From: Strigamia acuminata
Taxonomy: Eukaryota > Arthropoda > Chilopoda > Geophilomorpha > Linotaeniidae
NCBI GenBank assembly: GCA_949358305.1
Contig: OX442320.1
Coordinates: forward strand, 9,626,259 to 9,690,258
Reading direction: 5' to 3'
DNA length: 64,000 bases
The notes under the pieces were generated by a model that was not told where the DNA came from, made no database searches, and worked only from the letters and a program-made list of their open reading frames with translations. Positions 1 through 64,000 of this stretch are shown piece after piece (position 1 is the stretch's first letter; each line of letters opens with the position of its first letter). A program made the position numbers and the translations under genes.

Positions 1-659
1 CTTAAATTTTTCTTAAATTTTTCTTGAATTAAAAAAAAAAAACATTTCAGTCATTCGTATATTTTTAAGCTTAATTATCAAAATCATTTTATTCTTGTGT
101 TAAAAGCCGCAATAAAAAATAATAAAAAGTGTCACGTTGATGTAATGGCGGCCCTGGTTAATAAATTATTCAGGCCGGAATCATTAAGTGTCTTTCCGGT
201 CGCTAGAGGCGCGCTTCGAGAGACCAGCAAGGAAATGGCAGATGGCAAAGAATAAAAAAAAAATAGAAATGTTGAAAAGATACAAAAGTATTTTTTTTTT
301 TGCGTAGAAATCTAATTTTATAGAGGGAAAAAAAATTGGTTTAAAGTAAATTAATGTTTGTATGCAAACTGCACCATACCCAATGCTAAATATAAAAAAT
401 ATGATAAGTAGTTAAATGAAATGGAAAAAGAGAAGAAAAAAAAGCTTTCAAGTAAATTGTGGAAAATCATAAAAAGAATATTTGACAAGAAGAAAAAAAG
501 GCATTGAAGAATGATGTGATAATATTTAGGAATAAAAAAAAAGTATTTATTGTCTAGACATTAAGAAAATAAGTTTTTAAATTGGTAGGATTATATGTGG
601 TTTTAGCGGAGTTTTGCGATTTATTTCAATGGACTGGGATTCTACTGTGGTAAAAGTTG

Positions 660-1160
660 TTTGATGTTTTTGATCAATACAGACATTTATTTTAGTCGTT
701 TTGTTCAATTTAGACATTTATTTTAGTAGCTGCATTCAAAAACTAAAATATTTTGTGTTTTACTTCAATTTTAAACCAAAAATTACATCATTTCCTGTTT
801 AAACCCATGTTAAAACTTAAAATACAATTAAACTAAAATTGTTATTTTAATTTTTGAATGCAGCTAGTGTTTTGTTCAATTTAGACATTTATTTTAGTGT
901 TTTGTTCAATTTAGACATTTATTTTAGTGTTTTGTTCAATTTAGACATTTATTTTAGTGTTTTGTTCAATTTAGACATTTATTTTAGTCGTTGTTCAATT
1001 TAGAAATTATTTTAGTCATTTTGTTCAATTTAGACATTTATTTTAGTGTTTTGTTCAATTTAGACATTTATTTTATTCGTTTTGTTCAATTTAGACATTT
1101 GTTTTAGTCGTTTTGTTCAATTTAGACATTTATTTTAGTCGTTTTGTTCAATTTAGACCC
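660..1160. repeat. 31-bp tandem array, copy 1
   Basis: About a dozen copies of a 31-bp unit containing gttcaatttagacat followed by ttattttagtc. The same unit forms the larger array at 9298-9985. A MITE (728-865) interrupts this array near its start, so the array predates that insertion. Confidence 0.9.
728..865. mobile_element. MITE, 138 bp, inside the 31-bp array
   Basis: Terminal inverted repeats agctgcattcaaaaa / tttttgaatgcagct bound an AT-rich core with no coding capacity. The element is flanked on both sides by agt, consistent with a 3-bp target-site duplication of PIF/Harbinger-like type. A fragment of the same core (the stretch around attttgtgttttacttc, in reverse) is recognisable near 7205-7275. 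Confidence 0.75.
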
Positions 1161-2379
1161 GCGTTGTAATGGATACTTCGTTGAATGAGCATCCCCAGTT
1201 CTATTGGTGCGATGAGTCTGAGCCGTTTAGTTTTGGCAAGTAGGCTTAAATAAATCAAATATAGGCTTAGATTTGTCAAAATAGAAACAAAATCAATAAT
1301 TAATGCACAGATTTTAATCAGCCGGGCATTAATTAGTGAAAAACACACTCGAATTAGTCAAATTTAAGCTTAAACTGCTCGTAATTAGGCTTAAATCAAC
1401 CGATATTAAGCCTACATTTAACTTTAATTTAAATTTCATCTAAAACTAGTATTATACCATCCAAAACAAATAATGACGTGTCATTATTTAATTCCAAAAG
1501 TTACGGCAGTTCTATTTTTCGAATGTCACAACAAACACAAAACCGGAAGTGACGTTTCAAGCGCCAACTGACAAAAAAATCAATAAAAAAAAAAACCACT
1601 CATTCATACGCAACTGTCCTATTTCCATCATTTATTACCCATTTATTAAATTACAAACAATAATAAAAATTGACAAACAACGTCGGGAATACCCGTCGCC
1701 ATGACAACGAATTATTTCCAAATGCATAACGACCGCCATATTTTTGTGATTTTTTTTTTTTTTTTTGAAAAAATGTGATGTTATTTTGTTGCCTATACGT
1801 AAAACCAAACCACACCCTCCAACTCTCGCATTTCAAGCATCATTTATCTTCGTATTCACTGATTAAAGGTCAGAAGGTGTCAGTGCAAATATAAACAGAA
1901 AATGGCGTCACTCGGCTGCGCTGAGGACTTCGTTGAATAAGAAAGGAGATGTTTGAGGATTTCATGCACAAGATGTTTCGGGGGGAGGGAATTTGGTTGT
2001 GGGAAGGAGGATAGGGGGTGGGGTGGCGAGCAATCACGTAAATTGAAGCGAGTCAGCGGGAGACGGGGAAGCGAAACGGTGTCTTATTGCCAATTTAAGC
2101 AGCGACTTCATTATCCCGCCGCAAGGTGTCGTTGCGTCAAAATGCACTGACGTTGAATAGAAAAGCCGTTGATATATCGCTCGTGCGCGTTTATTAACAT
2201 GTTTATTATAGTTATTTTAATGAAGTGCTGTTATGGATGGTTATAATCTGACGTTTGGTGATGGTCGTGTGGTGAAATTGCTGTTGGGTTGTGTTTATGG
2301 GTTAGAGTTTGCATTTTTTTTTTAATTTAATGAGCAAGTGTTGTGATTTTGGTGAAAATAAAATTGTTTTGGGATTGAA

Positions 2380-3860
2380 ATTTTGAAAAACGAGTGATTT
2401 TGATGAAAAATGGAGAAAATACGAGTGATTTTGATTTAAAATGTCTAAAAATGGAGGAAAAATGAATGATTTTGATGAAAAATGGAGAAAAAACCAGTGA
2501 TTTTGATTTAAAATGTCTAAAAATGGAGGAAAAATGAGTGATTTTGATGAAAAATGGAGAAAAAACGAGTGATTTTGATTTAAAATGTCTAAAAACGGAG
2601 GAAAAATGAGTGATTTTGATGAAAAATGGAGAAAAAACCGGTGATTTTGATTTAAAATGTCTAAAAACGGAGGAAAAATGAGTGATTTTGATGAAAAATG
2701 GAGAAAAAACGAGTGATTTTGATTTAAAATGTCTAAAAACGGAGGAAAAATGAGTGATTTTGTTCTATAATGTCTAAAAATGGAGAAAAAATGAGTGATT
2801 TTGATTTAAAATGTCTAAAAATGGAGGAAAAACGAGTGATTTTGATTTTAAATGTCTAAAAATGGAGAAAAAACGAGTGATTTTGATTTAAAATGTCTAA
2901 AAATGGAGGAAAAATGAATGATTTTGATGAAAAATGGAGAAAAAACCAGTGATTTTGATTTAAAATGTCTAAAAATGGAGGAAAAATGAGTGATTTTGAT
3001 GAAAAATGGAGAAAAAACCGGTGATTTTGATTTAAAATGTCTAAAAACGGAGGAAAAATGAGTGATTTTGATGAAAAATGGAGAAAAAACCGGTGATTTT
3101 GATTTAAAATGTCTAAAAACGGAGGAAAAATGAGTGATTTTGATGAAAAATGGAGAAAAAACGAGTGATTTTGATTTTAAATGTCTAAAAATGGAGAAAA
3201 AACGAGTGATTTTGATTTAAAATGTCTAAAAATGGAGGAAAAATGAATGATTTTGATGAAAAATGGAGAAAAAACCAGTGATTTTGATTTAAAATGTCTA
3301 AAAATGGAGGAAAAATGAGTGATTTTGATGAAAAATGGAGAAAAAACCGGTGATTTTGATTTAAAATGTCTAAAAACGGAGGAAAAATGAGTGATTTTGA
3401 TAAAAAATGGAGAAAAAACGAGTGATTTTGATTTAAAATGTCTAAAAATGGAGGAAAAATGAGTGATTTTGATGAAAAATGGAGAAAAAACCGGTGATTT
3501 TGATTTAAAATGTCTAAAAACGGAGGAAAAATGAGTGATTTTGATGAAAAATGGAGAAAAAACGAGTGATTTTGATTTAAAATGTCTAAAAACGGAGGAA
3601 AAATGAGTGATTTTGTTCTATAATGTCTAAAAATGGAGAAAAAATGAGTGATTTTGATTTAAAATGTCTAAAAATGGAGGAAAAACGAGTGATTTTGATT
3701 TTAAATGTCTAAAAATGGAGAAAAAACGAGTGATTTTGATTTAAAATGTCTAAAAATGGAGGAAAAACGAGTGATTTTGATTTAAAATGTCTAAAAATGG
3801 AGGAAAAATGAGTGATTTTGATTTAAAATGTCTAAAAATGGACAATAGTCGAGTGATTTT
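2380..3860. repeat. Higher-order minisatellite (31+41 bp units)
   Basis: About 1.5 kb of alternating sub-units that each begin gagtgattttgat. One sub-unit is about 31 bp (ending gaaaaatggagaaaa), the other about 41 bp (with taaaatgtctaaaaa). Together they make a 72-bp repeat. A distinctive variant with tgttctataatgtct occurs at about 2762 and again at about 3613, so a longer block of about 850 bp has itself been duplicated. Copies decay towards 3860-4130. Confidence 0.9.
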
Positions 3861-5041
3861 GGTCTTAAATGTAGAAAAATTAAGTGATTTTGATTAAGAA
3901 TGTCTAAAATTTGACTGATTTTGATTTAGAAAGTAAAAAGATTGAGTAATTTTTATGTAAAATGTCTAAAAACTGAGTGAATTGTATATAAAATGTCTCA
4001 AACCCGAGTAATTTTGTTTTAAAATGTCTAAAAACCGAGTAATTTAGATCTAAAATGTTTAAAAACCGAGTAATTTTTATCTAAAATGCATAAAAATCGA
4101 GAGATTTTGATCCGAAAATGAACCAAACTCGATATTTTAATCGATACATTTTTAAAAAAAATTAATAAAAATACAACAATAACATTTCCTTTTGCCGATG
4201 GATCATGAATAAGAATTCTTGGTTGTTATGGTGACCGTTGGATGGGATAAACTATTCAAAGTCCAATAACGGAGCTTCTACAAGTGATGTTTAATCTGCG
4301 GCTCAATCCTCTCGCGGTTTACCGGTTCGAGTTCGACTTCTCTGCTCCATATATGCGTCGTGCAGTCAAGTCGACAAACGGGCGGTCAATTTGAATGGGA
4401 AAGCGAAATTAGATTGGCGACGCAGAAAATTGAATTTCATAAAAAGGAAGATTTCACTCGAGATTGTTTACATAAAATTGATTACCAGAGGCGCCACGGC
4501 GCTGTTAAATTGATTAAATCGATTGATTTCAATAAAATTAGCTTACCATAAAATTTTAATAAAAATAATAGTAATGATAATGATAATAATAATAATTATA
4601 TCAAGAAATACAATTTTTGGAGTTTAAAAAGAAGTGACGAATTGAGCATTGAGGGTTCAATCGATTTATTTCCCTTCTTCGGAAGCAATAACGATCAACT
4701 GGAGGGGAAATATCTGAGATGTAAAAGATAAATACTCAATAGGTGCTATAAAAAAAGTCGAAAGCAATATAAATAAATCTGGAATTTTATTTACACTAAA
4801 TTTAGAAATAGTGAACTGAACCGAAAACCGAACCGGTAGAAAAAGCGTAGTTTTTAACCAAAGGTGAATCGGAAATGCAAACTGTTTGCTAAACGGCTTA
4901 AAGTGAAACTTTGAACGCACCAACTGTTTTTTACATTCAAAAAGTTGTGTTTTAAGTGTTTTTGGTGTTTGTGTGTTTGTTTTTGTGTCTTTTAACACAA
5001 CAAAACATAAACACAAACACCTGAATGCCTTTTATACCTTT

Positions 5042-5603
5042 TATACAATAAACTGACACAACGTTGACCTATTTCCAATTGGTTGATCCAGAATACGCCT
5101 AACTGTGGACTATGTTCTACTATGCGGAAAAGTAGTTCTGTGTCGAAGCATCACCTTTGACAATAAAAAAAGTGTTGGTAATCGATCACAATGTCTGGAG
5201 TTTGATTACAATTCCGGTGTCGTGGGCTACTTTTTTGTGCTACTACACCAGTGATAAGGCTGGAGTTAAGTCAACGTTGTATCGGTTTAGAACAGCGGTC
5301 GGCAATAGGCGGACTGCGGAAGGTCGAAACTTGAACCGCGGTGACGTTTTTCCCTCGGTTTCTTTGGTTTTTCGGTGTTTTTTTTCTTGCTTTTCCTGTT
5401 TTTTTCATGTTTTTTAGGTTTTATTGGTATTTTTTGGGTGGTGTGTGTTTATTGGGGAGTCTATTTGGTTTTTAAGTGTTTTTTCCGTTTTCTAAGGTTT
5501 TTAGTAAGGTTTTTAAGTGTTTTTTTTCTGGACCTCGATAAAAATTTTCAATAGTATCCGAACCCCACTTAAAATTACTTGCCGACCCCTGGTTTAGAGT
5601 ATA
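5042..5603. mobile_element. TATACTC-type MITE carrying a nested hAT-type element
   Basis: The ends are imperfect inverted repeats: tataca...taaactgacacaacg on the left, and cgttgtatcggtttagagtata on the right once the nested element is skipped. The core matches, in reverse orientation, the MITE at 54653-54881, including the segment ccagtgataaggctgg and the stretch around cgatcacaatgtctgg. A second element (5293-5591) has inserted into the right arm. Confidence 0.75.
5293..5591. mobile_element. hAT-type non-autonomous element
   Basis: Ends are CAGCGGTCGGCAA and its near complement TTGCCGACCCCTG, typical of hAT termini. Flanking 8-mers gtttagaa (5285-5292) and gtttagag (5592-5599) are a target-site duplication with one mismatch. 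The interior is T-rich and non-coding. Two relatives lie at 26752-26986 and about 34956-35147. Confidence 0.85.
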
Positions 5604-7369
5604 CTTTCAAATGCACATCACATTGATGTTTTAATAAGGAATGTTTATCAATAGTCTTGAGTCTTGTGTTAATCTAAGGTGCAACTATCCGTCAACGTCT
5701 GCACATGTATGCAAGCAAAAAGTATTGGCGCAAATAGAATTATAATCTGTTGCGTGAAACTTAAAATAAAACCGGTTGAATTTGTGGGGAAAAGAGAATG
5801 TTCAATTTACGCTACAATATATTGTATAAATTGTACATTTCCCTCATTAAACCGAGATAGTTTCACATGTGCAGCTGCCATTTTGGAGACGTTTAATGCG
5901 ATTTTAAGTTTCCTTAATCCTCCCCGCAGGAGCTTTAAAGAAGCAAGGAAAAATCGGCTTTGGACCTCGTGAAAAGAAATCCAACTGATATTTTTTTCAA
6001 CACTTCCCGAACCACACCAATCACCGTATAAATCAAGAAAAATAACCTGGAAAGTTTTATAATTACCATTTGGTAATGCCGGGTTTTAGTTTTTCCAGCC
6101 CAAACAACCGAAATGACGTCGCCCAGCACGCGTAGATCGCGCAGAAAAGCATATTTACAAACTGCAGGCGCTACAGGAATATTTGCGGCCAGAAGCGACT
6201 AATGCTGCTATGTTCGTTTCCCTGCATAACTTTGTTGTTTTTATTATTGACAGCGCCCCCTAGTTGGACCTACGAATAAACATGGATGCCGTTTGAGCTA
6301 TTGATGCATTAGTCATTCTTGGCCACGAAACAGGAATTCCGGAAGCACAGGGAATCCTGAAAAGACAACAAAAGAGACTAAAAACGTGGCAAAACACAAA
6401 CAAAACCAACTATCACCCGGCAAACGTATTGAATTTAAAACTGTGCGTTTCCTTTTCACAAGTTGTTAAGAAAAAGAATTAAGAATAAGGATTGTTACAT
6501 GTGGCAACCCCAAATCGCACGTAACAGTATGCAGACGTGGAAAAGGAGCCGCAAATTCGACAAATCAAGCAAAATCACGTCAAAACGACGTCCAAAGTTG
6601 GATTTTTTCGCGCGAGTTTGAATAATTGCAGAGAAAAACTCGGGCGGAATGAATGGGGATTTGGGTGTCGACTCGCTGCACTCATTTGCAGACGTAACGG
6701 GCTTAAGAGCGGTTGAAAAAAGAGGCGGGAAGTTGCAATTCCGAGCAGCAGATAACAACGGCTTGAGAGGAAGGGAAAAACTATTTGATGCCGTCGTTGC
6801 TATGGAGACTCGCGAGGTCACCTTGGCTAACACTTTTATGCAGGTGCACTGGTTTTGGATCGGTCGAGGGTCGTGTCACCTCCGTCCACTATTATTTTAT
6901 TAGTGTCCAACCACTTCCGCGGATGATGGGGCTGTGCAATGAGTTGCTATGGCAACCGAGATGATATTCGCGTACATATCGCTTCATTCCAGCCGCGCGG
7001 CAAAGCCCCCCCACAAATTAGCGCAAATCTCCAATAAATAATTAGGTTAATGAGGGATTTGGGATAATATATATTTGTTTGTTTGTTTTTGCGTCGATAT
7101 GATTTATATATAAATAAAACCATTCGTAACGTCGAAACAAAAATACGATTTTAGTTTACGTGTATTTTAAGTTTAAATTTTGATTTATTACAATAATTGT
7201 CATGAATGTAGTTTAATTTAATAAATTGGAAAGGAAATGATGTCATTTTTGTTTTAAAATTGAAGTAAAACACAAAATATTTTTTTTTATTTATTTATTT
7301 TTGTTTTGCAATTTCATTTTGCTGCGTTTCCGCTTGATCACTTTGTCTATTCGCATTTTCTTTGATCCG

Positions 7370-7616
7370 CCACCGCTCCACGTGTGGCGCTGCGCGTCAA
7401 TGCCCCCATCCCCCTCCCCCCCCGCTCTCTCGACACCAATCGGCGCGCTTCAGTTTGATTCTGGGCCGCGTGGCGGCGTCATCCCGACCCCCTCTTTTGC
7501 CTTTTTTACCTGGGCCCCTCTTTGCAACAGGTTGAGGACTCATTTCCGTCCTTGATTTTCTCGACCGTCCACAATGAGCTTCTCCCTAATTGTACGATGA
7601 CTTGCTCGCGACGACT
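7370..7616 (+). promoter_or_regulatory. GC-rich, CpG-containing putative promoter
   Basis: This stretch is clearly richer in G+C and CpG than the surrounding DNA, with CCCC runs and cgcgtggcggcgtc. It lies immediately before an ATG that opens a 33-codon frame ending in a good donor site. I infer a promoter for a distal first exon. No TATA box is evident. Confidence 0.4.
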
Positions 7617-7715
7617 ATGTCCACTGCCCAAGCAGCCGCAGCTGGTAAAAGAAGTCACGTGATCGATGTAAGACCCGATGGAGAAATGGACGCTTTGTTG
7701 TTAGGAAGGACCAAG
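7617..7715 (+). CDS. Candidate distal first exon (phase 0) of the peptidase gene
   Basis: ATG opens 33 codons (MSTAQAAAAGKRSHVIDV, continuing to DALLLGRTK) and ends at the donor AAG|gtaaga in phase 0. An earlier donor, GAT|gtaaga at 7668, is also in phase 0. The membrane-anchor exon at 32245 needs a phase-0 partner, so this could be a long alternative N-terminus. Vertebrate DPP6 and DPP10 use several alternative first exons in just this way. It lies 24 kb upstream, so it could equally be the first exon of another transcript. There is no direct evidence of splicing. Confidence 0.4.
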
Positions 7716-8439
7716 GTAAGAAAATGTGGAAATGCGATGGGAAGTGATTGACCACTCGAGATGGTCAAGTGGGAGTTTTTTGGTGGTCAGTCTTGGAGTG
7801 GACGCTCAATATTTGATTGTGTGGACGGTATGGTGCGGAGACGTGGTAATCCTCGGCTGAATTGTGCCCGACGTAATATTCCTTGGGCTTAGTTTGCCAT
7901 TTGCTGGGACATGGGAACTGTCAGTAGAGCTGTTAATGGCTTTCCGATCTGATGGCGCCATTAGATTAACATGGGATTCTTTTTATGGTTGTGTGGATGG
8001 AGAGGAGAGATGAAGTCTGGTCAAGTTTCAATTGTAGGAGAGAGAGGGAATGGGGGTTTGAATTGGAGTTATTGTTGGTTTGGTGATGATGGAAGGGAAT
8101 GGGGTTTGAATGTTTGATTGGGGTGGGTTTGGTGTTGTTTTTGGTTGGGGGGGCAAAGTTGGATGGTAGCGAAAGAGCAGGTTGATGCTTTTGTTGTTAT
8201 CTGATGTAATGCACTTGCAATTAATTGAATTGCTTGTTATCATGATTACAGTTGTTATTATTGTGGAAAATGTGGTGGCTGTTGTTTTATTTTTGCTTTT
8301 CATTGGACAAACAAGTCCAATGAAAAGAAAAATTTGCTTTTTTATTCTTCGTTGTTGTTTTATTTTTTTGTTTTATTGTTTTGTTTTTGATTGATTGCTT
8401 TTTGTTGATGTATAATGATATTGTTCGGTTACAATGAGT

Positions 8440-8521
8440 TGTATACAATTATTGTTTTGTTTTTGTTTTATTGTTTTGTTTTGTTTTTGTTTTATTGTTT
8501 TGTTTTGTTTTTGTTTTATTG

Positions 8522-8552
<31 letters not shown>

Positions 8553-8620
8553 TGTTTTATTGTTTTGTTTTGTTTTTGTTTTTGTTTTATTGTTTTGTTT
8601 TGTTTTGTCTGTGTCAAAAT
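8440..8620. repeat. Low-complexity (gtttt)n repeat
   Basis: A tract of gttttgttttattg-type units. It keeps frames open on both strands, giving Phe/Leu-rich and Lys/Gln-rich translations that I regard as artefacts. A long poly-T tract follows at about 8861-8893. Confidence 0.85.
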
Positions 8621-8856
8621 GTTTTTTTTCTTGGCTTCTTTGTTGTTGTGTTTTTAAGAAGAAAGGTTGGGATTTCTTTCGGGAAAACACAATATTTCTG
8701 TTTTTTCGTCTGATTTTACCTTTAACCTTTAATTATGTCGATTTCATGAGTTTCAGTTAGCAAAGAAAGGAAATGATGAAACCGGAAATTGTTACTTAAA
8801 TTGAATATACACGCTAGGAATGAAAGAAAGAAAAAAAAAATTGTTTTTTGAAGTTT

Positions 8857-8894
<38 letters not shown>

Positions 8895-9226
8895 TTGTTG
8901 TGTTTTTTTTGTGAAATTTATAAAATGAGATTTCAAGGTTTTGAACACCGCGAAATCACCTGTGCTGGAGTAAGCAAATTGATCCTTTAATTTAAAAATA
9001 TAATTAAAAAAAAAAAGAAATGTGCGAATAAATGGAATCCAATCAATACAAGTACAAGTTCTTTTAATGAACTCTCGTCGCCATGGAAGCCAGTTTTCTT
9101 TGATCTCGAGCAAAACGCCAAAAATTCCAACCATTTAATGAGATTTAGCATCGCCAGAAGAAAAACACAAATAAAAATCCAATCAAACACCAATAACCCT
9201 TAAAAAGTGTTGTGTATTGGAAATAT

Positions 9227-10030
9227 AGTACAAAAGCACTTAGGAAATGCTCTAATAGAACGTGGGTGTTCTATTGATATCCCTGCATTTTTTTTAAGTG
9301 TTTTTGATCAATTTAGACATTTATTTTAGTCGTTTTGTTCAATTTAGACATTTATTTTAGTCGTTTTGTTCAATTTAGACATTTATTTTAGTCGTTTTGT
9401 TCAATTTAGACATTTATTTTAGTCGTTTTGTTCAATTTAGACATTTATTTTAGTCGTTTTGTTCAATTTAGACATTTATTTTAGTCGTTTTGTTCAATTT
9501 AGACATTTATTTTAGTCGTTTTGTTCAATTTAGACATTGATTTTAGTCATTTTGTTCAATTTAGACATTGATTTTAGTCATTTTGTTCAATTTAGACATT
9601 TATTTTAGTCGTTTTGTTCAATTTAGACATTGATTTTAGTCGTTTTGTTCAATTTAGACATTGATTTTAGTCATTTTGTTTAATTTAGACATTTATTATA
9701 GTCGTTTTGTTCAATTTAGACATTTATTTTAGTCGTTTTGTTCAATTTAGACATTTATTTTAGTCGTTTTGTTCAATTTAGACATTGATTTTAGTCATTT
9801 TGTTCAATTTAGACATTGATTTTAGTCATTTTGTTCAATTTAGACATTTATTTTAGTCGTTTTGTTCAATTTAGACATTGATTTTAGTCGTTTTGTTCAA
9901 TTTAGACATTGATTTTAGTCGTTTTGTTCAATTTAGCCACTGATTTTAGTCGTTTTGGTTAATTTAGACGTTAATTTAGACACGTTGAACGGGCATCCCG
10001 TGTTTTATTAGAGCAAACTGCACTTGTACT
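9227..10030. mobile_element. TIR element with an internal 31-bp satellite array
   Basis: The outer parts are imperfect inverted repeats. The left begins agtacaaaagcac and contains gctctaatagaacgtggg; the right ends with the complement, cccgtgttttattagagc then gcacttgtact. Between them (9298-9985) lie about 22 copies of the 31-bp unit also seen at 660-1160, with variants cattgatttt and catttatttt interspersed. The structure resembles known mobile elements that carry a central tandem array. There is no coding sequence. Confidence 0.65.
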
Positions 10031-12540
10031 AGAATTTTTTTAAGTTAGGTCGTCAGGTGTATTGCAGATCGCAGCTGCGTTTTGACAGATGCGAAAGGTG
10101 AGATGAGAGAAACAGAGGATCGTATAGGAAACAGAATCCAAATCTGAAATGAAATCGATCACGAGTCAATAGAAGCAGTTGCTAGGCGACGGAACGTGTT
10201 GCTGTTGGCAACAAGAGGTTTTTAAATAGTTTGTTGATAATAATTTTGAAATAAACGAGGCGAGATAAGAAACGGGTGCACTTGATGTTTTGGTATATTT
10301 CCACGCCAATGGATGGGCCGCCGTGTCGAATAAGAAGAGGATGAAGCGCCGTTTACCACTTGATATCACGGTTTCGAGGCTCGGGGTTAATTACCGTCCG
10401 CGAGCGACATTTTGTCATTTTGTCTGTCTTCATGGAAGATACATTCAAGAATAAATATTGATTGAGTTTATGGATAAAAGCGGGATTTATCAATGGCTCA
10501 TTTTTCACGTGTCAGGGTTTGCTTCACTGTTATCGCTAATGTCGTGCGAATTGTGACATCATTAATGGATGTGACACGTGGCGTCTTTAAGTACTTTATG
10601 TATTTTTAATACAAAAAAGACGAAGAGAGGATTGATATGAGCGAGGGAGTTGAAGGGGTAGTTGCTTGATATTAAAGGGCCCCCTGGTTCACATTTTAAA
10701 TACAAAATGCATCTTTTGAGATAAAAATTAATTTTTTTTGTTAAAAAATGCATCGTTTTGCATTTTTTCAGCTCAAAATGAATTTCTTTCTCATAAAAAT
10801 GCATTATTTTTGCCTACAAATGCATTATTTTTTGCTTGAAAATGAAGATGTTGTTTTCAGAATGTTCATAGGCCCCTCGTCATAAGCTTAGTACTCATAA
10901 GATCATCTGTTAACAGAAGTGTATGCCCACAGACTTTTCTGTGTGTATAGACTTGACAGAATAGTCTATCGGAATCATTTAGTAGCAGAACATGTGCCAG
11001 TCTGCGTATGGTATTATCCCGCATTAAGCAGCATGCTGCTACAGCGCGGGTTTGACCAGAATGCCAGAAAATTCCATCTATACTGGGATTTTTACCGGCA
11101 TTTTAGTGGCATTTGTAAGTGAAATTTCCAAAAGTTGGTAATTCCACTTGTAGGTAAATTTTTTAGATTTGGAGAGGCCAAGAACTCATGTATTTAGATA
11201 GATTTAATGAAATATTTTTTTGCATATTTAACTGAAAGTACGATTAAACTCATCGATATTTTATGTCAGAAATACAAGGAGACCAGAAACTAAGGATTCT
11301 AGGGCTGCCTGGGTTGTTTGAATGAACTATCCATCGATCTGTTGAATTACATTTCCATTTAACAAGCTTTCAGAAACTATTTTGAACTTTATTCAATTTA
11401 ATTTCTTTACATCAAATCGTACTTGTAAGACAGTGAAAGAAGCTTTTGGACTGTGCTTTTGTTGGAGTCTTGGGTAGTGTTAAAGTGAAGTGTTAATGCA
11501 GCTGACAAGCAATCAGGGGATCTGTGGTTCAGAGGGGCCTCGTGCACAATCAAGGTCCTCCTAGGTGTCTCGTGCCCGCATCAACGCAGGAAAGAAAGAT
11601 GTGGAACTGATAGAATCCAGTTGTTATCTCTTGAAAGCAAAACTTTAATCTTCGCTGATGTTCACAACAATTGCCATGGGTAAAAGATGCTAATTAATTG
11701 AATTACATATAGACAAAGAAAGGTTTGTTTCCAAGGTGTGTTTAACCCTTCCAACCTTAAGATGGGTCATTTTGTGACCCCATTTTAAAAAAATCATTAT
11801 TTTTATGTGAAATAATTTTTTTTTTTATCTGATCTTTGCTGACTATTCCTTTCAAACATCAGTAGACACTATAACACAATTGGAATTTTTTTAATTTTTC
11901 AATTTTATCTGCAATTTGAACTAAAAGATTAACTGGGTCAAAAAAGACCCATCTTAGGAGTCTAAAGGACATAAATCATGATCACCAGCAGGCTCCGCTA
12001 ATGTCAATCATGTCCACCACGTCCATATGGCGTTCACTACATGAAGAGTCAATCTAACCCCGTTAGCTAGATGTTCGGAATTCCCTAAAACCCGGATTTT
12101 GCGCATGTGCAGAATCTTGGTCAAAAAATGCCCATCCTAGGGAGAGAGGGGAGACCAATACTTTTGGGTTGGAAGGGTTAATTTCATTTATCCTGTTGTT
12201 TGCAAAACTTTCTAAACCTGCAAACAGTTAAATTTAATGCTATTTTCTTCTTGGCATACTTTTTGGGCTTGAGTAAGGGAATTAGCCTTATCCCTCGTTT
12301 CTGTCGAGTGCACAAAGATCTTCGAGTAAAGTTCAATTGACTTGCGTCACTTGGAATTGAATTTTCTTAATTAAAGATGATGTATGTTTGAGGACATTGT
12401 GAACTTCATCTGACACTGCATGTTCAAGTCTTTTTCACTTAATTAAGATGGTTAAGATAAATTCTGGCATCGAATTGTCACTTAAGAATGATTATGACAT
12501 AAAAGACATCATTTTATATCCTAAACGGCTCACATTGCCA
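10031..12540. other. Non-coding stretch, no gene recognised
   Basis: AT-rich sequence with short unrelated open frames only. About 10730-10860 contains a short series of aaaatgcat-type units. Nothing here resembles a coding exon or an RNA gene. Confidence 0.5.
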
Positions 12541-12549
12541 ATCATCTGT

Positions 12550-12620
12550 TGCCGTTAGAACGGAGAAGTCAAGCGTAATTGCATCTGGGCAGTACATGGA
12601 TGGGTGACCTCCTTGTCTGA
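12550..12620 (+). repeat. 5S rRNA-derived fragment (SINE3-like or pseudogene)
   Basis: The stretch cggagaagtcaagcg followed by gcagtacatggatgggtgacc matches the internal promoter and 3' half of metazoan 5S rRNA (consensus ...GTTAAGC..., GTACTTGGATGGGTGACC). The 5' half and the expected 3' end are absent or diverged, so this is not a functional 5S gene. It may be the head of a 5S-derived SINE or a stray pseudogene. Confidence 0.55.
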
Positions 12621-13790
12621 TTGAGATATCTGCCAACCGCCTTCAACTGGGTTTTCTGTGGTTTTCCAAGTTCTCGGTGTAAATGCAAGATTAGGTCCTT
12701 AAGAACGTTGTCTCAAAGATTGCGGTTTGCATGTGTTGAATTCTTATTTCTATTCATTTTCCTGTTTATTCTGTAAATTTTCGGGTATGTTTCTTGTAAT
12801 TATCATTTTCCAGTTCAGTTGTGCAATGTGCGTGATGCTATTTTCAGTTTCCAGGAGACACAGCTATGTCTCCCAATTAGTTTGGACAATCGACGCTTTG
12901 CGATATTTTCTTTTGCGTTCTTTTCTTCGGATGTGTAGTCATCTGAGAAACTTTTACTATAGTTATCATGAAACTGCAGGGCATTGAGCACGTTTGTACA
13001 GATTTGAAGTTATTGGAGAAAATTTTCGCTAAGAAACTGCGCTTTACTCGGCTCTCCAGAGCTTTTCTCTCCAGATCCGGAGTCCATCAATTTCACGAAG
13101 TGGCTTTGAAGTGCAGAAATGGAACATTTGTTGAAAAATTTGACCAAATCAAATGTCCTTTTGTAGAATCTCCCAGCGAAAGAAAATGTCACATGTAGAG
13201 TTGTCGGAGCAAAAGAATGGACCCTGGCTATTGGCAAGCGGTCAAAAACAACGAAAGCGGTTGTTAAGATCGAGATTCAAAGCTTCTTAACAACCACTCA
13301 ATGCTAAGTCGTGATTCTCCATGGACATGAATAAAAGAAAACACAAAACAAGACTTTCCATTCTGTCTAATTGAAGTGTCACAGCAAAAGTGTTGAATAA
13401 TGGAACAAGAGTCAATTCACAATGTAAATACGGATGCAGACCCTCTAGTTTCTTTGCAATGACGTTATTTGCCACTAATCCTATAGTAACAGGTGTTGCC
13501 TTAATTATTACCAAGTGGTTTCATTCATGTCCGACGTGAACGTATTATTTTCATGACGCAGTTAGCTCCAGCAATTCTTTGGCGTCACATTTCTGGAACT
13601 GAAAACCGGCAGATTGCGGGACACGAGGATTATCGCTGCTTAAACTCAGCGCAGAATTTCTGTAATTGATTGAGAGATGCATTGAGATACATTGATGAAA
13701 ATACTCGGTTCAGTCTACGTTGCTAAAAACGAATAAGGTTAGGTTTCGGGGGCTCAATGCCCCCCTTGTAAGAAAAAAAAGAAGATAGCA

Positions 13791-13858
13791 TTTCGGCACC
13801 TTGTGCTGATATTTCTACTTGCATTCCAGAAGAAATTATCAGGGAAAGTGCAGAAAGG
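13791..13858. repeat. Small hairpin MITE, copy a
   Basis: About 70 bp. Arms related to gcaccttgtgctgatattt and aaattatcag..aaagtgcag can fold on each other around a loop with cttgcattc. Copies b (about 22512-22571, inverted) and c (about 37879-37945) share this structure. Confidence 0.7.
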
Positions 13859-15359
13859 ATAAAACCTCGAAAACATCGTTTTGAGAAAACGTGAGTTGAG
13901 GAGAAGAACCGACATCAATAGAATTTGACCAATCACAGCGCGTCATTAAAATAATACGTTCATGTCGACATGAAGGTAGCCACTGCCTAATTATTGTTAG
14001 TAAAAGTAAAATTTATTTTGTTGAAATGTTGGCACGGCTTTAAATTTGTTTATTTGCCGACTAAACCTGTCGAAATGTGCATTTTTACGCCGGTCGTCAT
14101 GGCAACAAATGATTGTGGCGATAGTAAACTAGTTTTTATCTGATGGTGTCTTCGCTCGTTGCTTTTATTACCATCCGGTTTGTTGGCCATGTAAACAGAG
14201 CCGATAAGAATTTTGTCGATTGTTATTGAAAACGGAGTTTTCGAACGTTTCGGATGGAAAATTAGAACGGGGAATGGAAAGCCAGCGATTTAAAAAGGTA
14301 TTTTTAATCGTTTTTGACATTTTTGTTTCCGTTTTTTGACACCGCGCGGCACTGCGACTAGTTCCAATAATCGTCACACGCGATTGAAGCGTGTCGTCTG
14401 ATCAATGGCGTTGTCTCTCCCTGGGTGAGTATTTAGTTACTTTTGATGATGGTTGTGATAATATTTTATCTAAAAAATTAATGCGTTGTCACTTTTAATT
14501 AACATTTTCCTTTTTTATTTAATATTAAATAAAAAATGGACGTTGCTACGAGTAAATTAGTTTTTGTATAATAAATTGCAATTAATGTGAGTTTCTGGTT
14601 ATTTTTAGGCTTGAATTTTGTATTAAAAATTGTGCCGTTGGTGACCACGTTGATTAAATTCCAGTCGTGTCGCTACATTCATGTCAGAGATTCCAGCCCG
14701 TTATTGGTCAATGTATTCGAGCGGGGGGAAGGGTTGGGTCGTTTCTTACACGCTTTGTTTCTACTGGAGACTCTTATAGTGCCCATACTTCTGGCTTCCC
14801 GCCAAAAGTGTTTGCGTTGAAGGCTTTTAAAAATATAGCTTTTCGGATTTATACTTTTCTTCCAGGTTTTGAATAAATAAGATGAAAGGAATTTTTTTTT
14901 TTGTTTAAATGTTTAAAGAATATGTACAGTGTATTTCGTTGCATTTGGTATTGCGTAATGTGTAACTTCAATGCAGAATTTAATCAAGCGATTTGATCAG
15001 CGGGGGCAGAGATAGAAACGTACAAGGGTTGTCATTTTGGTTTTGTTTGGTTTTTGAACGAATTTTTGGGTCTAAAAAATAAATTTTTGGGTTTAAAAAA
15101 TGAATTTTTGGTGCAAAAAATAAGTTTTCTGTGGAAAAAATGATTTTCGGTCTAAAATTAAATGAATTTTTGTGCAAAAAAAAATGAATTTTTATGCAAA
15201 AATTAAATTTTTATTTTGTTGAAGGGGTTGGCAATGGGCCCCATGATCCCCCCTGATTTAACGTACAAACAAAATAATTTGGAAGGTCACTAAACACATG
15301 GGTGGCGATTAAATTACGTAATATTTGATAAATAAAGCAGAAAATGAGAATACCAGTAT

Positions 15360-15620
15360 TCTCCGATGATTGAGATTCCTCATCCCATCGGGCACATACC
15401 TGCCCGCCCTTTGAGTATTGACTCGTCCACAGTTTGTGAGCGCCTCGTGCGGTTGTCGGCCAGAACGCAGAACGCAGTACGAAGTCGAAACCGAGTGGCG
15501 GGTGCGAACCATGGCCCGTAACCGTCCCCAAGAACGCCCACCTTGATCGGACGAGTGTAAAGTGACAGGGAACAAAATGAATTATGCAGGGACCACGACC
15601 AATACAAGGGGGGGCACTGG
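15360..15620 (-). repeat. Possible tRNA-derived SINE fragment
   Basis: A GC-richer island in AT-rich surroundings. On the minus strand, GGTTCGCACCC (plus 15500-15510) resembles a tRNA B box, and gtgggcgttcttgggg upstream weakly resembles an A box. No second copy is visible in the window. It could instead be an unrelated repeat fragment. Confidence 0.25.
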
Positions 15621-16821
15621 CAAAGACAAGAGCGAGGTAGGAAAGGAATCCAATTACATTTTTGTTTTTTATTAATTTTCATTTTATTTAATTTTTTTTC
15701 CATTTATTTTTTTCCAATTTTTAATTTTATTTTTTAATTTAAAAAAAAAAATTAATTGAAAAAATTAATTACTGAGGTCTGGTGTGCGAGTTGATTATTT
15801 CAGTTGTTATTATTTAATGTTACGATGCGATGTTGAGTCAAGTTTTAAAGTGCAATTCAACAAGTTGAATGGGCGCTCAGGGAGTGCGATATTGATTAAA
15901 TGCCATCGGGATGAAATGAATCAAACATTGGCGCGAGCGTGGCAAAGCGAAAAGTTGAGGAAACTTTTATTTCTCGCCACTTTGTTGCCAGATGTATTAA
16001 TTATCGGTTGAACGATCCATTGCGGTGGTTAAGCCGTCAGATAAACTCGTCACGCCCCCGAGAGGCGAGGGCTGGTCCCAGTGGTTGGAGAAACCGATCA
16101 AAATCGCAAACGTTGACACTTTAAAGCGTTTTTCTTGGTTGGAATTGAATAAATGGCAAAGGTGGCGGCAATTAACACTAATTTCTTGGAGGAATCTGCA
16201 GCTGGGATGCTAGGAGCACACATTGAATAAATAGAAAAGGGACATTGAATTTGCATAGCAAAATTGATTTATTTGATAAAGTTTAATGGTGGGTTTCTTT
16301 GTAGGAATCTGTGCTATTTTGGGTCAAGAATTTGTCTAGAAAACGTTGTCTCAAAGCCTGAGATTGTTTAGTGTTGCTAGGTGTTGTTTATCCTCTTTCT
16401 CTTGTTGTAGTTTGTGAACTATTTTCATCGCCACAGAGATTGTTACTGTTGCCATGTTACCCCGCTTTAAGTGGGGTAAGTGAATAATTAATTATGTTGG
16501 AATTTGAGCCAGAAATTTGAGTTTTCGAGATTATTATTAAAGTTATTCTTAAAATTTGTGTAAATTTATACAAATTTAGGCCAATTTCTTACATTTTGGA
16601 CATCTAAAAATGCTTTTTAAGCTTGTACTCATTTATAACGACATGTCGAGGTTTACCGGCAGTCTGGTAAAACCGGCTTAAAGCGGCATAATTAGTAAGC
16701 AGTGGGGTTTTAGGGATAGATGGGCTAGGCTTTTGTCGAGGGCTTCACATAGTGCCCCAAATTTTCTTTCAGTGACAATCAGTCATCTTGTTTTATTGAC
16801 TTCAAAGAATGGCAGTGAAAC

Positions 16822-16935
16822 TTGATGAAGACGTATGAAGTGCCATATACACCTCACAACATGACGAATCCGTGGGAAACAGTGTGTATCGATTTAATGG
16901 GTCCTAAACCCGCCGGTCGGTCTCAACTAGTTTCC
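16822..16935 (+). pseudogene. Gypsy-type integrase core fragment
   Basis: The frame contains NPWETVCIDLMGPKP, matching the start of the Gypsy/Ty3 integrase catalytic core (the aspartate of DLMGP is the first catalytic acid). The match fades within about 35 residues, and neither neighbouring polyprotein domains nor LTRs are visible. It is an isolated relic. Confidence 0.6.
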
Positions 16936-17570
16936 ATGTCCGTGAGGTGTCGTGGAAAGCATTTTCATTTCAACGACGAGCGGAAATTGGCAACAATTTC
17001 GCTGGTTTGCGAAAGTTTAACGATTAAACTTTTTCGCGAGTTTGCTATCGCGTCACTTCTGCAGGAAATTTGCGGATATGGAAACTAGGCTTTAGTTGCA
17101 GTCAGTGTTATCTGTCGCATCGTAATAACCATTGGCTGAAACTGAAACATGGAATGTGATTACTCATATGTGCTGTAACTGAAGCGCTTTAACTGAAGCA
17201 AATCATGCATCGGATTTTCAGTTATTTCCAGCCTCGAGCCAACTCCTACAGCAGTGCAGTTATTTTTTAAATTTCACCTGGAACTGCAGAGAGGAAGCCT
17301 TTTATCTGTTCCCATCACTTTTGATTGAAAATTCCATGAATTAGGATGAAACATCAATATTCGTGGCAGGTTCTTCCCATTGCAAAATCACATAGGATTG
17401 TACCTGGTATTTGCAGTGTAATTTGACGTTCCTTTGATGCGCTTATCTCAGATATGATATTAAAACTGAAAGAACATTATTGACTAATATTAAACTGCGG
17501 TGTATTTGCACCACAAGGAATTGTGCAGGTTTGAGCAGCTAGAGATTTACATTGTAAAACAAAACAAAAA

Positions 17571-17663
17571 ATTAGTTTTTGTCGAACATCTTTCGATCTT
17601 GCGATTGACCTTTAAGGTTTAACGATGATTGCAAGATCGAAAAGCCTTTGGTTAAAACTAATT
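17571..17663. repeat. Small palindromic MITE
   Basis: The arms attagtttttgtcgaaca then cgatcttgc pair with gcaagatcg then ggttaaaactaat, about 95 bp in total. It has no coding content. Confidence 0.6.
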
Positions 17664-17762
17664 TTGCTTAAGTTAGTCCATTTATTTTGCTTAACTTTAA
17701 CCAAGGGGTTGTGTCACATTCTTAATTTACCTTTTGCAACAATGATGTGATTTGCGCATGCT

Positions 17763-18187
17763 TGGTTGAACCATGAACCAAGGATAACATTGACACGTAT
17801 CCACATGTTCAGTGCGCCACATAATATATAGCCGCACTGTATTCTGGGATGACAACAAGTAACGAACATGCTTAGTGGAGTGTCCGCACTCCATCTTTCA
17901 ATATGTTAATTAGTGACGCTGGTCAACTGTCAGCGCCACCTGTGTAAAAACATACAAAATAAATGTCTCATGTTAATTCTACTTACCAAGATGGCTGCTT
18001 TATTGACGACTCCGTAATAACCGATTTTATTACCAACAATATCAAACCAAGAAACACATTACTTAGTTGGCATGCAATGCATGACACCTGATTGCTGTCG
18101 TCCAATCAGCACACGGAACAACGAATCAATAGGAAATAACACACGGATACGTGTCCGTGTTATCTTTGGTGCATGGTTGAACTATCA
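17763..18187. mobile_element. MITE with long inverted repeats
   Basis: The left arm (gttgaaccatgaaccaagg, then ataac..gacacgtatcc) is an imperfect inverted copy of the right arm (ggatacgtgtccgtgttat, then tggtgcatggttgaac). Arms are about 45 bp and the interior is non-coding. Confidence 0.7.
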
Positions 18188-18189
18188 TA

Positions 18190-21100
18190 CAGATCTAACA
18201 AGTAAGCTACGCACAAGCCTGGGGATTAGTAATAGCGTATTTTACCGATTAAGAATCGCCCTCGAATTGTAGCCGCCCCCGAATAGTAGCTGCGACTGAG
18301 ACACCAATAATACCGTAATAGTTCAATAATTTATCTCACTTATTTTGCTTATTTTTATTAATTTAAGCAAACTTTTTTTTTTATTATTTGCGTAACCAAT
18401 TTGAATGCACTTATTGTTTCAATGCTAAGTACTGTTTCTATTTCTGACCCAGTTCCAACCAAAAGATAGCAATTTAAAATCTGTTGTGCCGGCATTGTGA
18501 TTGGTTCTTTGCATTTTAAAGCGAAATTAGATGCAGTGGGAAAAAAATGGCTTTACAATTTATACGCATTCCTGGCCTAGAAATACAAATTTCATTTGGC
18601 CCACCTAATAAAGTCCAGCTTTAATCTTTCACTCGGAGCTTTGCGCGTGACTTTTAACCCTCTTTATCAAGGAAGTTGAAGTTGAAGTTGATGATGATGA
18701 AAGAATGAGACGAAAGCGAGCTGAGTGCGGATTTAATTACACATTGCAATTTGCAACCACTAGGGGCGCTGCTAGCACTTGTAGTTGAATATACCTGACT
18801 ACTTGGCGAGATAGCGAACTGTTTTAAGCTCAGCAGAGATGGAAATCAAATTAAACGCTAAAGACAACAAACGATTCCTGTACTGAACACGCAACGGTGC
18901 CTTTGGGGACCCGCAACCGGTTTAAAGGTGGTGGAATTGTTATGCGCTTGTCACGTGACCTTGTGTGTAGCGAAGGGTCAGGGTCGAGCAATTAATGGAA
19001 TCCGAACAGATTTGAAATTAGTAATTTCGCTAATTTCAACTGATGATGTTGATAAGGGTCCCCCAAAGTGAAAAATCGATGAGAACGTAGCGAACACAAA
19101 TTTGACGTTTTTTAAAACTTTTTTGACAGTTTTTGAAGTTTATTTGACGTTTTGAGACGTTTTTTGACGTTTTTTTGACGTTTTTTGACGTTTTTTGACG
19201 TTTTTTCTAAGATGGTATGGTTATTTCCGGTTTGTCAAAAGAGAAAATTTTCTTTGTTGGTTTTTGGTTTCTTTGTCAAAGAAAAGCGGGATTAAACACT
19301 TTCGGTGGTTTTTTTGAAATATGCGTGATATAAGGAGATCGGGTTCTCGCCTCGCCTTGTTCCCATGGTAACGGTGTAAAATGACTACTAGAGAATGAAT
19401 GATGGAAGAGAGCTGCACAATTCGAAGCTAAAAGAACGAAAACAGTGTCATAAACATGCTTTAGTGACGTCATCGATGACAATTCAGAATTCCGATCAAC
19501 CGAAATGACCTCGGCGGATCAAATGAATAGCGAAGACAAAGATTTAGAGTTTTGGTCCAGAAATTGGAGACATTTTGAGTGGATTTGCACTTTGTCATTC
19601 GTATTGTATAACATGGCGGAACATGGCAGAACGGGGAAAATTTGTCGAGCGGAACGTGTGAAAACCAACGCTTCCATTTTGATCAAGATAGCGGCGATCG
19701 GAGTGTAAATCCTAGTGGCAGAAATAGGAAGTAAAGGATAATAGTACAGAAATTGTTTTCTCGTTATGCTCCCAACACAAAAAACGAGCGACATAAATCA
19801 GTGCTATTGGAAGTTGGAGTCTTTTGCAGCGTTGCCAAATAAACGGATAAGTCAAATGTCAAGAGCACAAGTGTTAAGGAATGATTTCTCTCCAGTCACG
19901 AGTAAACAATGGCGCATATATAACGTTGCGTATGGCGCCATTGTATGAATTAGGCAGATTTTTACAAAGATGGACCAAGTCTTAATTAAAACCGCCAATT
20001 TTTTTATAAAAATGGTTACAAACAGTTTATACTGATTGGCATATTGGTTATCATAACGAAGTCCAAAACTGGTGAAATATCTTTGATGATATGCTGTTCA
20101 TTTGCACCAGAGAAATTTATTCTTCTTTCAATTGATCAATGACGTCAACTCAAGATGCATCATTCATCTATATTTTCAGAATTGCGGTTGCGGTGTATTA
20201 CAATGAAGTATTTGGAAATGAGATTTTTACCTCGGAAAAAAATACCCGTATGCGACTTGCAGCAGGGATATGAGCTAGAACTTGATCTGGAATCCCAGAT
20301 CAAGTTTGGCAGTTAAACAAATGTTTATTTCCCAAATAAACGATTGCATTCAGAAACAAAAGATTTAGTCTAAAAATTTGTGCGAGACGAAAATTTAGAC
20401 GAGAAGTTATTGAATGCGCCTACTGAAATAAAGACTTTTTCGTTAGGAATGTAGACCACGCTGTGCTTTATTCAATCCGTCGCCATCCAGCTTTAATTTC
20501 AATCATCTACAAGAGCACTACACCGATATTACTCCTCAATCCGCCCCTGCAACGTTCACACGTTTGTTCTTAAAAGCTACTGACTTCTAAATTTCAACAC
20601 GTAATAATTGATGGGACGGACTAATTGTCAGTTGTCAGTGGGAACTGGGAACGGATTTATATAGGTTGCCAAAGTTCTCGCAGATTCCCAAGAATACTCA
20701 AAAAGACTGCGAAAAGGACCTTATAGACCGGTTCATCTAGAAAATGATATTTGTTAGCGTTGTTTTTAATTTCCGGACCAAGAGTGTTAAAAATGATGTA
20801 ATTAGAAGAGAAAAGATAACATTGAATGGCAATCAACAGATCCATACAGATTAGGTGCATTTTAACTGCTGCACTTTTAGTGGCACTAAAATGAATTTGG
20901 AAGCATGCTGCTGAAAGATAAAAATTGTTTTTTTGGTGAATTTAAGCAAATTATGTATTTTGTGGTTGATGGGAACACTGGTTATTCAAGATGGCAGTCT
21001 GATTTACCATCTCTTTTGTAGCATGCGGCTTTAAATTGGTTTCATGCAACGGAGGAATTTCAAACCACAACAACAAACCACACAATAGTAGACTTGTGTC

Positions 21101-22590
21101 CAAACATGCACAACCATAGTTTTACAACTGGAATGCTTAAATGCAGACATTTTTTGTCAGGATATCAGTTGACAATGAAATTCCCAGTACAAGGATTGGC
21201 AGTGAAAAATTGTTTTGTAAATTGGATTATGCGCGAATCGGAATTTCAGTGAAGAGGAATGCAAAAATTAAAGTCGTGAAAGTTGTGAAATATTTTTAAC
21301 ACGCCCGAACCTTACAGTCAATTTTGACCTCCAAAAGTGTTTTTATTGATTTTTCTCTAAAAATAACGGGATTTTTTTTCTGAAATTTCATGTATTTTCA
21401 TTAAACATCATAACAAACAATAAAAAAAATAATAGATTCAAACATTACTTTGGGCTACATGCGTTTGCGCCAATTTTCAGAACCCGGTTTGGTATGTTCT
21501 TCGAACAAGAAAGTTTTCGCAAGTAATATTCCGAGTGCAAAAAAAAGCATTGTCGATAAATTTTTTTTAGCACTTGGGGTATTCAGTAAGACAATAGCCC
21601 GAGTGTGGAAAACATTATCGATAAATTTTCTTTTAGCGCAAGGGGTATCTAGTAAGACAATAGCCCGTTGGTCAAAGACAAAATCCCGAGTCTCAAAAAA
21701 CTATCAGGACAATCTTTTTGTCTAGGGAGCAGCTCCCAGCCTGAAACCAGATTGGCCAGTGACCAATGGGATATTGTCTCGGACACAAAGGGTCTATTGC
21801 AAGCTTAGGGTGAGTTAGGATAGGTTAGGTTAGGTTAGGTTACATTACCATGTTATTTCCCTTGGCAGCAGACGTCGACTTAAAGAAAATGTAGAGAATA
21901 ACATTAGTCCCTTGGCGCAGTTGAAAACAGGTGAAAATGAATTTCATTAGTGGCATTACTCCTTAGCGGTGTTAAGAAAAACACGCATGCCATATTATAC
22001 TACTATCTGCAACATGCCAGAGCAAGTGAGCGCAAAATTAATTTGTTGCAATTTGTATGGAAAGCATTTGGGATCGTTAGATTTAAACGTCTACTAAATG
22101 GTAGCTATGTAATGGAATGTGGTAAATGTGCAGAGAGAAACTGATTGGTGTTAACATGGCATTAAGAAAAATGAGTGATGAAATGCCAACAAGGACTTTA
22201 GAGCAACTCCAACACTCTTAATTTAAAATTAAAGCTGGGATCTTAACCTCAGAAACTTAATGCAGGTGGAAATTATATGCAAGCATTAGGCATGCTTCAC
22301 TGTGTCAAATTTTGTTAGATTCACTTCTATACCAGCATGTTTCACTGCAAACATAGACTAGCCAATATTTGGTTTTAAAGCGGAGAAGTCAAAAAGTTGA
22401 GATGGGGAAGAAGTGTTAGACATTTTGATGTTGACAATTGACGCAATGGAAATGGAAAAGAGCGCTATTTTTTTATGGGAATTTACAATGCGACAGGCTA
22501 ACGCGAGAAAAAGCCCACTGATAATTACTTCTTGAATGCAAGCAGAAATATCAGCACAATGTGCAAAAAGGCTAACAACTTAAGTTGCAG
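18190..22590. other. Non-coding stretch, no gene recognised
   Basis: Mostly unique AT-rich DNA. Minor items are a (gacgtttttt)n tract at 19090-19210, two diverged copies of a roughly 68-bp unit with cgataaatttt..agtaagacaatagcccg at 21540-21680, and a short TTAGG-like run at about 21820-21842. None of the open frames looks like a real protein. Confidence 0.5.
22512..22571. repeat. Small hairpin MITE, copy b (inverted)
   Basis: Carries ctgataattacttcttg, then gaatgcaagcagaaat, then atcagcacaatgtgc: the reverse complement of the layout at 13791-13858 and 37879-37945. Confidence 0.7.
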
Positions 22591-22595
22591 TACAG

Positions 22596-22964
22596 TAATG
22601 TTGGGCGCACACATACCGCGATTTTGTGTCGCGATCGCATTGTCATTGCGCATGTGCAGATGACGTCATTTCCTTCGCGCCGGTTTGAAATCTACTTTGA
22701 AAAATAGTACTTGTCCCATGTACTATTTCGCCCGCGATTCATGTTGCAGCCAATTCGTGAGCTGTGTGAAATGACGTCATTTCATCAAGATTTTCAACTG
22801 AAATGGCGGGCAGGTTTTTCGGATCAGGAATGACGTCATAACATTGAAATAGCAAAGCTGGAATAGCTACATGTGTGTAGCATTGCGCGCGATTTACAGG
22901 GTGATTTTGCTTGTGAAATCGCGACGCGATGTGAAATTGCGGTATGTGTGCGCCGAGCATTACT
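22596..22964. mobile_element. MITE with GCGCACACATACCGC ends
   Basis: Inverted termini gggcgcacacataccgc (left) and gcggtatgtgtgcgcc (right). The arms are CpG-rich and contain repeated gcgatcgc/gcgacgcg motifs. Several tgacgtcat palindromes (CRE-like) lie inside. It is non-coding. Confidence 0.75.
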
Positions 22965-22969
22965 AGGCC

Positions 22970-25400
22970 TGTAGCAAATTGCGATATATCGTTTGCGATA
23001 CGAATATGTGATAAACAAATTCAAAAATTGCACTGCTATATATAGCAATATTGCACGAGCCTAATAGTTATTAGTACTGCTGCAGGGTTTGATGGTGCAT
23101 TTATGCTCTCATTCTGAGTGGATGAGAAGTTGTGCTAATCTTTTGCTGCATTACATCCCCTTTACTTTGATAATCATAAAGTTATTCTCAGATTTGCAAT
23201 ACAGATGCGTATGTGTACTTAGGCCTCTTGAAACTACGGCTAAGTATATGTGTACATTTCTGAGTTGAAATTGCTATACTCTGTGTTGACTCTGAATGGA
23301 AATAATATAGTTTAATGGTTGAAGCTACATTAAAGTTATATAGCAAGTTGATGTTTTTCCTCATCTTTTCTTTTTTGATATTATTTTTTTTAATGGATAT
23401 GTAATGTCTATAAAGGTCAGGCATTAAGTGTCGTAAACCAGGATATTTAAGTTTTCTAATTAAACTTGTGAATGCAAATGGCGCTCTGGAGGAAATAACC
23501 AAAAGGAAAGGCTTGGATTTTTATGAGTTTCGACAGTCATAAATTCCTGTTTATGAACCTGTTACACAGCTGAGTGAATCTCAGATGTGTCACCAACAAG
23601 AAGACAACTATATAAACATCCATTGTTTAAATTCAAAGAATAAAAATGGATAAAAATGCAATCAGACAAGCAGAACTAACATTGTGATGATGATAACTCA
23701 AGTAAGTCTTCATTAAATCTTGATTAAGTTACACTAATAGGAAGTTTGAACAGAAGGAGATGCTCATTAACAATGGAGAGCATGATAAACAAACATCCAA
23801 TCAAAGTGACTCTGCATAACCATTGGCAGAAAACCAAGCTTTTCTTTTACTTGAAATTTTTTAACTAATATTTTCTAATTTTGAATAGTTTTACCATACA
23901 GTAATGCATTTGAAAACGCCTGTTTAACTTGTTCAAAAGTGTTTAAATGTGCAAACAGACTATATTGACCACCATTTTTGAAGTTAAATCGAGTAAATCC
24001 TCGATAGCGTAGATTAAATGCTGTTTAGTCTAAATAACTTATTGGATGCACCTGTAGTATTTTGCTTCCACGAAAGAGTATCCGGAGGTATACTGCATCA
24101 AGTTACCACATGTTGTAGTTAGCCATAATTTTTGGTTCAGTTTTTAGTGAACAATCGAGAATTCGATTCTTTAAATCACTTCTTTAATACTATGTTTGCA
24201 TGCACGGAATACTTCGAGTGAGATGAAATATTCCGTGTGATCAACTGTCATGTAAACAGGGATGACAAGGATTATTCGGGTAGTGAATAATCCCTCGCAG
24301 AAGGTTGTTTAATTCGAGTGAACTCGAGATAGATGTTTTTATACTGCGCGTGCTAAAGCTACGATTTCTTAAGCGTAAATAGGCTTAACATGGATGAAAT
24401 AGAATCCTTTAAAACTAAAGAAGAAAGTCATAAAATTAACGCAGACCGCTGAACACTATAGTAGTTTACTAGTTTGTTGTTGTTCTATGAAAGCGAGAAA
24501 TTTGGCACTCTCTTCTGACAAATTCATTTGTCTAAGCGGAAAAGAAAGATGTCAATGGTGCATCATGTGTGTTGTTTTCGGCCGCGTTGGTTGACTCTGT
24601 AATTTCCTTGGAGATTCCGCTTGCATCAAAGTATCGAAATCTTAACTTCTCCTCTGTGTAATATTTTCTTTTTTTTTAAGTTTTTTTTTTCCCGACAACT
24701 TTGTTGCATTATATATTTTTTATTTTTTATTTTTTTGTTTTTTACAAAAATTCTGGACGATTTCCAGAATCCGACGCAGAAATTTCTTTCTTTTTGTGCA
24801 GTTTTGTTTGAAATTACCAAGGGAAACATTAGAAAATGAATTATTTGATTTCATTTATAACTTTTGACCTCACGCGTCAAGAATTTGCGTTTTTGGAATA
24901 ACTAAACAAAAGATAATTCATTCTGCAATGCAATGTGTTTCCTGCAAGCCCAATGCATCTTGGGAATTAGAGTGCTGGCATCTCTGCTTGAAAAGTGAAG
25001 ACTGTGGACAACACATGGCCCCTTTGTGCAATTTATGGAGCGACTGATGATGGTAGTTAAACCTAAAGACACTCCAAAGGTTCCATCGGCCACAAGCTAG
25101 CCGCAAAGTCGAAACTTAATGATGTAAAAGTCATTTCAAGTAGAAACTAGTATGATGGAAATGTAATAAATGACCAAAACATGCAGTTTGAATAGCAAGA
25201 GGGAATAAATCCTTATGAATTTTGATTTATTCTCTTTTTAAGTCTATATTTATCTGCTGGGAATTGACTGTATTAAAATTCTACTTTGGGATTCCTGAGG
25301 TTTGTTTGAGGTTCCCCACCTCACGAAATGGTTTTCGATAATCACTATTAGACCAATATCATCTCCCTATGGACTTCATCAGCAGAGTTGCATGTGTTAC
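22970..25400. other. Non-coding stretch, no gene recognised
   Basis: AT-rich unique sequence with no supported exon. A diffuse palindromic region around 24100-24310 (with gaatacttcgagtgagatg and attattcgggtagtgaata) suggests an old, decayed MITE whose borders I could not fix. Confidence 0.4.
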
Positions 25401-25410
25401 TGCAATTTGG

Positions 25411-25757
25411 TAACTAGTTACTGAAAGCTTATATTAGGGGGTTTCATAAATGATGCGCTGAAGTGATTATGACGATTATTCTGCTGAAGCGATTATCATG
25501 TGACTTGTGTGGGCCAATCACATGAATAATCGCTTCAGCGTTTCAGCGCTTATTTATAATCACTGAAAAAGGAGCTTTTCATGCTTATAACATAACATAA
25601 CCGGAAGTCATGTGACAGTGGTATAATCAATTAGACCTGGCACCATCTAGCGTGGGTCTTCAATAATACAGCGATTGTAATTATTGGAATAATCACTTCA
25701 GTGCTTTAAGCGCATCATTTATGAAACCCCCTAATATAAGCTTTCAGTAACTAGTTA
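25411..25757. mobile_element. MITE with about 60-bp inverted repeats
   Basis: Both ends carry the self-palindrome taactagtta. Inside it the long arms are complementary: actgaaagcttatattaggg then gtttcataaatgatgcgct on the left. The interior repeats gcgctgaagtgattat-like words in both orientations. No coding content. Confidence 0.8.
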
Positions 25758-25759
25758 CT

Positions 25760-28410
25760 TTTCCGGATCACTACACCAGTAAACTGGCTCGACCAATGGG
25801 AGTACACCTTGTAAAGTGCCTTTTTGAGTGCAACTCGAGTATAGATCTGCATGCTGCTTTAAGTGTTGTATTGCGGTCGTTGATTCAGAGGCGGATTTGT
25901 GGTTTTCTAGCAATAGACAGGCCACAGGCAACGACTGTGGGCGTCAAATTCCGAAAAGTTTTATTTGACATGAATAAGAAAGACTTAGGGAAAAGGACTG
26001 CACACCATCAATCTGCCTCTAGTTGTTTCAATTTCTTCTTGCATTCCATTAGTAACAGAAATAGTTTGAGACATATGGATCAATACATGTAAATCATCCA
26101 GCATATGCTATTATTTATCTATGGTAAATGTCATTAACTATTAAATTTTACTCTGTTTTTAACTGACAGTCTGTTGTTGTTGTTTCTTTTGTTGAAAAAT
26201 GAATTTAAAGATTGCTTGTTTTATATGAATTATGGGAAACAATATTTTAATAGTCCAGTAAGTCTTTGATGTAGTTGAATTTATTATGCAAACAAATTTA
26301 GGGAGACAGTAATGGATGTGATGTTATGATAACATTGTGCTGTGTGTTTCCATGTTACTGAAAAAGCAAAACATATTGTTTCACTTTCACTGTGCCTTGA
26401 TAAAATAAAATGAAATAGGAACGTGTCAAAGATTCCCATTAGAGAAAAGCATTTTATTGAGAAATAGAAAATAAATTTTGCACTTGGATTAATTCATTTC
26501 TCACCTGCTTTAATATGACAAGCCCAATGTGATTGATGAAGGTTTTGCTGCTTTGGGCTTTGTAGTTGCTTCAAGTGTGCTGTCTACTTAAAGTAGGCAA
26601 CTATTTATTACCACGTGTGACTTGAGATTTACTTTGATCTATTACACCTGCTTAAGGAGGGGGAGGGGAAGTTAGAGATAAAAAAAATGGAGGCAATAAA
26701 AATAGCGAAGCAGAAGTTTGTGTCACTAAAACTTACATTGACAGTGTACTGCAGAAAGTCGAAACTTGGACCGCGGTGACGTTTTAGCGATGTTTTTCTT
26801 TGGTGTTTCGGTGTTTTTTTGCTTGTTTTTTCTGTTTTTTTTCATGTTTTTTAGGTTTTATTGGTATTTTTTGGGTTGTGTGTGTTTATTGGGGGATTTA
26901 TTTTGTTTTTATGTGTTTTTTTCTGGACCTCGATAAAAATTTTCAATAGTATCCGGACCCCACTTAAATTTAATTGCCGACCCCTGTGTACTGTAAAGCG
27001 CCGAACAAACGCCCGGGTGTTCTAAGTGTCTTACTTGTTTCACTGAGGGTTTTGGGATGTTGTATGAATATACTGTGTGGCCCTTTTTGTGACCCTGGCT
27101 CTTATATGGGCACAGGACACTGCAGAGACCAGGCCACTATTCGGAGCTTTACGCTGTGTATAATTTGCGGTGTTTGTAAAATAATTGAGTGTTTTTATCG
27201 GCTTTGTTTTGTGAAAAAGGATGAAAAATCTTGTCCTGTTGCCCTTAGCAACTAGAGTTGCTAGGTATGGCACTGGGCCAACGCCATCATCCCAACATGG
27301 AGCAAATGGAGAAAAAGTCGTAAAAATGAGTTCTTTGTCTTTATTTGATCTTGCAACGAGTTTTATTTGAGTTCCGTCTTTTTTTAGGGGAAAAAAGAGT
27401 TAAAAAAATGTACAAAAAATAAAAAAAAGTCTAGTTGGATCCACATGGGATGTTAGGATGGAGCGTTGTTAGGTCAAAATCGAATTTTAGTGCAGCCATT
27501 TGCAGTGGTTGGTGCGGGAACGGTGGCGCCCGCTTGTGGTCGATGTTTGAATTTTACGAGTTTATTTTTTTGATTTTAAAAATTAAATCCAAGTTTTTTT
27601 TTCTTTTATTTGAATTTGTTATTTTGATTGAAGTTGGATTGAAATCTTAGATTTCACTGGGATTTCGATCATCAATAAATTTCCATAATTTGCCACCAGT
27701 CGGCACTATAAAAATGCTTTAAAAAATGCATGTTGGTGCAATAAAATGGCGATGGGAAAAATATACGTGTGATTTAAGGTTTTTAGATGACATCAAAGAT
27801 AGATGAAAAGCGTTATGGCGCTTCGTGTGGTGTTAAATCTTGAGGAAAGTCGTAAAATTGAACTGGGCCATGTGGGGCAGCTGTGTGCGGATGTTGGCTA
27901 AAAAATGCGAAGTGTTTTATTTCCTAATTAGTTATTTTGAACTTTAAAACTACTGCAGTGCGTGTGGTAAAAGTGGCGATAAAAAAAAATGAGTTGAAAA
28001 GAAACCAATTGGATTTCGTCTTTAAAATTGGGCTGTGTTTTTATTTTTATATTTTATTTTGTATTTGGTTTTTTATTTATTTTTATTGGGTTTTGGATGA
28101 GGAAAATTTTGTTATAATTTTATTTTTTGGTTTAATTTTAATTTTTTGTTACATTTTTAGTTAAATTTTATTTTTTTGGAGTTAAATTTTATTTTTTAAG
28201 TAAAATTTTATTTCTTTTTAGTTAAATTTTATTTTTTAAGTAAAATTTTATTTCTTTTTAGTTAAATTTTATTTTTTTGGAGTTAAATTTTATTTTTTAA
28301 GTAAAATTTTATTTCTTTTTAGTTAAATTTTATTTTTTAAGTAAAATTTTATTTCTTTTTAGTTAAATTTTATTTTTTTGGAGTTAAATTTTATTTTTTG
28401 GAGTTAAATT
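25760..28410. other. Non-coding stretch
   Basis: No supported gene. It includes a second hAT-type element (26752-26986) and, from about 28150, T-rich repeats containing gttaaattttatttttt that run into the mariner at 28414. Confidence 0.5.
26752..26986. mobile_element. hAT-type element, copy 2
   Basis: The interior and right end (gccgacccctg) match the element at 5293-5591. The left end keeps CAG but lacks the next roughly 24 bases (cggtcggcaa...). Flanking tgtactg on both sides is consistent with a target-site duplication. Confidence 0.75.
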
Positions 28411-28412
28411 TT
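28150..28412. repeat. T-rich tandem repeat
   Basis: Repeated gttaaattttattttttgg and aagtaaaattttatttctt units of about 20-23 bp. The right flank of the mariner at 28414 has a related unit (cagttaaatttgatttta), so the transposon landed inside this array. Confidence 0.8.
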
Positions 28413-28413
28413 A

Positions 28414-29205
28414 CTCCCTCTGTCCCAAATTATGGTATACATTTGTACTATTATTTTTGTCCCAAATTATGGTATACATTTCAGGTTTTATTTGATTTTT
28501 ATCATTATAAAAATGCAAAATTAATATAAATAAGTTAAATTATAAATAAATTAAGTAAACAATAAATAATATGGAGTAAATAATAACAATAAAAAATAAA
28601 GAGTAAACAATAACAATAAATAATACTCCATAACAATAACTTGTAATGATTGCTCTGAATTTGTGAATTTTGTAATTGTTGCCATTTTTTGCTATCATCC
28701 CTGACTCCATACAACATTGCAATGTCAAAAATACATTGTTATGTTTATCTTTTGGCAGGAATATGTCCTTCGTTGTATTGTTTTTTAACTTCTCACCAAA
28801 TTTGTAAAATAGTTAGTGGAGTAATTTCAATTTGCCTGCAAATTTCATTAATGGTGCCTTATTCCTAACAATGCTTTGTTTCAGCTACAGCTGTTGTATA
28901 CAATTTCGCTGATTATCAGTTAATTTATTCTATTTTGTCATTTTTCTTTGGAAACAGCCATTTTTCGAATTCATTTTCACTTTACTTTAAGCACAACAGG
29001 TGCCATTTAAATTTGAGTCCATTTTGGGAAAATTCAACTCAGCAATAATGGAACGATACACTAATTACCCATAATGCCACTTAGTGATCAGGAAGTCCAC
29101 TTAATTTGAAAGGTTATTCAGTTAAAATATCTTAAAATTATACAAAACTAACGATAATCGAGAATTTTTTAGAGAAATGTATACCATAATTTGAGACAGA
29201 GGGAG
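28414..29205 (-). mobile_element. Degenerate mariner-like element with Stowaway-type ends
   Basis: Perfect TA flanks and inverted termini ctccctctgtcccaaatt / aatttgagacagagggag, continuing through atggtatacattt. The outermost bases match the CTCCCTCYGTCCCA consensus known from plant mariner/Stowaway elements. The minus strand keeps a decayed N-terminal transposase segment with several stops. Readable parts include GTINEICRQIEITPLTI and QIW.EVKKQYNEGHIPAKR (dot = stop), resembling the helix-turn-helix region of that family. The left terminus is partly duplicated (second copy at about 28459). No catalytic domain remains. Confidence 0.7.
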
Positions 29206-29209
29206 TATT

Positions 29210-29965
29210 TTTTTTCAGTTAAATTTGATTTTATGGAGTAAAATGTAATTTTTTTAGTTGTTTTCATCTTCTTAATGTGTTTTTAATTGGTTTTATATTT
29301 GTGGAACACGTGCTGTCGTATGGTGGCAAAACCGCGAAACATAAACTTTAAAATCCACTCACTAGATGGCGGGGCTGTTGCAGTTGACATTTTTCAAAAT
29401 AGATCAACCAAATATTTATTTGATTTTAAAAAAAAATCAAGATTTTAAACACTTTTTTGGATGCAAATTATCAAAACAAATACCCCAAATATTAAACAAA
29501 AACAACCGTCACAAACCACCAAAACGTCTATTCCAACTAATTAAACCCAATTTTACAAATTAAAAAAAACCCTAGTGATAAAAAACCGCAACTGACACAA
29601 ATTTATGCACCAAAACTCACCGACTACCGATGTTTTATTCACGACAAAATTCGTTTTAAATTTATGAGCTCAAACTTGGATCGATTCCAATTCCCTCTTC
29701 AAAAAAATAAATAAATAAATAAATACAGTCATTTTTACTCCATTACCCAAATTTAATTCATTTATTCAACGTTTTTTTCCGGCTTAAAAACAAAAAAAGA
29801 GAGCAAATTAGTAAATCAATACTAAACGTCTTGGTCACGTGACTCGTGTTGAGTCAATTTCAAAAACATAGGGTACACGACGTTAGCGGCAGAAACATGC
29901 CAAAGATGGGTTCCGAGTCGACTCACAGGAAATGAGGAATTCCGCTCATCTTGGTCCGAAATTTG
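29210..29965. other. Upstream flank of the proximal first exons
   Basis: AT-rich, no supported exon. G+C rises from about 29900 towards the candidate first exons at 29973 and 30166. Confidence 0.4.
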
Positions 29966-29972
29966 ACGGATT

Positions 29973-30011
29973 ATGTCTGATGATGGCAGCCAGCAAGCGA
30001 ACGGCGCTCAG
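29973..30011 (+). CDS. Candidate alternative first exon B (phase 0)
   Basis: ATG followed by MSDDGSQQANGAQ and the donor CAG|gtaaat, 13 codons in phase 0. It could splice directly to the anchor exon at 32245. The surrounding CpG content is consistent with a promoter region. There is no transcript evidence. Confidence 0.45.
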
Positions 30012-30165
30012 GTAAATAAGTCGCTCTTAATTCGCCTCGCTGGAGTTGCCACGGCGACCGATTTCGTTTCGTCGCCGCCATAATTGCGCGGATTGTGAAT
30101 GCGGGTTCAGAGGTTGGCGCGAGCTGAGCCGGGATTGGATCGCGATTGTCACGTGATTAGCGAAA

Positions 30166-30189
30166 ATGAATTCGGGTGAGAGCGAGAAG
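30166..30189 (+). CDS. Candidate alternative first exon C (phase 0)
   Basis: ATG, MNSGESEK, donor AAG|gtagta, eight codons in phase 0. It is short, so chance is a real possibility, but its phase matches the other candidates and the required acceptor. Confidence 0.3.
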
Positions 30190-30683
30190 GTAGTACTGGA
30201 AACTCTTTGGTTATTTATTTATTTGTTTTTTGTTATTTTTAACGGTTAAAAATGGCGAAAATGGAGGAATTTTGGGTTTTTAAAGTTTGTGGTCATTACT
30301 CGACATTTTTTTCCAAGTTGTTTGGCTACCTTTGTGCCCGGATGACCCAAATCTAGCATTTAGGGACAATTCGCAAATGACGTCGTTTGATGTCTTAATT
30401 AATGTTTTGGGTTTTTTTTTTTTTAAATTTTTGATGAATATTTTTGAAGATGAGGAATTTTTATCTTTAATTAGAGATATCTGTGTTTAAGTTGATAGTA
30501 ACAGGGTGTAAATATGTTTGTTTAGCGCTGGAAGTCAATGTTTACCTTCAGGTTGGTTGTGCAATAAATCGAGTTTGACATGGGAGAGGTGATGACGTCA
30601 TTCGCGACTCGTCCTAACGACTGTCTACGTGGAAAATATCTGGTTTAGTTGTAGATGTTAGATCAGTAGGAAATTTAATCGCA

Positions 30684-30728
30684 ATGAGTAATTGGTGGAC
30701 ACGAATTGTCTCGCCTAAACGGAGAAGT
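30684..30728 (+). CDS. Candidate alternative first exon D (phase 0)
   Basis: ATG, MSNWWTRIVSPKRRS, then the strong donor AGT|gtaagt, 15 codons in phase 0. The basic, aromatic peptide would be a cytosolic tail before the transmembrane segment. Upstream sequence includes tgacgtcatt at about 30593. Confidence 0.45.
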
Positions 30729-31559
30729 GTAAGTACAACTAGCTTACCATCTTCGTCTCAGGTTACTGAAATCACGGTAAGGGTTACCAAATTTTTTTTT
30801 TTTTTAAATTTTTTTTTTTTTTTTTGAAACAATAGACAACATTGTTGAAATGTTGAGAATTTGTTGTTTGGGGCCAACAATGTGTTGGTTTTGGGTTTGT
30901 TGTTGTTTTTTTTGGAATATTTTGTCCACAGGTGGAGATGGGACAAATAGAGCGATTTTAAAATGAGTTTGTGTCACGTGATAGATGGCGAAACGAAGTT
31001 AAAACTTATTGATTGACGTCACAAGTTGTTTGAGCACGCTGAGCGAGCAGACTTTTGAGGTTAAAAATAGAAGCACGTTCGATTTTGTTTGGCGGGAAAA
31101 AAGGGTTTGATTTGATTTAAATTGTGTCAACTTTTCCTCTGGTGACAAAATCAATCGAAACAAAAACAAAAGTAAACAAAATTTCGTAGAACTACGTCAA
31201 CTGTCACTAGAGCGCATTGCCATAGTATGACGTCATCTCCGTTGCCGATTTCGAGTGTAGCTCGCCGTTGAGCACGAGGCAGTGCAAGACGGATAGTTTC
31301 AGACGTGAAAAAACATTCGTATATCGAGGAAAACTTTAAAATTGGCAAAAAACTGCCGTTAGAACTTTCCTTTTTATGCGAAAAAAAAAATCTCGACTCG
31401 TCGTTTGGATACTTTCCATTTCCCACCTCGCAAGGCCGACTTGTGACGTCACAAGTCAATAAATCCGACCCATTCCCACACAAAATTGCACGAAATTCGA
31501 AAATCCCCTCGTAAATATCGGTGGAAATCAAACGAAATCAATTGATCGAAGCGTTTCGT

Positions 31560-31915
31560 CACACCCAGTGACCCCTCCAACGAGGTGTCATCTCGTCGCC
31601 TAGCAACCGCGTCCCTGCGCGAGAGAAGATGCAGATGCGGAGCGTTTGTTGCAAAAATCAACAGATCCGCGGGTGCAGACACGCGCGGCCGAAGGTGTCA
31701 AGTGTCTGTATCGAAGCGCCGACCTCTGACCTACCACGGTGGGTGGCCCGGCACGCATGCGCACGCCGAGCCACAATGTGTGCTGTGTGTGAGAACTGAG
31801 AAGCGGCAGATGGGAGGATTGGCGGGAATTGGCTGCCACTTTAGTGTTTGATGCTACTGCTCTTTAATTCTTTGAATTCCGGACTAATCGAGTGGATTGT
31901 AGGGGTCGGTTGACC
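31560..31915 (+). promoter_or_regulatory. CpG-rich promoter and 5' UTR of the main peptidase transcript
   Basis: A sharp rise in G+C and CpG just before the ATG at 31916. It contains acgcatgcgcac (about 31752), matching an NRF1-type site. No TATA box is evident, as expected for a CpG-type promoter. Confidence 0.5.
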
Positions 31916-48475
<16,560 letters not shown>

Positions 48476-50073
48476 TAGCAATTTGAAAATCACTTCATTT
48501 TTCATCGTTTACTGCCATTCCGGCCTCATTTTCTGCACCGCCCGAGCGGTGTTTCGCGACACCGAGATGGGAGGGAAATTCACGAGTGGAATTAAGGCGC
48601 GACGTCGAAGAGTATTTTAAAATTTCCACACAATCAAGACGATTTTATGATTATGATAATCAAATCTATACTAAAACAACGGAAAATTGATGCCAACTGC
48701 TCAAGATTTGCAAGTGGCTGCTGCAATAAATGAATAAAATTAATACAAATGTTTAAAAAAGATTTGATCGGATGTAAAATAATTAAATATTGAATTTCAT
48801 AAAGATTTTTAACGAGGGTTGTTACGTACGGGTTGGCACGTTTCCCCGAGTCTTGTTTCTTGAACTGTCGGGCACATCCACAAATTTAGACTTGACGAAC
48901 AAAAAAACCGTTAACTAAATGAATAAATATTTATAAAAATAATGGAAAAAAGAAGAAAAATTTGGGTTAGGTAGAAATTGTGTCGATGAACGAGATTTGA
49001 GGAAACGAACCGACTTTGTTACATATTGTACATATGTAAAGTAATGAGAAATTCTATGGGATAAATAGTCGAAGAAAAATGCTCTCTAATTGTGTACATT
49101 TAGAATCATGTTGAAGCTGATTACTGCGTAGTTTAATTTATTTTTTCTTATTGTTTGTAAAGGGGATTACAATAATATACTGTAATTGGATTATGTACTT
49201 AAAAGATGGCTTTGTATTTTATATTTTTGATTTTTATTTGATGGTTTTATGTGTTTTATTGTTTTGGTGTTAGGTAGGATTATTTATATTTAATTTTTTG
49301 ATGGAATATTTTGGATTTTTTGGGCACTGAGATCCACCTGGGATGTCGAGTTTAGATTTAATGAAATTTTTGCAAATTCGCAACACGTAAAATATGTATT
49401 TTAAGGAAAAATCGCAAAATAAACGACTAGAATGGATTTTTCGTTGGATTTTTTCTTCAAATTTATAGTTTATTAGCAATTATCAGCACTGAAAAAGAAT
49501 TTAAAAAAACATGTGAATGGCGCCATCTTGGGCGATTTTTTCCTCCAATAAAGAAGCGCATGCAACATCATAATTCTGAGTATTGCCGAGAGATGTCGCT
49601 GGTTTTCTATGTTGCTGTCACCTAGTGAGAAAAAGGAAAATCTTTCAAATTCGAAAACCCGTCGTTTTATTGATCAAGTATGTAGAGGTTTCAATAATTC
49701 AATCCGTAAGTGTGAAATCTAGATAATAACGGAAGAAAAATATGTAATGATTTTATTTGTAGTGTCAAGATGAACTTCAAGTGGATCGTCATTTATACAC
49801 GGTGCTTCCAAAACGAAATCACCAATTCCCGATCACATCGCCCACACCCGATCATCGCCCGCCATTGTTTCCAAACAACAACTAAATTCAACTTAAATGT
49901 TCACGAATTATGAAAAACGAGTGAAACGAGGTTAAATTATGAGGTAAGATTGACTTTTTAACCCGGAATCATTGATCACAGTGTAGACAAACTGAATAAT
50001 ACCCCGAAAAAGCGAAAAGTTGATGCGTTGTTACACTTTGTTTATACATAATTTTTATTTCTTTGTCAAACAT
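48476..50073. other. Intergenic region between convergent genes
   Basis: Holds the 3' UTR of the peptidase, then AT-rich sequence to the stop of the first esterase gene. An AATAAA at 48725-48730 fits a 3' UTR of about 270 nt. No open frame looks real. Confidence 0.6.
48725..48730 (+). terminator. Polyadenylation signal of the peptidase
   Basis: AATAAA 250 bases after the stop, with a second (gaataaaat) a few bases later. It is the first canonical signal downstream. Confidence 0.5.
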
Positions 50074-53000
50074 TTAACGGTCTAGATCTAGAGCGCGGGA
50101 AATATCTTTTAACCAGAATTGAATATTTCCATCATCGTTTGGATCGTAAGAATCCACTTTGAACGGATCGGCTAAATGATAGATTTGAATATCATCTCGC
50201 TTCGATTTCGGCCATTCCGGCACGTTATTTTCAAGATATTTAGTCGGATGTCTAAATAACACATTGAAAATCAGTAAATAATATTAATTATTATTTCTTT
50301 TCTTTTACCCAAATTGTGCAAATTTCGTCCACATTTGGCGCATTGTATCTTCGGTCCGATCGATTTCGGGATTAATCGAACGATCCATAAACAGGAAAAA
50401 CAAATCGTCGCCATGACCCGGTTCTAAAACACAAGTTTCTTATTGAAATTCACAACATTTTAAACATTTCATACTTTGGTTTTTTAAAGGCTTAATTCCA
50501 AACAATTGTCCAAAGCTCTGATTGGTGACCAAATCGAACGAATACACGAAAGTGTCAACCCCGTGCTCGCTTAAAAACTCAACGGTCTGGAAATGCGGTG
50601 CCACGAAAATCGAATAACTCAAAATCTGAAACACCAATCACCATTTTACGGAACTTCTAACTGCGGTTACTACTGCGCAATGTACAACTACGTCCAGGGC
50701 TGGACTGGGAACAAATTTACTACCGGGAAATCTGGACAGGTCGGACCACGGGAGGGAACAAATTTACACAATTACTTTGACGATGGTGTCACGAATGCCG
50801 TCGGAATCATTTGGATCCACCGAATGGAAATATTCTTTCCTCAACAGATCAACTGCGGCTTTCGTCACATTTTCCTTCTTGATGCAGAGCGAGAAGGCAA
50901 TGAGTGTAGTGAGGTATTCGTCGCTAATTGTAGCGTGTTCTTTGACTTCTGTGGCTAGAATTGAAAGTAAAATTTTTTTGCTACCATTTATCAATCCAAA
51001 CCGAAATTATTCGGAAAACACCACAATAGCGACGCTGAAAAGAGCGACGTCGCTCTTTTGAAGCGCAATTTCGCTTCGTATTAGCTCGCTCTTCTCAGCG
51101 TCGCTATTAAAGGCCTTCTTCAAATTATTTACCCATTTGATAAAGTGAAGAGCCTTCGTCCTCCACAATGCCGGTCATCACCGGCACTTTATTCACAATT
51201 GCTCCATGTTTGAATAAATCGTACGAACTGTTGGGCAGGAAATGACCGTCCACTACAGGTAGAAATTGTGGTAGTATTGAGTTGTCCGAAGACGACCTCA
51301 TTTCCAAAGCGAGGATTTCGGCCGGCATTAGCCGCAAACATTGCATCATTTTCTTCTTGTTTTTGGTCGTACATCCGACACTTTCTGCAAATTGTTCGGT
51401 CCGATAAGCTGCGTCTGTGACTGAGGCCCATGGGCTTAGAGGACTTCCGCTTTGAGCAATTACCGAATGGAAAAGACCTGAAAATTGAAATATAAATATT
51501 TTTCTGAAAACTATAAATGGCGGTTTGAATGCCTGTTGAGAGTGGTGAGAGCATGTGGTATAAGACACTGAAACTTCCGGCGCTTTCCCCGAAAATGTTG
51601 ACGGTGTTGGGGTTGCCACCGAACGCGTGGATGTTGGTTTGGACCCATTTAAGCGCCTCTGTTTGGTCCAGTAAGCCGTAGTTGCCTGGAGAGTCCTCGT
51701 CCATTGTGCTGAGAAAACCTGTGGAAAATGTGTTTTTATTTTTTTTGGATTGTTTTGTTTTGTTTTTCGTACCCAAAACGTTTAAGCGATAGTTGATGGT
51801 GACTAATACGACGTCGTGGTCGAGTAAACGCCGGGGTGAGTAGATGAAACTTGTACTTGATCCCATTGTAAAGCCGCCACCGTGCATGAAGACCATTACT
51901 GGTTTTGATGGGTGGGTTTGATTTATCTGTAGATTGAAAAAAGTGGTGGAAAGATTGTTCCAAGATGGATTTTTTGAGTTAAGTGGAGTCCAAAAGTGCA
52001 TTTTTCTTTTAAAGTATGCATTTTCCCCCCCAAAAAGTGCATTTTCTCTCCAAAAAAGTGCATTTTCCCCCCAAGAAAGTGCTTTTTTTTCCCCTAGAAA
52101 GTGTTTTTTTTCCAAAAAATAGCATTTTTCTCCAGAAATTGCATTTTACTCCTAGAATTTGTATTTTTCTCTTAAAAAGTGCATTTTACTCTCAAAACAG
52201 TGCATTTTTTTCCCAAAATTTGCATTTTTCTCTTAAAAAAGTGCATTTTACCCTCAAACAAGTGCATTTTACCTTCAAACAAGTGCATTTTTCATTCAAA
52301 AAAGTGCATTTTACACGTAAAAAGTGCATTTTTTTCCAAACAAAATTGCATTTTTTTCCAAACAAAATTGCATTTTTTTCCAAACAAAATTGCATTTTTT
52401 TACAAACAAAATTGCATTTTTTTACAAACAAAATTGCATTTTTTTACAAACAAAATTGCATTTTTTTCCAAACAAAATTGCATTTTTTTCCAAACAAAAT
52501 TGCATTTTTTTCCAAACAAAATTGCATTTTTTCTCGTAAAATGCTTTATTTCTTCATTAAAGTACATTTTACTCAAGAAAAGTGCAATTTTGGTACCAAA
52601 CAAAGTGCAATTTTCATCTGAAATTTTTCTATACACTCAAAAGCTTCGCATACAGGGTTCGTATTTGAAATTACTTACATTAGTTGTATAAACATTTAAG
52701 ACAAGACAATCTTCTTTTCCCAGTAACATCCCCATGAATGGTTTCACCTGAATACACGCAGCTCCTTCCTTGGTCGCATCAAACGGCTTCTTGCTAGCCC
52801 TTAGTCGTTTAGCAACAGGTGGCTTAAAAACAAAGAAATGCTACCGTTCTTGCATTCTATACAGAGCAACGCAAAGAAAAACAATACTTTGAAACGAAGC
52901 GGTCCAATTGGTGGCTGCGCGTATGGAATTCCACGAAATGCAAAAATCTGAAGGCCATGGTTTGTTGTTTTCATGCTGGAACCACGAATCTGACCACCAG

Positions 53001-53463
53001 ATGGCAGTGTAACAATTATTTCGACATCTTTTTGTTTGGGTTTGGGCTCGATTTCTGTCACACTGTTGAGGCACTTGCAATAGCCACCTTCTTCAGGGAA
53101 CCTATCACAGTCCAGGGCAGCTGGCCATTGGATATTGTGTTGAGTGCAGTCAGTTTTCACTTGTTTGCACAAAGCTCGACATGGAGGAAAGGGATAAGTG
53201 GATTTTGTTGGGCATGATGGAGCGTAGATGGAGCAGAGGAAGAATTTGAGGTGGACACTGCATCCAGTGATTGGTGCGTATTGGGACAATTCGTTGATTG
53301 CAACACTTTGATTCTGGGACAACAAGTTTGGCACCATTACCTCGGTGGAGCTCACGTCAGTGCATTGATGGAACTCGGCCATTTGTTCACACTTGTGGGA
53401 AGATGAGGAGGCCAGTTGATTTGCAAGGAGAAAAACACTTGAGAGGAAGAAGAGCCACAGCAT
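50074..53463 (-). CDS. Secreted Frizzled-CRD / carboxylesterase fusion, copy A
   Basis: Exons, 5' to 3' on the minus strand: 53463-52888, 52822-52679, 51926-51773, 51718-51533, 51477-51133, 50954-50776, 50625-50475, 50423-50309, 50251-50074; 675 aa. Signal peptide about 1-18 (LWLFFLSSVFLLANQLA). Residues 25-131 form a Frizzled-type CRD with all ten cysteines plus one extra, with MVPNLLSQ, CSIYAPSC, PPCRALC and QWPAALDC. From about 147 on is a carboxylesterase domain: EDCLVLNVYT at 229-238, oxyanion HGGGF at 255-259, nucleophile Ser337 (GESAG), Glu461 (DEGS), His582 (PGHGDD). No second transmembrane segment or GPI tail is seen, so the product should be secreted and soluble. The start is set by homology with copy B; an upstream in-frame ATG at 53520 would add 19 residues. 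Substrate unknown; a Wnt-lipid or other lipid ester is an inference. Confidence 0.92.
51027..51112 (-). repeat. Strong intronic hairpin in copy A
   Basis: aatagcgacgctgaaaagag on one side pairs with ctcttctcagcgtcgctatt on the other. Smaller palindromes gagcgacgtcgctc and aagcgcaatttcgctt lie between the arms. It is in the 50955-51132 intron and copy B has nothing similar there. Confidence 0.8.
51478..51532 (-). other. 55-nt GC-AG intron in copy A
   Basis: The reading frame requires ...CTCAACAG|gcattc...tttcag|GTCTTTTCC, joining STG to LFHSV, a junction conserved in cholinesterase-fold proteins. The donor is GC instead of GT. Copy B has the same at 56527-56585. The length is not a multiple of three, so retention would shift the frame. 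Confidence 0.75.
51975..52620. repeat. 21-25-bp minisatellite in intron 2 of copy A
   Basis: Units built on gtgcattttt plus a variable A/C tail, becoming a homogeneous array with ttgcatttttttccaaac (about ten copies) at 52325-52530. Long Phe/Lys-rich frames open here in all directions are artefacts of the repeat. Copy B lacks this array. Confidence 0.9.
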
Positions 53464-53941
53464 TGTAGAGTTGTGGATAAAGTTGTTGAATAAGCTTATG
53501 GAGATGATGTTGTGAAACATTATTTTAAAATGAGTGATAAGATAGACTCAACTTGAACTTTGATAAGTTTAAAGCTTAAGTTTCTCTTATTTTTATTGCA
53601 TTTATTAATTTTTGTTTTGAATAGGAATTATTGATTACAGGGTGTAGACAAAATGCAACTTAGAACTACCCCAAATTGTGTTTTTATACTGTAAGTACGA
53701 TATTTTTCCTTATAATTTGTTGTGTTTGCACGACAATGGATTGTTAATCACAAGCTGTTAGAGCAAAAGAAATCGTGTGACAACGGAATTGAATTTATTG
53801 TTCTAGGCTGTGTTAAATGAAAATCGTGTAAAAACAGAATTTGGTTAACTCCGAAAAGGCGAAAACTGTTTGTAAAGATGATTGGGTGTTGTATATGCTG
53901 TTAATACTTCATATATTTATTTGTTGCTGTATATACGTCAG
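53464..53941 (-). promoter_or_regulatory. Promoter of copy A and 3' end of copy B
   Basis: Only 478 bp separate the ATG of A from the stop of B. About 95 bp upstream of A's ATG is actttgataag (CTTTGAT at 53558-53564), which fits both a TCF/LEF core and a GATA site. A second GATA-type word, gtgataagata, lies at about 53534. A TATA-like tattttaaaat sits about 60 bp upstream of the ATG. Near B's stop, AATAAA (minus strand, 53916-53921) gives a short 3' UTR. Confidence 0.45.
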
Positions 53942-56900
53942 TTAACGGTCTAGATCTAGAGCGCGGCGAATATCTTTCAACCAGAATTGAATTTTTCTAT
54001 CATCATTTGGATCGAAAGACTCCACATTGAACGGGTTGTCTAAATTGTAGATTTGAATATGACCCCGCTTCGATATCGGCCATTCCGGTACATTATCTTC
54101 AAGATATTTATTCGGGTGCCTAAATAATACATTGAAAAACAGTAAATAATAATAATTATTATTATTAGTTCTTTTCTTTTACCCAAATTGTGCAAATTTC
54201 GTCCACATTTGTCGCATTGTATCTTCAGTCCGATCCACTTCGGGATTAATTGAACGATCCATAAACAGGAAAAATAAATCGTCTCCATGACTCGGTTCTA
54301 AAGGACAAGTTTCTTAATGAAATTGACTACATTTTAAACACTTTATACTTCGGTCTTTCGTAGGTTTAACTCCAATGAATTCCCCGAAGCTCTGATTGGT
54401 GACCAATTTGAATGAGTACACGAAAGAGTCTATTCCGTTATCACATAAAAACTCAACGGTCTGGAAATGCGGTGCCACGAAATACGAATAACTCAACATC
54501 TGAAACACCAATCACAGAAGGTGATTGGGATAAACAAATCCAATGAAATAACAGAACCAAGTGTGACACTTCTGTAAAGTAGAACTATGTCTGGGGTGAT
54601 ATGAATGAACTCAAGTGACACAATCAACGATTTAACATCGCATCTAAATAGATCTATACTCAAAACCACCACAACGTTGATCTATTTCACTGGTGTAGGG
54701 ACACAAAAAAGTAGCTCATAACACCAGAATTGTACTCGAACTCCAGACATTGTGATCGATTACCAACATTGTCAAAGGTGATGCTTTGACACAGAACTAC
54801 TTTTCTGCGTAGTAGACACAGTACACAGTTAGGTGTAAACAGGCTGAAATAGATCAACGTTGTGGTGGTTTTGAGTATAGACAGCTATCTTTGTATACTC
54901 TGGCCATGTGTAAGTTGAGCCTAAATCCAAGCCTTTTCTCTGGTGTAGTGATACAAGAAAATAGATCCAAACACCAGGATTGCAACCGATCTACTGAAAT
55001 AGTAAGCGAACTTTCTAAGATTTCTGGAAGAAGCAAGCAATAAACTCTGAACTATTTTCCCTGGCGGCAGCACAGAGTGAGTTGTGAAGCTCGGATTTAG
55101 GCTCAACTTACACATGGCCAGAGTATAGATACGATATTAAACGTTGTTCGTAACTTAGGTCGTAGCAAGAACGTACGTTTGCGACTTTTAATCAAAGGAA
55201 CACAATATGCCTGGGATGGAATGAAGCAATGTATTGTGGGGGGTGGTGTAGGTACGGATTTATTGTTACCTGTGTTTGCTCTTAGTATTAGTGAAATTCG
55301 TAAAGTGTGTGTCAATGCAAGTGGCACTTCTCCAATTTTTCTAATGAGATATAGAGCATCCCCACAGACTGTACACTTCATAACAAAAGAACAGGTTAAA
55401 CTAGGTTCACACTTGTGTTCACACGAGGGGCGACGCAACGCCTGGAAAAATTAGTCACACTGTAGGGTACGAATGAAACAATTGATGTTGCGTCTGGCCA
55501 ATTAGATGGTTTCAATGAAACCTGGAATTGAATCTAGTTCTAGAACTAGTTCCAGAATCTGAAAATGGCGGCCTGTTTGCATGTGGCAAAGTCTCACCAA
55601 CCAGACATGAATCGACGAGTTGGAGTCGATTGTGATTGGGTGGCTGCAACACCTTTCCTTGCGTTGCGTCGTTTACTTCAACTAGGAGTTAAAGCAGGAA
55701 TTGGAATCAACGTGAAGAATTTTTGAACGCAAGCAGCTTGCGTTTGCGTCAGTTTTCTTGCTTGGCGTCTTGTGTGAACACATGTGTGAACCTAGCTTTA
55801 TACTTAGGTTAAACTATTGTTATGTGGCCTCCAGCCAAAGGAATTGCTGAATATTCCATTAACAAATATGAGGAGTGCCGCACATAAATAGAAACAAAGT
55901 TTAGTTCCACAACAAAAATTACTTTGACGATAATGTCATGAATGCTGTCGGAATCATCCGGGTCAACTGCATGGAAATATTCTTTGCTCAGCAGATCAAT
56001 TGCGGCCTTCGTGACATTTTCCTCGTTGAGGCGAAGCATGAAGGCAACAACTTTAGTGAGGAATTCGTCACTAATTTTGACTTTTACGTTGCCTAATGTT
56101 TCTAGAACTAGAAGTAAAGGTAATTATTTTCTATTGTAGCCAAATTGCTGCAATTTTTCCATCGAAAACGAAATTATTTACACATTCCGTAAATGGTAGC
56201 TCCTTCCTCGTCCATTATGCCAGTCATCACCGGCACTTTATTCGCAATCGCTCCGTTTTTTAATAAATCGTACGAACTGTTGGGCAGGAAATGACCGTCC
56301 ACTACGGGCAGAAATGGTGATAGCAGTGAGTTGTCCGAAGACGACCTCATTACCAAAGTGAGGATTTCGGCCGGCATTAGCCGCAAACATTGCATCATTT
56401 TTTTCTTGTTTTTGGTCGTACATCCGACACTTTCCGCAAATCGTTCGCTATGATAAGCCGCGTCTGTGGCTGCAGCCCATGGACATAGAGGACTTCCGCT
56501 TTGAGCAATTACCGAGTGGAAAAGACCTGAGAAGTGAAATAAATATGAATATTTTTTTGAAAATTAGAAATGGCGGTTTGAATGCCTGATGAAAGTGGTG
56601 CCAGCATGTGGTATAAGACACTCGCACTTCCGGCGCTTCCTCCGAAAATGTTGACGTTGTTGGGATTGCCACCGAACGCGCGGATGTTGGTTTGGACCCA
56701 TTTAAGCGCTTCTGTTTGGTCCAGTAGGCCGTAGTTGCCTGGAGACTCCTCGTCCATTGTGCTGAGGAAACCTGTGGGAAATGTGTTTTTATTTTTTTGG
56801 ATTGTTTTGTTGTGTTTTCGGACCCAAAACGTGTAAGCGATAGTTGATGGTAACTAAAACAATATTGTGATCGAGTAAACGCCGAGGTGAGTACATGCTC

Positions 56901-58497
56901 ATGGAACCTGAACCAATTGTAAAGCCGCCACCGTGCAAGAGGACCATTACTGGTTTTTCTGGTTGGGTTTGATTTATCTGAAGGTGAAAAAAAGTGATAA
57001 GAAAGCTGGTCGAAATTCTACTTTTTCCGCCTGTGATGGTGGACGTAAACAATTGAATTGTTTCCATGCACGAACAAGTTCTGAGTACACAGAATACATT
57101 GTGGTAATGCGATCGATCAAGACCGGTCGTACACAAGATGGAGATAGATACTGAATACAAAAACAGATAATACTAAAAATGTTTGATTAATTTATTTTAT
57201 TATTTATTATTAATTATTAATTTAAACATGCAGTAATCCACTTATTTTGCAATATCAAACTACAATATTTTTTAAAAGTGGTCGCCATTTGTAACTACAA
57301 CACGTGCACGGATTATGTGTACCAAACAATACCACCTTTTGCACAACTAAGGCAGCGCCATCTATTGCCAATCTCGCGCTAGGTATTATGGGATTGATAA
57401 TAGTACAAAACATACTATCATTATTGTCTGTAATATGCAAATCCAAGTTCTTGCTCTTCCCGTACTTCTGAAGTTTAGAAAAATTATAAACGATATTATT
57501 ACATCTACAGAGCAACATATTGAGCGTATTTCCCATCTCTAACAATGCAATGAGTGACACACAAAAAAAGCACGGAATGACACAGCCAAACACACAGGCG
57601 GAATCATTTCGTTTGTGGCGTGACAACGTGAAATTTCAGACTCTGAATATTCAGAGTCTAAAAGTCTCATGTGTACATAGCTTTACGTACATATAAAGGC
57701 TGCGGATAGAATTACTTACACTCGTCGTATAAACATTTAAGACAAGACAGTCTTCTTTTCCCATTAACATCCCCACCGTTGGAACCACCTGGAGACATTC
57801 AGGTCCCTCCTTGGTCGCATCAAACGGCTTCCTGCTAGCCCTCAATGGTTTAGCAACAGGCGGCTATAAAAAGTTTGAATGCCATCTGTATTTTATAGTA
57901 AAGTGCTGAGAAATATCATACTCTGAAACGAAGCGGTCCAATTGGTGGCTGCGCGTACGGAATTCCACGAAATGCAAAAATTTCAAGGCCGTAGTTTGTT
58001 GTTTTCATGCTGGAACCACGAATCTGACCACCAGATGGCAGTGTAACAATTATTTCTACTTTTTTTTGTTTGGGTTTGGGCTCGATTTCTGTCACACTGG
58101 TGAGGCACTTGCAATAGCCACCTTCTTCAGGGAATCTATCACAGTCCAGGGCAGCTGGCCATTGGATATTGTGTCGAGTGCAGTCAGTTTTCACTTTTTT
58201 GCACAAAGTTCGACATGGAGGAAAGGGATAAGTGGAAATTGTTGGGCATGATGGAGCGTAGATGGAGCAGAGGAAGGATTTAAGGTGGACACTGCATCCA
58301 GTGATTGGTGCGTATTGGGACAATTCGTTGATTGCAACACTTTGATTCTGGGACAACAAGTTTGGCACCATTACTTCGGTGGAGCTCACGTCAGTGCAGT
58401 GATGGAACTCGGCCATTTCTTCACAGTTGTGTGAAGATGATGAGGCCAGTTGATTTGCAAGGAGAAAAACACTTGAGAGGAAGAAGAGCCGCAGCAT
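53942..58497 (-). CDS. Secreted Frizzled-CRD / carboxylesterase fusion, copy B
   Basis: Exons, 5' to 3' on the minus strand: 58497-57922, 57863-57720, 56977-56824, 56771-56586, 56526-56182, 56107-55923, 54499-54349, 54297-54183, 54119-53942; 677 aa, with exon structure and phases identical to copy A except exon 6 (185 instead of 179 nt). Signal peptide MLRLFFLSSVFLLANQL. CRD with the same ten cysteines plus one; the conserved FFLC is SFLC here. Carboxylesterase residues: oxyanion HGGGF at 255-259, Ser337 (GGSAG instead of GESAG), Glu461 (DEEGA), His584 (PSHGDD). Exon 1 is 178/192 identical to copy A, exon 2 38/48, exon 3 39/52, and exon 6 clearly less. Several MITEs enlarge intron 6 to 1.4 kb. 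Likely an active or altered-specificity paralogue; secreted and soluble. Confidence 0.92.
54653..54881. mobile_element. TATACTC-type MITE in intron 6 of copy B (first of two)
   Basis: 36-bp perfect inverted arms: tctatactcaaaaccaccac then aacgttgatctatttc. Core cactggtgtagggacac and ccagacattgtgatcg. Its closest relative in the window is the inverted copy at 5042-5603. Confidence 0.9.
54894..55127. mobile_element. TATACTC-type MITE in intron 6 of copy B (second of two)
   Basis: Arms tatactctggccatgtgtaa then gttgagcctaaatcc, mirrored at 55089-55127. It lies 12 bp from the previous element. Core tctggtgtagtgatac and aaaatagatccaaacacc is shared with the family; the arms are not. Confidence 0.9.
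55397..55800. mobile_element. MITE in intron 6 of copy B
   Basis: Ends ctaggttcacacttgtgttc then acacgag, paired with gtgtgaacacatgtgtgaac then ctag. Arms are CpG-containing (gacgcaacgcc). Non-coding. The 55128-55396 stretch between it and the previous MITE is not identified. Confidence 0.75.
56527..56585 (-). other. 59-nt GC-AG intron in copy B
   Basis: Donor TCATCAG|gcattc, acceptor cttctcag|GTC. There is no GT nearby that could replace the donor, which supports the GC assignment also made in copy A. Confidence 0.8.
56978..57719 (-). other. Intron 2 of copy B
   Basis: 742 bp without recognisable coding sequence. It is unrelated to the minisatellite that fills intron 2 of copy A. Confidence 0.6.
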
Positions 58498-58921
58498 TGT
58501 AGAGTTGTGGATAAAGTTTTTTCAAGCTTATGGAGATGTTGTTGTGAAAAGTTATTTTAAAATGAGTGATAAGATAGACTCAACTTGAACTTTGATAAGT
58601 TTAAAGCTTAAGTTTCTCTTATTTTTATTGCATTTATTAATTTTTATTTTGAATAGGAATTATTGATTACAGGGTGTAGGTACGATATTTTTCTTTTTAA
58701 TTTGTTGTGTTTGCACGACAATGGATTGTTAATCACAAGCTGTTAGAGCAAAAGAAATCGTGTGAAAACGGAATTAAATTTATTTTTGTAGACTGTGTTA
58801 AATCAAAATCGTGTAAAAACAGAATTTGGTGGACTCCAAAAAGGCGAAAACTGTTTGTAAAGATGATTGGTTGTTGTATACTCTGTCAATACTTCATATA
58901 TTTATTTCTTGCTATGCAAGC

Positions 58922-58992
<71 letters not shown>

Positions 58993-59027
58993 TTAAATCA
59001 ACGCACCATAAGGAGCTTATACATCAG
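58498..59027 (-). promoter_or_regulatory. Promoter region of copy B
   Basis: Nearly the same as the upstream region of copy A, including CTTTGAT/GATAAG at 58590-58600 and gtgataagata just before it. A perfect (ttta)n microsatellite of about 19 units interrupts it at 58921-58996. Confidence 0.45.
58921..58996. repeat. (TTTA)n microsatellite
   Basis: About 19 uninterrupted tetranucleotide units. It is absent at the corresponding place upstream of copy A, so it expanded after duplication. Confidence 0.95.
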
Positions 59028-59110
59028 TTAACGGTCTAGATCTAGAGCGCGGCGAATATCTTCCAACCAGAATTGAATTTGTCTATCATCGTTTGGATCG
59101 AAAGACTCGA
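59028..59110 (-). pseudogene. Remnant of a third esterase copy (last exon only)
   Basis: Reads from the stop backwards as the final ~27 codons of exon 9 (ending RALDLDR), closely matching copies A and B. Homology stops abruptly at about 59110 (aaagactcga). No upstream exon is visible before the transposase-like gene. This marks the broken end of the tandem array. Confidence 0.85.
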
Positions 59111-59500
59111 GGGGTGCGACATTTGACCGAATCTCTGACAATGGCTTCCGAATCTCGCCCGAATCTTTCCGAATCCCGCCCGAATCTTTCCGAATCCCGC
59201 CCGAATCTTTCCGAATCCCACCGAATCTTCGAATCTCGAATCTTTAAATTGTATACAAATCGAGGAAAATAAAGTCAAAATTTATGATAAAAAAATGTAA
59301 TAATATTTTTACAAAAAACTGGAATAACCAAGGGAATAACTGACAACTGTAAATAAATCGAGAAATAAATGTTCCACATTGAAATTGTCGGAAATTGTCG
59401 TTGAAATTGTCCGTATCGGAGGAAATTATACCTGCGCACCTCGCTGCGCGGTATCTGCGCATGCGCATTTATGATTTAGCGCGAACTTCAAATTAATCCC
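59111..59500. other. Intergenic, with CpG-rich patch
   Basis: Includes three to four copies of a 20-bp unit with cccgaatctttccgaatc at 59145-59225. A perfect NRF1-type palindrome tgcgcatgcgca lies at 59456-59467. Confidence 0.6.
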
Positions 59501-60645
59501 GGAATTCAACATTGTTCGCAATTGTGATTGAGTTGGATTGCGTGCTATTTTACCTCGTATTTTACTTTATCCTATTAAAGGTAAGACTTTTGCGGATTAT
59601 TATTTTCTCATTGATTATTTTTATGATGCTTTTCGTTCCAACTACAGGTTCCTCTGGCAAGTTCCATTCATACGACCATACGAAAATTGTTACGAAAGTC
59701 GACGATTTTTTTAGCGCTACGGTGAAATTCGAGTCAAACTTGAATTGAAATTGAATTGAAATTGAATAATTAGTACGGTAACAGATTATGAACTAAGTGC
59801 GCGTTAATTTGATATTTCGGAAAAGCTATTTCTATTGATATCGGTTGAAATATACGTATGGCGACGTATGGGCTATTTCGGGCTATTTTCACCGATTTTG
59901 GTTGAAATGATCGCCAAATTCCTACTAAAAAAAATGTTCCTTATTCCACAAGAAAATATATTATTCGTTTTTTTTATTCTAATGAAAAAAAAATCTGATT
60001 TGATTTACTACTAACTTGTAAGTTATTAATTTAAAGGAAAATGAAACTCTTTAAAATTTGTAATTAGCAAAATAAGATCTTTTTTTTTTGTTTTTTTTTA
60101 TTAAATTTGAGTATGGATTATAAATAAAACAAAATAAATAAAATATATTACCTGATTCTTTTTTTATATTCCATACACAAATGTAATGGAATCGAATGGA
60201 ATAATGAACAAATTTTTTTATAATTTACCTTACTTTTACTTATATTGGCCAATGATAGAGGTGTCTCGCAAAGATATTATCGAGGATATTATTCATTTTT
60301 TCGACCAAAAATTCATTTTTTGGACGAAAAATTCATTTTTTGAACGAAAAATTCATTTTTAGGTTAAAAAAAATTCATTTTTTTGACAAAAAATTTATTT
60401 TTTGGACGAAAAATTTATTTTTTGGACCAAAAATTCATTTTTATGTTAAAAAAATTCATTTTTAGGTTAAAAAAAATTGTTATTTACACCCAAAAAATGA
60501 GCCGGCAATAACTTCGCAATGCGTCTGCAAAAGGGCGGTTTTTTGATCCGCTTTCCGGCTACAATTACGTCGTTTTAGGCCCGCAAAAATAGCAGCTTTA
60601 CTAATAAATAATGTTTTGCTTCAGATTTCTTTTTCTGTGGGAAGG
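59456..60645 (+). promoter_or_regulatory. Promoter, 5' UTR and 5' intron of the transposase-like gene
   Basis: The NRF1 palindrome is followed by a likely non-coding first exon ending at the donor attaaag|gtaaga (59580). The acceptor tttgcttcag (ending about 60623) precedes the ATG at 60646 by about 20 bases. The intervening 1 kb is AT-rich, with a run of gaaaaattcattttttg units at 60290-60475. Confidence 0.4.
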
Positions 60646-63600
60646 ATGTCGGATGGAACGGTTTGGCAATTCGCAACAGAGAATGATATTTCGCCACAGA
60701 TCCAAGCCTGCTTGAAAGCTGCAGGATATTTCACATTAACTGGAATTTCAAAAATTGAAAGCAATGAATTGATTGAAAAATATCTGCAGGATACAGCTGA
60801 TCTATACGAAGATGAGAAAGAGCTGAAAGCGATTTATGGAAAATTCCATAAAAAGCCCGAGAAATTTCGTTTTGCACCTGGACAACATGAAGAAATAACA
60901 CGATTTAAAGATATCTGTCGAAGGAAAATCGATGACAACGAGAAAACCGTGGTGAAAACACATAAGCGGCTGAGACTGTCAGACAAAGCTAATGATTCTT
61001 GTGGTCAGAAGTTTTGCAACTATGGAACTGAAAAAAGCACCACATCAAACACCAATACGTCAGAAACCGACACTCATGAATCCATAATTTACACTGATGT
61101 GAAATTAAAAATGAGAAAATGGCTTGCAAAACAGACTGATCCAGCGCTAAAGAGTTTAAAACACGAAAAAGATTTTAAATTTACCGTATCCTCCAGCGAA
61201 TCAAGCAGTGACAATATATTTGAACATTATGAAGTTGTGGTGTTGTGTTTGATGTGTAATGGGAAAATACGATTGCACATCAGAGATAAACACTTTACTG
61301 TTTTCAATGCAACAAGACATCTAGAAAAGTGCGCTAAAAGGTGTAAATTTGGAAACATGACCCAAAAAAGTTTGCCATTATATTTCCGTGCAACAGGAGA
61401 GAAGAATGGGGAAGAAATAACCCACAACGATGATAATGATAATGACCAGTTTAATTATGTTACAGAAAATAATGACAATGTAAGCTTATGTACGAATGAA
61501 ATGCAATTAGATCTTGAGTTGGGTGCAAATCAAGATATTGTAACAACCACGCCAATAGGTAATGAATAAATAAATTGTTTTATGCCTTTTACAAATGATA
61601 ACAAATTTTTATAAAATTGCAGAAATGTACTCCAGAGCTTATTACAGAAAAGAAAAAAGCAAAAAGGAATTGTTACAATCAAGTGCGATGTGCCAAAAGA
61701 TTACCAATTTTTACAACCCTCTTGATGAAATTCGACACTTGTTAATTGAAAACAAAAATTTAAACAACTTTATAACGCATTTGCTGCAGCAGCAAAGTAC
61801 GGCAGTTACTGAAGACCACTCAAGCCTGGAACACACTGTTGAATCCACGGTTAAACCCAGCAATTTTTTGCAGCTAATGTGGGATGCAGCTATCTCAAAT
61901 ACCAAACGAAAACGAAATGAATACGACTCAGATTCGATAAAAGAATTTGCTATGTTGTTATTTATGTGGCTTGGACCATCGAAATACACAATTTTATATG
62001 CGAATTTAAATTCCGGTATACCAAGCAGTCGCCAGGTTGAAAGATACCTAAAAAAATTCCAAAACGATATTACAGAGGGAAAACTAAGAATTGGTTATTT
62101 GAAGCAACATATGGAGAGGTACAACTGTACTAACAACACTGTTTGGTTAAGTGAGGATGCAACACGCCTAGTGCAATCAATCAACTATGATGGCGATAAA
62201 AATGCATGTGTTGGATTTGTCTCACCGATATCAGCAAGTGGATTGCCGGAAATTAATACGTTTCCATTCACATCCATACCAGATGTCAAAGCTTACTTCA
62301 AAAATTATAATTTTGCTAATCAAGCATACGTTATTATGGCACAACCAATGTGTCCAAATGTTCCAGCCATTTGTTTTTGTTTATTTGGAAGTGATAATAA
62401 ATTCACATCTACTAATGTTCTGAACCGATGGAAAACAACACTTGATGAGTGCAATGCAAATGATATTGTGATCGCAGGTTTCAGCGCTGATGGTGATCCG
62501 AAATTATTAAGGAGTATGCAGTTATCAAGTGGTCTGTTTTGTGAACCAAAAACAGTCTTTCAAGAAAAAGAAGAGGATCCAAACAGGATTTCTTCAACTG
62601 AAAACAAATGGTTTATTATGAATGGAAACATAAAGTTTTCTCTCATTCAGGACACTATTCACATTGGGGCAAAGCTACGTTGTCGTTTGCTTAAGAAAAA
62701 TCGTTTACCAATTGGACACCGTTTTATATGCATTTCACATTTACAGCATATAGTGGAAAATAATTCAAAGGATTCACATCCATTAAGACTTTCTGATCTT
62801 GATTGCCGAGACAAGATGAACTATGCAGCTGTCGAGCGAATGGTGTCCAAAAATGTTCTTGAATTAATTGAAAAAAAAGAAGAATTTAGAGGAACATTAT
62901 TGTATCTAAAAGTGATGAAATTTGTGTTGGATTGTTTTTTAGCAGACGACTTGTCTCCTCTCAAACGAATAGAGAAAATTTGGACTGCGATTTTCATCTT
63001 ACGAGGATGGAGATTCTGGTTAAAAAACTGTACCACTTGCAAGCAACTGGACAGTTTTATAACTACCAATGCGTATCAGTGCATCGAATTAAATGGCCAC
63101 AGTTTAATACGTGTTATTGAAACTTGCAGAGAAAATTCATTGCCATTTTTACCACAATTACTTGGATCGCAACAATGTGAACAACTCTTTCGTATTGCCA
63201 GAAGTTACTCTGTTGTGAATTCAACAATTGTTAATTTCAGTCTCAGTGAGTTGATAAAAAAAATTTATCGAATTGAATCCGAATTAGCTGTCAGAGCTTC
63301 TGCCAATTCGAATAACATTCTAAAGATGCCAAAATTAAAAAAATATTCATCTAAGATGGGTGAAATGCCTTCGACATTCCAAAATGTTAGCTGTCCAACA
63401 AAGAATGAAATAATCATAGACGGTATTTCTAAGGCACAACGAAAAGCTGTGCTATTATTGCACAGTGTGGGGATCGGCTTTTTATATCCAAACAACATAT
63501 TCAATGATAATTTACTTGTTAAGGATGTCATTGTCAGATCTGACCATTTAAGTCAAAATGAAGAGGAAGAATCCGAAACCAACATTGAACCAAATGAAAA

Positions 63601-63895
63601 AGTAACTCCGATATTAGATGAAGATGAGGAAACACAGGCAAATTTAGAAGTTATGACACGAAATAATTTAACTAGAAAATTAAAAAAAGTGAAAATAAAT
63701 GGACTGTCATGCTTTGTATATGCTGACCAAGAAGAACCATTTTCATTTGATGATATTCCAATTGAAAGTCTGTACGTGCCGTATATGATCAAACAAAAAA
63801 ATGTTTTAATTCGAAAAACAACAGCTCTTAGACTTATCCATGAAAGAGGATTCTTGTCATCAGATAGACAATTACGTGTACAAGGAAAATTTTGA
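60646..63895 (+). CDS. Transposase-like protein, family not identified
   Basis: Two exons, 60646-61558 and 61623-63895, joined across a 64-nt GT-AG intron in phase 1; 1061 aa with no stops or frameshifts. The N-terminal third has a zinc-finger-like C201-x2-C204...H225-x3-C229 motif, set in VLCLMCNGK and NATRHLEKC, of the kind found in DNA-binding transposase heads. The large second half has acidic residues spaced as in RNase-H-fold transposases with a helical insertion: Asp483 (WLSEDATR), Asp594 or Asp596 (FSADGDP) and Glu824 (GSQQCEQLFR). I recall related uncharacterised proteins in insects and cnidarians but cannot name the superfamily. It could be an active or recently active DNA transposon, or a domesticated gene. 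AATAAA signals follow at about 63926. Terminal inverted repeats were not found inside the window. Confidence 0.75.
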
Positions 63896-64000
63896 TTGTA
63901 AATTTTAATATTTCAATAGTCTCAAATAAAACTAAATAAATGTTCATTTTATTAAATGTCTCAAATAAAATGAAAAAATATCTCCCACTTTACTAAATTT
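63896..64000 (+). other. 3' UTR of the transposase-like gene, window edge
   Basis: Contains aataaaac and taaataaatg soon after the stop. The 3' boundary of any transposon lies outside the window or is not recognisable. Confidence 0.5.

What the first reader, a model, noticed from the sequence alone, without database searches (positions are those of the whole stretch)
50074..58497. Frizzled-type CRD fused to a catalytically intact carboxylesterase: candidate lipid-capturing secreted esterase
Seen: two intact genes each encode a signal peptide, a full 10-Cys Frizzled CRD, then a complete carboxylesterase domain with oxyanion loop and Ser/Glu/His triad. The join between the two domains (CRD, then VTLPSGGQIRG) lies inside a single exon, so it cannot be a mis-joined gene model. 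Known: Fz CRDs bind the Wnt palmitoleate; Notum removes it but belongs to a different hydrolase family; carboxypeptidase Z is a precedent for CRD plus enzyme. Inference: this may be an independently evolved extracellular Wnt (or other lipid ester) hydrolase. I know of no described protein with this architecture.
Basis: partly seen in the sequence, partly recalled or inferred. Interest (0 to 1): 0.93.

Follow-up and report, generated by a model that had tools for sequence, protein, structure and literature searches.

The report
Frizzled-domain esterase array in a centipede
Two genes of what is likely a centipede genome encode an enzyme of the carboxylesterase family joined, in one exon, to the receptor-type domain that in other proteins holds Wnt signals, a pairing that our protein searches did not find elsewhere; the enzyme is predicted to be secreted and active, but its receptor-type domain lacks several of the positions that form the groove for a Wnt's fat chain, so it likely does something other than catch Wnt.

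Summary
On the minus strand, genes A (53463-50074) and B (58497-53942) each encode signal peptide + Fz CRD (11 Cys) + full COesterase with oxyanion loop and Ser/Glu/His. CRD and esterase start share one 576-bp exon. By size the genome matches the centipede Strigamia acuminata. The array has five genes. C and D, mostly or wholly outside the window, share the fused exon; C is broken by a 5.2-kb insertion. E has two CRDs in one exon, then an intron, then the esterase. This suggests one fusion, loss of CRD2 plus intron, and tandem amplification with gene conversion. CRD1 groups with a CRD of a little-described multi-CRD protein, not with this genome's Frizzleds. The esterase belongs to a centipede clade; three of four S. 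maritima relatives end in ER-retention-like xxEL, the fusions do not. No CRD-COesterase protein appeared among the 120 listed of 4341 hits, nor among 19 CRD hits. Lipid capture is weak for A and B: three of eight Frizzled groove positions are missing and one is His. Only E's CRD2 keeps a hydrophobic set (7 of 8). Best reading: a secreted ester hydrolase whose CRD binds or anchors, not a Notum-like Wnt deacylase. Expression and activity are untested.

The parts
50074..53463 (-). gene A: signal peptide-CRD1-COesterase, 675 aa, nine exons
   Evidence: spliced model without stops or frameshifts, stop codon TAA at 50074-50076
52888..53463 (-). gene A exon 1: signal peptide, whole CRD1, linker and start of esterase in one open frame
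   Evidence: Fz 66.5 bits and COesterase 39.4 bits on the same ORF
53071..53391 (-). gene A CRD1 (Cys25-Cys131)
52981..53025 (-). gene A domain join VEIIVTLPSGGQIRG inside exon 1
   Evidence: codon positions 147-161; same join in B, C, D
52679..52822 (-). gene A exon 2
51773..51926 (-). gene A exon 3, with oxyanion loop HGGGF
51533..51718 (-). gene A exon 4; catalytic Ser337 at 51582-51584 (GESAG)
51133..51477 (-). gene A exon 5; catalytic Glu461 at 51155-51157
50776..50954 (-). gene A exon 6
50475..50625 (-). gene A exon 7
50309..50423 (-). gene A exon 8; catalytic His582 at 50413-50415
50074..50251 (-). gene A exon 9 with stop; C-terminus ALDLDR, no xxEL
53942..58497 (-). gene B: signal peptide-CRD1-COesterase, 677 aa, nine exons (57922-58497, 57720-57863, 56824-56977, 56586-56771, 56182-56526, 55923-56107, 54349-54499, 54183-54297, 53945-54119, stop 53942-53944)
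   Evidence: spliced model without stops or frameshifts
58105..58425 (-). gene B CRD1 (Cys25-Cys131)
   Evidence: Fz 65.2 bits; positions
58015..58059 (-). gene B domain join inside exon 1
56635..56637 (-). gene B catalytic Ser337 (GGSAG)
56204..56206 (-). gene B catalytic Glu461
54287..54289 (-). gene B catalytic His584
59028..59107 (-). end of the last exon of gene C with its stop codon; the rest of C lies beyond the window, at L009:300-3851
   Evidence: best spliced match of 59000-64320 to protein A; translation and the 8-bp duplication at its edge
59108..64000 (.). start of a 5192-bp insertion that splits the last exon of gene C; it ends at L009:299
   Evidence: 8-bp target duplication GAAAGACT and short inverted ends

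Best explanation
Two genes of a five-gene tandem array in what is likely a centipede genome each encode one protein made of a predicted signal peptide, a Frizzled-type cysteine-rich domain and a type-B carboxylesterase with all its catalytic residues, and the protein is predicted to be a secreted ester hydrolase in which the cysteine-rich domain likely binds or anchors the enzyme rather than catching a Wnt acyl chain. Shown from sequence: the architecture, the complete triad and oxyanion loop, the single-exon join in four copies, the two-CRD sister gene E, the missing groove positions in CRD1, and the absence of the C-terminal xxEL seen in several close relatives. Inferred: an esterase of a centipede clade was first joined, through a phase-1 intron, to the front half of a multi-CRD secreted protein gene, giving the E type. 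A deletion then removed CRD2 and the intron and made the fused exon of A-D, and tandem duplication with gene conversion spread it. Inferred and untested: the enzyme leaves the cell, hydrolyses small or lipid esters in a secretion such as venom, gut or body fluid, and uses CRD1 for protein or matrix contact or for pairing.
Against: No transcript, protein or assay evidence. A groove-poor CRD may still bind lipid in another way; 9 of 96 other CRDs in the set, two or more of them truncated pieces, also have at most 4 of 8 hydrophobic positions. The esterase tree pairs D with E (support 82) and the CRD tree pairs C with E (98/94), which taken alone conflict with one fusion shared by A-D; gene conversion is my explanation, from the mosaic exon identities. 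Signal peptide and secretion are read from sequence, without a dedicated predictor; 38 of the 60 relatives also lack xxEL. The five-order venom study that includes S. maritima does not mention carboxylesterase in its main text. No binding partner is known.
Confidence: 0.5

Rival explanations
1. Extracellular Wnt deacylase: the CRD docks acylated Wnt and the esterase removes the palmitoleate, an independently evolved Notum.
For: CRD is of the Frizzled type by sequence and fold; triad complete; E carries CRD2 with 7 of 8 groove positions hydrophobic.
Against: In A-D the only CRD lacks three groove positions and has His at a fourth. Five copies in one genome and none found elsewhere in our searches fit poorly with a conserved developmental role. 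The esterase groups with ordinary centipede esterases. Whether this genome has Notum could not be asked.
Confidence: 0.07
2. E-type enzyme as general acyl-ester catcher: CRD2 holds a fatty-acyl chain and hands the ester to the esterase; A-D are derivatives that lost this.
For: Groove set of CRD2 WALLTLLF; CRD2 nearest to FZD7 and FZD2 among solved chains, E 2e-25; in-frame phase-1 splice with consensus-like sites from CRD2 to the esterase.
Against: No structure of E was predicted; CRD2 sits on a long branch of unresolved place; four of five copies do without it.
Confidence: 0.1
3. The CRD is a passive leftover of an exon-capture event that supplied a promoter and signal peptide; the working part is the esterase alone.
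For: The first exon brings signal peptide and CRD together; missing groove positions.
Against: CRD dN/dS is 0.22-0.56 in the six pairs and the CRD is more conserved in protein sequence than the esterase in each pair, though gene conversion could also do that.
Confidence: 0.2
4. The CRD exon and the esterase belong to two genes.
For: In E an intron lies between them, and its CRD exon has its own in-frame stop if that intron is kept.
Against: In A-D the join is inside one exon, in frame, in four copies.
Confidence: 0.03

Closest known systems
Type-B carboxylesterases of centipedes (S. maritima P0024, P0041; centipede venom COesteraseB)
   Same: COesterase fold, triad, oxyanion loop; A-E nest with P0024 and P0058
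   Different: no CRD in P0024 and P0041; P0024, P0041 and P0059 end in xxEL
Multi-CRD proteins (P0121-P0136: crustaceans, fishes, coral and unnamed sources)
   Same: tandem Fz CRDs; CRD1 groups with a CRD of P0121
   Different: no COesterase in the precomputed Pfam column of these 16, nor of the 3 Frizzled receptors found with them
Carboxypeptidase Z and corin (recalled)
   Same: Frizzled CRD on a secreted or surface hydrolase
   Different: a metallopeptidase and a serine protease, not a carboxylesterase
Notum (recalled, and search listing of PMC8172013)
   Same: secreted serine ester hydrolase near Wnt biology
   Different: other hydrolase family, no CRD (recalled); Wnt deacylation not shown here
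Secreted Frizzled-related proteins, sizzled
   Different: no esterase (recalled)

Membership tests
Frizzled-type CRD (PF01392) | profile score over the curated cut-off | tested here: met
   66.5 and 65.2 bits against 32.1
Frizzled-type CRD (PF01392) | ten conserved cysteines | tested here: met
   11 Cys at 25-131, ten plus one extra
Frizzled-type CRD (PF01392) | CRD fold | tested here: met
acyl-binding Frizzled CRD | hydrophobic acyl groove residues | tested here: not met
   CRD1 of A-E: 4 of 8 hydrophobic, 3 missing, 1 His (residue list); E CRD2 keeps 7 of 8. Lipid binding itself was not tested
Type-B carboxylesterase (PF00135) | profile over cut-off along the whole domain | tested here: met
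   443.5 bits, profile 4-503 of 515, protein A
Type-B carboxylesterase (PF00135) | Ser-Glu-His triad and GGG oxyanion loop | tested here: met
   aligned to solved esterases
Type-B carboxylesterase (PF00135) | ester hydrolysis | not testable with these tools
   needs protein
Notum-like Wnt deacylase | removes palmitoleate from Wnt | not testable with these tools
   needs assay
Notum | PF03283 family (accession recalled) | tested here: not met
   Pfam scan of A, B, D, E lists COesterase, Fz, BD-FAE, Abhydrolase_3 and Say1_Mug180 only, at E 0.01
centipede venom COesteraseB | present in venom | not testable with these tools
   no expression data; the main text of PMC6878950, which profiles S. maritima venom, holds 'esterase' only inside phosphodiesterase and no 'carboxyl'

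The most novel reading that the evidence does not exclude
Centipedes of this genus have built a secreted, CRD-guided ester hydrolase from scratch: in gene E a groove-bearing CRD2 captures an acylated ligand and the linked esterase cleaves it, a second origin of extracellular deacylation beside Notum, from which the single-CRD copies later drifted to other esters.
Probability: 0.1. Interest if true: 0.85.

Novelty: new variant of a known kind. Interest (0 to 1): 0.52.

Why it matters
It is a Frizzled-type CRD joined to a carboxylesterase, a domain pairing that our protein and paper searches did not turn up elsewhere. The array shows a candidate route for it: fusion through an intron (E), then loss of a CRD and the intron (A-D). 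It also gives a natural test set, one enzyme with a groove-bearing CRD and several without, to ask what a CRD does for a secreted hydrolase, and it draws attention to a little-described family of multi-CRD proteins.

Tried and rejected
Mis-joined gene model: rejected, the join lies in one exon in four copies. Frizzled receptor as CRD donor: not favoured, CRD1 groups with a multi-CRD protein. The neighbouring receptor tyrosine kinase as CRD donor: considered because kinase exons lie upstream of E (L010:3637-8074) and the best solved matches of one kinase exon are Trk and MuSK; the genome-wide Fz search lists no CRD in the 10 kb beyond it, and CRD1 and CRD2 score higher against Frizzled CRDs than against MuSK. 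Chance match: rejected by scores and selection.

Led nowhere: homolog search with the CRD region of A gave 165 candidates and none at E 0.001, although with E found 19, so one search was insensitive. Paper searches: 15 papers hold 'frizzled', 'carboxylesterase' and 'cysteine-rich domain', 14 listed, and none describes the architecture by title or start of abstract; 0 papers (21, 7 and 4 papers) gave background only. In fold comparison only CRDs fill the rows shown, which excludes nothing else. The first spliced model of C showed a false frameshift because A was the query; with B as query it is in frame up to the insertion. The whole-genome count of COesterase genes, whether other CRD exons of this genome are joined to esterases, and whether Notum is present were not settled.
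Full report
Source. The assembly that holds the window has 237,517,015 bases in 157 contigs, and the window lies on a contig of 12,254,865 bases. The genome note of the centipede Strigamia acuminata (PMC10556566, outline and section 5 read) gives 237.5 Mb, 158 scaffolds and chromosomes of 66.99, 37.79, 19.35 and 12.25 Mb; the contigs seen here of 37.79, 19.34 and 12.25 Mb fit. I infer S. acuminata, chromosome 7, from these sizes. That assembly is HiFi-based with QV 59.6, so a sequencing chimera in four copies is unlikely.

Observation. Gene A (53463-50074) and gene B (58497-53942) have nine exons each and no stops or frameshifts. Exon 1 codes for a leader, the whole CRD, a short linker and the start of the esterase; both Pfam families score over cut-off on that one open frame. 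Protein A scores COesterase 443.5 bits and Fz 63.9 bits; both families match in 4 of 4 members scanned, that is A, B, D and E of five genes; C was left out because it is broken. Ser337, Glu461 and His582 (A) or His584 (B), and the HGGGF loop, are present.

Array. Beyond the window the array goes on. C has the same fused exon, but its last exon is split by a 5192-bp insertion with an 8-bp duplication and short inverted ends. D has no stop or frameshift. E has none if spliced as follows: one exon with leader, CRD1 and CRD2, donor AAAAG|GTGAGA, a 359-bp phase-1 intron, acceptor TTAG|ATGAG, then the esterase exon, 797 residues in all. Further upstream lies a decayed third CRD with two stops (L010:2932-3285) and then a receptor tyrosine kinase gene, one exon of which is nearest to Trk and MuSK.

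How the fusion arose (inference). In E the CRD1 end reads ...AAAAAGATGTAGAAATTGATTATG and the esterase exon start reads ...TTAGATGAGATAATCGTT; A and D read AAAAAGATGTCGAAATAATTGTT, B and C differ slightly, as if a deletion between two similar short stretches had removed CRD2 and the intron. The esterase part of exon 1 is 93.0-96.1% identical among A-D but 84.5-87.6% to E; other exons pair differently (for instance exon 6 B-C 93.0 and D-E 92.2, exon 7 A-D 95.4), which I read as gene conversion. The esterase tree pairs D with E at 82 and the CRD tree pairs C with E at 98/94, which taken alone speak against one fusion shared by A-D.

Origin of the parts. Searching with the CRD1-CRD2 region of E gave 19 proteins: 16 with several CRDs and no other Pfam family in the precomputed column, from crustaceans, fishes, coral and unnamed sources, and 3 Frizzled receptors, two of them named frizzled-9-like; none has COesterase there. 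In a tree of 73 CRDs, 125 columns, CRD1 of A-E joins the second CRD of a Halocaridina multi-CRD protein (98/88), while this genome's Frizzled CRDs stand elsewhere; many forks are unresolved, the bootstrap had not settled, and CRD2 of E is unplaced. For that tree I left out six multi-CRD proteins (P0125, P0126, P0130, P0132, P0133, P0134) that resemble others, three weak loci (L012, L013, L017) and CRDs shorter than 75 residues. Searching with the alignment of A, B, D and E gave 4341 proteins at E 1e-5 among 7987 scored; of the 120 listed, none carries PF01392 in the precomputed column; the other 4221 were not seen. The nearest single-domain protein is P0024 of Strigamia maritima, 42% identical, with its N-terminal leader straight before the esterase. 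In a tree of 32 esterase rows (5 of ours, 27 chosen from 60 single-domain-length hits) A-E form one clade next to P0024 and P0058 (95) inside a centipede group.

Secretion. Of the 60 single-domain-length relatives, 22 end in xxEL, among them 3 of the 4 from S. maritima (the fourth, P0058, is a shorter model); A and B end ALDLDR, D and E ALDLER. That a C-terminal xxEL can keep esterases in the ER is established knowledge (recalled). I infer that the CRD enzymes leave the cell.

Groove test. A review of fatty-acid binding by Frizzled CRDs (PMC6333880, passages) lists for FZD7 the residues F86, P88, L89, V92, L134, M135, F138 and F140. I mapped them through this genome's own Frizzled L001, which shares those motifs, onto 101 CRDs of 75 residues or more, truncated pieces included and L012, L013, L017 left out. 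CRD1 of all five copies reads Y, P, I, gap, gap, gap, H, I. No other row has gaps at those three positions and residues on both sides. The other 96 have a mean of 6.65 hydrophobic of 8, and 9 have at most 4, truncated pieces among them. E CRD2 reads W, A, L, L, T, L, L, F. The count of hydrophobic residues is a crude measure; the missing positions are the stronger point. CRDs without a groove have precedents: the ROR2 paper (PMC11219042, passages) reports that ROR2 and MuSK CRDs lack it.

Selection. For the six pairs of A, B, D, E, dN/dS is 0.28-0.51 over all codons, 0.22-0.56 in the CRD and 0.30-0.51 in the esterase (Nei-Gojobori). The linker of 19 codons is too short to judge.

Meaning. The sequence shows an enzyme with a CRD; it does not show the substrate. 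Type-B carboxylesterases occur in centipede venoms with unknown function (PMC4379518, passages; PMC5869384, passages; PMC11170834 lists the abbreviation COEsteraseB, passage), which makes a secretion role plausible. The main text of the five-order venom study that includes S. maritima does not mention carboxylesterase (PMC6878950, term searches), which gives no support for geophilomorph venom. I commit to a secreted ester hydrolase with a CRD used for binding or anchoring (0.5), and keep lipid capture by E's CRD2 as the most novel open reading (0.1).

Noticed in passing
window 59108 to L009:299: A 5192-bp insertion splits the last exon of gene C, with 8-bp target duplication and short inverted ends, and two long plus-strand open frames (60547-61569 and 61574-63895) without a Pfam match at E 0.01 and, for the longer, no solved relative below E 0.4; probably a DNA transposon of a kind not recognised here.
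   Followed up: partly
L010:1614-2456: CRD1-CRD2 exon of gene E has an in-frame stop soon after its donor, so an unspliced transcript would make a two-CRD protein without the esterase.
   Followed up: no
L010:2932-3285: A decayed third CRD with two stops between gene E and the kinase gene, possibly what is left of an older multi-CRD gene.
   Followed up: partly
L010:3637-8074: Exons of a receptor tyrosine kinase nearest to Trk and MuSK, with a weak EGF-like exon below the Pfam cut-off.
   Followed up: partly
P0121-P0136: Proteins with 3 to 9 Frizzled CRD matches each in crustaceans, fishes, coral and unnamed sources, mostly named uncharacterized or hypothetical; in the fish proteins the first CRD, and in several the third, is groove-poor and others are groove-rich.
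   Followed up: partly
genes A-E, intron after the exon with the catalytic Ser: This intron has a GC donor (GCATTC) in all five copies.
   Followed up: no
window about 45263-48480: Plus-strand open frames that look by eye like a prolyl oligopeptidase (DPP4-like) gene next to gene A; no search was made.
   Followed up: no
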